DNA from: Trichuris trichiura
Taxonomy: Eukaryota; Nematoda; Enoplea; Trichinellida; Trichuridae
Assembly (NCBI GenBank): GCA_037903355.1
Contig: JBAJFE010000042.1
Span: forward strand, 2,740,001 to 2,804,000
DNA: 64,000 bases
Direction: 5' to 3'
Part shown: piece by piece, positions 1 through 64,000 of the stretch
Layout of the letters: each line of letters opens with the position of its first letter
Position numbering within the stretch: position 1 is the stretch's first letter
Notes under the pieces: model-generated
Told to the model about the DNA's origin: nothing
The model's database searches: none
Seen by the model: only the letters and a program-made list of their open reading frames with translations
Position numbers and translations under genes: made by a program

Positions 1-45
1 GACAAGCAAGCGACATAATCGCTTGTGTAGCTGACGCCTGTTTAC

Positions 46-1783
46 CAGCAACAATAAAGTCGTTCTTCAACGCCCTTCTGACAATCATAATGGCATCATG
101 CAAGGACCGTTCCGTCTCGTCGATAAACTGCTCAGCGCCTCCCCGCAAAACGAACGTACACGCTTTTGCTTTGGCGCAACCAGTGAAAAAGTTGTACCTG
201 TGAAAAAAAATTCTTTATCCCAAATCTAGTGTTCATAAATTGTCCATACGAACCTTTCGCTTCCAATTTGTTTCTCTTGAAATTGTTCGCACGATCCAAG
301 CGACTCAGGCGTGATGCCGCTAACGGATGTAAGTATGGTACCGCCGCAAGCTTCTAACATGCGCTTCAAGTCAGACTCTTCAACTCGACCGGCGCAAAAC
401 ATGTCCCTGACCAAATAGAAACTATGCCAAGCCAAAAAAGGAAAACAAATTATCCATCTGACCCACCTGTCAGCAAACCATTGTGTAGCGACATCGCCAA
501 TAGGTAGTCGGGATAGAACAATTTTTGCACCACTGTCATGAACAGCCTGCAGTTTGTCGTACAATATCGTCCATTCCGCGTCAACAACTTTTTGATATTC
601 CTGCATAAATCACGACGAATTATACTCCGCTATACAACGTTACGGTAGGCTTGCAATCGTTACATCAACGTTCGTCAAAGTCAACTCGGCGTTATCCCGT
701 TCCGCTTTGATTTCAAGTTCGATGTTCAGCAAAGCGATTTTCGGGTTTTTGTAAACTTTCGGCTGCATCTCAAATCCGGCGTAGGAAAACGTTTTTTGGA
801 ACGCAACGCCAAGAACCAATTCAGAGTCCTAAAAACAACAACGATAACCCAATGCAAGTCATCAATGCAAAAAGCGTACGGACGGCCTATTTCTGTCAAG
901 TAATTTAAAGTTGAACTTACTTCTACCGAACCGCCGCTAACCTTCTTTATTCCAATCATATTCAACGGTAAACGATCGCCAAGATGGGACACCGCTTCGA
1001 CCACCAACTTGGCAAAAAATTTCTTCTGCGTCGCAACCAACTTTGAGCTGAGCGTTGTTTCAGCACACCTAATCAATGCTTCCATTGCCGGACTAAACAT
1101 ATATTCAAAAGCATAGGAAAGTGAGCATCAAAACAATGGAAAAGATTATACCCTCCATTCGCTTCCAATTTTACCGAGATGTCGTTCACAACATCAACCG
1201 CCTGAAGATAAAATAAATAATAATTTGAGCTAGACAACTTCGCGTCAAAGAGGAAACGTACAAGCGATACAGCTTTGCTGTAAGCATTTATTATGCACTG
1301 CGGATGAACTCCATCCTCTATGAATGTCTTTGCATTAGCGAGTAGCTCGGATGCCAGCAAAACGACGCTTGTTGTACCGTCGCCAATCTGAACGAAAATG
1401 GCACATTAGTGTTTTATCGTAGAATGTCTAAAAACATTATCACAATTTTTAAGAGTCGCGCCTACCTACCTCAGCGTCCTGCGACTTTGCCAGCTGCACA
1501 AGTATGCTGGCGGCGGGAAAAGCAACGTTAAGCAATTTCAGAATAGTTGCACCATCGTTGGATATAGTTGACTTGCCTAGCGAAAACGGCTTCAAAGGAA
1601 TGAAATTGAACTAACAACGTCCCAACCTGACTTGTCAATGATCATTTTGTCCATTCCGCGAGGTCCAAGCGTCGTCCTAACAGCCTCAGCGATTACCTGA
1701 CACGACTGGATGTTACTTAGAATGTGCTGTTTCCCTGTAGCCTGCTCGGTGCCTTCCTTCAGCAAAATAATGGGCGTCGACAT
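46..1783 (-). CDS. cct-7: T-complex protein 1 subunit eta (CCT7), 5' nine exons, 3' end off the window
   Basis: CCT-eta is one of eight subunits of the cytosolic TRiC/CCT chaperonin, which folds actin, tubulin and other proteins using ATP. Exons, 5' to 3' on the minus strand: 1627-1783, 1470-1576, 1262-1387, 1152-1201, 921-1092, 664-828, 467-600, 254-406, 46-197. All GT-AG introns keep the frame and give about 405 of the roughly 540 residues usual for the family. Seen: N-terminal VILLKEG-like stretch ([11 protein letters not shown]), [22 protein letters not shown], nucleotide-site [14 protein letters not shown], the eta-specific DMFCAGRV and RGGAEQF. The ATG at 1783 was chosen because it matches the family start; the in-frame TTG two codons upstream is not needed. 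The remaining apical/equatorial part lies beyond base 1. It lies downstream of TCERG1 on the same strand. Identity is very secure; the exact symbol follows the eta family. Confidence 0.96.
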
Positions 1784-2011
1784 AATCAAGATTCAATTAA
1801 GGAGGAATAGCTGAAAATCAACCTCCAAACCATTCCGCTACGCGATTTCGAAAAAAAGGAATTCAGTATTTTCTGCGGAAATAAATTACCGACGAATAGA
1901 AAAACACTGCACAGAGCAATCATAGCAATGCTTTACTGGTAATACGGATCTGCACTATATAGATATTTCGGTGACCACGGTCAATTTATTTTCTCGTTAG
2001 CCAAGCAACTA
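1784..2011 (-). promoter_or_regulatory. Short TCERG1-CCT7 intercistronic region with poly(A) signal and 3' splice-like site
   Basis: The 228 bp between the TCERG1 stop (2012) and the CCT7 start (1783) holds, on the minus strand, an AATAAA at 1985-1990 about 22 nt past the stop, and a TTTTCAG at 1811-1817 about 28 nt before the CCT7 ATG. This arrangement resembles nematode operon spacers where a downstream message is trans-spliced. No U-rich element or spliced-leader acceptor was proven. Alternatively it is simply a compact promoter. Confidence 0.4.
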
Positions 2012-5000
2012 TTAAGAAGCCCTTCTCCCTTGTTCAGCGAGCTCATCGAGGTAGTCCTCCAAGATTTTTTCGCGCTCGCTAGGCACGCACTCCAATATAA
2101 GGTACCGCTTGTCGTTCTGCAACAATGACGCGTAACTCAAAAAAAAAAGGAAACAAAATACCTACCTCCAGGACGGACAAGACATCTTTTAAATGCTGCT
2201 CATCTTCTAATATAAGCTGCTTTGATCTGAAAAGAAACCCAATAAGAACGACGACGACGACTCATGCATTCCGTAGCTTACTTCGGAGTCATTATTTTCG
2301 ACTCCTTCAGCAGCTGCAGGAAATTCTCTTTTGCCTGCGACAACTTGTTCTGAATGAAATCTTTGAATTCCCGTTCGCACCTCTGACGCATAACGATTTC
2401 AGTATAGTATGCAAAAAGGCAAACAGGATGAGCGAACTTACGCGATCCCTTGAAGAAAACCTGGCGTAACGGATATCATTTTTGATCAGCTTTTTCGCCT
2501 CCTTCCAGGTCGTGGAAAAGTTGATCTAAGAAAAACGGTATAGTTTTAAAGTACGATTGAAAAATCGTCGCTCACGTCGGCCGTTTCCTCGAGAAGCTGT
2601 AGGAATGCTTCTTTCTGTTTCATTTCTAATTGCCTAACGTGCTCGTCGAACAACTTCTCCTTCTGATGGCGATCCAACATATCTGCAGTTTCCCACCTGC
2701 TGTCCTTACGCAGACGTTTCTTGCAGTCCCGCCAGGATTGATCAGTAGCTTTGATCAAATCAGCCAGCAAAGCTTTAAAGTTTTCCTCAGATTCTTGCAT
2801 GACATGTTTTTCGATTTCCTTGCTCCGTTCCTTCATCTGAGATTCCAGCTCGGCGGCAACCTGCAATAAGCCGCTACTGGCGTTATCCCGAAAGGAGATA
2901 TCGAAATTTGGCTCCACAAATCTTACCTCTTTTTCCCGAGCTTTCTGGGCTACTTCCTCTCTAATCTTTCGTTCCTTGGCTTTTAGCCTTTCTTTCCTGG
3001 CCTCCTCCTCTTCATCGTCCTATCCAGATTGCATTCTTGAAAATAAAATCGGACCGAGCTGGTTCGAAAGACTTACTGAGTTGTCAGACGGCAACGATTT
3101 GCAATATTCCCTGAACCAATCCTCACGCATACTACTACTTTCTACCTGGCGATATCGAGCATCTTGGGAGATTGTCTTCTTCACTTCCGACCATCGGCTT
3201 CTCTTTTTCACGTTAGGCTGTTCCTTCAGCAGTTCAATGAAATCATTTTTCAGCTGAAAGGACACAACAGATGAGCGCGTAACCGGCATCGTAATATAAT
3301 TTTAAAAATATACTACAAGTAATAATCAATGGTAAGGGGTGACTCGACACAACTAAAGTCGACTACTATAAGCAACGGCACTTACTTTGGCCTGCAGTGC
3401 CTGCTTTTCTTCGCGCTCCTTAATTCTCAGCGCTCGGATATAATCGTCGAACAATGTTTCGCGATCTCGGCTTTTCTCGATTGCTTTGAAACGACTATCC
3501 TTCGCATATTTCGATGCAAAGTCGTCGTAAGCGGTTCTGCAATTTGTAAGATGGAAAAAATTGAAACGCCAATCGTCAGCCCGAATAAGGGGACTTTACT
3601 TGTACGTAATTTCGGCCTCTTCAAGCAGTTGCTGAAAACTGTCTCTAGCCTCCTTCAATTTTTTCTTACGCTCGTTACGCTCCACGTCCGCTCTTTCCTT
3701 TACGTACTCGTCGAACACCTTTATAGCGTGCAAAGTTGAACGTATGGTTTAATGAAAATTTTTTAAGCTTACCGTCTTGCGCTCCTTGCTTGTCAAGAGC
3801 AAGTATCGAGGGTCGAATACTATTTTGTGTAATTCTTTTTCCCAAGTCGAAAAGGCGCTAACCTGAAAGATGTCAGCGAAGGGATAAATATTGAAAGACG
3901 AATAAGAGCTGCTGCTTACGTCCTTCTCTTGGAGCATTTGCTTGAATTGACCCGTCCGGACTTCAAGCGGAATTTGTGCTCGTTCGTGAGCCGCCTTTAT
4001 CTCAGCTTCAAATGCCCCGTCTCGAGGCTTTATCGGTTCAGCAGTTTCGACCTTCGGCGGCGCCGCCGCAGCTTCACTAGGCGGGTGCTCAGCCCTGAAT
4101 TCGCATGAAGAGATTCATTACAGAGGCGTTGAAGCTTTGTTTACGCACTTCTTTCGCTTCTTCTTAACAGGTTCCTCTTTAGGCGCAGTAGATTGCTGAA
4201 ATGGGGGTAAATACGCGGTCGTTGTACTATTCTGGATAGCGGGCTCCTTTTTCCCTTCGGCTAAAATATTGGTCAGTGATGAATCAAGAAAAAATGCACG
4301 ACTGACGTACCACCAGCATTTTTCCTAGGCTCTGGCGGCTTGCTGACCAACAGGTCAACATCCGGACGACCATACAATTCAGGCGGTCGCTCCCAAACGG
4401 ATGTTCGAGTCGTAGGATTATAGAAAAACACTTTACGGTCGCCAGTCCAAACAACGCACCTAAAAGCAATAAAACTGACCATCGAGCACGGTGACTATAT
4501 AAATTAAATAACGTAATAAAATTTAGAACTAAAAACATTGTTCATTTAACAGTTTGGAAATAAATTGATACCAAGAAGTGCCAGCAACGGGATTACTGCT
4601 TATTGGTCTAGCTTGATCATGTTTCTGTGTCCCCTGAACCACAGGTTTAGCAGCGTCCAGCGAGGTAGCAGCTGCGGTCGTTGTCTTACTATCTTCTTGA
4701 CCAACAATTTTGGTTTCGGCATTTCCTTTTGTTGCTCCGTCTGACTGCGATATGGCTATGCCGGACGCGTTTGCACCGGTAGCAGCATCTGGCCCGGGCA
4801 AGCCATCTGAAATAGTCCAAAATGAAACCGCAAAACTGGCAAAGAATATCTAAACTAAGAATTTACTTTTGGCTTCAGACGGTCTTGTCCAGGAAGTTTC
4901 ACCGCTCAAAGGATTAAAATAGTACGGCCTGCCTTCGGCCGTAAAATACTCTAGCCAAGTTGGAACCTGATTCACCATAGGTAGATTGGAGGGTGCCATC

Positions 5001-7271
5001 GGAGGAAACGTTCCCCAAGAAGCTTTAAAAAAAGGTGACGCGTCATTTTAAAAAGCATCATTTGAAATGGAGATTCAAAACTGACCAGGTGGAATCATCA
5101 TAGGTGGCGGCAAGTTACAAATGGCCGATGGAATGCCACCCTTTTGCCCTGCAACAAAAAAAACAAAGCCTCTAGCAACACTTGTATCCCAATTACGCGG
5201 ATTACGCTAAAGTCAGAGCACGCCAAAATATCCTGTGCACCCAAACTCTCACCGACAGAAATGGACAGCAAAGAAGTGGCACTGGCTAAATACAAAAGGC
5301 AACTATAATAGAACCTGAAACGCAGTCTGCTAAAGGCTAGGTAGGGCGAACGGTACAACAAAAAAAAATGGGCACCCCTGATCGTAAACTTACCAGCAAC
5401 ACTGTTTGGAGCTGTCTGCGGCTGATGCCCAGCTGCTTCCGAGTAAGTGGTACCGCCACTCTTGACGAAGTGCTCAAGTTCATTCTGCTTCAATATTACT
5501 CCGTGAGATGGCCTTTCCCAGACAGACTCGCGGGTCGTGGAATGGTAGAAGTAGACCTGAATGGATATTCGCAGCGTTACCTTTATTCCATAGCTATTCC
5601 TCATAAAATAAGGCTGACCTTTCCGTCGCTGGTAGTCGTTTCAACCCAAATTGGTTCGCCAGGGCGAGAGGCTACTAAAGGATTCATACCACCTGTTTGC
5701 TGTTGCCCTACTGTATTGCCAGGCGCCAATTTTTCCTCGGCAACTTGCGGCGACGTATGCGAGGCAGAGTGCCCTGCAAACAAAGCCGTTTACTACAATA
5801 CGTTAGAATGGTAACAAAAAGAAAATGCTTTGCCGATAAACAAAGAATTAACCACCTGGAAAGAGTAAAACAAACCAAAAAGTTTATTTTAAAAAAACAA
5901 TAAATTCGCCGCATAGACAATGCATGCATCTCGGCTTTAGAATATATGGGCTTGAACTCTAATCATTCCAAAGAAAGATGGATATTGCGACTTCTCCATT
6001 TTTAGCTATGCACTAAAATTCATATTCATTGGATATTATCTTTAAAGATGAAAAGAACGGAAAGTCTCTAGCTAGGATAGATCTCACTGACTACAAACAT
6101 TGAGGGTATGTTAAAAATGATTGAGCTCCCGTGAATCCGAAAATCTTGCAACTAGCTTTGGCTGCGAACTACAAGGCACTACGGAGTAGACTTCGGACTA
6201 TTCGATATGTACGGTGGCCCATACAATACCTGCACATCATGCATTAAAAGTTCAAACAAAATGGAGCCCCAATGCAACACCCAGTGTTTTAAAATATAAC
6301 AGTTGAATACAAACGTTCTACCTGAGGATTCATTTACATCCAGTGTGTCCATTTCTTCCCTGCTATATCCTGCGGTTTGAACATCGGTAGCCTGTGGAAA
6401 AAAGGTTAACGCAGGAACATGGTCGACATACTTACATTCTCGGAAGGTTCATGCGGCGTCCAGGGTTGTTTCTGAGGGTCAAACATTTGTGGCATTTGTT
6501 GAGATGTTGCACTTGAATGGGGTAAACCTTGAAATTACTTGGGCGTTAATAAGAAGGATAGGCGCCAAGGAAAAAGGATTCACGTGGAGCACAAATACTA
6601 ATCATAACAAAGACTTTACGTCGCTAAAGCTGAATAAAGGTTTTATTTAACTGCATGAATCCACAAAGAAGACTAGATATTTACGGCCTGGAAATGTAAA
6701 GTTTCAAAATGGTTTTTATGTTGTACGAATAAAAGAGATGGCTTAATGCCCCATTCGAATTCACACGAACAATTGTCGGGACTTTAGGCAACCTTAAGTT
6801 GAACTACCGCTGAAGAGGGAATCAAAAGTTTTCCAGAAGGACCGATAATCATTCTTGTGCATCGTCAAGGGTAACGAGCATGGCATGAACAAGATCAACG
6901 TATGTCGCAGAGGCGGCACATAACAAGCAGTGTCAGTTAACGATAAATACAAGACGCAAAAATTCGAGAAATATTTTACTTAATTCAAACCGATATGTTT
7001 TCGAAAGAGACAGCGTATGCGCAATTATGGACTCAAAACTCAATTTTCTAACAGCATACATCATGAACTGATAATAAGCGGAAAAAACAAAGACAAAAAA
7101 CAATTAAAATTTCAAGAAGTGTCAGACTACTTGACTCACCAGGAATCATATTCCCTGGAGTTGTGCACGACGGAGTACTCTGCATTTGAGCACCATCAAA
7201 TGTGTCAAAGCTAGGGGCAAAATGTGAAGTCTGTGACATCTGCGACGCTGGTCTTGTGTACTTTTCAATCT
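2012..7271 (-). CDS. tcer-1: Transcription elongation regulator 1 (TCERG1/CA150-like), 3 WW and multiple FF domains, 5' exon(s) not located
   Basis: Nuclear factor linking RNA polymerase II elongation to splicing: WW domains bind proline-rich splicing factors and FF repeats bind the phosphorylated CTD. About 21 exons read on the minus strand. Low-complexity N-terminal exons lie at 7140-7271, about 6433-6531 and 6321-6392. WW1 is split over about 5618-5783 and 5394-5556 (PGEPIWVET then [16 protein letters not shown]). WW2 is at about 4866-5023 ([17 protein letters not shown]). WW3 is at about 4306-4459 ([17 protein letters not shown]). FF exons follow at 3920-4094, 3773-3862 ([20 protein letters not shown]), 3600-3718, 3386-3536, 3077-3254, about 2576-3018, 2442-2525, 2282-2382 and 2166-2226; 2012-2116 is terminal. 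The WW3-FF1 linker holds a basic KKKRKK stretch, a likely nuclear signal. A 66-bp stop-free stretch near 2862-2927 with good splice sites is probably an intron. The start codon and first exon upstream of 7271 were not identified. WW/FF order and sequence match TCERG1 closely, not PRPF40. Confidence 0.93.
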
Positions 7272-8930
7272 CTGTATACCAGAAAGAAAATTTTACGATA
7301 AAGCAATCAAACAATACGTCATCGCGGGATAGCAATAGGATCTTCGAAAAATAAATAAATACTACAGATACCGTACCCTACAAAGATCTTCAAGTTCTAC
7401 GTTAGGTTTGTAGGAGAAAGCAACCTTTGGCATTCACAGCGCAAGCGTAGCATAGAAACTGCATTGAATTAAAAGGCAAACACTTCGCAAGCTATTTCAC
7501 AGTGCCAGTTATTGTTAGACAGCAGATCACTAAATTCAAAAATTATTTTCTCATATATCCTAGCTATAAGCTGTTCTGTAGTTTGCTTAGTACTCCGTTC
7601 CGCAAATTTTATTCTTTCATGCGTCAGTCGGACAATACACAAAACTGGGGTTTTTAGTCGTTCTACCTCGGGACTCTACCGTAACCGTTTGCGATGCTCA
7701 TGTTCAAAACTCACTCGGCGGGCGCATATCCGCCAGTTGTATGCCCGATAAGACGTAGCTTAACGCAAGCCTTATGCTTAGGCGTACGCGTAGTTAAAAG
7801 CAGAGCGTAACTGCCAGCAAGAATGTTTCGCCACCTGTTTGTGCCTTTTCGTAACCTTAAACCAAAACAGAAACGTTATGTTTACGCGTAAGCTTGGGTG
7901 AAGGCAAAACATAGTTGCCGACATGCTCTTTTGACAGCCATCTTAGCGGACCGACAATTGGCTGCATAGCGCCAAGATATTATCGCACATGATCATCAAG
8001 AAAAGGCAACACTACAGCGCTGACTAAAGACTTCAAAACTGTTCTCGTGCGCTATTTCAAAGCTTTCCTGTTTTATGGAGCTGTCTGCTTCCATAATACC
8101 AAAGCTAAGCGCCATCTATGCATGCAGCTAAGAAACTTACTTTTGAATGGCAAATGAATGAGCAGCTCATAAATCGACTGCTTGATAATGGGTCCGACAG
8201 CGCTAATTTCAACCGGCATAACTCGCAGAAGCAGTTTCGACCGAAGGTAACTTAATTACTTCTTTTCATCAAATTGCATTTTTCCAACATTGCTGCGTTC
8301 TGCTTTCAGCAGCAAGCATTCGTTCTAGTCTAGTTACCGGCTAGCTAGACAACCCATATTACATTAATATGGGCAGGAGTTTTCACTTGTCGTCCGTCCA
8401 TTTGCTGACAATGGGACAACTCCAGTCCTGAAAACTCTGAGTACTGGAATGCATTCATCGTTATCAAAAATGGGGTCGTCTCGTAACATAACGCTAATAC
8501 GTCTTAAGAAATAGCGTTTTATTTATGCCTAGACTGTTTCATGAGTGTAACACTTATTTTAACTTTGAATAAATCCGGTAGCTGCCTACACCACTTCAGA
8601 GCATTGGTAGTGAACTATAACAGCGTCATGCTAGTTAGAAAAGAGTACTAACGAACTTTAATTTGATAGGAGGCTGTATTTTACTAGTCGCCAATAAAGC
8701 TATGTGTTACGATAGTGCCTTGTTGATTTTTCAGGTATATCGTTCAAGGTGTCTCGTGTCCTCCACAGAGTAAGAGCTAAACGGGAACGCGAAAATTTTC
8801 GAAAGTTAAGCATCCTTAAGTTAAGCTAAGTTAAGCAATAGTGATCTTGCCTATTGTGGTTTGGCGGACCATGAAGGCTCACGTAAAACAGCGGTTTATT
8901 GCGGAGTAAAAGCGATAAATCAAACGCACA
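7272..8930. other. Upstream flank of TCERG1, no confident gene
   Basis: Must hold the promoter and first exon(s) of TCERG1, but I could not place them. A minus-strand ATG at 8092 opens 18 codons without a convincing donor. Near 8805-8840 there is a short direct repeat built from AAGTTAAG units. Open frames here are short and unconserved. Confidence 0.5.
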
Positions 8931-8939
8931 ACTGATGGC

Positions 8940-9320
8940 GATAGCCTGAACTCTATCCGGGCTCAGATTTGACGCGTATATACAGCATTCCACGATCTCT
9001 GCCCTCGCATTCTCACGGACTGCAGGTCTTTCAGCTATCACCTAATCCGTTTACTGGGAAGCGGGCCGCGGGACCGGCGCCGGTCCTGATCCTGACCGCC
9101 TATGTGCTAGGTCGTCGATGTCAGGTTCTCACGCCGATCAAGAAGTCGTGCTCTCTCGTCGCTTTCGAGTCCGAGACACCATGTCGCTCTTCAGGCCGCG
9201 CTCCCACAGACGGATTTCGCCTGGCGCTCACTGGGGCTCTGGTGCTGCCATCTTTGGCACACCTATTAGTCCTCTTTACAGTTATGCTGCCCGCAGTTTC
9301 GTTTCCTTTTTAGAGTTATT
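8940..9320. other. GC-rich island, possible foreign or retroelement-derived segment
   Basis: By hand count 9061-9240 is about 65% GC (the line 9061-9120 alone about 72%), against roughly 40% in neighbouring DNA. Frames on both strands are open for about 70-115 codons here, as expected by chance in GC-rich DNA. No domain, terminal repeat or RNA gene was recognised. Edges are abrupt, falling back to AT-rich DNA by about 9340. It could be a relic of an inserted element or a CpG-rich regulatory segment; the sequence alone does not decide. Confidence 0.4.
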
Positions 9321-9339
9321 GATTCAGCGGAAGTTCGAA

Positions 9340-11900
9340 CTGTCATTATAAAAAAAAATAAGGGCAAGAATAGAAAGGAATAAAATATGTCTTTTTTCTG
9401 GTAGTCTTTTGGAATAGGCATTGACAGTATCATGACCTGCCACTGTCCATTTAAATATTTCAGACTGCTCATGTTGTCAATTGAAACAAGCAATACCTCT
9501 ATACTAATAAATAGCTTTTCATTGAAAAAATCAATGACAGATAGACCATGTAATCAGGTGGGGTAACCTGAGCCATAGTGTTATGACATAGCAAGACCAC
9601 GAAAAACACTTGTTTAACCTTGCTAAACCAAATTAATACCGACATGACTTACGTTCCAACCTAGCAGTTCAAAAGCGGAATAAGAACAAGCTTTATTTAT
9701 ATTTTTGAAATGTAAAGTCTTAGACATGGCAATATTCGAGAAGCCAATTGTGACTCATTTTTTATTAGTGTCACGAAAACTTCTAAATGAATATTCTTCA
9801 TTTTTCGCTCTAAAACGTCAACAGTACTAACTGTTTTTCTAAGCTAACAAGTATGGGACCCATTAGATGGGCGTCGCTTTCAGCGGAGAATCTTTATTTT
9901 AGATCATAGTTAAGCGTAGATAAAACTTGATAATACAGCATGACGGACTTATGCTAATGTCGTGCTATACTTTCGGAATCCAATTGTTTAACAAAAAATG
10001 GATTTCAAGCAAAGTTGGTAAAATGACAAATTTCTGTTTAGAAAACTTCTCTTTCAGGAAAACAGTGCAATCTAAGAGCAAAGCCTGCATGAAAACGTAT
10101 ACATTCAAAAGACAGTGTTTTATTCTGCAATGCATAAAGAATTTAAGACTGTAATTATTGCTTGGCGACTTCCAAGTCAAACTGTACGCTCGCTAATAAT
10201 GATAAAATCTTCCTAGCTAGTTTTAAAATGCAATTAGAGGCGAACAGAAAAACTGATTTATATATTAATAATCTGTTACATTTTGAGCATAGGGCCCATA
10301 TTCGCAGAGACGTTAAGCGGCTATATTATGAAGCTTTACAAGCAGACAAATGGAACGGTTTTTTGGCTTACTAAGATTGCTCGAACAGAATTTCCACAAA
10401 ACGCATATTAAGGAAATACTACTGTTAGCTTTGCTTTCTTGGCAATTTCGCAACGATATGCGTGAAGCGTAAGGCATTTGCGAAGCGCTTAGCGATTCTG
10501 ACCTTCACCTTAAGCGGAAGTTATGAGAACGCTGAGGCAAACAAGTTGATACGATGATGTGCAACGGAGCAAGAGCTACTACGCGATCTCAGCTGCCTTT
10601 TCATTGGCTAGAATTCGGCGCAGTCAAAGTATGATTTAGAATTATTGAAAAGCTAAGATGAGCGTTCAAAATGCTTGACTTTTTTTAAAACTAATCGATA
10701 ACTTGAACTTCCTTAATTTTTCAAGCTCAGTAAGTACCGCGGAAATTTTATCTCGCTGCGAATACCCTTTGGACATATTTGTCCCGTGCGTTGCAGAACA
10801 CCGGACTTTCGCTCATTGAAAACTATTAATAAATTACCAGAGCAGAAATGCAGCAATAGCTGATTTTTCTGAGGCCGTTGAAAACACATATTAAAACCAC
10901 CATTTTCTGTACTGTGTCTGACGAGAGCGTTTTCTCAGGTAGGCGACCCAGTTATAACCACGTGTAAATTTTAAAAAGCACAACTAAGCGGGAATAAGTT
11001 TCTCCCCTGAAAAATTTTCCCTCTGTCGAGACATAAATAATTATTCCATCTTCAAACAGCTGCAGCATCGTTTGCGTCTTCCCGCTAAGCTGTTTCATTT
11101 CCATTAGGTTAAGGGAACTGAAAGGAATTTATCATATGCAAATTATTTGACACTGCTGTTAAAAGGACAACAATTATTTAACCTCATTGCCCTTTTCACA
11201 GCGACCTCACGGCACTACAAGCGGTTGGTTGATAGACGTAACACCCTTAAGCCTGCGAACTTCCTCAGCACCGAGTGTACCTTAGATAAGGTAAACTTAT
11301 ATATCATTTTACCATCGGCATCTTCAGACACAAACTGTTCGATGTGGTTTCCCTAGATGGGATACTTTTACCTTTTTATAATGAGAAGTAGCGAAGGGCG
11401 CTTGTTCATCAATGCTGTTCATTCTAGGCTACTCACTCCATTGTGCAAACTGTACTGGGTAATTTAACAATAGTACATCCGACTAAAACAAGTCAGACTC
11501 TGCTGTTAAAGCTACGCGACAGTTCTGCCAGCACCAATTCTCATAAAGCGTTTCGCAGAGCGAGTCCAAGTCATCCTAGAAGCTTGAAAACACTCCACAA
11601 CATTAAGCTGATAGGTATATTTTTATAAATAGCTGCCTGACAGCTAACATAGCCTCGAAAACTGCCTTCTGATTTCATTACACAACCTTGGTTCAATTCT
11701 CTTCCAAACAACTCAAAGGTCTTCTAATACGCGACTACTATTCCACGGGAGAGGCTTTTACACAACGTCTGACGACGGTAGAAACGAATATTATGTCATC
11801 GGTCTTCGAGCTGTAGGACTCCTCGTAATTTCCTGCTCACACGGCCAGTTGAAGGTTAAATATTTTATTCGAAGTCAAACTTAACCTACTCAAACTTGCT
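9340..11900. other. AT-rich intergenic stretch, nothing recognised
   Basis: I see only short open frames (largest about 75 codons) with no domain, signal peptide or paired splice sites. No repeat shared with the rest of the window was noticed. Confidence 0.5.
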
Positions 11901-12612
11901 AACAACAATTTTACGGCATTGTTCAAATGACCGCGTGAAGTAAATGTGTCGTAAACTAAAATGTGTGTGAATGGCATCGATTCTGAATCGATCTTGTACC
12001 ATCGTTAGCGTGCCGTCGTTACGTCATTCTGTAAGTCAATTTTTTCTTATCAATTGTCTTTCCGCGAATTTTCAAAAAATACAACCAGAAAGTTAATCCG
12101 ACGCTGTTCAGGCTTTGTCTCAGTTATTTGAATTCTTAATTCTTTGGAACACCCAATGAGTGAGCGCGTTTCGAATTGACGGTGTGTAGGAAAAAATTAT
12201 CAAAGTTTAAATTATCCGAGCTTTGTAGTTTAACAGAACCAAATCAGTTCTTCCACTCATCATTGTCATTTTTCCTTCTATGAATTGCTCTCAAGCAAAT
12301 GTACAAGCAGTTAGTCCATTAATTAAGAAACTGTTTAGTCAGCGGATTGTCGCAGCCTTTAGGCAACACCGTAGCAATTTAGTGGAGGAGTTATGGATCG
12401 TTGCTTGCACGGTGCCTAGAAAACGGAGTTTTCAAGCGGCCTATGAAAAAACTTTCCTTTCTTGTTGGCTATCTGAACTTTCCGATTAAGGTGGAAATAC
12501 TGGTGCGTTGCTGATATAATTGTCAGCTATGAGAAGAGAAGAAGATCCCCTCCTGCCGTCCAGTCTTGCAGTGTTCAGCGAAACTCTTTATCGCAGTGCA
12601 AGCAGTGTTATG

Positions 12613-12650
12613 GCGTAAATACTAAAAGCGTTATCTCGCAACTGTCATTC
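12613..12650 (+). promoter_or_regulatory. Degenerate TATA/initiator-like block, copy in unit 1
   Basis: GCGTAAATAC at 12613-12622 is followed about 27 nt later by ACTGTCATTCGTTCGC. The same arrangement recurs at 20265-20306 (a clean GGTATAAATA) and at 21655-21696. The TATA motif is weakened in this copy. It could drive a plus-strand transcript in each repeat unit, but no coding exon downstream was established. Confidence 0.3.
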
Positions 12651-13741
12651 GTTCGCTTGCAAAGCAGATTTGACTTAAATCTCTGTAAGTTCGAGGGGTT
12701 TTTCCAATGGTAAAATTGTTCCCTGATAAGAACGTGAGTAGATTTGCAAGATAAAAGTCTGCACAGGGTGCACTAGGCAGATCGGTAAAATGGTATGCTC
12801 TGTAGTGAGGTTGCGGTTTCAGTAAACCTACTTGTGTTGCGCAGAACAGTAGTATGCAAACTTGATACAACTTAATGAATATATGCAGTGTTATCGTCTG
12901 GAGAAGGGTAAGTGAAGATGATGTGAGTTTGTGCTTCATCACACGCGTATTTACTGAACATTGAAGCTCTTCCTTATAATTGAGCATCACTTGATGTCAG
13001 GAAATTAATTGCATTAGCGGCAGCTATTCATGCAGCGAAAATTTACCTTCTGATTGCTTTACGGAATTTTTCCTGCAGGTCGATGCTAAGCACTCTGACT
13101 AATCAAGCTTTACTAACGTCGGCATTCAATTTTCCCATATTGCCAATATGAGCACTAGGAAATCAATTTGCTCATTTCAGCTTAACAAAGAGTTCAAAAG
13201 TTTCGTTGCCATTCATGTTTGAAAGAATGGAAGCGCTGTCAGTCGATTAATAGAGACAAGGTAAGGTTGCGTTTCTTTTCTTCTTCTTCAATTATAAAAA
13301 TTCGGAATAAGCGCACATTAGTTGACAATTCACTGGTACAACCGGTAGTTCTATCACTGTATGGGAGATTCTGTACATTCGTAGGCAAACTCATCGTTAA
13401 ACATTTCATACGGAATCTTTGGAGTGACTTCTTGTTGGGAAGTATTACACACCGAAATAAAAGGAAATGCAAAAGAGATGCATGAGCATAATATGCATAA
13501 GATTATTCATTGGTAAAGGCTCACATTGAGCTTTATTCATTGAAGAATGTTTGTGTTGATGCCTAAAAAAGATGAGAGCCTACATGTTTGTTTTAACTAT
13601 GCCCTAATTCCAATTCCGGGAAACCTTTGCTGTCATTCTGATTAAGTGCCAAATCATTGTACACTTATCATAAAAGCCCATTTGCACTGTAAAGGTTCTT
13701 CCAAAACTTTATGTAAAAAAAGCAACTCCGGAAACTTTGGA

Positions 13742-14965
13742 TGGTAGCATTTCATTCATCCGAAAATGGTAGAGCAAAAGTTGCATAAAATTCCATGTTT
13801 TCAGTCAAGGAATTGCATTTAAAAAGTTGAAAATTTAGATTCCTGTTACGGGACAAATATTTTTGTCGCAGCAAATACGTCAAAGCAGCAGCCCAAGATA
13901 CGCAAAGGTTTTCTTGTTTTATTAACAAAAGCAGTTAACACTCATGTAAAAGCAACGTACATCATCTTGACAACATTGTAACAGCGCGAAGCGGACTAAT
14001 GTGAGATGATATTTATCTTGGCGAGATTGATTACTTGCGGTCAAATCTTTTTAGACTGTAACAACAGGTGACTAACTATGGAAAAGCCAAATATGTGACC
14101 TCTGGAAGGATTCTTTTGTTTTAACGAAATTCGTTACGCATAGTTTGAAGTGGGAACTAGTTTGACGCGACCAACTGATTTAAGGCGAGGGTTTGTAGAG
14201 ACATTTAAAATTAAACAACGTTTAGTTACTTCATCGTTGAAATAAGAATTGAAAGGATGAAGGAAAAAGGAACTTTCCTGGAACGGTTTACAGAATCAGG
14301 AGCGAATGTTCTGTCTGGTACATCGAGGAAATGGGCAACACGTTAGCAGTCACAGTTGCGGAAGTCCATCAATCAAAGGAGGATAGCAGAAGGTAGATTT
14401 AGTGGTAGAAGCAACGATCAAGCTCATGATCGTCCGCAATCGCGTGTACCTCAGGAATTTATGGAACAAGCTGACCAAGCTTCATGCAACACGCTACGCG
14501 TTATTCAGGCCATCTCTAAGCAAGTGTCTTCTGCAGTGGGTCACTTTATAATTAGCAAAATCAAACAGGTGCTGCGCATAAAGCACAAGTCAAATATCGA
14601 CAGGGACAACAATAGAGTAGAGGCGGACAGTTGGACAAAGATTATTAGTTCACTAAAACTATTACAACGTAAGGAGCCCCACCTGTTACTAGATATTGCC
14701 CTTAATTTTGTTTTGTGTTATTTCACCTTGCTTCTCTACACCTTAATTTTACACAAAAAGTCCATAAGGACTGGAAGGGATTGAAAACATTGCTACATGG
14801 GCCAGAGATTTTTCCCTGGGGCCAGCATGATTTCCTGCAGAAATTTTGTTGGCTTCTATGGTCTGTAAATACTTGCCCTTCCTAGTGGGTGGGTGTGTTG
14901 CAGGCTACATTGCTTTCCGGAGACCTTGGAATTTCAGCTGGAAAAGGCCTAAGAGGGGACCCTGA
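13742..14965 (+). other. 1.2-kb segment present only in duplication copy 1, with a 142-codon ORF
   Basis: Flanking sequence is continuous in unit 2 around 22795, so this stretch was either inserted in unit 1 or deleted from unit 2. It contains an open frame 14356-14784 (142 codons). The predicted product is basic in the first half and ends in a hydrophobic stretch (NFVLCYFTLLLYTLIL). I recognise no domain. No clear terminal repeats or target-site duplication were seen at the edges. The ORF may be fortuitous. Confidence 0.3.
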
Positions 14966-15508
14966 AATATTTTCACACACTGAAAGTAAGATTAAGTTCA
15001 AAGAGAAAACGGGGACCCTGAGTTTAAGAAGCACTCCTCTAGACGAATCTCTAAGGTTGAATTCAACATATACAATTCCTGAATGGCTCATTAAAGCGTT
15101 GAAAAATACAACAAAACCTAAGCACCCCCTTCTGCCTAATAACCACTTTGCAATTCGTTCCGAACAAACGTGGGCCAATAGAAACCACACGTATATGTGA
15201 TTATGGAATACATCATACCTTTATTATGGTTGTCAGCCATGCATCTCCAAAGAGTAAGATGTACCTGTGAAGTAAACAGTGCAGCCTTAGATTAACCAAG
15301 CTTTTATTGGAAAGCGCACATTTCTGCTACGTAGGAAAAAGGAAAAAGTCAGACAAGCTTTTATGATGCATGAACGACTAGGTTGAGCACCAGGCCAGCT
15401 AATTGTCAGAACGGAACGATGGACGTCACAACGTTTCCACGACTGTTAATTGCCACACTTGGAAAAACACCCCTTATCTCGCGAGCGTAATATATGCCAC
15501 ATAGGCAG

Positions 15509-15701
15509 GGGTTTTAAAGTGATAATTATACTGATAATTCTTTTTTGTGTCTATGGCTTGTTTCTCTCAAATCGTTGCTCACAGCACACCAATGCCCCAC
15601 TGTGGAATGTTGAACAGCGGTACGAACTAGGGACAAATGCTTATGATAATTGTACTGCAACTTTTAGACTTCGGAGCGGAAACACATTTTTGAAAAGATA
15701 A
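15509..15701 (+). CDS. Possible terminal exon of an unknown membrane/secreted protein, unit 1 copy
   Basis: A 193-bp stretch preceded by an AG acceptor (ATAGGCAG) is open to TAA and has an exactly equal-length partner at 23352-23544. It encodes a hydrophobic start (FKVIIILIILFCVYGLFL) then SNRCSQHTNA, WNVEQRYEL, NAYDNCTATF and LRSGNTFLKR. There are no indels between the copies inside this block, although a 1-bp indel occurs just upstream. No in-frame ATG is conserved, so it would need an upstream exon, which I did not find. No family recognised. It may be chance, but the frame conservation is notable. Confidence 0.25.
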
Positions 15702-17217
15702 GGGAAAGTCAATGAGTATCTATGAGTGGTAGGTATTGGCGCATTGACATTTAAAATGGCTATTTGCGGTTCCAATCCGTTTTCAAGAAAATTTCTGTTA
15801 CGAACTATTTCTTTCTTTCAACTTTCCGAAAGCTAAAACTGGCTCGATGAATTGATATTGCTCCCTTTAATGCTATTTGCATGTCTGCGGAAGGTTTTTT
15901 CCAGATTTACTAGAATTCGAGGAGCAATATTGGAATGGAACAAGCCCACTCCGGTTTTGCGGCGAGGGCAACGCAGACAACACAGTACATGAATTTACTC
16001 ACGACCATGCGTGTTTGCAGTCAGGTTTCTCAGTCTCACAAATCCTCAAAGCTTTGCTTTGTTGGGAAACCTTTTGTTCTTTTCCCGATATAGGTAGGTC
16101 TAAGTGAAAAGCATAACCTCGGCGGATAGACGATCAGACAAAGAGTAATTTTATAAACGCTAGCCATGATGCAACGTGGGTTTCGAAACTTCGTTATTAA
16201 TAAGCTCCTGTATAATGTCTCTTTTTCCTGACAGTTCACTACACAGTCGTCCACGTGCTCGTTTCTGAAGATTAGAGAAGCTGTCCTGATAGACTCAACC
16301 TTCACGAATTGGAAGCATAACTCTACATTTTAACGTAGAGTTGATTATTATATCGCATGTTTTTTATTAAATACTGTAGGCATTCAACAAAGTAGAAGTT
16401 AAAACGGCACTCATAACTGAGAACAAAAATTTAATCCCATCAGATAGGTGGGTATTGATGAGGTGCAGTGTCCTTGAATGTGATGAGATTGGGGCATTGT
16501 GAACACCCCCTTGTTTTGTGAATGATGCTTCTTTGTTTATCGCTGTTGAAAAACAACGGCTCAGCACCATACTTGAAGTGAACAAAAAATATTAGGCCAG
16601 AGCAAAAAATTTAGATAGTACTTTCTTCGAACGAAGCTTTGAGAAACGGAATTTCAGTAGGGTTAATGCAGTTCGGACCTACTATCCAGTAATGCTGAAA
16701 GGGAAAACACTGTTACAGAGAATTTCATTCAAATGAAGTTATTTCAACAGAGATGCAATTGTATGTTGTAACATGATACTATCCTTGAACAAACGGTGCT
16801 TCGTAACGAGATAAGGTTTCATGGTTTGGTAGATTTTCTACGGCTTTCCCCGTTTTTTGTCTGTGCTGGTAGCTGTAATTAAACGTAACAACCGCTCTAC
16901 TAACGGATGGATCAGCGACTATTAGGAAATTGTACAAAACCAACGCACTCAACTTTACTTCAGAGCTTTCTGAAAGCTCTAGTTCCGTCGTCAGTGACAT
17001 GGAAAAACATTCCATTCTTCCTTATTCAAATAACATTTATCCATCAGCGACGGTCATTGTGGCGAACTCAGCGACTTTTTATGTCAGAAAATCCAAGCTA
17101 GCAAGTTTTGGTATCTACTTTAGACCTCTCCGTTCATCCTCCTTACGCGGTAAGGTAGGTTCACTCTCAGTATTACGATGTTTCTAACGGTGCATATTTC
17201 ATGGTATAAAGCTAAAG

Positions 17218-17223
17218 TTTATT
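17218..17223 (-). terminator. Poly(A) signal of Kunitz gene copy 1
   Basis: AATAAA on the minus strand about 105 nt past the stop at 17327; the same signal is conserved in copy 2 at 27070-27075. Confidence 0.5.
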
Positions 17224-17326
17224 TGAAATGTACTGAGTCAAACACAATTGCGCAACTGCTCAACTTTGACTTGGACGGCCTAATAATCATTTGCAAAACA
17301 CTACAACGTTTCCTGTCAACATTAAC

Positions 17327-18392
17327 TCAACGTTTCTTGCCAACATTAACTCCTCTGTTGCATTTCTTATCGCACGCTGCTTTAGTTTCGAATCGGTTGG
17401 AGTTCCCTTCACATCCGCCATAGGTGAACGGTTCACATTTCTTGCCGTCTCGGTTGAAGTACCACATTTGGAAAGCGCCTCTACAAGGGCCAGCGTCCAT
17501 CTTCTGATTACACGTCAGCTCGTCGAGACAAACAGTTTCACATTGCTGCTTGCTATCGAAATTATTTGAATTACCGCCACATCCGCCGTAGTAGAATGTT
17601 TCACACTTTCGGGTTCGCGGATTGAAGAACCATTTCTGGTGCCTAGCCCGGCAGTTACCAACCTCTGCTGGCTGACCGCATATGCCAAATGACTTCAGCT
17701 CTCCAAACATTTTTCTTCACATTCTTGTTTGCTCTCGAAGTTGTTTGAGTTTCCTTTACAACCGCCGTAAATGAATTCCTTACACTTTCGATCGTCAAGG
17801 TCAAAGAACCATCTTGTATGACGTGCTCTGCAAGGGCCAGTATCACTTGGTTGCATACAATTGCCAGACGATGTCGATGGTTTTTGTTTTTTGACGCATT
17901 TCGCTTCGCATTCTTCTTTTGTAGCAAAATTGTTTTCATTTCCTTGGCATCCTCCGTAGATGAACAGCTGACAATCGTTCGTTTCTTCAGAATAGTACCA
18001 TCTATTTATTGCCGCCATACATGGACCAACGTCCAAGGGCTGTTTGCACGGATCCTTCTTTCCTTGCTTGACGCACAGTCTGTTGCAGGCTCTTTTCTTT
18101 TCAAATCTGTTCCCGTTGCCTTCGCAACCACCGTAAACGAACAGTGCACATTCCTTTAATGTAATGTTGTAATACCATTGGTGTTGTACTGCAAGGCACG
18201 GTCCGGCGTCTGGTTGAAGTTGGCATACCGATGAATCTTTGGTCTCACTTTCGATAACAACTGCAAGTATGATTAGTAACTTTCCAAGTTGAGTTTTTTC
18301 TTGCACTTACCAGGTTTTCGTCCTCCATTCACTGTTTCTAACGCGGCCACTGGTAGGAAGAAAAAGAGTGCATACAGAAGCTTCAATGCCAT
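17327..18392 (-). pseudogene. Multi-Kunitz secreted protease inhibitor, copy 1, frameshifted after domain 3
   Basis: Exon 1, 18311-18392, encodes a signal peptide (MALKLLYALFFFLPVAALE); exon 2 starts at 18260 after a TTGCAG acceptor. Domains in order: K1 (CLAV..., P1 Leu), K2 (P1 Met), K3 (P1 Arg), then K4 and K5 (both P1 Arg) in another frame. Compared with copy 2, one A is missing between 17701 and 17702 (plus-strand numbering). The frame therefore ends as CLES-stop at 17695, just after the last cysteine of K3. Translation as it stands gives a secreted protein of three complete Kunitz domains; K4 and K5 remain open (17327-17710) with all cysteines. So this is either a fresh pseudogene, a functional three-domain gene, or an assembly error. 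K2 differs strongly from copy 2. Kunitz domains block serine proteases by inserting the P1 residue; the target is unknown. Confidence 0.85.
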
Positions 18393-18416
18393 TGCTGTAA
18401 TGCAAATGGGAGAGTG

Positions 18417-18447
18417 ACTGATGCAATTTCCTCTCTTCTTTTATACC
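18417..18447 (-). promoter_or_regulatory. TATA box and initiator of Kunitz gene copy 1
   Basis: GGTATAAAAG at 18438-18447 on the minus strand is followed about 28 nt downstream by a TCAGT initiator at about 18417-18421, and the ATG lies about 26 nt further. The block is identical in copy 2. Confidence 0.6.
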
Positions 18448-19664
18448 ACCATTGAGTTGTCATTTCATGTCTGTACTCACGCTGCTGAACAGCTGATTCC
18501 ACTAGGAAAAGGTCAAAGATAGAGGATTAAGGGACGCGTAATTTTTCCTCTTCTTCTTGGCCGCTGCGCCACCAGTGTTTACCAAGCTTTCATCTTTTCA
18601 TTTTTAGCGCACATGGATTCGTTTTTGTGAGCGCTTTGCTGCATAATGCTAGTGAAAATGCTGACTGAATCGTATAGTAGTGGAATCATAATGGAAGGAC
18701 TGTTGTTTGTCTTTAGGTGACTGATTTAACTGTTACATTGCCTGGACACGTACTAGTCAGTGTTTTCGTTTGATAATTCGAGAAAACCTTATTCTGCCAC
18801 TGAAACGATATGTTGAAATCTTACGTTCACATCGCAATGCTATATTGTAATTTGCGCAGAATTTTGCGTATTACAGTGGGCGGCGGAAGGAACTATCTCA
18901 TGGGGGCAGAAACGATCTTGTTGTTGACGTGGAGGTTAAGACTGTTACGGATCAAGGTCAGGTACTTCTCTTTCAGATCAACCAAGCTTAAGACAATGTG
19001 CGCTAGCATGCACACTTTGCGTTATTTGTTGCCTAAAGCCTGTCCCTTGTGCAGTGCTTTAGAATTGTTTTCAGAAGAATAGAAGTTGCGCCGTTATCTC
19101 TCTACTCATCTCATTTATCGTCATGTACCCACGTCGTTAAGTTATTGGCACTGCAATGTTGAAGCACTTGCAGCTTTCATTGAATACTATTTAGAAAGAC
19201 AACATTCACGTTGTTCCTTCCCATATAGTCTAAGAAGTCCTTCGCGTCTGCTTATAAAGCTGCGACAGTCATTTCCAAAGACAGTGACCATCCTAGAATG
19301 GTTAAAAATATTGCTTTTCGTGAGAACAGCATCGGCCGTCGTGAGTGCGCGCGCTGTTCATGTGGTTTGCGAATAAGCTTTTGAATGAGAATAACGCGAA
19401 AAAAATGCTCTCTGACTCCACCGTTACCTACCGCTGATTTGCAGTTCAAGCAGGTCAGGGGGCGTTTTCTCTTACATGACTGCCATTGCGCGGCGCTGGT
19501 TTTTATACAATGCGTGACGATGTTGCGGTTAATTCAAATGACACCTGGAAATGAATGTTGCGTCATCCGCCTTGGAAATGTAAGATTCCTTGTAGTTCTC
19601 GTTAACTTGGCTAGTCCAAAGTTAGATGTTTTGTTCGAAATTAAAGTTAGGGTACTGCGGCTCA

Positions 19665-20525
19665 GTGATGACAATTTTACGACATTGTTCTAGCGAACGA
19701 GTGAACCCAGTGTGACGTAAGCTATATTGCGTGTGAATTGCTTCGTTTTGGAATCGACCTTGTTCCATCGTTAGCGTGCCGTCGTTATGTTTTTCCGTAT
19801 GTCGATTTTCTCATATCAGTTACCTTTCCGTGAATTTTCAAGAAATACAACCAGAAGGTTAGTCTGATGTTTTCAAGTTATTGTCTCAGTTACCTGAATC
19901 ATAAATTCTTTGGAACACCCAGTGAGTGTGCGCGTTTTTCTCAAGCGAATGTGCAAGTAGTTCGTCGATTGATTAGGAAATTATTTAGTCAGCGCGTATT
20001 TACAGCTTTCAGGCACACACCGTTCATCCGAGTGATTTAATGTAGCAGTTAAGGAAGATTGCTTGCACGGCGCTGGGAAATGGAATTTCCAAGCAGCCTA
20101 TAAGAAGACTTTCTTTTCTTGTTGACTAGCTAAACTTTCTGACGGAGGTGGAAACCACGTACGTTGCTATTATATTTATCAGGTAAGCTAGGAGAAGATC
20201 CTGTCCCGCCGCGCAATCTTGCAGTGCTCAGCAAAGCTCGTTATTGCAGTGCATGCAGCGTTATGGTATAAATACTGAAAGCGTTGTTTCGCAACAATCA
20301 ATCGTTCGCTCGCAAAACAGAGTTGGCTTAAATCTCTGGAACTTCGAGTGACTCCTAATGACAAAGTCTTTCGCTGATCCGAACGTAATTAGGCTTCTAA
20401 AGTGAACATCTCCACAATAGGCAGATGACAAATAGGAAAAGTCACAAATTCAGCAGTGAGCTTTGGCTTTTAGTAAATCCATTCGTGTTACGTAGATTAA
20501 TATGATGCAAATTTGGTGCGAGTCC
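19665..20525. repeat. Partial third copy of the duplicated unit's left end
   Basis: Matches 11905-12850 of copy 1 and 21091-21900 of copy 2, e.g. CCATCGTTAGCGTGCCGTCG, TTCTTTGGAACACCCA and TTTAGTCAGCG. It stops abruptly at a run of nine C residues near 20536-20544. It contains the cleanest version of the shared TATA/initiator block. The Kunitz gene is not included. Confidence 0.8.
20265..20306 (+). promoter_or_regulatory. TATA/initiator-like block in the partial copy
   Basis: GGTATAAATA at 20265-20274, then about 30 nt to AATCAATCGTTCGC. Shared with the two full units (12613-12650 and 21655-21696). Suggests a plus-strand transcription start in each repeat unit; product unknown. Confidence 0.4.
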
Positions 20526-20554
20526 AGTTACACACCCCCCCCGGGAACACTCCA

Positions 20555-20800
20555 ACAAAGAGTTTAAAATTTGCGCTTTCCTCTTGGAAGTTTAAGGTAT
20601 ACAGGGAAGAGTATAATTTGAGAGCTTAATGCTCGGGTTAAAACAGTTTAAGGATAGCACTTTAGACCCGGTAGTTTAAAGTTTAGAACGAACAATCTAA
20701 TGTGTGAACGTGATGGTGAGGTTAAAAGAGTTTCAAATGAGCACTTTAAACTTGGAAGTTTAAAGTTTAAACGTGATGCTCAGGTTACAGCTTTAGCGAA
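20555..20800. repeat. Short imperfect tandem repeat (AGTTTAAA / GCACTTTA units), related block at 26415-26580
   Basis: Two to three units of about 80-90 bp share GGTTAAAA-AGTTT, GCACTTTA and GTAGTTTAAAGTTT-like blocks, ending with CGTGATGCTCAGGTTACAGC. The same ending and a degenerate unit occur at 26415-26515 in the other copy region. Function unknown. Confidence 0.5.
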
Positions 20801-23351
20801 CCCATAAATTTAGTTTTCTCTTTCTGAACAAAGTGTCACTCGCTCCGTAAAACACTGCGGTAATAAGTGGCACTGACAGCGGAGCTTGGCTACCATAAAT
20901 GCTTGTAAGGTCACAATTGCTCTTCTTTCAATGGCCCTTCCTAATCATGTCGCTCAGTTAAGCCGCAACCGCAAGTTCCCACATTTTGCTACTTGTAATC
21001 AGTTTTGCTATTTCCTCGGAAGATCGCTTAACAAGCGACTTCTTCCTCAGGCCAAGTAGGACGACGGAAAGACGATGATCGAAAGAATATCAATTACCTT
21101 TCCGTGAATTTTCAAGAAATACAAGCAGGAAGTTAATCTGATGCTGTTCAGGCTTTGTCTTATTTACTTGAATTCTTAATTCTTTGGAACTCCCAATGAG
21201 TGAGCATGTTTCGAATTGACATTATGTACGACGTTATCAAAGTTTAAATTATCCGAGCTTCGTACTGTAACAGAACCAAATCAGTTCTTCCGCTCATCAT
21301 TGTCATTTTTCCTTCTATGAATTGCTCTCAAGCGAATTTACAAGCAGTTAGTCCATTAATTAAGAAACTGTTTAGTCAGCGGATTGTCGCAGCCTTTAGG
21401 CAACAACGTTCACCAGAGCGATTTAGTAGAGCAGTTAAAGAAGGTTGCTTGCATGGCGCCTTGAAGACAGAGTTTTCAAGCGGCGTATGAGAAGACTTTC
21501 CTTTTTTGTTGGCTGTCTACACTTTCTGACAAAGTTGGAAACCGCGTACTTTGCTGTTATAATTGTCAGCTATTAGAGGAGAAGAAGATCCCCTCCCACC
21601 GTTCGATCTTCCAGTCTTTAGCAAAGTTCGTTATCACAGGGATATTAGTGCTATAGGATAAGTACTAAAAGCGTCGTTTCGCAACTATCATTCGTTCGCT
21701 TGCAGAACGGGTTTGACTTGAATGTGTGGTAGTTCGAGCGGCTCGTAGAGCTAAAGCGATTCGCTGGTCTGAGCGTGAGTAGGTCTCTATGATAAAAGTC
21801 CGCACAGGACGCACTCGGCAGATTGGTAAAATGGCAAGTTCAGGAACGAGCTTGTGCTTTTAGTAAACCTGTTCGTGTTACGTAAAACAGGAGGATGCAA
21901 ATTGAATACGACTCAATAAACATATGCTGTGTTGTCATCTGGAGGAGAGTAAGTAGCGGTGCTTAAGTTTGTGCTTTTTCGGACGCGAATTTGCTAAACA
22001 TCAGAGTTCTTCTTTATAATTGAGCATCAATTGTTGTCAAAAATTTTGATGCACTAGTAGCAGCTATTCATGCAGGGAAAACTTTTCTTTTGATTGCTTT
22101 ACGGAATTCTGACGGCAGGTCGATGCTAAGCACTCTAGCGAATCAAGATTTACAAAGTTCGTTATTCAGTTTTGCAAACTGCCAATATCAGCGTCAGAAA
22201 ATCAATTTGCTCATTTCAGTTTAACGGAGAGTTCAAAAGTTTCATTGCCATTCATGTTTGAAACAATGGAAGAGATGCCAGTCGATTAATAGAGACAAGG
22301 TAAGGTTGCGTCTCATTTCTTCTTCTTCAACCATGACAATTCAGAATAAGCGTGCTTTAGTTGTCAGCTCACTGGTACTTCAGGTCATTCTACCAGTGTG
22401 GGGAGATAATTGTTTATTCTGTATATTCCGCAGGAGGACTCATCGTTAAACATTTAATATAGAATCTTTACATCAGCCTCTTTTTGTGAAGTATCACACT
22501 GAAATAAAAGGAGATGCAAAAAGAGTTGCGTGAGCACAATAGGCATAAGACTATCCATTCTTCATTGTTAAAAATTTATATTGGGCTTTATTCGTTGAAG
22601 ATTGTTTGTGTTGATGCCTAAAAAGGGTGAGAGCCACTATGCTTGTTTTAACCATTCCCTACTTCCAACTGCGGAAAACCTTTCCTGTGATTCTCATTAG
22701 GTGCCCAATCATTGTTATACACTTACGATAAGAGCCCATTTGCACCGTAAAAATTCTAGAACGTTGTGTAAGAAAAACGCCTCCGCAAACTTTGGAGGAC
22801 TGTGAAGTATTTTCAGATGGAGAATGTAGGATTAAGTTCAAAGAGGAGACAGAGACCCTGAGCTTGAGAAGCACTGCTCTAGACTCTGCTCTAAGGTCGA
22901 ATTCAACGTATACAATTCCTGAATGGCTCATTAATGCGTTGAGAAATACAATAAATCCTAAGCACCTCCTGCCTAATAACCACTCTGCAATTCCTTCCGA
23001 ATAAACGTGGGCCAGTAGAAACCACACGTATATGTGATTATGGAATACATCATACTTTTTATTATGGTAGCCAGCCCTGCATCTCCAAAGACCAAGATGT
23101 ACCTGTGAACTAAACAGTGCAATCTTAGATTAACCAAGCTTTTATTGGAAAGCGATCATTTCTGCTACGTAGGAAAAAGTGAAAAAATCAGACAATAAGC
23201 TTTTATGCTGCGTGAACAGCTGGGTTGAGCACCAGGCCAGCTAATTGTCAGAACAGGACGATGGACGTCACAATGTTTCCATGATTGTTAATTGCCACAC
23301 TTGGGGAAAGCAGCCGTTATCTCGCGAGCGTAGTATAAGCCACATAAGCAG

Positions 23352-23544
23352 GGATTTTAAAGTGATAATTATACTGATAATTCTTTACTGTGTCTATGGC
23401 TTGTTTCTCTCGAATCGTTGCTCACAGCACACCAATGCTTCACTGTGGAATGTTGAACAGCGGTACGAATTAAGAACAAATGCTTACGATAATTGTACTG
23501 CAACTTTTAAACTTCGGAGCGGAAACACATTTTTGAAAAGATAA
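23352..23544 (+). CDS. Possible terminal exon of an unknown membrane/secreted protein, unit 2 copy
   Basis: Equal-length partner of 15509-15701, with a conserved AG acceptor, hydrophobic segment (VIIILIILYCVYGLFL) and stop. Replacements include F to Y, P to S, G to R and R to K, alongside at least four silent changes. This pattern is compatible with weak purifying selection but too short to prove. No in-frame ATG. Confidence 0.25.
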
Positions 23545-24044
23545 GGGCAATTCAATAAATATGCATGGGTGGTAAGCATTAGGTCATTGACACCTAACAT
23601 GGTTGTTTGCGGTTCCAATCCGTTTTCAAGAAAATTTCTGTTACAAGCTATTTCTTGCTTTCAACTTTCCGAAAGCTAAAACTGGCTCGACGGATCGACA
23701 TTGGTTCCTTTAATGCTATTTGCATGTCTGCGGAAGGTTTTTCCCAGATTTACTAGAATTCGAGGAACAATAGTGGAATGGAACAAGCCCACTCCGGTTT
23801 TGCGGCGAGGGCAACTCAAACAACACAGTACGTGAATTTATTCACAACCATGCGTGTTTGCAATGAGGTTTCTCAGTCTCACAAATCCTCAAAACTTCGC
23901 TTTGTTGGAAAACCTTTTGTTCTTTTCACGATATAGGTAGGTCTAAGTGAAAAGCATAATCTCGGCAGATAGACGATCAGGCAAAGAGTAATTATATAAA
24001 AGCTGGCCATGATGCAATGCAGGTTTTGAAACTTCGTTATTAAT

Positions 24045-24349
24045 AAGCTCCTGTATATTGTTTCTTGGTGGGGGACCTTAGAGTTTCATTAGGCTGCTTC
24101 TTTTGCGAATTGTGAGTCCCGTTGAAAAATTTTAATACTGATTTTTCCAGAGCTTTCGGGCCAAACGCGACAGGTCTTTAGCGATCTTAAAATGATGTAA
24201 TGTCATAAAATGTCTTAATTACATCATTTTGAAAACCGCTGAAGACGGGTCGCGTTTGACCTGAAAGCTCCGGGAAAATTAGTATTAAAATTTTTCAACA
24301 GACTTACAATCCGTAAAAGAAGTAGCCTAATGAAGCTCCTGTATATTGT
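24045..24349. mobile_element. Foldback (long inverted repeat) element inserted in duplication copy 2
   Basis: Inverted arms of about 117 bp (24086-24202 and 24216-24332; ends CATTAGGCT and AGCCTAATG) pair almost throughout, with a short A/T-rich loop. The 17-bp sequence AAGCTCCTGTATATTGT occurs at 24045-24061 and again at 24333-24349. Copy 1 has the empty site once, at about 16200. About 24 bp (TTCTTGGTGG... to TTT) lie between the left direct repeat and the left arm. No coding capacity. The paralogous empty site proves insertion after the duplication. Confidence 0.85.
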
Positions 24350-26410
24350 CACTTTTTCTTGACAGTTCATTACCCAATCGCCCACGCGCTCATTTCTGAA
24401 GATTGGAGAAGCTGTCCTGATAGACTCGACCTCCACAAATATGAAGCCTAACTGTACATTTTAACGTAGAGTTGATTATTATATCGCATGTTTTATATTA
24501 AATATTGTAGGCATTCAAAAAAGTAGAATTCAAAACGGCACTCGTAACTGTGAACAAAAATTTAATCCCATCAGAGAGGTGGGTATTGATGAAGAGCACT
24601 GTCCGTAAATGTGGTGAGACTGGAGCATTCTAAACGACCCCTTGTTTTGCGGATGATACCTTTTTACTTAGCACCGTTGGGGAACAACGGCTCAACACCG
24701 TGCTTGAAAGGAACAAAACGTATTAAGCCTGCGCAAAAGGTTTAGATGGAACTTTCTTCGAACGAAACTTTGAGAAACAGAATTTCAGCAGAGTTAATAC
24801 AGTTCGGAAACAACTATCCAACACTGCTGAAAGGGAAAATGCTGTTACAAAGAATTTCATTGAAATGAAGTTATTTCAACGGAGATGCAGTTGTATGTTG
24901 TAACATGAAACCATTCTACATTGTAAAAAAACAGTCGAAGTGAAAATCCCTACTAAAGGTTCGGATCAGTGGATACATGCTCAGAAAGTGACCAAAGATG
25001 GCCCTCCGCCTGTTTCACGTCTTCATAACTTTTACCACTGGGAAGTACCTATAATAAAAATAGGATTTTACTGGGACGTGGAGATCAGTTTCATGTCTCC
25101 AGATGCTCTTCATAATGTAGTCACGTTGATGGTATTGATGGTAGAGAGTACCGTTTACTGAGTAAAAAGCTTTTTCAGAGACCTTTCAGAACTTCTATAG
25201 TTCAGTCTTTGTCGTACTCATGTTATAATGATTTTATTAATATTAATGATACGCAGCTGCAGTAAGCTGTCTGCGGAACAGGAGTAATTACACGAACATC
25301 GCGAAAGATCATTTCTCAACAAGCGGTAATCGCTTACTGTCAGTAATATCAACGTGATTAGGCTGCGAATGACATCTATAAACGTGGAAAACATCTATTT
25401 GAACGCGTTGGAAAAACTCATTGCCTTCACGGACAACCAATCACTCACAGAAAAGAAATAGAAAAGACTTTAACGTTTCATTTCTCTGCTTCTACTTTTC
25501 TTCATGGGCAGTAAAAGCATTCGTTTCTATACACACAAAACATACAACTCTATTGAAGTTTTATAGAGTTTGACTAAATCCGAAACCTCCGCTAGATTTG
25601 TGTGGTTTGCGAGCGTACAAAGTAGTAGCCTTTACCTCCTGCGAAGAAAAATAGAAAAAAATTGAAATTGAAGCGGACCTTTAAGAGTAACGTGTTCGAA
25701 GCTCAAAGCTACCAATAGGTTCGGCTTTGCCTTTGCTGTAATAATGAAATTCTGAATGACCATTTAGGAAAACCAGTGACTGACAGAATGAGAAAGATTC
25801 AAAGTTTCCTCTCTCTCTTTCTTCAGATGCCAATTTCGCATATAAAACAGACTAGGAGGATTACGTACTGTGTAGCAGCAATAAAGCAAGTTAAGGCAAA
25901 TGACTTTTTTGTGATCGGGTTAATTCTATCAATTGATAATCTTCATCCGACGTTAGCCGCCCTTTTTATTTCACTCTTTTCGACGAGATTTTAGTATAAT
26001 GTAGATTAAATAAGCGGAATTATGCGAAAAATCTGAAGCTGGTGAACTTTAGCCAATTATTTATACTTCTGTTATTTATTCTTCACATCCTGCTTATTTT
26101 TTTCTTTGCCGTTTTACCATTATTTTATCATCTTATTTCATTTTTATAATTTCTTTCTTCTTTTCGTTTTAACTGACCTTAGTTAACTTTGCCGAGTATG
26201 TTATCCTATTTATTTACGCTTGAGATCCATTTCATTTCGCTCGCATACTCGTCTTGAAGGCGTAAGTTTTTGGTTCCCGACATTGGACTTCGTGTGAAGT
26301 ATACGCTGTGATCGTTAAGGAATAAGGCTCGCTGTAGCATTTAAAAGTTTAATTCCCTAAGCATTCGTGTCTATCTTGACCCGTCATCAGCATAAAATAA
26401 ATGGAAACTT
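24350..26410. other. Non-coding part of duplication copy 2, partly unique
   Basis: To about 24910 it follows copy 1 (16250-16780). Beyond that about 1.9 kb has no counterpart in copy 1, including a pyrimidine-rich tract at 26080-26180. Open frames are below 80 codons and unrecognised. Confidence 0.5.
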
Positions 26411-27178
26411 GATACTTAGGTTGTAACAATTTAAAGTGAGCACTTTATGCTCAGGAGTCTAAGGTCTACAGCGGAGAGTCCAAAGTGAAAACGTGATGCT
26501 CAGGTTACAGCTATAGTTAATCGGCCAAGTCGCTTTTTTTCTTTCAGAGCAAAATGTCATTCTCCCCTTAGAACACTTAGATGAAGTCCCGTTGTGAAGA
26601 GAGACCAGTTATCCTAGTTCTTTTCAAAGTCATTGCTCTTTCGTGACTATTTCTAATAATCGCTTTCGGTTTATTTTTGGTATTCCTAAAACGTCCCATA
26701 GAATGCCAATTGCTGTCGGAACGCAAGAATCTACGGATTACTCGTTTCAGCTCTGTACTATCAATAGCGATTACATTTCACTGACAAGCGCGATTTAATG
26801 CGTTGCAAAAGACAACATCGAAGGCCGACCTCAAGCTTAATGAATTAGGCACTTAAGTCCGTCACCGTCCTTCTCATTCACATAACATTCACCAATCAAC
26901 TACGGTCAGTGCAGCAAACTCAGCGACTTTGTATGCCAGAAATTGCAAGCTCACAAATTTTGATATCTCATTTAGACCACTCTGTTCATCCTCCCTACGC
27001 AGTAAGGTAGCTCCACTCTCAGTATTACGATGTTTCTGATGGTGCATATTTCATGCCATAAAGTTAAGGTTTATTTGAAATGTACTGAGTCAAACATAAT
27101 TGCGAAACTGCTCAACTTTGACTTGGACGGCCTAATAATCATTTGCAAAACACTACAACGTTTCCTGTCAACATTAAC

Positions 27179-28245
27179 TCAACGTTTCCTGCGAACATTA
27201 ACTCCTCTGTTGCATTTCTTATCGCACGCTGCTTTAGTTTCGAATCGGTTGGAGTTCCCTTCACATCCGCCATAGGTGAACGGTTCACATTTCTTGCCGT
27301 CTCGGTTGAAGTACCACATTTGGAAAGCGCCTCTACAAGGGCCAGCGTCCATTTTCTGATTACACGTCAGCTCATCGAGACAAACAGTTTCACACTGCTG
27401 CTTGCTATCGAAATTATTTGAATTACCGCCACATCCGCCGTAGTAGAATGTTTCACACTTTCGGGTTCGCGGATTGAAGAACCATTTCTGGTGCCTAGCC
27501 CGGCAGTTACCAGCCTCTGCTGGCTGACCGCATATGCCAAATGACTTCAGCTCATCCAAACATTTTTCTTCACATTCTTGTTTGCTCTCGAAGTTGTTTG
27601 AGTTTCCTTCACAACCACCGTAAATGAATTCCTTACACTTTCGATCGTCAAGGTCAAAGAACCATCTTGTATGACGTGCTCTGCAAGGGCCGGTATCACT
27701 TGGTTGCATACAACTGCCAGACGGTGTCGATGGTTTTTGTTTTTTGACGCATTTTGCTTCGCATTCTTCTTTTGTCTCAAAATTGTTTTCATTTCCTTGG
27801 CATCCTCCGTAAGTGAACTGCTGACATTCGTTCGTTTCTTGAACATAGTACCATCTATTTACTGCCGCCATACATGGACCAGCGTCCATGGGCTGTTTGC
27901 ACGGATCCTTCTTTCCCTGCTTAATGCACAATTTCCTGCATTCTTTCTTCTTTTGAAATCTGTTCCCGTTGCCTTCGCAACCACCGTAAACGAACAGTGC
28001 ACATTCCTTTAATGTAATGTTGTAATACCATTGGTGTTGTACTGCAAGGCACGGTCCGGCGTCTGGTTGAAGTTGGCATACCGATGAATCTTTGGTCTCA
28101 CTTTCGATAACAACTGCAAGTATGATTAGTGACTTTGCAAGTTGAGTTTTTTCTTGCACTTACCAGGTTTTCGTCCTCCGTTCACTGTTTCTAACGCGGC
28201 CACTGGTAGGAAGAAAAAGAGTGCATACAGAAGTTTCAATGCCAT
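27179..28245 (-). CDS. Secreted five-domain Kunitz-type serine protease inhibitor, copy 2 (intact)
   Basis: Exon 1 (28164-28245) encodes the signal peptide MALKLLYALFFFLPVAALE; a 50-bp intron follows; exon 2 (27179-28113) encodes the rest, total about 338 aa. Five Kunitz domains each show the six cysteines, the YGGC core and an FxxxxxC end. Residues at P1 (directly after the second cysteine) are Leu, Met, Arg, Arg and Arg, so K3-K5 suggest trypsin-like targets and K1-K2 chymotrypsin/elastase-like or divergent targets. K4 has Asn where Pro is usual before the second cysteine. The start was chosen because the signal exon, its splice donor and the TATA/initiator are conserved with copy 1; the ATG-like codon just inside exon 2 would lack a signal. 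A basic tail (RRKR) ends the protein. Likely secreted by the worm; whether it acts on host or self proteases is inference. Confidence 0.93.
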
Positions 28246-28265
28246 TGCTGTAATGCAAATGGGAG

Positions 28266-28300
28266 AGTGACTGATGCAATTTCCTCTCTTCTTTTATACC
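28266..28300 (-). promoter_or_regulatory. TATA box and initiator of Kunitz gene copy 2
   Basis: GGTATAAAAG at 28291-28300 and a TCAGT initiator at about 28270-28274 (minus strand), 25-30 nt apart and about 25 nt before the ATG at 28245. Same as copy 1. Such a focused core promoter suits a strongly or stage-specifically expressed gene. Confidence 0.6.
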
Positions 28301-29232
28301 ACCATTGAGTTGTCATTTCATGTCTGTATTTACGCTGCTGAACAGCTGATTCCACTAAGAAAAAGGTCAAAGATAGAGGATTAAGGGAGGCGTGATTTTT
28401 TATCTTCTTTGCTACTGCGTTAGCAGTGTTTACCAAGCTTTTATCTCTTTAGTTTTAGCGCACATGGATTCGTTTTTGTAAGCTCTTTGCTGCATAATGC
28501 TAATGAAAATGCTGACTGAATCATATAGCAGTAAAATCATAATGGAAGGACTGTTGTTTGTCCTTAGGTGACTGATTTAAGTATCACATTGCCTGGGCAC
28601 GTACTAGTCAGTGTTTTCGTTTGATAATTCGAGAAAGCCTTATTCTGTCACTGAAACGATATTTTGGGATCTTCAGTTAGCATCGCAGTGCCATGTTGAA
28701 ATTTACGTAGCGCAGAATTTGTTGTATTGCAGTGGGCAACGGAATGAACAATTTCAAGGGGGTGGAAACAACCTCATTGTTGTTGACGTGGAGGTGACGA
28801 TTGTCACGGAGAAAGGTCTGGAGCTTCTCTTCTGAACGAACCAAGCCTGTGACAACGAGAGCTACCGTGTATACTTGGTGTCCTTTGTTCTCCCTAGTCC
28901 GTCTGCTGCGCAGTGCTGTGGAATTGTTTTAGAAAGAATAGAACTTTGGAGTTACTTCTCTGTTCACTTCTTTTATTACTATGTCCGCGCGTCGTCAGAT
29001 TAGTGGTTCTGCAAGGTGAAACGATTCTCAGGTTTCATTGGACAGTCTTTAGAACGACAACTTTCAAGTTTTTCCTTCCAAAGATTTCTAACGAATCCTT
29101 CATGCCTGATTATAGTTGGCAACTGTGTCTTCCAAAGATAGTGATCACTCTAGAGCAATTAAAAGTGTTGCTTTTCATTAGAGTAGTGTCGGTGGTAGTG
29201 ACTGCGCACTGCTATTCAGTTGGTTTGAGCAG

Positions 29233-31512
29233 ATACTGCGGAAAGCTTCACAGTCTTCCCAGGATGCAGCACACTTGGCAGTATTATAGTTGCTTTGACT
29301 TCGAGAACCCATACTTTAGTTAAAAGACACCCTATAGTCAACGTACGAGAAATGTGATAACGAGTAGGACCCATCCTTAAGTCCATTTTAAAGACGAAGC
29401 CCATCGTCATTTTTGTATGCTGATTTTTTAAGCTGTTACAAACTGCTGGTAACATTTATGATTGTCAGGTTTTCGGCATTCAGAACTCACAAATTTACTG
29501 GAAAACTGAATTTCCTAAGTAACAAAATAGGGCACTATTACCAGCTTGCTGTTTTTAACATGAGAGACGTAAACACTAGAGACGTTTCTAAAAAGTGCGT
29601 TTCCTACGACTACGCGACTAAGTTTGCGTGTTAAATTAAACCAGTGATTCTCAATCTGGGCGCCTAATTAAAGGTATAGAGTGACCAACCCGTTTAGAAG
29701 TGTTCAGAGGGATATCTATGTGCAGAAAGAGTTCTTGGCGATCCAACGCCTACTAAAACCATAGTTGGCAGAAGGGTCTCATCAGTTATCGCTGCAAGAA
29801 TAAATGCCAGTCCTGTATCCTGTTAGGTGGGCCATGATGGAAAAGTCATTCTTATGTCTCTCGTCATCGTCTTGCTTGGAACATGCATTTAATGTGGACA
29901 CAGACCTCGTAACGAAGAATCATAGTTGCCTACAAATGGTTAAATGCTACACCTGCTTCTCCCGGTTATCTCCATGGAACCGAACGTCGACAAGTTAGTC
30001 TGCTCACAAACGTGGTTCCCTCTGGCTAACGTTGTGCGAAAGCAGTTTCAGCATAAATCTGTAGGCTTCCATATTTCTCTATTCGCCTATTTTTCTTCGT
30101 TCATGCTAGAACTTTTGGCGGGGAATGTTGGAGTGGGGGAATTGTGTCAGGCGGAGTCACTGACAACCGTCAAATGTAGTTCACCATTCCAACGTTTCCG
30201 CCTCTGAAAGCAGGGAACGTTTGCTACCCTGACCTTGAGAAACACTGATCTACAATGCCCAGAGAATGCCTTTCAGGAAAAAAATCATTGAATCCGTTCT
30301 CAGGTGCGACGAGCATTTAAACAGACTGAACGTTGGCACACTGAGACGTTTAAAACAGGAATCTGAATAACTGAATGCCAAAGTGCTTGCTCCTCTTGGA
30401 ATAACCATTTCGCAGGTACAAAATTCTGAAAGGTAATCAATTAATAATCAGATTGTCCGCGTCATCAGAATTGCAATCAAATATTAATATTAATATAATG
30501 CCTTTTTTAAAATAATGCAGCACGCGCTGAGTAAGCTTAAAGAACATGAAATTCAGCTTCTTCCAAGCTGAATAAGGTAGCAACCTGAAAATTGAAATTT
30601 TATTTCACCTTTCCTCACTTTGCGTACAAAATATCCATCCAGCATAAAGTTCGCGGCTTATCCTTTACCGAAAGAGCAGTTCGCCCACTTTAGCAGGTGT
30701 TCACTGACAGTTGACTTATGACCCAATATTTAATCATAAGCAAACGTTTTACAGAGCATAAATGTAAATTTCTGGAAAGCTACGAAGCATACGTGATACT
30801 AATCACCCCGGTTATGCTGCCCATAGGGCATAGGTTTTCAAGGTGGGCGGGAACACCGTGCGGGGTGTCAGGAATTACATAAGAGGAACTCTGGCAGAAT
30901 TATCCCTAGCGCAGGTAGGCCATCAGAGAGACCAACATAAGAATACTGTCCGTTCACACAGGCACCGGCACGCCTTTACAACTTATCGTTGCCGTTCACG
31001 TTGAAAAAACACTGATAAAGCAAAGCGCAATTGCTCTCGGAATGGTTGAATTAGCTTGCAAGTGATCAAAGTCATGTTCTGAAGATTTCATTCCCTGTGA
31101 GCCCAATCTTATTATTGTCAACTAGCAAACTTATATTTTGAATTTCCTATTCGCAGCAAGGTTTTCATTGTCGGCGCGCTTTAAGTTTTCCACAGCGATA
31201 GTATATCTAATAATTGAAAAGCATTTTAATGCTGTGGAATCATCAGAACTGGCAGATTCCCTTTTGGTTTTGTTACTCACTATGGTCACGAGCAAGCGTG
31301 GTTAGCTCAATCGTTTGCTGAACTGTTTCTTGACTAGACAAGAGGGATGTTCGCAAAGTTGGAAAAACAGTACAGTGTCTAGCAGGACGCCAACTGAGGG
31401 GCCAAAACATGTCTAATCTCTGCTATCTTCAGACTTGTACGGAGAGGTCGCCTTGTCTGACGCTTCGCCAGTGTGGTACAAGCTGCTCCTAAAGTAATCA
31501 TTTTCTCATGGT
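29233..31512. other. Intergenic, no gene recognised
   Basis: Open frames are short. The stretch 30805-30990 is somewhat GC-richer than its surroundings but without an identifiable RNA fold or coding frame. A TAATATTAATATTAAT-like block is at about 30480-30500. Confidence 0.5.
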
Positions 31513-31705
31513 ATGGAAAATCTTCGTTTTGAGATCAGAGCTAACATTAAATTTCTGTCCAAACTTGGTTGGCAGCCGAGGCGGATGATTCAATCTTTGC
31601 AGCAGATTTACGGAAGTAGTGCACCATCTAAATCGGTTGCCTATGAATGGATAAGGCGTTTCAGAGATGGCAGAGTGGCCACCGAAAACGATCGGTGTAG
31701 AAGTC
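31513..31705 (+). mobile_element. Mariner-family transposase, N-terminal fragment
   Basis: From the ATG at 31513 about 60 residues match the N-terminal helix-turn-helix of mariner transposases: MENLRFEIRANIKFLSKLGW, then SLQQIYGSSAPSKS and YEWIRRFRDGR. The similarity then stops: the expected DDPRSGRP region and the whole DDE/D catalytic domain are missing. The frame continues into unrelated sequence. No terminal inverted repeat was securely placed, although the 40 bp before the ATG resemble a mariner 5' leader. A dead fragment just upstream of the receptor gene. Confidence 0.85.
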
Positions 31706-31905
31706 TTTTCTGCAAAATTTTCCTACGAACAATGGTGCTGCAAAAAGTTTCCCGCGGGGGAAGGGGGATGGAGGGAAAAGTTTGGGAACCTGCGGCACAG
31801 GGTGTTACGACCTTGTACTAAAATACGCCTTTGTTTGCAGCAGGATTCTACGTCTTTGTTCGCCTTTCAAACACTTCCATCTTTACAGTTTCTAAATTTA
31901 GAAGC

Positions 31906-33792
31906 ATGGCAGATGTGCAAGCTAATGTCACGGAAGAAGTGCTCGTAAGTGGTAATGTTGTCCTGGATATGCTGAACCTATGCTTTGGGCAACTGGCATT
32001 CCTAAGCAACATTTTATGCTTTATTTTGCTCGTAAGGAGGCGAAGAAAGAAGAAAGTGGAACAAACTGAAGCAGGTAAAAACTAATGAACGTTGTATTAC
32101 AGAAATTTGAAACGAATAAGAGGAGCCTATCTCTCAGTAAGGAAAAAGAACGAGAAATTATTAGCTATTAAACGTGAAGATAAGTTTCTTTGCCACGTGC
32201 ACTTCTCTAAACTTCTCACTCTGACCAAGCTCGACCATGGAGCAGCATGCCCATAACGAAATGCAGAAAGCTTCCTTACACTGAGCAATAGCTTAACGTC
32301 TTACTGCTGGCAAAGATTTCATGCTTTAGTTACCGCTGACGAATATTATCAACACGATCAAACGCGTACATTATTAACAGGATCAATATTTCAAAATGGA
32401 AAAGCGGAAGCTGTAAAATAAAATTATTTTAAGATAGAGAGTGTAACGCTGAAATGCACAAATGCATTTCGCGTAATGTTCTTAACGCGTTATATTTCGC
32501 ATCAATTAACTACTGATTAATAGTCGGGTCGACTATGCGCACCGCTGTTATACTGTAACTATGCTGGTCATCCTGTTCTGCCAATCCTTGAGCGTGATCT
32601 TAAAAATAAAGCAAATATTTTAGCTCAGGCTTAGGTGAAGACAGAACAGTATAATTGGCGTAGTCGCCAATAAAGGCGGCACAGAATAGTCGCACCGTAA
32701 GCACAAGGGAACCTGAGCTTTCAAACGGTGGAGCGAACGATCGACAAGACCCTAATATTCTTTAAACTTACTTGTATTAACATTAGTTGAAAATAGACAA
32801 ACTTTTCCTTTTTTCTGTGTGCCACTCTACACACAAGAAAGCTGTTAATAAACCTGCCTTTTATTTTTAAATTGAACTCGTTTGGGCGAAGGCATTTACA
32901 AAATCAATTATCTTTTGCAGTCTACACTTTTGGCTGCGGAGTCGTAGGATTGGCGTTTAGCTTCGAATGCGACGTGTGTACAACGTTATGGCATGGAGAT
33001 GAACCGATGACGAAACTGTTATGCATGGTCGTTTCGCCAGCAGGACCAGCATACATGATTGGTCAAATGTTAACCTATTGCTCAATGATATACATGTCGG
33101 CAATAATGGTTGTTGGGCTCTCCTCGTTAAAAGCAGGAGGATCAGCAAAACTGGCCTCATGGGAAATTGTATTATACTTTTTCACTCCTGCAATGGTAAT
33201 GTGCATAGGTTGCTGGGTGTCCGTCGTAAACGCAGAAGATTTCCGCGAGCTAACCACAAGCTGCTTCTTCAGAATGGTTGCTCCGGGAGACTTTATTGGC
33301 TATTACTGTCTTGTCCTTACAGTACTCAGCTTGTCCGTCATCATCATGTTTACCTATGCGGTTTATTTAACAAGTCGAAGAAACACGGTTGCCGTGGAAA
33401 TCCAAACGATTCAATCGCGGCGACAAACATTGCTTTACAAGAAAGCGTCCAGAACAATTATATTTTCAGTATTCGCCCTGTGCATACCAAGTATCGTGGA
33501 ATTTGCGTTTGCTTGGATTGATTTTAATCCAGGAAAATTAAGCGACTATATATGGACAATGCAACCGTTGGGTCTGTCTCTGTTCTCAGTGACTACCATG
33601 TTGCAAAGAACCGACATACGCACATCGACATCAGTGAAAAAGTTCAAAGGTGATTTATTTATGTTCGTGCAAAAATGTCCACTGTTCAAGCCGTTGTACT
33701 TCTGCCTTTTTGGTAGTAGTGTCAATGATGAAACAACTTTGGACACCTCAGCTCCGTCGAATGTAGTTTCAGTGTTAAGCCGTTGTGAATAG
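31906..33792 (+). CDS. Seven-transmembrane receptor, two exons, 346 aa, orphan
   Basis: Exon 1, 31906-32074, and exon 2, 32921-33792, join across an 846-bp GT-AG intron (TTTTGCAG acceptor) in frame. Seven hydrophobic helices are visible: [32 protein letters not shown], the segment ending [70 protein letters not shown] and [15 protein letters not shown]. The short N-terminus has one NVT glycosylation site. Cysteines before helix 3 (LLCMVV) and in the second extracellular loop (TTSCFF) could form the usual disulfide. Canonical rhodopsin motifs (DRY, NPxxY) are absent, so this looks like a nematode-type serpentine or chemoreceptor-like GPCR; the subfamily is not assignable by eye. The intron hosts a dispersed repeat (about 32565-32720). 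The start is the only ATG giving helix 1 with a short N-terminus. Confidence 0.8.
32565..32720. repeat. Degenerate copy of a dispersed MITE-like repeat, in the receptor intron
   Basis: Contains GGTCATCCTGTTCTGCCAA and GCTCAGGCTTAGGTGAAGA, followed by CAAGGGAACCTGAG. These blocks recur at 39430-39620, 51585-51790, 57880-57900 and 58920-59100. Edges uncertain. Confidence 0.5.
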
Positions 33793-33893
33793 ACTCATGC
33801 GCAGACAACAAGGAAAACATCTACCTCCGTATTGACATCTATGAAATCAAACGACCTCCAGCAGCTTCGCACAGTTTACTTGAGCGGACAAAG

Positions 33894-33916
33894 AATAAAT
33901 CTTTTATCTAAATAAA
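33894..33916 (+). terminator. Poly(A) signals of the receptor gene
   Basis: Two AATAAA hexamers, 33894-33899 and 33911-33916, about 100-120 nt past the stop. Confidence 0.55.
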
Positions 33917-34295
33917 AACTCAATACTCTTATCTTCAATAATAATGCCTTACAGCCTGAGGAGATTCAGCTTCTTAATGGCAATGCTTTAAGTATCAAGT
34001 TTTGGCGTAAACGAACAGCTTACAAAAGGGCTTAAATAGGCTCCTAAAAACAAACAGTTTGAATTAGGTTTTACAAATATCTAAACATTTCCATTGCCAA
34101 AGTGTGTACTGATCACTTGGTATAAAAGCAGAGATTTTATAACCATTCACCCGTCAAATATATCAGTAAAACGTTGCTCAAAATTAGTTGCCCCGAATCT
34201 GTGACAGATTGAAATTATGTCAAAGCATTCCTTAGAAAAATTGTTATCAGTAGTGCCAATCTATATTTTAAAAATCATTCATCAAACTTGCATTG

Positions 34296-34371
34296 AAAAA
34301 AGTACCTTAAAACCTATACGTGTCCTACAAATCATTTTGTAGGACATGTATAGGTCTTAAGGTACTTTTTT
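34296..34371. repeat. Near-perfect 36-bp inverted repeat (hairpin)
   Basis: Arms AAAAAAGTACCTTAAAACCT... and ...AGGTCTTAAGGTACTTTTTT pair with only two or so mismatches around a 3-4 nt loop. Possibly a minimal foldback element or a hairpin RNA precursor. It stands alone in intergenic DNA 500 bp past the receptor. Confidence 0.75.
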
Positions 34372-34379
34372 CCTTAATG

Positions 34380-36702
34380 GTCGTCAACAGAGAAGTTAAA
34401 AACTATTACAGCTGCTGGCAGAGCAAAAATTCGAGCTGGCCAAAGAATATCCGAAATAGCCTGCAGCTTATAGAATTTTTATCAACACTTAATTCTTAAT
34501 ATTCCAATGCTGCCTTATTTCTAATAACAGTATGTCACCGTCACCTATTTTACACCGCTACATTCAGATGCCAACAAGTTTCGTCGGGGTCTACGCGCTT
34601 GTTTTTAGTTTCATTGATGAGCCGTACGAATTCTCAAATGGGAATTTTATCTTTCGAAATGGAACTTGACATTCGGAAGATAAGACGGCGAATGCAAACA
34701 GGCATCTAGTGAAATGTTTAGAATAATAGAAGTCTGGACGGCAGCCACAAAACACCGTTTGAAGTTCACAAGGAAATGAGAAATGCATTGTTTTAGCACT
34801 CGCCCGCACTACCTATAACAGTCTTAGCAAATCGGAATGAGGGAATAGCCTATATATAATCATGATCTGATCAAGTCATAAAGTTCTTGACTTTGCATTT
34901 TCCAGATAAAGAGCATATTTAGGTCGGTCAAAAATAAACGTCGTGAGAATGAATTATGCGTGACTACATTCAATAATGCAAAAGACTAGAACGTAGGACG
35001 CTTCCAAAAAAATTCGATCCTCGCACAAAAGACCTTATGAGCAAACGAGAGAAAACTTAACGTCGATAGGATCAACGTGAAATAGAAATAAGAGAGTGCA
35101 TCATTCACTCCGCTCGTTTGTAATGAAACTGTTCGTGAATCATCAAAGCTCTCGCCTCAACGTAGAGCAGCGTATACATTCAGAAAAAAGATTGAATCTT
35201 AGCTCAAGCGAAATGAAGAAGTAGTCATATTTGAAACCTAAAGATATTAAAACGATTACACGTAACGCTTGAATTGTTAATATCATTACACTAAGCTGAT
35301 AAGGTTCTGATACTAAAAGATCAGCGGCTTTTCTTAACGAAGCAACTTGATTTCCGGCGGTCACAGCGTTACAGCTTATCGCAATGTGATTACGAGACTG
35401 CTATCTCAGCAACGAAAGCGACGCTGTTTCATAGAAGAAATTCAGGGAAACCATGCTGCTCTATTACGAAGCATTCCATGTTTAACTGCAGCAAAAGTCA
35501 ACAAGAAATAAACATTGATCCTATTTTTAAGAGGGCATTTACACTCTATCACTTCTAGCCACATGTTCACGTCATTTTCTGAGGAAAGTACTCGCCAGAA
35601 TAAGAGTCAACAAATTCGTTACCAAACTACAGTTTCAATTAACTTCAATGGCTTAGTGCTAACATCAAACAACATATGGACGGCACAGTGACAGAAGCTT
35701 TCTGGCTTTGATCTAAAAAAAATCAAGCATCCTTCTTGTACGTCATCGATTTTGAAAAAGCCGCTAAGCGCGTACAATGAGGACGATAGCACTTCCCAAC
35801 CCAGTTAGGCTATACCACCGAAGCGCGCTTTCATCTCAACCTCGATAAGAGAACTCGTTGCACCAAGACCTCCCGTTAGACGAAAGCATACTACATTGAT
35901 CTGTTATTCAAAACTTGCACTGGCTTCGCATGCAACAGAGATCTGCCAATATCGTATGACCATTTACAGTAGCCTGGGACGCGCAATGCATTCTTTGTTC
36001 GACTAGACGTTTCCTTGCCATGAATGGCAGTTTTGTGCTCCCTTGTTTTTGTCTTTTTAGGTTGTCGCATAAGATCTTCCATCGGCCGTAACAATCTGCG
36101 ACACGTAACGTCGACATAACAAGAAATGACAATAACACAATTAGTGAATGCAGAGAACTGGATCAGCGCTGATTTCGGAGGGTTTTGAATCCTTCCCATT
36201 GCAGTCTAACGCCGATGTCACAACAGGTCATATGACAAACGCAAATCAAAGAACTGCAGAGGAAATAGCTGACGATAAGTTCATAAGAAAATAATGACTT
36301 GTATTACAGACATAACAATAAACGCTGCTGAAGACTACAAATGCTAAAAAAAATCTTAGAAGGCTATTTTAACTTTTCACTGCTAGTATGCAACTTACTG
36401 ATAAAAGAATTCATAATTTTGCTACAGCGTCGTACTGTAGAAAGGATGATAAGTCACCTGCCCTATTGGACCCATCTCTACAGCAGGAACAACAGCCAGC
36501 GTAAAGTGCAACTGCTCTTATTCAATCAACATAGCGTATTCGAGTTGAAAGACTGTTCAAACTGAATTCAGAATTGAAAATTTTAAATTTTCTAATTATT
36601 CCATACCGAACATTTGTATAAGGAAACTTGATTCAAAGACGCTTTGAAATATTACTTTTTACTTTAAAAGAAGGGCATCTACTGTCAAGGCTATTAACAG
36701 CG
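34380..36702. other. Intergenic, no gene recognised
   Basis: Several minus-strand frames of 70-100 codons (e.g. 35891-36199) lack domains, splice logic or conservation. A short peptide resembling a reverse-transcriptase VDFEKA motif at 35739-35770 is not followed by other RT motifs. Confidence 0.45.
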
Positions 36703-37980
36703 CTAAATGGAGTCGGTTGCTTCTCTTTCCACTGCAGTGACTACAGCCAAAATCACGGTGATGTCATCCGGCTTGCCGCCTATAATGGATATTGGTTATA
36801 AAGAGTTCAACCGAAACCTTAACTTTAAATACCGACAGTGTTGAAACCCTGAAGTTGTGCCTTCTTGGCAAATGGGGACAAGTAAGTGGTATTTGAAGAC
36901 AAAAGCCTAGCTTGATATGCAATTGAGCTGCACACGCGCTGCACGGCCAAAGGTTCAAAAGAATCAAGTCTAGCCATTTCTTTTTCGATTAACTGCAATG
37001 GCATATTATCAAACAAGCCATCAGTCGCTAAGACGATGCAGTCTCCTGACTGTACTGTGAAGCTTCTGACATCCGCCGACTCGGGCCTAAATGGAACTTT
37101 GTTAGCATTTATATCTTGCACATAAAAACAAGACAATTCCTGCATTTCATACTGTAGTAAAGGGAATCGCGAAAACTGTGTAATGCAATCGAAAACTATT
37201 TACCCATCTCCGATGAATTTTTCCGCATTTCTTCCTGGCATTAAGGTAAGCTGGAAAGGGGCGTTAAAGTAATGCTGCTGCACCTTGCTTCTGTGCACAA
37301 TGCGGCCATTCCGCAATAGCAAAAATCCCGAATCGCCCAAATTTGCTGCATATAACTGTGAGCTGGACCGGTCCAAAACAACAATACATGCCGTGCTACT
37401 ACCAAAGATAGCTGTTTGCGACCTTGAAGAAGACTGATCGGAACAATAACCATTTCTTAAGGCTTGATAAGAGGCAGCCATGAGCTCGTCTGGTAACTGT
37501 GGTATGAATTGGCCTTTGGTCACCAGCTGGGCACATGTACTCATCAAAGAGCGAGCAAAGCGAGAAGGGTCAATGCCATAACTACGCCAGCCACCAACAC
37601 CGTCCGCAACACCTGCATAACAAGTTATGTGTACACAGTTTAAGTTTCTACGTACACATATGAGCAAAATCAGCAATGATGATGTCACGATTAAAGATAG
37701 GATAGGTGAAGCGCATATTTTTGCCATAATTTTGCTCACCTAGCACGTCCGCTGTGTGATGACGAGCAATGAAGTAAGCATCGTCGCCAAACGAATTCCG
37801 TACGGTGGGACTTGTTGTTAAGTTTTTTGGAAACCCACAACACGCAGCTACAAAACGTTGAACTCTCCGTACACCTGTGTAGTCAAGCAGTTGATTGTAC
37901 ACAAGACGAGACAAAGTCCAGGGATTTAGCACGGAACGCGTTATTTGTCCGATGGTAGGCGTGGTGCGCTTTAAACACAT
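36703..37980 (-). CDS. pptc-7: PP2C-type protein phosphatase PPTC7, 4 exons, 326 aa
   Basis: Mitochondria-associated metal-dependent Ser/Thr phosphatase; in other animals it affects coenzyme Q synthesis and mitophagy-receptor control. Exons 37740-37980, 37204-37612, 36833-37086 and 36703-36779 join in frame (981 bp including the stop). Motifs in order: [11 protein letters not shown] (metal-binding Asp pair), [45 protein letters not shown]...[21 protein letters not shown] (metal Asp), LSPFAKKAQ and [14 protein letters not shown] (C-terminal metal Asp). These match PPTC7 along its whole length. The N-terminal 40 residues are basic and poor in acids ([17 protein letters not shown]), as expected of a mitochondrial presequence. 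Length is close to the human protein (about 304). It is divergent with PERK over 1.25 kb. Confidence 0.95.
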
Positions 37981-39231
37981 CGCTGGTTAAGAAGCTGCCC
38001 TTTGTACGATTCGAGAAAAAGGCAAAATGTCATTGTTGAGCTCATCATCAGTTGGCCAACAGTCAAAACAGCTCACATCAGCAAAAAATGTCCTGCCACT
38101 ATTCTCGCAAAGTATAGTCATGTTTTATTTGTTACTGTAACGCTCATAGCATTGCTTTATATCCTTTCTCATTCCAGCCGAATGTACGTCGAAATAACGA
38201 AGCTTAACGTCTGTAACGCTTACAACGCGCAGCATAATGAGCTTAACTTTTTCTTAGCTTGCGAAGAGTGTTTATTTCAACGTGTAAGACGTAGTCGTAG
38301 TCTCGTATCTACGTTTTCTCTCCATCGTGCCTATCCCTTGTCGCGCCCTTAGGAATCGGCAATGGTTCAGTAAACGCTCAGCAGCGGAGTATTTGTTGAA
38401 ACTAGATTTGGAGCAATGAACGTCACAATAGACTATCTCTGCAGAGATCTTGTCATGTCCACTGTTTGACTGACACGTACGCTTGATTCATTATATGCAA
38501 ACTGTAGGCGGCAAAGGGCATATAAATTCTTGCTCGCTGCTCTGGACATGGCAGGACGCCTTCGGTTGTTGAAGTTGTTGTCCTCAACGTTCAGCTAACC
38601 TTCTCTATTTAAGGCATTGAAGACCGTTGTGCATGCACAACTTGCAAGCCTATACTAACACAGCAAAGTATGCGATGGGTATTAGCTATTTCAGAAATCA
38701 AAATTAATCTCCCAAGTTTTGCATCTTAAAATTTCGCGGAAGGGCTAATAGCCCTGGTAACGTTCGGCGAATGACAAAATTGAAACCCATTTTCGCCGAG
38801 CGTTTTCGTAACAAGCGTGAACAAGCCTTCTTTTTATGTTCCTGCAGGCGTTGTTCTGTTTGCGGACAGAAAGCATTTATTCCAACTGCACATGCTCATC
38901 CGAAATGGAATAAGTTACTGTAGCAGCAATTTGTTGCGCCATTTGGCGACAAGTCTTAACGGCTTGTTAGCGTGTTTTGTTGCGTGTCTCTTGAATTTCT
39001 GCTACCTATTTGATTTACTTTTCCTACCACGTATGCGTGTGTAAAAATAAATTTTAATTTACAGTTCCTAATAAGATCTAATTTCAAGTTGCCCAGTTTT
39101 TGCAAGCTGTCCGCGTTAAAACCATCTGTTTGCATTTTATCCTCGTTGCCATTGGTTTGCGTTTAAACTGAATCCTTAGGTATCGGTCAGAACTAAAAAA
39201 ATATGCAACTGGACAGATAGCTTGGTCCAGT
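37981..39231. promoter_or_regulatory. Divergent intergenic region between PPTC7 and PERK
   Basis: About 1.25 kb holding both promoters. No TATA box was seen at a convincing distance from either start. A plus-strand 116-codon frame (38002-38352) has no recognisable domain and is probably fortuitous. Confidence 0.4.
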
Positions 39232-42200
39232 ATGTTCGCAGCTGTGGCGTTTTTTGGAGCTGCAATTGTTTCTCTGCACCTTCCCGTACTTGCCGATGAA
39301 AAGCTGGTATCTGAACCTTTATGGATAGGTGAAACGAGCTCACTTTGCAAGTAAGGTTATTCCGTGTCTGATATCCTTTGCATGTATGCAAATTTTAAGG
39401 GTCCCAGTTTATATTACCGTTATGCGGATCTTGTTTCCTAGGCACCCCACCTTCATACTGTAAATTTGCCAGCCATCCTGTCCTGCACTGACCGGAGCCT
39501 AAGCCTAAACATAAGACTTTTGTCTTGGCCTAGATTCGGATAAGGGCAAAAAAGAATGATTGGCATGCCCTCCAGTAAAAGCACGACAGGTTAAGAGCAT
39601 ACTTGTGAAAAAGGAACCTGCATTTCTCAGACAATGGGGCGCCCAAGAGACAAGATCCGTATGCGCATATTAGGGCCCTGTGAATTTTCCAGTCTCGTAA
39701 AGCTTTTTTTCATTTTTATTCAGCAAACCTTTCCTTCTAATATTTGTGCATTCAGCTGTATTCTACGACTTTTTTTGTCCTCCGCAGGTCGCTTGTTATC
39801 GTTAGCACGTTGGACGGACGGATAACCGTTCTGGATGCTGAAAATAACGGTGACGAATTGTGGACAATGGAGACGAATCGACTGCCTTTGCTTCAGTCAA
39901 CGCTTAGCAAAATCGAGGTACCGGTGCAAGGCAAAAATTGGCAGTTTCGTAGAGTTCAGTTTATTCTGTAACTTTTATTTTGTAAGTACCGTGGCGTGAT
40001 ATTTTATCAAACTTTGCAATCCGTTGACGTCCGTTCAATTGTACTATCGTTTTTGTAACTTCAGATTTTATCTGGCGACCTGCCGTATCGACTTTTGCCT
40101 TCATTGGATGGTAGTCTGTACATGTACAACGAATTGGTGACTCATGGAATTCCCATCAGCGTTGAATCGCTGCTCAGCAGTTCGACTAAAATAGGATCCG
40201 ACGTTATCGTGGGTAGTAAAGATATTATAACCTATGGTGTCGACCCCATATCTGGTCAGGTATGATATGTATACATGTTGCACGAAGCATGTACAGCAAT
40301 GTTTAATGTTCTTTCATGTATTTTTTCTTTCTGAAGGGCTCTTTTTAGTAATGCTCTTATTACGTTTCACTTCCTGACATATTTGCGTACTTCAGATTTT
40401 ACTATTTGTAGGTATTTTACACTTGTTCTTCACTGGGATGTGAGAAACATGCATCGGAAAACTTTGAAGAAAAAGTAGTGATACGAAGAGTGTCGCAAGT
40501 CGTTCGTGCTGTAGATGCCAGCACTGGATATGAACGGTAGATTGTTTGGTGTTAACGTAGTAAGAAACGAACTCTTTGCGTTTCGGCGAAAATGTTTTTT
40601 TACTCCATATTACATGTCACTTTTTCAGTTGGAACGTTACCGTTGGTGAACATCAAATCCTTCTCGCGAACGGGTACAGTACGATCAGTCCATGTGATAA
40701 CAATCAGTACTCCAAGCGAACAGTGGAGCAGATGCAGAATATTGCAATAAAAGTAGTACCACCGGATGGTATTGTCTTCGCTGTACGCAGAAGCGCTCCT
40801 TCGAGGGTCCTTTGGACCCAAAAGGTCCGATTAGATATGCAGTTATTTGATCTGCTTCCACTTCCGTACTGAACTAAATTGTAGTTCGAAAGTCCCATTG
40901 CCAAAGTTTGGACCATCAACAACAACGGCTTGCGAGAACTGTCATTGTTCGACCCTGATGTAGTACCCGCGCTTCAAGGGTTGATAGCTAGTCAAAGTGA
41001 AGGCGATACAACTAGAAATTCCGTGGAATCAATGATCTACATGGGCAATTATGGATCTGAGCACTACATCATTCCATCTGCGGAAGAAAGAAAAATGATG
41101 GAATTGTTTTCTCAGACTCAAATAGGCTCTACATTACGTAGCCGTCTCTATCTGGCTGCATTAGCCGGTTTGGCGCTGGTTTTTTTAACTCGCTTAATGC
41201 TTTTGGCAAATTACTGCAGGTCAAGCCTATCGTCCACCTCTTCTCTCCTCCGACAAGTTGCATTACAATAGTGAAAGCGAAAATTGCGCGATGTGTTCAG
41301 CAAGCGAAGTTAATGAAATTGTGCAAGGAGACCACGACCAAAGTGAGCTTCTAATTTCCATACAAATAATATAGCGATCGTCCACACTCAGATGTAAGTA
41401 ATTTGATTGAACCAAGTTATAAAAACTTGCAGCGTACCATTATTTTACTTCTATTTTGATGCAACGATGCTTACGTTGCTGCTAAGCCCAATCGAAGGTT
41501 TCTGCACACGTTGTTTACCGTGTATTATGCTGCGATATGACTGGGGACACCTTCAGTTCATGATAAGAATTTTCATGTTGCCCTAAATTTTTCGAACTTT
41601 AATTTTGTACGAATTAGAGGCAATTCGGTTTTGTTTCTGAAATATTTATTTTGCAACGTGGCGGATCAATAATTTCTTTGAACAAAGCGTTGTTGACTCT
41701 GCTCTGTGTGGTTGAGCCTATTGCACCTTTTGTCCAACTCAGCTTTCGCTTAATCGACTCTTTTGCTTTGAATGCGTTCTGTCGCATGTTATTGGCCAGG
41801 AGATCCATGTTTGCGCTACGTAGCGTTTGAACTGTATACTCAGCTGCTATTTAGGGGTAATCTGCAAACTAAAAGATTAGATGAATCATCAGTTGAATGG
41901 CATACATTAAGTCATCAAGAAATCGTTTCTTCGTAACACGCTTAGCTGTACCAGTGCAAGCGAATAAAAAGTTGTTACAGTTGGTCCTCGTTATCCGCGG
42001 GTTCTATACAACGAAGTACGCGGCCGGAATACAAGCTACAGTAAAACCCCCGAAGTTGACCACTCCTATATGGTGACCACCTCCCTAAGTTGACCGAATT
42101 TTGGCCAGTTGATTTGTCCGCACGTCAGCCGAGCCACTTATACTCACTTCCTATATGTTGACCACCTAAAGTGACCAGTTTTCTCCAGTCCGTTGGGTGG

Positions 42201-45200
42201 TCAACTTACGGGGGGTTTCACTGTATTTGGCCTTTTTCATAGGGTACCCTACATAACGCGGAATTCAGTTTAACGCGTTGTAACGCCCAAAATCCGGGTC
42301 GAATAAACCACGGATAACGAGGGCCGACTGTATTTTCTTAAAGGAAAAGTCGAATTTTAAAGAATTCTAGTGCACAGCGTATACCTTTCATCATGGTTCG
42401 CTATTCTACGCTTAATGTTTTCCACGACTTTTTCCTGTAGTGTCTGAGCATTAGTTTTTATTTTTTTCTTGTCTTGTCTATTTATTTTGTCTTAAGACTC
42501 ATAGCATGTCGGTTTTGGCATGTTTGGTGTATTTGTAAGTAAACTTCAAAATGCCACACCAGCGAATGAATGAGCAAATTGTTAGAGAATAAGTACAGAA
42601 CAATCGGTATTGGTATGTGAAGTGCTAACAGTGAATGAAATAATTCTTTGAAAAGTAAAAATAATTTTCGCGAAACTCATGAAATCCCGCTCGCTCCAGT
42701 GCCACCGTTTAAATCGGTTATCATTCGTCCTGTGACTACTCTTTCATCATGGTTCGCTACTTTCTACGCTTAACAGCCATTCTCAACCTTTTCTGCGCTA
42801 GGCCCCCCTTGGAAGGTGTTTTTATTTTTTTCTTGTCTTGTCTATTTATTTTGTCTTAAGACTCATAGCATGTCTTCGATACACGGTTTTGGCCTTCAAA
42901 ATGCCATACCAGCGAATGAATGAGCAAATTGTTAGAGAATAAGTACAGAACAATCGGTATCGGTATGTGAAGTGCGTGAATGAAATAATTCTTTATAAAA
43001 ATAATTTTCGCGAGAAATCCAGTGCCACCGTTTAAATCGGTTATCATTCGTCCTGTGACTACTCCTCACAGCTAACTGTTTAACTGCTTTTAACTCGTAT
43101 GTTCTGCTATTGTGGATAAGACTATTACAACGTTATTAATTGCCCTGTAGACGTTATAGGTTAGCAAGTGCTGACAGAAGTTTATTTTCTTCAAAATCCG
43201 CAAAGTGTATTTGATTTCAGCGTTTTTTCTCGAACTGACAACATTGGTAAAGCTGTAATCCATACGAAAGTGGGCATTCGGCAACATCTTCCTGTATAGC
43301 TTTCATTGTTTTTGAGCAAGCAGGCATGCTTTAACTTTTTTTTGGCTGCACACATGTGCTGCAGGTATTCCTTTGTTAGCGTCAGTCGATCTGTACATTT
43401 TTCTATCATTTGAAACTTTTTTGTCCCATTGGTTTTCGTTAAGACCGCACTCCGTGAAATGGCCCGCGTAAGTAGCCGCTCGTCGTCAAGGTAACCAAAC
43501 ACTGTAAATTGTTTTTAAACTATCGTAAATAGCGTATGTTTATATGTGGGTATATTGAAACCCTGAGCAAGTGTACGTGTTTTATTGGAGCCCAAATATG
43601 GTTGAGTCCAATTTTAGCATACCGCCCCTGTCGGTAATAAGTATGCAAAATAAACTTGCTTAAAAGGCAGTAGTTGAAAATGAGTAAGACCAGCATGACT
43701 AACTTACTTTTACGGCGTAACTTCTCATAACACCGTATAAAGTCATATGTGACGCAGTGAGCTAGGAAGTGACTGCATTTGGACGTCAAGTAGTTTTGGA
43801 GCGTTTTTACGCCCATATTGTTCAATGCGCTGCTGTTATAATTATTTTAAATGGTGAACTTTCAATCATTTTGCATAGTTTTGCTTCGTTTGCAGAATGT
43901 GCAGACACTGACCTCAAGCAAACTTGAATTTCGAATAATCTGCAAGTATTAGTGAAGCTGTGATTCGCTTACCAAGTTTAATTGACTTGAAGTACGGAAT
44001 CGTTTTTCAGATTCCGGATGGTATCTTTACAATTTGAAATCCAGTTCCGCGCTTCAAAAATGGACACGCTGGGATAAGTACTTCAACAAGCAGGCACAGA
44101 ATGAGCAAAAGTACGTGACTCAGTTAGTAGTGGTTGACGTGTGGGATTGGTGGTATGTTCCAAGCCGAACGCGCTATTTTTTTCTTCATTCTATTTTTTT
44201 CCTTTTTAGGAAGCACGCTTTCGTTGTGTGCTTCACCTTAATCTGCATTCCTCAAATCTTTGTGTTCATCTACGTTTTCAAGAAGCGAAGCGATGTTTGT
44301 GCGGTAAGTCCAACTAAGGCAATCACCAGCATAACCTCAAGTTAGCGTTTTGATCTGCTCAACGCTGCTAAGATAACTTTTCAGATTTCCTCTTTTGTGG
44401 TGTCTTATCACTTGTTCTAGTAGATATCTGGCAATCTTTTATCTGACATATCTTCAGACGGCCAATAAATAAGTTATCGTGTAGGTCATCGCTTTTTGCA
44501 TATGTTAGTTGCATTAGTTCACTTGTGACGCTTTTCACAGTGATTACGCCTTAAGTAGTTTTAACGACGTTATTCACATGTACTATATACGGGATGCGCG
44601 ATTTCAAATTTGCTGTTTATTTAGGAGTCTAAGTCCGATGATTCTTCATCTGTGAAGAAAAAGTCCCAAGAATCCATGACGGACTTTAATTCGTTCGCAT
44701 CAGTTTCAACGGAGGTTGAGTTCACTTCGAGGTTATTTTCCGCCTTCCTATTTCACTTTTTTGCTTAAAAAAGCATGCTCTTTGCAGGTATTTGAAAGAC
44801 TTCGTACCCGTACGATGTCTCGGTTGTGGCGGCTTCGGAACGGTGGTTGAGTCTATAAACAAAGTGGACGAACAAAAATATGCCATAAAGCGAATCCCTC
44901 TTCCGAATAGGTAAGTATTTTTGGAGGCGACTGTATTTGAGCGTTTGAACTGAAATTAGCATATTTAAAATATTCATCTTTTTCCAGAAAAAGTGTAGAC
45001 CTTTGACAGCCTGCTTATTCGGTTGTTGCATACCATTTTTCTAGACAATATGCCAAAGAAAGAGTTATAAGAGAAGTTAAAGCATTGGCAAGGCTGGATC
45101 ATCCGGGTATTGTTCGGTATTACAACTCTTGGTTTGAAGAGCCGCCTGCCGGTTGGTTAGAGTCTTCTGAAGCGGCAGTGTTTAACATATGGTAATTTGT

Positions 45201-46455
45201 TTGTCACAAACGGAACATGCGCGCGTATTTTCATTTACTTCTTAACAGCCGCACCAAGCAATGCTCAGGCGGTACCGAGTCACAGGTAACAAATGAGCAT
45301 AGCTCCCATGCGTTCGACGACAAAGTATTGAAACCGAAGCACAAAATAACGGGAAGCAGCAACACGTTGTCAACGTTGGCCCTCAAGCAGAGCACTCTTA
45401 TGCATATGAAGCGCCCCGACGTTGATGAAGATGCGTCCAGCGATTCACTTGAAATAGTTTTCGAAGGAAGTGAAAGAAAAGGCGATCAGCCGTCGATCGC
45501 TTCTCGAGGATACGGTCTAATTTCAAAAAACATCGACTTGAGCTTCTTTCGTTTTCGTCGCCAGAAAAACAGTCAAAATCGAAGAAAAACAAAGAGCTGC
45601 AAACTGTACCCGTTGGAGATGTCTTTTTGTTCATTCAAATGCAGCTTTGTCGCGAATATACACTAATGGATTGGCTTGGCGAACATACGGAAAAGCGGGA
45701 TTTGTCCATGATGCTCGACTGGTTCAAGCAGATGGTTGAAGCTATGCAATACGTTCACGATTGCGGAATGATTCATCGAGATCTAAAGGTTGCTTTGCTG
45801 TCGTGTTTTTCCTTTTTCATTGTCTCCTTTTAAGCCAACAAACATCTTTTTCTCTTTAACGGGACAAGTGAAGATTGGTGACTTCGGCCTTGTCAAAGAG
45901 TGTTTAACCTATGAACAGAGCGACGAAAGCGATCCCGATATAGGAGCAGTTAGCTCAACAGTTGCTCATACTCAGAACGTTGGTACTTATCTCTATATGA
46001 GTCCAGAACAAGTATGCTTTCTTAGCGTGTTTTCTGCTAGCCCACTGTCCATTTCGTAGGAAACCAAAGGTCCGTACACTTTTAAAGTCGATATTTACGC
46101 GTTGGGTCTCATATTCGTTGAATTAGTTATCCCTTTCGCTACGCAAATGGAAAGAATAATAACGCTGAAAAGATTACGCCAAATGAGCCTTCCAGAGTTG
46201 ATACAGCGATCTGCAGCAATGGTAATGTATTTTCGTTGCTACTTTCAGAGCAGAGATTGTTCTATATTTTCATATTTTTAAGTTTAATGTAAGCCTGTAA
46301 AAGCGTTTTCCTAGTTTTCTTTACGCTTGCGAGAAATGTGATTTTTTTTTCGATTTTAGTGTAGCTTTGTGATGAAGACGCTATCTCATTCGCCTGAAGA
46401 AAGGCCTTCATGCAAAGCAATCCTGTCATCACCTCTTTTTACCGAACTGCTCTAG
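39232..46455 (+). CDS. pek-1: PERK / eIF2-alpha kinase 3 (ER stress sensor), 17 exons, 892 aa, complete
   Basis: Type I ER-membrane kinase: the luminal domain senses unfolded protein and the cytosolic domain phosphorylates eIF2-alpha. Exons: 39232-39350, 39788-39917, 40065-40259, 40412-40536, 40629-40824, 40885-41137, 41220-41342, 44011-44152, 44210-44303, 44625-44731, 44788-44910, 45045-45191, 45249-45514, 45565-45788, 45835-46011, 46060-46221, 46360-46455. Every junction keeps frame. Signal peptide: residues 1-21. Luminal blocks: [43 protein letters not shown]. Membrane helix: about 429-450, after DWWKHAF. Kinase: from about 495 (SRYLKDF), with the glycine loop [16 protein letters not shown] lysine, REVKAL glutamate, [22 protein letters not shown]. 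The kinase insert is about 110 residues, shorter than in vertebrates. The in-frame hydrophobic run at about 41138-41219 is an intron, not a membrane helix. Intron 7 (2.67 kb) is swollen by transposon relics. Confidence 0.96.
39430..39620. repeat. Dispersed MITE-like repeat in PERK intron 1
   Basis: Core GCCATCCTGTCCTGCACTG followed by GGAGCCTAAGCCTAAACATA and, further on, AAAGGAACCTGCATTTCTCAG. Closely related to 51585-51790, and the core is found inverted at 57860-57895. It contains two copies of the complement of TTAGGC. No coding capacity. Confidence 0.65.
41978..42330. mobile_element. pogo/Tigger-type MITE (outer), TA target duplication, in PERK intron 7
   Basis: Ends CAGTTGGTCCTCGTTATCCG and its inverted partner CGGATAACGAGGGCCGACTG, about 25-bp terminal repeats, flanked by TA on each side (41976-41977, 42331-42332). 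The CAGT...CCTCGTTATCCG-type end is typical of pogo/Tigger elements. Without the nested insertion it is about 166 bp, non-autonomous. Confidence 0.88.
42039..42223. mobile_element. Second TA-flanked MITE nested inside the outer element
   Basis: 185 bp with ends CAGTAAAACCCCCGAAGTTG and CAACTTACGGGGGGTTTCACTG-like complement, flanked by TA (42037-42038, 42224-42225). Repeats of a TTGACCAC-type word occur internally. A different end sequence from the outer element shows two families inserted in succession. Confidence 0.88.
42387..43064. repeat. Direct tandem duplication of about 340 bp in PERK intron 7
   Basis: Copy a 42387-42741, copy b 42742-43064, starting TTTCATCATGGTTCGCTA and ending CCTGTGACTACTC. 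Each contains the block AACTTCAAAATGCC...GAATGAATGAGCAAATTGT...AGTACAGAACAATCGGTAT. This is related to the units at 50815-51100. Copy b has several small deletions relative to copy a. Confidence 0.85.
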
Positions 46456-47559
46456 TCTGAAGCTGCTTGAACAAGTGGATCTGTACGACATGTTGTTAGC
46501 ATGTTGGGTTTTACATTTTTGCGCTGCCTTTTGTTCCGCGGACATGCTGTAGCCACTTGCCGCCTTTTTCATGCCACGCTATCTTTGCAAGAGCGGTACG
46601 AACGGGTTTGCTTACGGTGTTTTGTAGCACACAAAAGTTGTACAACATTCATCTTTCATTAGGTCCATGAGATCTGTTATTGTTTTGCAGCGACGCGCAA
46701 TGCTGGTTTTTTTACGTGCATTTAATAGTTGGTAAAGTCGAGTTTCTTGCCTACATGTTTGTGATACTTGCACCAGCCAAAGAGTAGGCCGTGAACTGTT
46801 GAAACCAAGGATGGCTGCGAATTCATTTTTGTAAACTGTTATCTGCGCCCGCGTAAGGCTTGAAGAGCAATCCCTTGTTGATGTGATGAGAGGTCTTTCG
46901 AGTTCTGCCGTGAAAACTTTTTTCAAGGTGAAGTGCAAAAAAATAAATGGGGGCCAATTCTTTTATGCACACTGAGCAAGAATGAGTAATAAAAACGTTA
47001 TTCAGTGCCATCACTACAACTCATACAAACGCAGATTGTTCGGAATGAAGTATACGTAAATTGAGGTTTGCCAATTAGGTTTAAATTGAATCGGTGAATT
47101 TTGGCTAGCCGAGTGGGAAATTTTATTGAAATCACAATGGGAAACTTTTAATTTTCAGCGACCGCTTTTTGAAGATTTTGAATAGATAATAAGGCTCAGG
47201 TAAAGCATGGAAAGACGAAGCTGGTTTAGCAGTTTAATTTAGCTGGTTGTCATTCAGAAAATACAATGTGCTGCTCTGAACGTCAGTTTAACTTCCCAGA
47301 CTTTCCTTGCTAGAGCTAAGCCAGTCATTTTCAGCATTACAGTCTCAGCGATATGCTGTCATATCCTACCTTCAGTAATTCATAAAGTAGGGTTTTCGAA
47401 GATACGGAGCTTATATTTTTCGTAATACACATAAGGCAAAGTATGAAAATAAGTTGTCTACATGTTTGTATCGTTTTCTCCGACCGAGTTTATCGTCCAG
47501 CCGTCTCGGAAGAGAAATCACTTTGCATACCACGGCTGTTGTGCACGAAGTCAGGATAA
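46456..47559. other. Convergent 3' region between PERK and the Rab gene
   Basis: 1.1 kb without a recognised gene. A plus-strand AATAAA at about 46939-46944 could end a long PERK 3' UTR. Minus-strand frames here (about 100 codons) show no domain. Confidence 0.45.
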
Positions 47560-49903
47560 CTAGCCTAAACATTGTTAATTGAGCTTGACAGCTGATTTTT
47601 GATATCAGACTCACTGTATGAACAACAGACGTTTCTTATTGCACCGCTGGGCCTAAGAGTAATGGAGCCGGGAAATATGTGATGAACGTTTTTCTTCAGA
47701 AGCTGCCTAAAACATTTGTATAGCAAATGGATGCACCTTAGGGGGGTATAGGGATCGATCAGCAAGGCCGTCAAATGATAAAGTAAAATTTAAATATCGT
47801 ACCTAGCGATAACGTCGAATAGCAACTCGACATTTTCTCCCGTTCTACTGCTCGTTTCAAAGTACATCAAGTTGTAGGCCTGCGATTATTTAAAAATTAT
47901 TTTTCATGCCCAATCATGAATAGTGAGCGACGTTACGTTTGCAAGTCGTTTTGCCACTTCAAACTTTATCTGCCTGTTATCTTGCAAGTCGGCTTTGCAA
48001 CCGACCAGAAACACCGACGATCGTTCGGGTGAATACTTGCGTATATCGTCCAACCACTGCTATAAACAGTTGGATCGATGATTCTTTTGCCAAAGCTGTA
48101 CGAAACTGCTTACTCCGCAACTGTGAAAGCTGTCAGGATTAGTGAGGTCGAACAGCAGTAGAAGACAATCGCTGTCTCTGTAGTAAGCCTTCGTAAGGGA
48201 GCGGAATCGTTCCTGTCCGGCCGTATCCCACACCTTTGAATAAGGAACCGATGAAAACGCTCACGATCGCCAAAGCACGAACCTGTCTCACTTGCAGCTT
48301 TACTTTGACGTCACCGACTTGAACAACTTTTGACTGTAACAACCAGTGGTTAGGACATCAGGTTGGTATTAGTTCTATTCGTCAGCAGTGTGTACCAATT
48401 TTATACAGCGTACATATCAAGCGGTAAGCCAGTAGTAAACACATTGCGTATTTAACTTTGTTTATTGTGACAGCATGTCTTTTAACAAGGATTCTTGTTC
48501 GAGTGAAGTAGGCAGCTTTCTAAGCCTGTTCGTTCTCATCATCAGAATTGGAAATCAACAGTTGTCATAGCGAGGTAACGTGTTATTTTAAAGGAGGATC
48601 TTTTGAGTGTAAGCGAAAGGCTACATATCTCCAAATAAGAGTCCTTATAGGACGTTCAGCCATGATAAGCAGAATGAAATTGTACGGTCGTGTACTATGC
48701 TGTTTTGGTTACAATCACGTTGCATATCAATGAATTAAGAAACTGTCTCAAAAGGCTGGCACGCTGGAATCTTATAACGAAAACAGCGGAAAAAAAGCAT
48801 ATTATGTCCTCGCTTTATAGCTGCTTTCTGTCGGATACCACAACAGCATTGTAATCGTACAGTTTCACGAAAACTCCATTTCAGATAAAAATGCAGCCTT
48901 TCTGGGCAGAAAGACACTGCCAAGCGTTTTAGTGACAAGCGGCATATTTAGAAACTATATACACATCAACACAATGAGATAATGAGATGCTCTTCCAATT
49001 GTCTAATTTTTAATTTGCGTAACACAAATGCAGACTATTCATTATCAGATTCCCTTTAAAGAGTGTTGCAGTTATGGGGCATAGAATTATTGCGAAACAG
49101 ATTAAAAGCCTTAAGGTTCCAATGTAAAATTTCTGTACGGGATTTGTAGCATTAATCGCTCCGCTGTTGAAGTATTCTATTCTACTCAGACTTTCCAAAT
49201 TAATAGGTGAAATAATCTTGCAATGAATTGGCCTAAAGGTTTAACAAATGAAAAAACCTAGTGTAACGAATGCACGAAGCGCTATATATGGGCAATCGTG
49301 GGAAGGATCTAGAAGACAAAAAGACTCTAAGTTAACGTTCCGTACTACGCTTGAAGATACCTGAAAATCAGATTTCCTAAAGATTGAGTATACTTGAAAT
49401 TTACGCGCTGACGACAGACCCGAAAAATGTCTTAATGCGTTGTCTATTTTTGTAAACGAATCGACTGTGATATTAAATATGAAAGGTAATGGCTGAATAG
49501 TATCCCCATCTTAGCGCCTTAAGAGTAGCTTCACAGACGCGCTATCTTGATCTTACCACTGTTTATTATTCAACTTTTATCTATGCTTGACGTACACAGT
49601 CGAAAGGACGCAAAGTGCATTAAAATGCATATATAAACTTTGATTTGATCTTTGCGTTGAGACTGAAATACGATACGTGTAATGTCATTAGCCCTAAAAG
49701 CACTGCAATTCTACACACTCTTGGCAGAAAACGCCAAGAGAAGTTTCGGTGCCCATATGTACACATATTAATATATACTTATTCAGCCTTACCGAATAGT
49801 CGATACCAATTGTAGTGACGTACTTCTCTGACTCAAACTTTCCTTCGGCAAACCGCATTAGGAGGCATGTTTTTCCAACGGAACAATCTCCGACCATCAT
49901 GAC
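47560..49903 (-). CDS. Rab-family small GTPase (Rab26/37-like), first exon not located
   Basis: Membrane-traffic GTPase. Exons on the minus strand: 49793-49903, 48292-48333, 48114-48233, 47937-48059, 47803-47879, 47615-47706 and a terminal 47560-47564, all in frame, giving about 204 residues. Seen: G1 [12 protein letters not shown], switch I threonine in TTIGIDY, G3 [20 protein letters not shown]5 ETSSRTG. The G4 motif reads GCKAD where most Rabs have NKxD. If the last 50-nt intron (GTGAGT...TTTAG) is removed the protein ends CCSYS, a CCXXX prenylation signal; if kept it runs 16 residues on to SINNV and has no terminal cysteines. A 3' splice site (TTTAG) just before the codon preceding MMVGD shows that an N-terminal exon lies upstream of 49903; I could not place it. 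Which Rab subfamily is uncertain; Rab26/37 fits the [22 protein letters not shown] block best. Confidence 0.9.
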
Positions 49904-50736
49904 CTAAACTTATTCATATCTTTGAAAGAGCTACCGTAACAATATGCAGAGAATTCATGAGGACATTCAGAGTCCGTCTCACTCCAATGCGCATAAGCGC
50001 ACTGCTTTCACGCTGCTTCTAAGCTTCCTATCGTGGACAAGGAACACTCCAGGTTTGGGAAGCGAAAATGAGTTAGGTCGTTTTCTTAAGGAATAAGACC
50101 GGTGCTTTCAACTGAAGTTGAAATAAAGCTTTACTGGAAAAACATAGCTGAACTTTAACTACGCAGATGGACACTTATTCAGTTGCATGCAAGCTTCACG
50201 ATGGGTTTCACGTCATGCTACAATAAGTGAAAATGACTATGAAAAAGGAAATCATAGAATTCTGAGTATTAGGCACGGTATTGAAGACCAGCATATGTTA
50301 TCGAAGTTGTCAAGCAGAATATGACGTTTATTTGTTTACCGTTTATTAAAAATACATTTTAAAAGCGGAAATACTTGCAATGTTTACTTTTCATGGAAAG
50401 TTCATCGAGTAATTACTGTCTGCACTTCTGTTATTTAACCACTCAGTTATTGGCACGACACTCTGACGTGCATAGCTGGAGCGCTTACGTACACCTCAGC
50501 TTTCTGCGACAATAAATTTGATATATGACGGCAAATAGAACTAAGAAGTGTTGCACAAACTGCTACAGTGATCAAAATACCAATTCCCCTCACTTTGACA
50601 TGTACGCCTTTATTTGCTTAGTTCGCATTCGATATGGCCGTCATTTACAGCGGATACATGAGGCGGCGCATAATTTTCAGATGATTTTGCCTCTCATAGC
50701 ATTGACTGCAAAACTGAAGTATTACGCAGATAGAAT
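49904..50736. other. Upstream flank of the Rab gene
   Basis: Should contain the Rab first exon and promoter; no convincing ATG plus donor was found. A 72-codon plus-strand frame at 50525-50743 has no domain. Confidence 0.4.
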
Positions 50737-51141
50737 ATGGTAAAGTACAGACAGAATGTCTTTTAACAGGCTTGAATAGTTTCATAGTAGATCTTCAGAT
50801 TCACGGGTTTGGCCTGTTGGATGTATCTGTAAGTAAACTTCAAAATGCCCTACCAACGGATGGATGAGCAAACTGTAAGAGAAAATACAGAACAATTTGT
50901 ATACCTTTCTTTTTTTTTCTGTTGGATGTATCTGTAAGTAAACTTCAAAATGCCCTACCAACGGATGGATGAGCAAATTGTAAGAGAAAATACAGAACAA
51001 TTTGTATACCATACCAGGTATACAAATTGTTCTGTATTTTCTCTTACACAGTTGGTAGGGCATTTTGAAGTTTACTTACAGATACATCCAACAGGCCAAA
51101 CCTGTGAATCTGAAGATCTACTATGAAAATGGTAAAGTACA
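50737..51141. mobile_element. Composite inverted-repeat (foldback) element with flanking direct repeats
   Basis: Outer inverted ends CATAGTAGATCTTCAGATTC (50783) and its complement ending at 51125. Inside are two direct copies (about 50815-50912 and 50921-51010) and one inverted copy (51016-51104) of a roughly 90-bp unit containing ATGTATCTGTAAGTAAACTT and ATACAGAACAATTTGTATAC. The 13-mer ATGGTAAAGTACA flanks it at 50737-50749 and 51129-51141, with about 33 bp between the left 13-mer and the left arm. The unit is related to the tandem repeat in PERK intron 7. No coding capacity. Confidence 0.85.
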
Positions 51142-51584
51142 CTAGAAAAAAGAAGAGTTTTGCCACAAGCTCTTCTGTTTACAAGTGAAATTACAATTTC
51201 CATCACAAACTGTCCTATGAACTAAATGTATAGGTTCGAAAAAGTAACTTTTTGTAACAGCATCTTGAAGCATAATTTTTAGTACAGAGAAATTTGTTTT
51301 GCCGAAAATTTACTTGGACGATTGCTCGTCAAAGATGCTGAAAAAATAGTAGTTCCCCGTCTAAAGTACATCTTAGATCACATCAGACCCATTTTATTGA
51401 TTCATAAGAACTGCAGCGCTTTCGGGATTCAGCTGATCCCTTCGACAGCACTTTAACAATGCTCAGTAACGAGGAATGTTTAACAGCACTAAAAGGTTAA
51501 ACAATGCTCGCCGTTTGAGCCACTCCTCGCAGATTTTAACCATGAAGCTATATTTTAGCATATCAAACAGACTGAAAGTAAACT

Positions 51585-51790
51585 GGGCTCTTGCTACCCC
51601 ACCGTCATACTCTTGCCCGCCATCTTGTCGTGCCCTTACCTAAGCCTAAATCTAAACGTATAGCTCGTATTTTTGCCTTAGGCTTTGGTAAGAAGAGATA
51701 AAGACAACCGGAATGATTTCCAGTAAGCGCAGAACAGAGTACCCGCATACTTGGTTGGAAGGAACCTGCATTCTTCAGATGGTTTTCAAA
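51585..51790. repeat. Dispersed MITE-like repeat with telomere-like hexamers
   Basis: ACCCCACCGTCATACTCTTG, CGCCATCTTGTCGTGCC, CCTAAGCCTAAATCTAAACG, then AGGAACCTGCATTCTTCAG at the right end. Aligns by eye along most of its length with 39430-39620. No target duplication established. Confidence 0.6.
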
Positions 51791-54700
51791 ATAAAAGATG
51801 GAAATGATTGAAAAAAAGGATGACAGAACTGAAGTTGAAGGAAGTTAAGAGAAATAGTAAGGAGGGAAAGGACGAGGGCGGAAATAGCCTAATTGTAAAT
51901 AACGTTAGATGGGTATAAACTAAGATCGACTAATTAGTATAAAATAAACATTGGAGAAATTCAGGGTGAGAAAAAGAAAAGAAGAAAGAAGAGAAGGGAA
52001 ATCACGTCAATTCCTGCCATGATTCACGTTGGAAATATGTTCCTATGGAGCAGCAGTGCAATGAACGATCATCTATTATACATCCAGCTGACCTAACAGA
52101 ACAATAGGTTTTATTTGCTGCTGACGAAGCAGGCGCTACTTCGATTGTTCCGTTAACCACATTCAAGTGAACGAGAAAGTGTCATTTTTGCCTATGCAGA
52201 TAGATATGCATACTTTTTGATCACTATATTAGTTAGCAAACATTCTCATTCTCAATGGAAAAAAGAGAATTTCACATTTGATTAAAACCTGGTTCGTCTT
52301 GGAAGAGGGCCTTTAAAGCTAATTAAAGCTCATACGAATAAACATGAATGAAAGTACTAACAATTAGGCGTTATAGCTTTTATCTGCCAACGTGTGGCTA
52401 AGCAGTACAACATTTCCGCCGGGCGAACAACTTCGTATTCATATATAAGGCATGTCGACTTCGCGGACACTGAGAAAAGCTGATAATGATAACCAGGGTT
52501 TTGTTGCGCTACGCCAAAGGGTAGAGAATAATAAAGCACTCAAAAAACGGATACGTTGCGAGGTAACTGAAAGCTTCAGTTTACTTCGGCTACAGCGGCC
52601 GCTATTCGCTTCTGTTTTCATATTGTTCGGCATAAAAAACATTTTAACAGTTGCCGATGAGTTCGCTGTCAAAAATCGTTAAACAAATACCGATCTGATG
52701 AAAGTAAATTAGGAAAGGATACTTTCGCGCCTGTCGCTTAGCAACTAGAAAACTGTTATTTATAAAACTCAAGCACGTTTTTCCCGCAACGCGTTAGACG
52801 GTACTTTTGATTGATAAACATATCATTACCGTAGGCGACTTATGGAACAACCTTTGTGACCGCAGCTTTGGCATTATTAACTCCGTGGAAAGGCATCAGC
52901 TACTCTTCATACTAAACGCACCCTTTATATGACCAAATCAATACACACCTCGGGTTCCAAGAATAATTCATTATCTGACGTTATCATGCTCGAAGCAAGG
53001 CAAAACCAATTTAAGCAAAGACAGTAGAACTTCGTTGGACCGGAAAATTAAAGTCATTCATTTTCAAAGTCGAAAACCGATAGTTTAAAAGTCGGACTAT
53101 TATTCAAACCGGACAACACTAAGCTGCTTTTTTTTAAATTTTTAATGAATAGATACCATGGTTGTGTAGCTGCCAGTATATAAGACTCATCGAGTAGGCC
53201 CCAGTTTTAATGCGCTGTCAAATGATGCGTACTGCCGTAACTTTTAAGAAGTCGGAAACGAAGCGGGGTACGATCAAGGGGCAACCTGACTTCCCTCTAT
53301 ATCAATGGCACAGCTGTTTTGTTCGCATTGTTTTAAACAAACTGTTAAAGTAGGAGTTGAGAATATGGTTTCAGGAAGCGCCTGGTTGAACATTATATCT
53401 CTTGAGAAAAGACGTACGCAGACTGCATCATTCGCCTAATGACGTCAGGTGGGCTATTGTGCGTACAATTTGTCGCTTAAGCCGGCAAAGAGCTCTTAAT
53501 AAAATATTCATTATTAATAGTATAACTGCAACTACGCAAGAACGCATGACCATAATAGTTTAAATGTTTTGTCTTCGTACGATTCTTAGCAATGAGAATA
53601 ACCAACAGCTATTATACCTGCACCGACTTTTAGTAAAAGTAAAGAATGCCACTTTCTGTGTGATCTAAGCGTGCAGTTATAACGAAAAGATCTTCCGCGT
53701 TCTTACAGCCGTCTGGTTTAGACAACCTGCTTTCGTCAGCTTCTTGGTATGGTCAATACGGTTTTTAACGGGCGCTAAAACTGTCTGTAAGAACAGGGCA
53801 TTAAGGAGAAATCAATAAGGCAATAATAATGAGCAACATGTTAAAAATTAGACTCATCTCATCAGCTGAATGAGGCGTCAGGAAATGAATAGATAGTCAC
53901 AAAAAGATCCATCCCCGCCTGGCGAACGGGGACAAAAGACGTTTCCACGTCTTCTCGTTCATTGTGTCGAGTAAATCTATAATTCCTGCCAAGCTAAGCT
54001 ATTCAAAAATTTTCTAAGAAGGATAGGACTTCGCGGTTGGTTTTTGCAACGATCGTGTAAGGAGAGTCAGTCGTCTCTCCCGGCTACATGATTATGTCGG
54101 TTTACGTCGATCTAAAGTTGTTCGACACAAAACGCTCAAGAACGTTTAACCTTACACAAGCAGTCTGTACGCCGGTTAGACGGCGTTTAAATCAAATTCC
54201 TTATCTCATTGAAATTAACGACAATAGAACCTTCTGAAACAATGCTGCACAGCTGGAACGGGTTATAATGGCTGCGCGCAAAAGCTGGTTTTAGACGACG
54301 AAAGTTTTCTAGAAGCCGATATAGTAGTAAGAGCCTCCTCAGCACTATCTACTGCCTTTGCTTTGCCAAGGCTGCCTACAGCAAAATCAGAGTCAAAACT
54401 GTGTATCCAATAATCACTTCCGTTCAACAGGTAAGAACCTTTAATTTTTGGAATTATGCTTTAATAAGATTGTAAGTAAACAGAATATTTATGATTAAGC
54501 AGCAGCGCAAGTAACTGCTACATTTCGGCATGCGTAGAATAGGAGTAATGTAATATCAAACTTCGGCAAGATCGCTCACCCTGAAGGAGATATCATAACA
54601 AAGGTCAGCTGAAGATCTTTGGTCGCGAATGTGTGCACTCTTAGCCCTCTTAACAGGAGTGCGTGCATCCGCCATGGCTACAGAGTATATCCACAAGCGT

Positions 54701-55509
54701 GTCGGCTCAGCGGTGCACTGAACGTGATAAACAGTTGCGCAGTTAACAAACGGTGCACTGCTTGCTTGCAGCCGGGTTGACGAACAATAGAGATAGCAGC
54801 TGCAAGCTCCTTTCTCAATGAAATGCGCATTATGAAATTGTACATTCTACCCACTAGCTCGACGGACCAACCGGGTATTAGCGCTACCGTCTGTTAGGGT
54901 CTCTTGGTTAAGCGACCAATGAAACCATGACGTCTCTTAAACTATGCAAACTACTTGCCAAGAGAAAAGGAAAGCTTAATCTTGACTTTCACTTCTCCTT
55001 GTGCGCGTCAAACTGGTGAGGATTGCGTCTAGAAAATTGATTTTGCCACATCGTTCCGCAATGGTCAAAAAGTGATCGTCTACTGAGGGACCCATCTTGT
55101 CGAATGGGCTTATTTTCGCGGGACATAAATACGCAATTATGACGTAGTGTTGTCTGAGCTTGACGAAATTTTTCAGTTGCTGAGAAAGAAACAACCTTGC
55201 GAACTGTTTGCCGCACCAAACTATCGACTAACTATACATACGTCAACTCGTACATTAGCTGACAATTCTCCGGCTTAACCAAGACGTAATCGATTATTGA
55301 AAGTGGGTCCAACTCCGCAAAAGTTCGTCCTGTGAGGAAGTTGATATGATTAGCCGACTAACATTATGCCGGCAAATTGCGCTTTCTTAAAGCGGCCTAT
55401 CGCTCTCAATCGGATCTCCAGCGATTACGAGGAAGCGCAGTGGACAGCGTGCATACAAAATGAGAGCTCAATTTCCCCCGTGATCAAAGCCGACGTCCAT
55501 TTCACTCAC

Positions 55510-55644
55510 CAAATTGCAATGAAGGAGGACGGAAACTTCCGTTAGGATGTTGTCGGCTGCAAAGCGTTCGGCTTCCTTTTCCGCCTCTACGCTGTTGCCA
55601 CAGACATTCTTCGTAAAACCACCAATAACTCGGCAGCAAGACAT
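55510..55644 (-). CDS. Candidate first exon of an unknown gene (faintly cystatin-like)
   Basis: An ATG at 55644 opens 45 codons to a strong GTGAGT donor at 55509-55504. The peptide (MSCCRVIGGFTKNVCGNSVE, then AEKEAERFAADNI) recalls the N-terminus of cystatins, where IGG is followed by an E-rich helix. No following exon with the QxVxG loop was found between 54900 and 55500, so the assignment is weak and it may be fortuitous. Confidence 0.2.
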
Positions 55645-57228
55645 CTTGTTCAAAGGAATATTACCCTTTTGGGTCACCCAAAAGTAGGAATCAAAAGAAA
55701 GAAAAGTCCCCGTTGACTCTATTAGAAAAAATGAGCTAATCAATTCCTTGACGTCACCATCAGAGCATTACTATTTGCATAGTCTTTTTTATCGACATGC
55801 CGCCAAGCAATAAACGCAGGCGGACTTAGCGGAACGGTAGGTGAAGCCGGAATAACTAGAGGCAAACAATTTCACTTTTTACCACTCAAGATTAGCTTAC
55901 AACATTTGCAAAATTAAAAGAAGACAAATGAACACTATTCGACCATAAAACCGTGTAAAATCCAATGACAAAAACGAAGGTCGATTTGTCTTTGCCGCGA
56001 ATTGCCGCCACGTCGTGTGTCATTCATCTTTGTTCGCAACTTGTCTATACAAGGTAGCTTTAGAGGCATCTGTTGTTTAAAAAAAACTTCACTGAGAGAA
56101 TTGCAGCGCGGCTTTCGACTGTTTGAATAAGTGACATTTAATTAAACAAATTGCTGAAAATTTCCCGCCAAGCCATGTTAGGGCACGCTGAAGCTCTAAA
56201 ACAGCTACTTGTATTAATATATTCATCCGTGAATTATACCAGTTTCCCAATGCACATTTTTATTTTCTCATTCCTTTCACGTGCGCAATCATCCATCTTT
56301 TATTTTTACATAAGAATGATAGAAAAAGAGAATGCAATCGTATGCTCATAGAGAGCAACTGAAGTAAAGACTTTTCTACTAGCACGCGGCGCATTAATCA
56401 ACCACTACGCATTGCATATGTGCATCACAGTAAAAAGCGCGGACAAAAAGCCTGACAACTTCTTTAAGTTCAGCGGCAAGTAATAAGGTACTAATACATT
56501 CTAACGCTTAAAATCTAATGAATGCAAATTGAACAATTCAAAGGACGCGTCGCATCAGCTTTGGGCGGATTGAAATTTAATTTGCATTTCGTTGCCTGTT
56601 CACCCCTGTATAGTGTTTCGTCGTCCGAAAGGACTAAATGAAAAGAGAACGGAATTTGCATCCCATTGCATACATGGTTTTTACGGACTCGCATTAAATT
56701 TAATCAAGCGTCCAAACTTAATAATGCATGCTCAATTGGTAGTTCTGGAACGCCTTTTCAATATTGCGTGATGCGGGTGACGCGCCGCATTAGCTGCGTG
56801 CAGCTTTGTGGCTCGAGAAGAACGAGCTGTAAAATAAAGCACTTACAGCCCAAAACAATCTTTAAATGGGGTTGCATTAGGTAAGGAATAATAAACTCAA
56901 AAAAAGAAACAGCTTTACAGTTGCCTTACGCATTGCAACATAGCCGATTCTCCCATAATTCTTTGCACCTGTAACTATATGCAGCTATACAAAATGCCAT
57001 AACTACTCATTTCCTTCATCTGTTAGTACCGGTAGCAATAACTATTTTTATCTTAACAATTAAAGCGGACTTGGTTTAAATGCGGAAAAATTGAACGGGA
57101 TGCCCAAATACAAACTGGACGCTGCACCAAGAAAACACAGTTCCAGTTCTTGCAGGGTCAACGGTTTTGAATGCCCAACTTTTGCATATGTTATTTGGTG
57201 AGTGCGCTTCAAACTGACCTCTCCATTT

Positions 57229-58726
57229 GACCTGACAGACTTGACTTCAAGTCAACTTAATCTAGAAGCAGTCGATCCTGCTGCCGTACCTGCACTCACC
57301 CATACGCCTTGCCTGGTGTAAATTCAGTATGCGGGATATGTAGAAGGCATGTGTAGTAACAACATAGCCAACAACTATGTGTATCGTATATAGCTTGCAT
57401 GAAATACATGCTACTTTTACGTCAGACATTTTCTGCTCTTCAGAGTTTCTACAACATACGCGTTATATAAAGCTTACGTACCGCATACATACAAGGTATT
57501 CATGGAACGGACAGAATTCACCCTGTATACCTCGCTTATAAGCAGAATGCCTGCGAAACTCACGGTTTCTACGCTACGCGAGTAGTACGTATCCTGCACA
57601 TGAGGGATGTTAACTTCATATATGACCTGTACGTGGTACAAATTGCTTTTATCTAAGATAGGTACGGCATAGATGCAGTATCTATGATGTGTATGACTGC
57701 ATGCATGGGATATTCATAGAATCTATAACATTAAAGGGTCTTTCCTATTAGTGGGGCCGCCACTGCCGGCAGGCGGCAATATCAAAAGGCAACCCGCGAC
57801 GCTACTGCGTAGTGAAGTGTGATTGACCCGCGGAATACCTAGTGAGTAATTCCGTTATGTTTAGGCTTAGGCTTAGGCTAGTGCAGGACAAGATGGCCGG
57901 CATTCTTGTCTCAGTTCCACTTGCCCGTCTTTGAAGTTGCCGTGGCGAGCCACTAATAGGAAAGACCCCATTTATATGGTTTAAGTTGCATTTAAAGAAG
58001 GTATTTATGATATTTACTTTCTTTATGGCATACATGCACTATATATTTTGTATATAATTGCACACAAGGAATTTTTAGTGCATACATGGCATACATAAAG
58101 TATACATTGCTTATAAATAACACATTTGTGACATACAGGATCCCCAGTCGCACATGCAGTGTCTGTCGTGCACGTTGGTGCGCGAAACAACTGCTTATGA
58201 TGCCTGCTTATCATATATACCATAAATATATCTTGCAGGCAAGTATGCACGCCACAAATACTGCTTATGCGGCTGGAAGTTCTGTATGCCACAAATATCC
58301 TAGTCATAGACAATATGTAGCATGTAAAAGTCATATATGGCATAAGCATTCCTCACTTGCAGGATACGTAATACACGCTTAGCATAGAAACCGTGGGTTT
58401 TGCAGATATTCTGCTTATAAGCGAGGTATACAGGGTGAATTCTGCACATTCTGTGAATACCTTGTGTGCATGCGATATGTAACCTCTGTATAATGGGTAT
58501 GTTGTAGAAACCTTGAAGAGCAGAAAATATCTTACGTATAAGTAGCATGTACTTCATGCAAGCTGTATACAGCATACATACCTGTCGGTTGTGCAGTTAC
58601 TATATATACCTTCTATATATCTCACATACTGAATTTACATTAGGCAAGTAGTACACGTGAATGCAGGTACAGCAGCAAGACCAATTGCTTCTAGGTTAAG
58701 TTGGCTTGAAGTCAAGCCGTCAGGTG
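57229..58726. mobile_element. Non-autonomous element with about 400-bp terminal inverted repeats
   Basis: The left arm, about 57229-57627, and right arm, about 58330-58726, are inverted copies at roughly 80-85% identity by eye: ends GACCTGACAG.CTTGACTTCAAG, then AACTTAATCTAGAAGC, GTAAATTCAGTATG, TTCTGCTCTTCA, GAATTCACCCTGTATACCTC and CGTATCCTGCA. The centre is built of loosely repeated ATGGCATACAT / GCCACAAATA words and holds a nested MITE at 57736-57968. No transposase frame. No target-site duplication was identified. The class is uncertain (MULE-like or foldback). Confidence 0.85.
57736..57968. mobile_element. MITE nested in the long-TIR element, carrying (TTAGGC)3
   Basis: Ends GGGTCTTTCCTATTAGTGG and CCACTAATAGGAAAGACCC are perfect inverted repeats of 19 bp, with further matching inside (GCCGCCAC / GTGGCGAG). 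It interrupts the spacer of the long-TIR element, so it is younger. Three exact tandem TTAGGC hexamers sit at 57861-57878, followed by TAGTGCAGGACAAGATGGCC, the inverted core of the dispersed repeat seen at 39465-39485. Confidence 0.85.
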
Positions 58727-58919
58727 AGTTACAGTGCTCCATGCTCCTTAGCAGGTAGCAAAATAAAATTTTTAATAAACTAACCTCCGGTGTAGCGGAT
58801 CGGTAAACACTATAAGATGAAATCTTCGCAACGAGGAGCCATCACGTGAATTTTCACAGCCCATGCTTTACTTAAACAGGATCCAAGTCCTGTCGCATAT
58901 AAGCCCTACCATAAAAGAA

Positions 58920-59105
58920 ATGCAGGTTTCCTTTCTGAAAAGCCTACCCACGTCATGGTCTACTCTCACTGACAAGCATGCTGGCTATCCTGCTTTTTTG
59001 TCATCTATGTTTGAACCAAAATATATGCCTTGTGTTTAGGTTTAGACTTAGAGAAGGGCAGAACAGGAGCCAGTAAAGTTACAGTATGACGGGCGCGCAT
59101 ATTAG
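58920..59105. repeat. Degenerate dispersed repeat copy
   Basis: GCAGGTTTCCTTTCTGAAAA, CCTACCCACGTCATGGTCTA, GCTGGCTATCCTGC and TGTGTTTAGGTTTAGACTTA share order with the copies at 39430 and 51585; the hexamers are decayed. Confidence 0.45.
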
Positions 59106-60416
59106 AAATGACCCGTTCTGCCAACAAATTGGGATATCCCTAAGTTGCAGTACACCGTATAACAATTTTTTGAAGTTTTCCACAGTTTTCTGCAGGGTAT
59201 AGTGAGATGGTGCATGGTTTCGTCTGTGGAATTTTTGTAAGTCCATGAAAATGAAAAGAGTCGAAGCCTTTGGGATCTTCACGTGCCGTCCTTGGCGGAA
59301 TAAGCTATGTAGTGTGACAGGCTAACACGCTGAACGCGAACCGTGCCGGCACCTTAAAGTATTACGATTTAAGGTGCGCCCATCGTACTAGTCCCCCTGC
59401 GGGCTTAATCTTCAGTTTCGTTTTTTTGTAGTAGCGCGCACCTGGAAATGCACTAACCTTAGTGTGCTTACAGGTCCGCACTACACAAAACCAAAGAACG
59501 GGAAAAGTCGTGCAGGATCTCACATGGAAATCACATATCCCGTTAAAAAGCATTCATTCTTCAGCAACGTGAAATTATTTCAAAGCTGGAAACAATACTG
59601 GTCAATCAGCCAAACATTTTCTTCACCAAATAATGACGAGACAATTTAAGCTACAGCAACAATCTCAAAAGGCAATGCTTAGGATCCTTGCGCTAATTAT
59701 GCTTTCCTAATACAAAGTTTCTTGGACCGTTTCCGTCAATTTCTCCTGAACAATGACCACATTCGTTTGTGACCAAAGTGCCCTGCAAATGATAAGTTTA
59801 AACAATCATCAGCTAATTATTAAACTCATTTTCAAACTATCATAAACCTTTTCGACAAGTGCCAAATATATGCTTACTACGCGAAATATGTAAGTTTCGA
59901 AATTCAATTCAACCAAAATCTACCACCCGTTTCGGTAGAAGAACGCTACCTGGCGCTTTTACAGTATCCCTTTGGTCTTGCCCACAAATTTGGCATACAG
60001 TAAAATCTTTTAGGCTGCCTTAAAAGAATGGGGAAGTGATTCGTTCTTTGTTTCACTTTATGCCATAGCAAGTATCCAAAAGTAAAGCAGGTAAACTGTG
60101 AAAAATTGTTTTCTGTTATTCACCTACTTGCTTTTACTTTTTCTTTCAGTAAAGTGCGTTGCGTAATCTAGCTCGTAGGCAGTCCTTCGTCCAGCTTGTC
60201 GTGAAAATAACGTTAGCTTTAGAGCTGGAAGAATAGAAGGCGCGTCGGGACATTTTTGCAAGCGTCGTTTGAAGACGCTTTCAACTAAGGAACGCGCGAG
60301 TGTTGATCTTTGGCAAGCGCTGAATCCCGGAGGATGGCTGCATCGCCGCGTTTATATTTATGCTTAACTGGTGGATCCGATTTGCCTAACCTGTAATCCA
60401 CCTACCAAGAAGTGCA
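59106..60416. other. Upstream flank of the DHHC gene, no gene recognised
   Basis: About 1.3 kb with short frames only; presumably holds the DHHC promoter. No TATA element was seen near the start at 60417. Confidence 0.45.
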
Positions 60417-63400
60417 ATGGATCGAATGGGTATAAAAAGTTGCCTGAACAGTCGTTTGGTATTTGCTGTGTTACAACTGTTCCGATGGGTTCCGGTTGCA
60501 TTCATTCTTGCCGTTGTTATGTGGTCCTATTACGCCTATGTAGTAGCACTTTGCCTCAGTATGCATATTCATTAAATTTCCCATCAATTTAAGTGCCTTG
60601 TTTCAGCTAATGTGGACAGCGGCGCTGAAGAAGGTAGTTACTATTTTTTGAATGTATCTTATCATCGCTTATGCAGCGGTTTGATTTCTAGCTTTTATGT
60701 TAATTTGCTATCATGCTTTATTACTTGTTTTCCTATGGTCTTATTGGCAAACAGTGTTTTCAAAACCGCGGCTACCACCACTACAATTTCGCCTTTCGTC
60801 CGAGGCTATGCTTCAGCTTCGCCATGATGCCATTAGCCAAGCACGCAGCGATTTGACTGAAAAAATTCTACGTACTTTACCTCTTCGTTGTCGTAGTTTG
60901 GATGGAGGTAAAAGCTCTGGGATATCCGGCCAAAAAATGCATTTGTCAAATTTCAGGCCTGAGGGTATGCGACAAATGTTTCTTTATAAAGCCGGATCGT
61001 TCTCATCACTGCTCCGTATGTGGAACGTACGTACTTTTCTCGTTTTGCAGTCAAGCTGACTTCTTACGTGTATTTAGATGTTTGCTAAAGATGGATCATC
61101 ACTGCCCATGGGTAAACAACTGCGTTCACTTTGGAAACTACAAATTTTTCATCCAGTTTCTTGGCTATGCTTGGCTACTCTGTCTGTTCATCGCTTTGAC
61201 GGATCTGAAGCATTTCATAGCTTTTTGGACGGTTAGACTTTGTAATCCTCTGGAGCGGTTTTCTTTTAAGGCTAATCTGCGGCGGTTCTGCGTAACAGCC
61301 ATAACCATAGTCATTTTTCCAAATGTAGAAAGGATGCAAACGGGAAAGAGTAATTGCTAGCGTGGCTAATTGGGCAAACATGCAATATTTATTAAATGTT
61401 TGAACAGGATGAGAAACAATTACGTACAACCGATGTAGTTTGGTAAAATTCCAGAACCTCCTTCACAATAATGAACGTGATCGATAAGGGTGCTTCTTCA
61501 CGACCCAGTTTAATTGCCATTGTAGGCATCTTTACCTGGGAGGTCAGCTGCGTAAAAAAAGGTTCCATGAGCTGGCGTTGCAATTATGACATGAAGTGAA
61601 AACCTATGTGAAGAATTGTTTTCTTTGTATAGGAAGGGGTTAGCGTTTGCCATTTGAGTCATCTATCGATGCAGTGTTCATTTTCAAGGCCGTTTAGCAA
61701 TTATCAGGAAAAGTTATCTATGTCAACAATGCCACGTTTAATTAGTTTATTTTCTTTGATGGGTCATGAATATTCGGTTCTCGCATGTTAATTCGTAAAT
61801 GTTGCGCTTAAGGCACCGACGGTTTTCACGTATAATATTTTTTCGACTTACAACCCTGCGAGTTTGATGGGCAACGAGCGCGTGTTCCATTTTCGTCTTC
61901 GTTTGCACAGTAAACGGGCCAACTATTAATAGTGAAGATAATTATTTTGCAAGGGATGGATTGAGCCGGAAATAAAATAAAAGACTTAATTGTTTTTGCG
62001 TAGCGTAAATGTCTGTATTGTTTAATAGCCTTATTAGTCGCCAGGTTATGATTGCAGATAGAGGTTTCTGCAATTTTTGTTCAGTGTTGAATTTTAATTG
62101 TAGGAAGAGAACCGGATGCAGAAGAACACTCAGTTTCACATTATGTTCTTGTTCTTTGTGGCCTGCATGTTCTTCATAAGCGTAAGCAGTCTTCTGTTCT
62201 ACCACCTTTGGCTGACTTCAAAAAATCGTACTACGTTAGGTAGGCAACTGAGCTGGCCATTGTTTGTAGTCTTTTAGTTCACTCGTTTCAGAAGCGTTTC
62301 GGCCACCAGTGTTTGCCCACGGCCCTAACAAGAATGGCTTTAATTACGGTACGCTTAGGAACTTTCAGGAAGTGTTTGGAAAGCGGCCGCTTTTATGGTT
62401 TCTGCCAGTGTACACAAGGTTAGAATTTAAAATCTTCGCCCTGTAAAGGTATTTTTTGAAACTATGACAACATTCGCGGCAGCAGTAACAAGTTTTGCTA
62501 TCCGAGCTCTTTTCAAGTATGAATCGATGGCTTTGCCAGTAGTCTGCGTAGAGCTGTGTATAACATGTTAGCCCTTTAGGATCACACCTCATCAATGCCA
62601 AGTGCAGCATTGCATTTGCTGTGCTTGCCTCATGATTCTATACCAAAAGTGGCGGCAAAGACTTAGCGTCTTTTATATCACGATTTCGGTTACTCTCTTT
62701 TTCGTTAAAATCAGTATTAAATAGAACGGTCAGACAGTTCGAGCTGGCGAGTCGATTGTCTACATCAATTGTTTGAGATTGAAATGCTTTCATTCACTAG
62801 AATTCAAGTTCTTCTTTGTAATCTCATGTTCTTGACAAGTACTGTCGCAAGCGGTTTCATTATTCATTCTTCGGAACTTCGAAAACAGATCTTCTTTTGC
62901 TATATCGACCTTCAGTCAGCCTTGAAATCGTCTTAGGTGTTCTACTTCACTTGCTTTCCTTGACGACTGGACATAGCGTTTGCCCGAGAACTCTGAATTA
63001 ATCAATGCTAAAAAGTAATTGTAAACAGCGCTCGCTTTGTATGTGAAATTTTTATGTTTAAAAGCTGCTGCTTTCTCCAGACGAAACACGCTGAAGATCT
63101 TCCAGCCAATGGTAGCTGTTTTATTGATTCTCGAAACTGAGGTTTCACTTATTTTTAAGAGGCTAAACGCTAAAGATTTTTTCGCCGTGCCAGTCGAAGT
63201 AAGATTTACTTAAGAGTGACAAAAGGTTTATACGTGTCATGTTGTGTTGAAGCGCGTCAGTATTTAAGTTCAATTAACGCATTTACCTATTGCCTTTTTA
63301 ATCCGATAATTATGCAAATTGATTTTTCGATTGTAGTCCGTGCTTATGCCGAACAAGAATATGGTCGGCTTGTTTTCAACGATATACTACTGGGTAATTG

Positions 63401-63480
63401 ACCATATTTTTAGCCTCGGCGACGGTGTTACCTTCGAGCCCACTGCGGAGCACGTTGGCGTTTATCTGTCTTCAGAGTAA
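60417..63480 (+). CDS. DHHC palmitoyl-acyltransferase (ZDHHC2/15/20 type), 8 exons, 312 aa
   Basis: Golgi/plasma-membrane enzyme that attaches palmitate to cysteines. Exons 60417-60558, 60607-60633, 60692-60907, 60957-61026, 61078-61231, 62104-62239, 62292-62418, 63414-63480 join in frame (939 bp). Membrane helices 1-2: [20 protein letters not shown] and [15 protein letters not shown]. The Cys-rich domain has [20 protein letters not shown] and the catalytic [12 protein letters not shown]; helices 3-4 follow ([34 protein letters not shown]). The TTxE motif (NRTTLEAF) and PaCCT motif (LRNFQEVFG) are present. The last exon, [16 protein letters not shown], lies 995 bp downstream but matches the family's SLGDG-SFPT tail and splices in phase. 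The start at 60417 gives a short cytosolic N-terminus as usual. Length is slightly below human ZDHHC15 (337). A 27-bp exon 2 is notable but frame-preserving. Substrates unknown. Confidence 0.95.
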
Positions 63481-64000
63481 CTGCTTCGTACAACAATTGA
63501 AGTTTCGATATTTCACCTTTCTCGACCAAGCACTTCGATCAGCTTTGGTCTTCTGTGAGGTCATTAAATGGTCCGCATTTGCCTTGAACTTACTGCCAAC
63601 AGCCGAACAATGAATAAGCGAACATAAAAGCGCTTGGTAAAATAGACTGGTTTGCCTATTGTGAATGCAAACCGCCAAAGAACTGCTTGGTAGGGCAAAG
63701 TGAACCTAAAAAATAAATTACTTTCGTTGAACTCCGTTATTCGTGGAGAAGAAAACTCTTCAAACTTTTTGGCTTCGACTCTGAGCGTTCGCTTAGATCC
63801 CGTTCGGCGCACGGACGGGTTCAACAATGTTTATGCTGTCCCTTTGTATGCCGCTGATAAACTGCAAAAGATTACGCATCCATTACTTGAGAATGTCGTA
63901 ACGCTTTTCGACATAACTGCGCAAGTGCACTTCTGCGGCATCATTAGGTTAAAGAAAAAACTTTCTGAAATAACGCATATCGTAACTCCTCATTAGTAAC
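63481..64000. other. 3' flank of the DHHC gene
   Basis: AATAAA at 63712-63717 is the likely poly(A) signal, about 235 nt past the stop. Frames on both strands from 63564 to 63996 (up to 98 codons) show no domain; a neighbouring gene may begin here but I cannot support it. Confidence 0.45.

What the first reader, a model, noticed from the sequence alone, without database searches (positions are those of the whole stretch)
17880..18110. Divergence between the two Kunitz paralogs is concentrated in one domain and is mostly replacing
By hand alignment, the segment covering the end of domain 1 and all of domain 2 differs at about 25 of 215 bases between the copies and gives about 15 amino-acid changes. 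The next 540 bp (domains 3-5) differ at only about 11 bases, and domain 1 plus the signal peptide are nearly identical. Changes in domain 2 include positions equivalent to BPTI 11, 18 and 34, which contact the target protease. Either diversifying selection retunes this inhibitor, or gene conversion has homogenised the rest of the gene and spared this part.
Basis: partly seen in the sequence, partly recalled or inferred. Interest (0 to 1): 0.75.

Follow-up and report, generated by a model that had tools for sequence, protein, structure and literature searches.

The report
Gene-conversion mosaic in whipworm Kunitz paralogs
Two neighbouring protease-inhibitor genes of a whipworm look alike except in one domain, most likely because most of the gene has been copied from one neighbour to another and this stretch was left unequal; the data do not show that evolution is retuning the inhibitor.

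Summary
In detail: copies c1 and c2 differ at 25 of 231 bases in 17880-18110, 10 of the next 540, and 4 of 283 before it. Domain-2 positions 11, 18 and 34 differ; P1 (Met15) does not. "Mostly replacing" misleads: in the tract (18102-17860) 20 of 198 nonsynonymous and 7 of 45 synonymous sites differ. On five paralogs w is 0.54 (tract) and 0.37 (domain 2), both below 1; the c1-c2 pair alone is indistinguishable from 1. The anomaly is the rest of the gene: far flanks of this tandem duplication are 18-28% diverged, gene-body silent sites about 4%. At the end of domain 1, c2 and a third copy (c3) group with contig-25 paralogs and c1 with others. In 13 of 17 tract residue differences both states occur in other paralogs. 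Best explanation: ectopic gene conversion homogenised c1, c2 and c3 and left a patchwork of older variants. An ordinary process, well supported; assembly mixing is not excluded.

The parts
18311..18392 (-). c1 exon 1: signal peptide
   Evidence: Read by eye from the sequence: ATG at 18392, GT donor at 18310; 2 differences from c2, both silent by my reading
18261..18310 (-). c1 intron, 50 bp (GTAAGT...TTGCAG); 2 differences from c2
17695..18260 (-). c1 exon 2, open frame with Kunitz domains 1-3, ends in a stop just after domain 3
   Evidence: ORF 17695-18306; Pfam PF00014, 3 stretches
17860..18102 (-). Divergent tract: end of domain 1, linker, domain 2, linker; 27 of 243 bases and 17 residues differ from c2
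17896..18048 (-). c1 domain 2 (Cys5-Cys55), P1 Met; 9 residues differ from c2
18103..18541 (-). Homogenised 5' block (near upstream flank, exon 1, intron, most of domain 1): about 2% c1-c2 difference
   Evidence: summed over its 60-column rows
17237..17859 (-). Homogenised 3' block (domains 3-5, near 3' flank): about 2% c1-c2; c1-c3 have a run 17725-17253 without a mismatch at 35 polymorphic sites
17330..17716 (-). c1 domains 4-5, open frame of 129 codons in a different frame from domains 1-3
27179..28245 (-). c2: intact gene, signal peptide exon (28164-28245), intron (28114-28163), five Kunitz domains
   Evidence: exon limits by alignment offset 9853
27713..27955 (-). Equivalent tract in c2
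   Evidence: alignment offset 9853
12048..19369 (.). Left unit of the old tandem segmental duplication that carries c1 (blocks 12048-13741, 14957-16223, 16198-16776, 17017-19369; 80-90% identical to the right unit)
21088..29227 (.). Right unit that carries c2 (blocks 21088-22796, 22797-24066, 24328-24908, 26870-29227)

Best explanation
The pair belongs to an old tandem duplication of a secreted five-domain Kunitz inhibitor gene in a whipworm (Trichuris). Repeated ectopic gene conversion among c1, c2 and c3 (possibly also with copies on other contigs) has overwritten the near upstream flank, signal exon, intron, most of domain 1 and domains 3-5. The 243-bp stretch from the end of domain 1 through domain 2 was not, or not last, overwritten. 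It keeps variants that are older than those conversions and are found in other paralogs, so it looks like a hot spot of replacement. Shown: homogenised silent sites, an abrupt border at 18102, discordant genealogy at the end of domain 1 and of the tract, shared residues. Inferred: that the events were conversions rather than repeated crossover; their direction and number; exchange with other contigs; and that domain 2, the least constrained domain, changes faster because of weak constraint.
For: (1) c1-c2 difference is 27.5% in the far 5' flank and 17.9% in the far 3' flank, but about 4% at silent sites of the gene body outside the tract (9 of ~203, my sum, tested) and 7 of 45 at synonymous sites of the tract. 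(2) Order reversal: c2-cX is closer than c1-c2 in the far 5' flank (13.5 against 27.5%) yet more distant in domain 1 (7.5 against 0%) and domains 3-5 (5.8 against 1.7%). (3) Of five trees tried, the tract prefers (c2,c3),(c1,cX),La by 16 to 32 lnL, while in domain 1 c1, c2 and c3 are identical and a c1-c2-c3 grouping is better by 15. Holding c1, c2, c3 together is rejected for 18102-17881 (p 0.025) and for the end of domain 1 (p 0.005). (4) Own GENECONV-like runs test, four copies with flanks: c1-c3 17725-17253 p_global under 1e-4 (also 0.0002 in the other two sets); c2-c3 18282-18064 p 0.0009; c1-c2 18475-18386 p 0.027; coding part only: c2-cX 17959-17861 p 0.0013. (5) Both residues occur in other paralogs for 13 of 17 tract differences; the end of domain 1 in c1 is nearest to C25b and C2a, in c2 to Lb (7 of 54 differences each, against 12 between c1 and c2). 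(6) A second pair, C2a/C2b, 555 kb apart, shows 0 differences over 1.35 kb around the D1-D2 part and 0.7-5% beyond.
Against: For domain 2 alone, holding c1, c2, c3 together is not rejected (p 0.21), and in domains 3-5 a c1+cX grouping is not rejected (p 0.12); the codon-model preference for c1-c2-c3 in domains 3, 4 and 5 is weak (all margins under 5 lnL; domain 4 at most 1.2). The c1-c2 run over domain 1 does not pass globally in any set (p 0.065, 0.16, 0.48; 0.11 with ten sequences), the c2-c3 run fails with five sequences (0.44), the c2-cX run fails with five (0.17) and ten (0.92), and the c2-Lb run at the end of domain 1 has p_global 0.27. w is higher in the tract than in the other domains, and M2a is nominally better for the tract (p 0.028). 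Tract and segment borders were chosen from the data. Reads were not available, so assembly mixing of near-identical copies is not excluded.
Confidence: 0.8

Rival explanations
1. Diversifying selection on domain 2 changes its target protease, and the rest of the gene is held by purifying selection.
For: Pairwise ML w for domain 2 is 1.16 (c1-c2) and 1.13 (c2-cX); M2a against M1a p 0.028 for the tract; domain 2 differs most among six sequences, five paralogs and T. suis P0001 (mean 10.7 residues against 5.5-7.7 in the other domains); a T. suis pair (P0001, P0123) differs at P1 and positions 17-19 of domain 2.
Against: w 0.37 for domain 2 and 0.54 for the tract on five paralogs, both below 1 (2dlnL 8.05 and 5.24); none of four branch groupings above 1; synonymous differences rise as well; 3 of 9 domain-2 changes are at contact positions (p 0.45) and P1 is unchanged; contact positions are not clearly more variable than others in domain 2 (p 0.16), though they are in domains 4 and 5; purifying selection on the protein does not explain low intron and synonymous divergence.
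Confidence: 0.1
2. Assembly or polishing artefact: reads of near-identical copies were mixed, which homogenised c1, c2, c3 or made a false mosaic and a false frame break in c1.
For: c1 has a single-base frame break in a stretch otherwise identical to c3; C2a/C2b identical over 1.35 kb; no reads held.
Against: Flanks and tract are resolved as different; the homogenised blocks include near flanks and intron; each copy has its own private sites; the tract conflict also involves cX on another contig. None of this excludes it.
Confidence: 0.07
3. No exchange: differences in constraint alone (relaxed domain 2, strong constraint elsewhere).
For: w is lower in domains 1, 3, 4 and 5 (0.16-0.29) than in domain 2 (0.37) and the tract (0.54).
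Against: Silent sites and intron are homogenised too (about 4% against 27.5% in the far 5' flank, p 2e-14) and the tract genealogy is discordant.
Confidence: 0.03

Closest known systems
Interlocus (ectopic) gene conversion in Caenorhabditis paralogs (review PMC3966223: abstract, and part 1 of 2 of its section 4)
   Same: Patchy homogenisation of tandem and dispersed paralogs, tracts of tens to hundreds of bases, introns sometimes included
   Different: Here in a Trichuris Kunitz family; homogenised blocks are about 440 and 620 bp and leave a 243-bp island
Hessian fly SSSGP genes (PMC2955719, abstract and outline)
   Same: Clustered secreted-protein genes with conserved promoter, UTRs, signal peptide and intron, and a diversified coding part
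   Different: There strong positive selection on the mature protein is reported; here w in the divergent part is not above 1 and most of the mature protein is homogenised too
Multi-domain Kunitz proteins of Trichuris, e.g. T. trichiura 'Serine protease inhibitor 2' (P0011) and T. suis P0001
   Same: Same domain order where present; c2 differs from P0011 at 2 of about 135 residues from the end of domain 3 on and is 82% identical to P0001 over 93%
   Different: P0011 as deposited starts at the last cysteine of domain 1 and lacks the end of domain 2 and most of domain 3; P0001 has Glu at P1 of domain 2
Carboxypeptidase inhibitor SmCI (PDB 4bd9) and boophilin (2ody): closest solved chains to c1 domain 2
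   Same: Kunitz domain, six cysteines aligned
   Different: P1 residues differ; comparison by sequence only, so no function can be carried over

Membership tests
Kunitz/BPTI domain (PF00014) | Six-cysteine pattern and profile score over the curated cut-off | tested here: met
   3 domains in the c1 upstream frame (206.7 bits), 2 in the other frame (134.3), 5 in c2 (328); cut-off 21
Kunitz/BPTI domain (PF00014) | Inhibits a serine protease through P1 at position 15 | not testable with these tools
   P1 of domain 2 is Met in c1, c2, c3, cX and C49; no assay
Gene-conversion mosaic | Silent sites homogenised inside, not outside | tested here: met
Gene-conversion mosaic | Genealogy differs between segments | tested here: met
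   clear for domain 1 against the end of domain 1 and the tract; not for domain 2 taken alone (p 0.21), weak for domains 3-5
Gene-conversion mosaic | Long matching runs beyond column shuffles | tested here: met
   the c1-c3 run over domains 3-5 passes globally in all three sets; c2-c3, c1-c2 (upstream), c2-cX, c3-cX (flank), c1-La (flank) and C25b against c1, c2 and c3 pass in one set each; the c1-c2 run over domain 1 passes in none
Gene-conversion mosaic | Not made by assembly | not testable with these tools
   No reads
Diversifying selection on domain 2 | dN/dS above 1 | tested here: not met
   0.37 (domain 2), 0.54 (tract), both below 1; pairwise c1-c2 indistinguishable from 1
Diversifying selection on domain 2 | Changes concentrated at protease-contact positions | tested here: not met
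   3 of 9, expected 2.4; contact list recalled, from no call
Diversifying selection on domain 2 | A class of sites with w above 1 | tested here: inconclusive
   M2a p 0.028 (tract, w2 4.5 at 15% of codons), 0.10 (domain 2); recombination inflates this test

The most novel reading that the evidence does not exclude
The end of domain 1 and domain 2 act as an exchangeable variable cassette: conversion keeps the scaffold (signal, domains 3-5) uniform while older types of the domain-1 end (A: c1, cX, C49 and kin; B: c2, c3, La, Lb) and of domain 2 are shuffled among copies, so that the worm secretes one inhibitor with several second domains. c1, whose open frame now ends after domain 3, would be a short form that carries its own cassette.
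Probability: 0.15. Interest if true: 0.55.

Novelty: new member of a known kind. Interest (0 to 1): 0.3.

Why it matters
It shows how an apparent hot spot of adaptive change can be an island that gene conversion left alone, and it warns that selection scans on parasite Kunitz families need recombination-aware tests. With at least 150 scored Kunitz matches in this genome (of 237 candidates) the family is a practical place to measure ectopic conversion in whipworms; none of the 8 papers listed for 'gene conversion' with 'Trichuris' has a title on that (listing only).

Tried and rejected
IQ-TREE codon runs gave trees, but no w could be read from their output; my own codon-likelihood code was used instead. 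A search of the genome for a donor of the c1 tract found none closer than cX (91%), then c2 and c3 (89%) and C49 (82%), so a recent import into c1 from a copy in this assembly is unlikely. I tried to polarise the A and B types of the domain-1 end and could not: T. suis proteins P0001 and P0123 carry B-like forms, but the C49/C25b/C2a/C51 paralogs carry A. I considered that c1 is a dead gene and its tract therefore drifts: w on the c1 branch is 0.47 (tract) and 0.39 (domain 2), separable neither from 1 nor from the background, so this is open. Species: protein hits put the genome in Trichuris, nearest T. trichiura and T. suis; I looked for assembly figures of T. incognita in PMC11682790 and found none, so no species is claimed. 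Papers on conversion in Trichuris Kunitz genes: the listings of 'Trichuris + Kunitz' (25 of 60 shown), 'gene conversion + Kunitz' (15 of 26) and 'gene conversion + Trichuris' (8 of 8) show no title or abstract start on it; these were seen as listings only. A further listing on conversion in tandem duplicates (12 of 29 shown) gave the two papers PMC3966223 and PMC2955719.

Full report
What is there. The window lies in a 72.7-Mb genome of 62 contigs. The best protein hits of c2 include T. suis P0001 (82% identity over 93%) and T. trichiura P0011 (87% over 54%), so this is a whipworm. c1 (17330-18392, minus strand) and c2 (27179-28245, minus strand) are Kunitz genes with a signal-peptide exon, a 50-bp intron and one large exon (exon limits by my reading). 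c2 encodes five Kunitz domains. They sit in a tandem segmental duplication whose blocks are 80-90% identical. A third copy, c3, lies on the same contig 39.7 kb to the right of c2 (L009). A fourth, cX, is on contig C1 (L010). La and the broken Lb are on C25 (L011). Related copies that match only in the signal, domain-1 and domain-2 part are C49, C25b, C2a, C2b and C51.

Observation. The clustering exceeds all 20,000 permutations. The natural borders are 18102 and 17860: 27 of 243 bases, 17 residues. Of these residues 5 are in domain 1 (positions 46-53), 1 in the next linker, 9 in domain 2 and 2 in the linker after it.

In c1 a one-base difference in length about 17701 shifts the frame, so the open frame ends just after domain 3 and domains 4-5 lie in another frame. 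c2, c3, cX and La are open through all five domains. Whether c1 makes a three-domain protein, is decaying, or carries an assembly error cannot be told here.

Selection. NG86 counts for c1-c2 in the tract: 20 nonsynonymous in 197.8 sites, 7 synonymous in 45.2 (w 0.63); domain 2 alone 10.5 and 2.5 (w 0.90); domains 3-5: 4 and 5 (w 0.19); first 49 codons: none. Pairwise ML: tract 0.90 (interval 0.4-2.5 on a grid), domain 2 1.16 (0.3-6); over the five pairs tried the tract runs 0.63-0.97, domain 2 0.50-1.16, domains 3-5 0.21-0.34. On five paralogs (c1, c2, c3, cX, La): domain-1 part 0.20, tract 0.54, domain 2 0.37, domain 3 0.29, domain 4 0.16, domain 5 0.18; each is below 1 by likelihood ratio at 5%, the tract with 2dlnL 5.24, domain 2 with 8.05. 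None of four branch groupings has w above 1. A site class with w above 1 improves the tract nominally (p 0.028) but not domain 2 (p 0.10); mosaic sequences inflate such tests. So domain 2 is the least constrained domain, but positive selection is not shown.

Contact positions. By cysteine numbering the domain-2 changes are at 9, 11, 18, 24, 25, 29, 32, 34 and 46. With twelve contact positions (recalled, from no call: 11, 13, 15-19, 34-37, 39) three are hit, 2.4 expected. Among eight sequences (six from this genome, two from T. suis) domain 2 is not clearly more variable at contact than at other positions (p 0.16), whereas domains 4 and 5 are, in six sequences (p 0.001 and 0.008; domains 1 and 3 give 0.15 and 0.08) (sequences are related and five domains were tested, so these are indications only).

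Conversion. Distances by region for c1-c2: far 5' flank 161 of 586, near 5' flank 29 of 384, exon 1 to exon 2 start 4 of 145, domain 1 part 0 of 147, tract 27 of 243, domains 3-5 9 of 530, near 3' flank 8 of 150, far 3' flank 29 of 162. For c2-cX the same regions read 80 of 592, 67 of 383, 12 of 145, 11 of 147, 24 of 243, 30 of 516, 21 of 150 and 19 of 162. c1 is thus the odd one out in the far flank and nearly identical to c2 in the gene. Silent sites of the c1-c2 gene body outside the tract total 9 of about 203, a sum I made by hand (5 of 132.9 in exon 2; 2 in exon 1 with about 20 sites by estimate and 2 of 50 in the intron), against 7 of 45 in the tract (p 0.013) and 161 of 586 in the far 5' flank (p 2e-14); the tract does not differ from the far flank (p 0.11). 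Constraint on the protein cannot produce this.

Genealogy. Of five trees tried, the tract prefers (c2,c3),(c1,cX),La by 16 lnL or more; domain 1 prefers c1, c2, c3 together by 15; domains 3, 4 and 5 do so only weakly, by less than 5. With ten paralogs the end of domain 1 splits c2, c3, La and Lb from c1, cX, C49, C25b, C2a and C51 (support 99/98), and a c1-c2-c3 clade is rejected (p 0.005); for 18102-17881 p is 0.025; for domain 2 alone 0.21, so domain 2 by itself does not decide. In domains 3-5 c1, c2, c3 group with support 80/84, and a c1+cX clade is not rejected (p 0.12). Of 17 tract differences, c1's residue occurs in another of seven paralogs in 14, c2's in 16, both in 13. Most are therefore variants seen elsewhere in the family, not new ones. 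Runs tests are given in the evidence fields with their failures. C2a and C2b, 555 kb apart, are identical over 1.35 kb that holds the domain 1-2 part and differ by 0.7-5% beyond, an independent case of the same pattern in this family.

Mechanism. Shown: homogenised silent sites, segment-wise conflict, shared variants. Inferred: ectopic gene conversion among tandem copies, the latest between c1 and c3 over domains 3-5 (no mismatch at 35 polymorphic sites from 17725 to 17253; the length difference in c1 is not counted there). In Caenorhabditis, surviving tracts aggregate towards 50-200 bases, some run longer, and there is some evidence that introns are included (PMC3966223, section 4 part 1), which fits. 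The tract stayed different either because divergence there blocks pairing, because conversion across it was lost by chance, or because keeping different second domains is useful; the last is the novel case and is not needed by the data.

Known or new. Concerted evolution that spares a part is known; the Hessian fly SSSGP genes (PMC2955719, abstract) are a close parallel but with reported positive selection. [quoted passage not shown] T. suis has 45 predicted secreted Kunitz-type entries (PMC3160910, passages), so a large family is expected.

Noticed in passing
window 17701: c1 frame break after domain 3 although domains 4-5 are open in another frame and match c3 at every aligned base; short-form protein, decaying gene or assembly error.
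   Followed up: partly
L016, L017, L018, L019 (contigs C25, C2, C2, C51): In four members of the sister group the second Kunitz domain has lost both Cys14 (Gly) and Cys38 (Ser), i.e. a whole disulfide of the binding loop.
   Followed up: partly
L017 424-1773 against L018: Two copies 555 kb apart on one contig are identical over 1.35 kb; they differ by about 3-5% on one side and 0.7-3% on the other.
   Followed up: yes
L011 4797-5735 (+): Lb: a broken, inverted neighbour of La with five in-frame stops, yet residues 46-55 of its domain 1 are those of c2.
   Followed up: partly
paralog set, domains 4 and 5: Protease-contact positions vary more than others in domains 4 and 5 across six sequences, unlike domain 2; a better place to look for retuning.
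   Followed up: partly
T. suis P0001 and P0123: Two T. suis proteins differ at P1 (Glu/Met) and at 17-19 of domain 2.
   Followed up: no
window 24081-24338: A palindromic inverted repeat of about 260 bp (83%) lies in the right duplication unit between two blocks that are contiguous in the left unit; it could be an inserted mobile element (inference).
   Followed up: no
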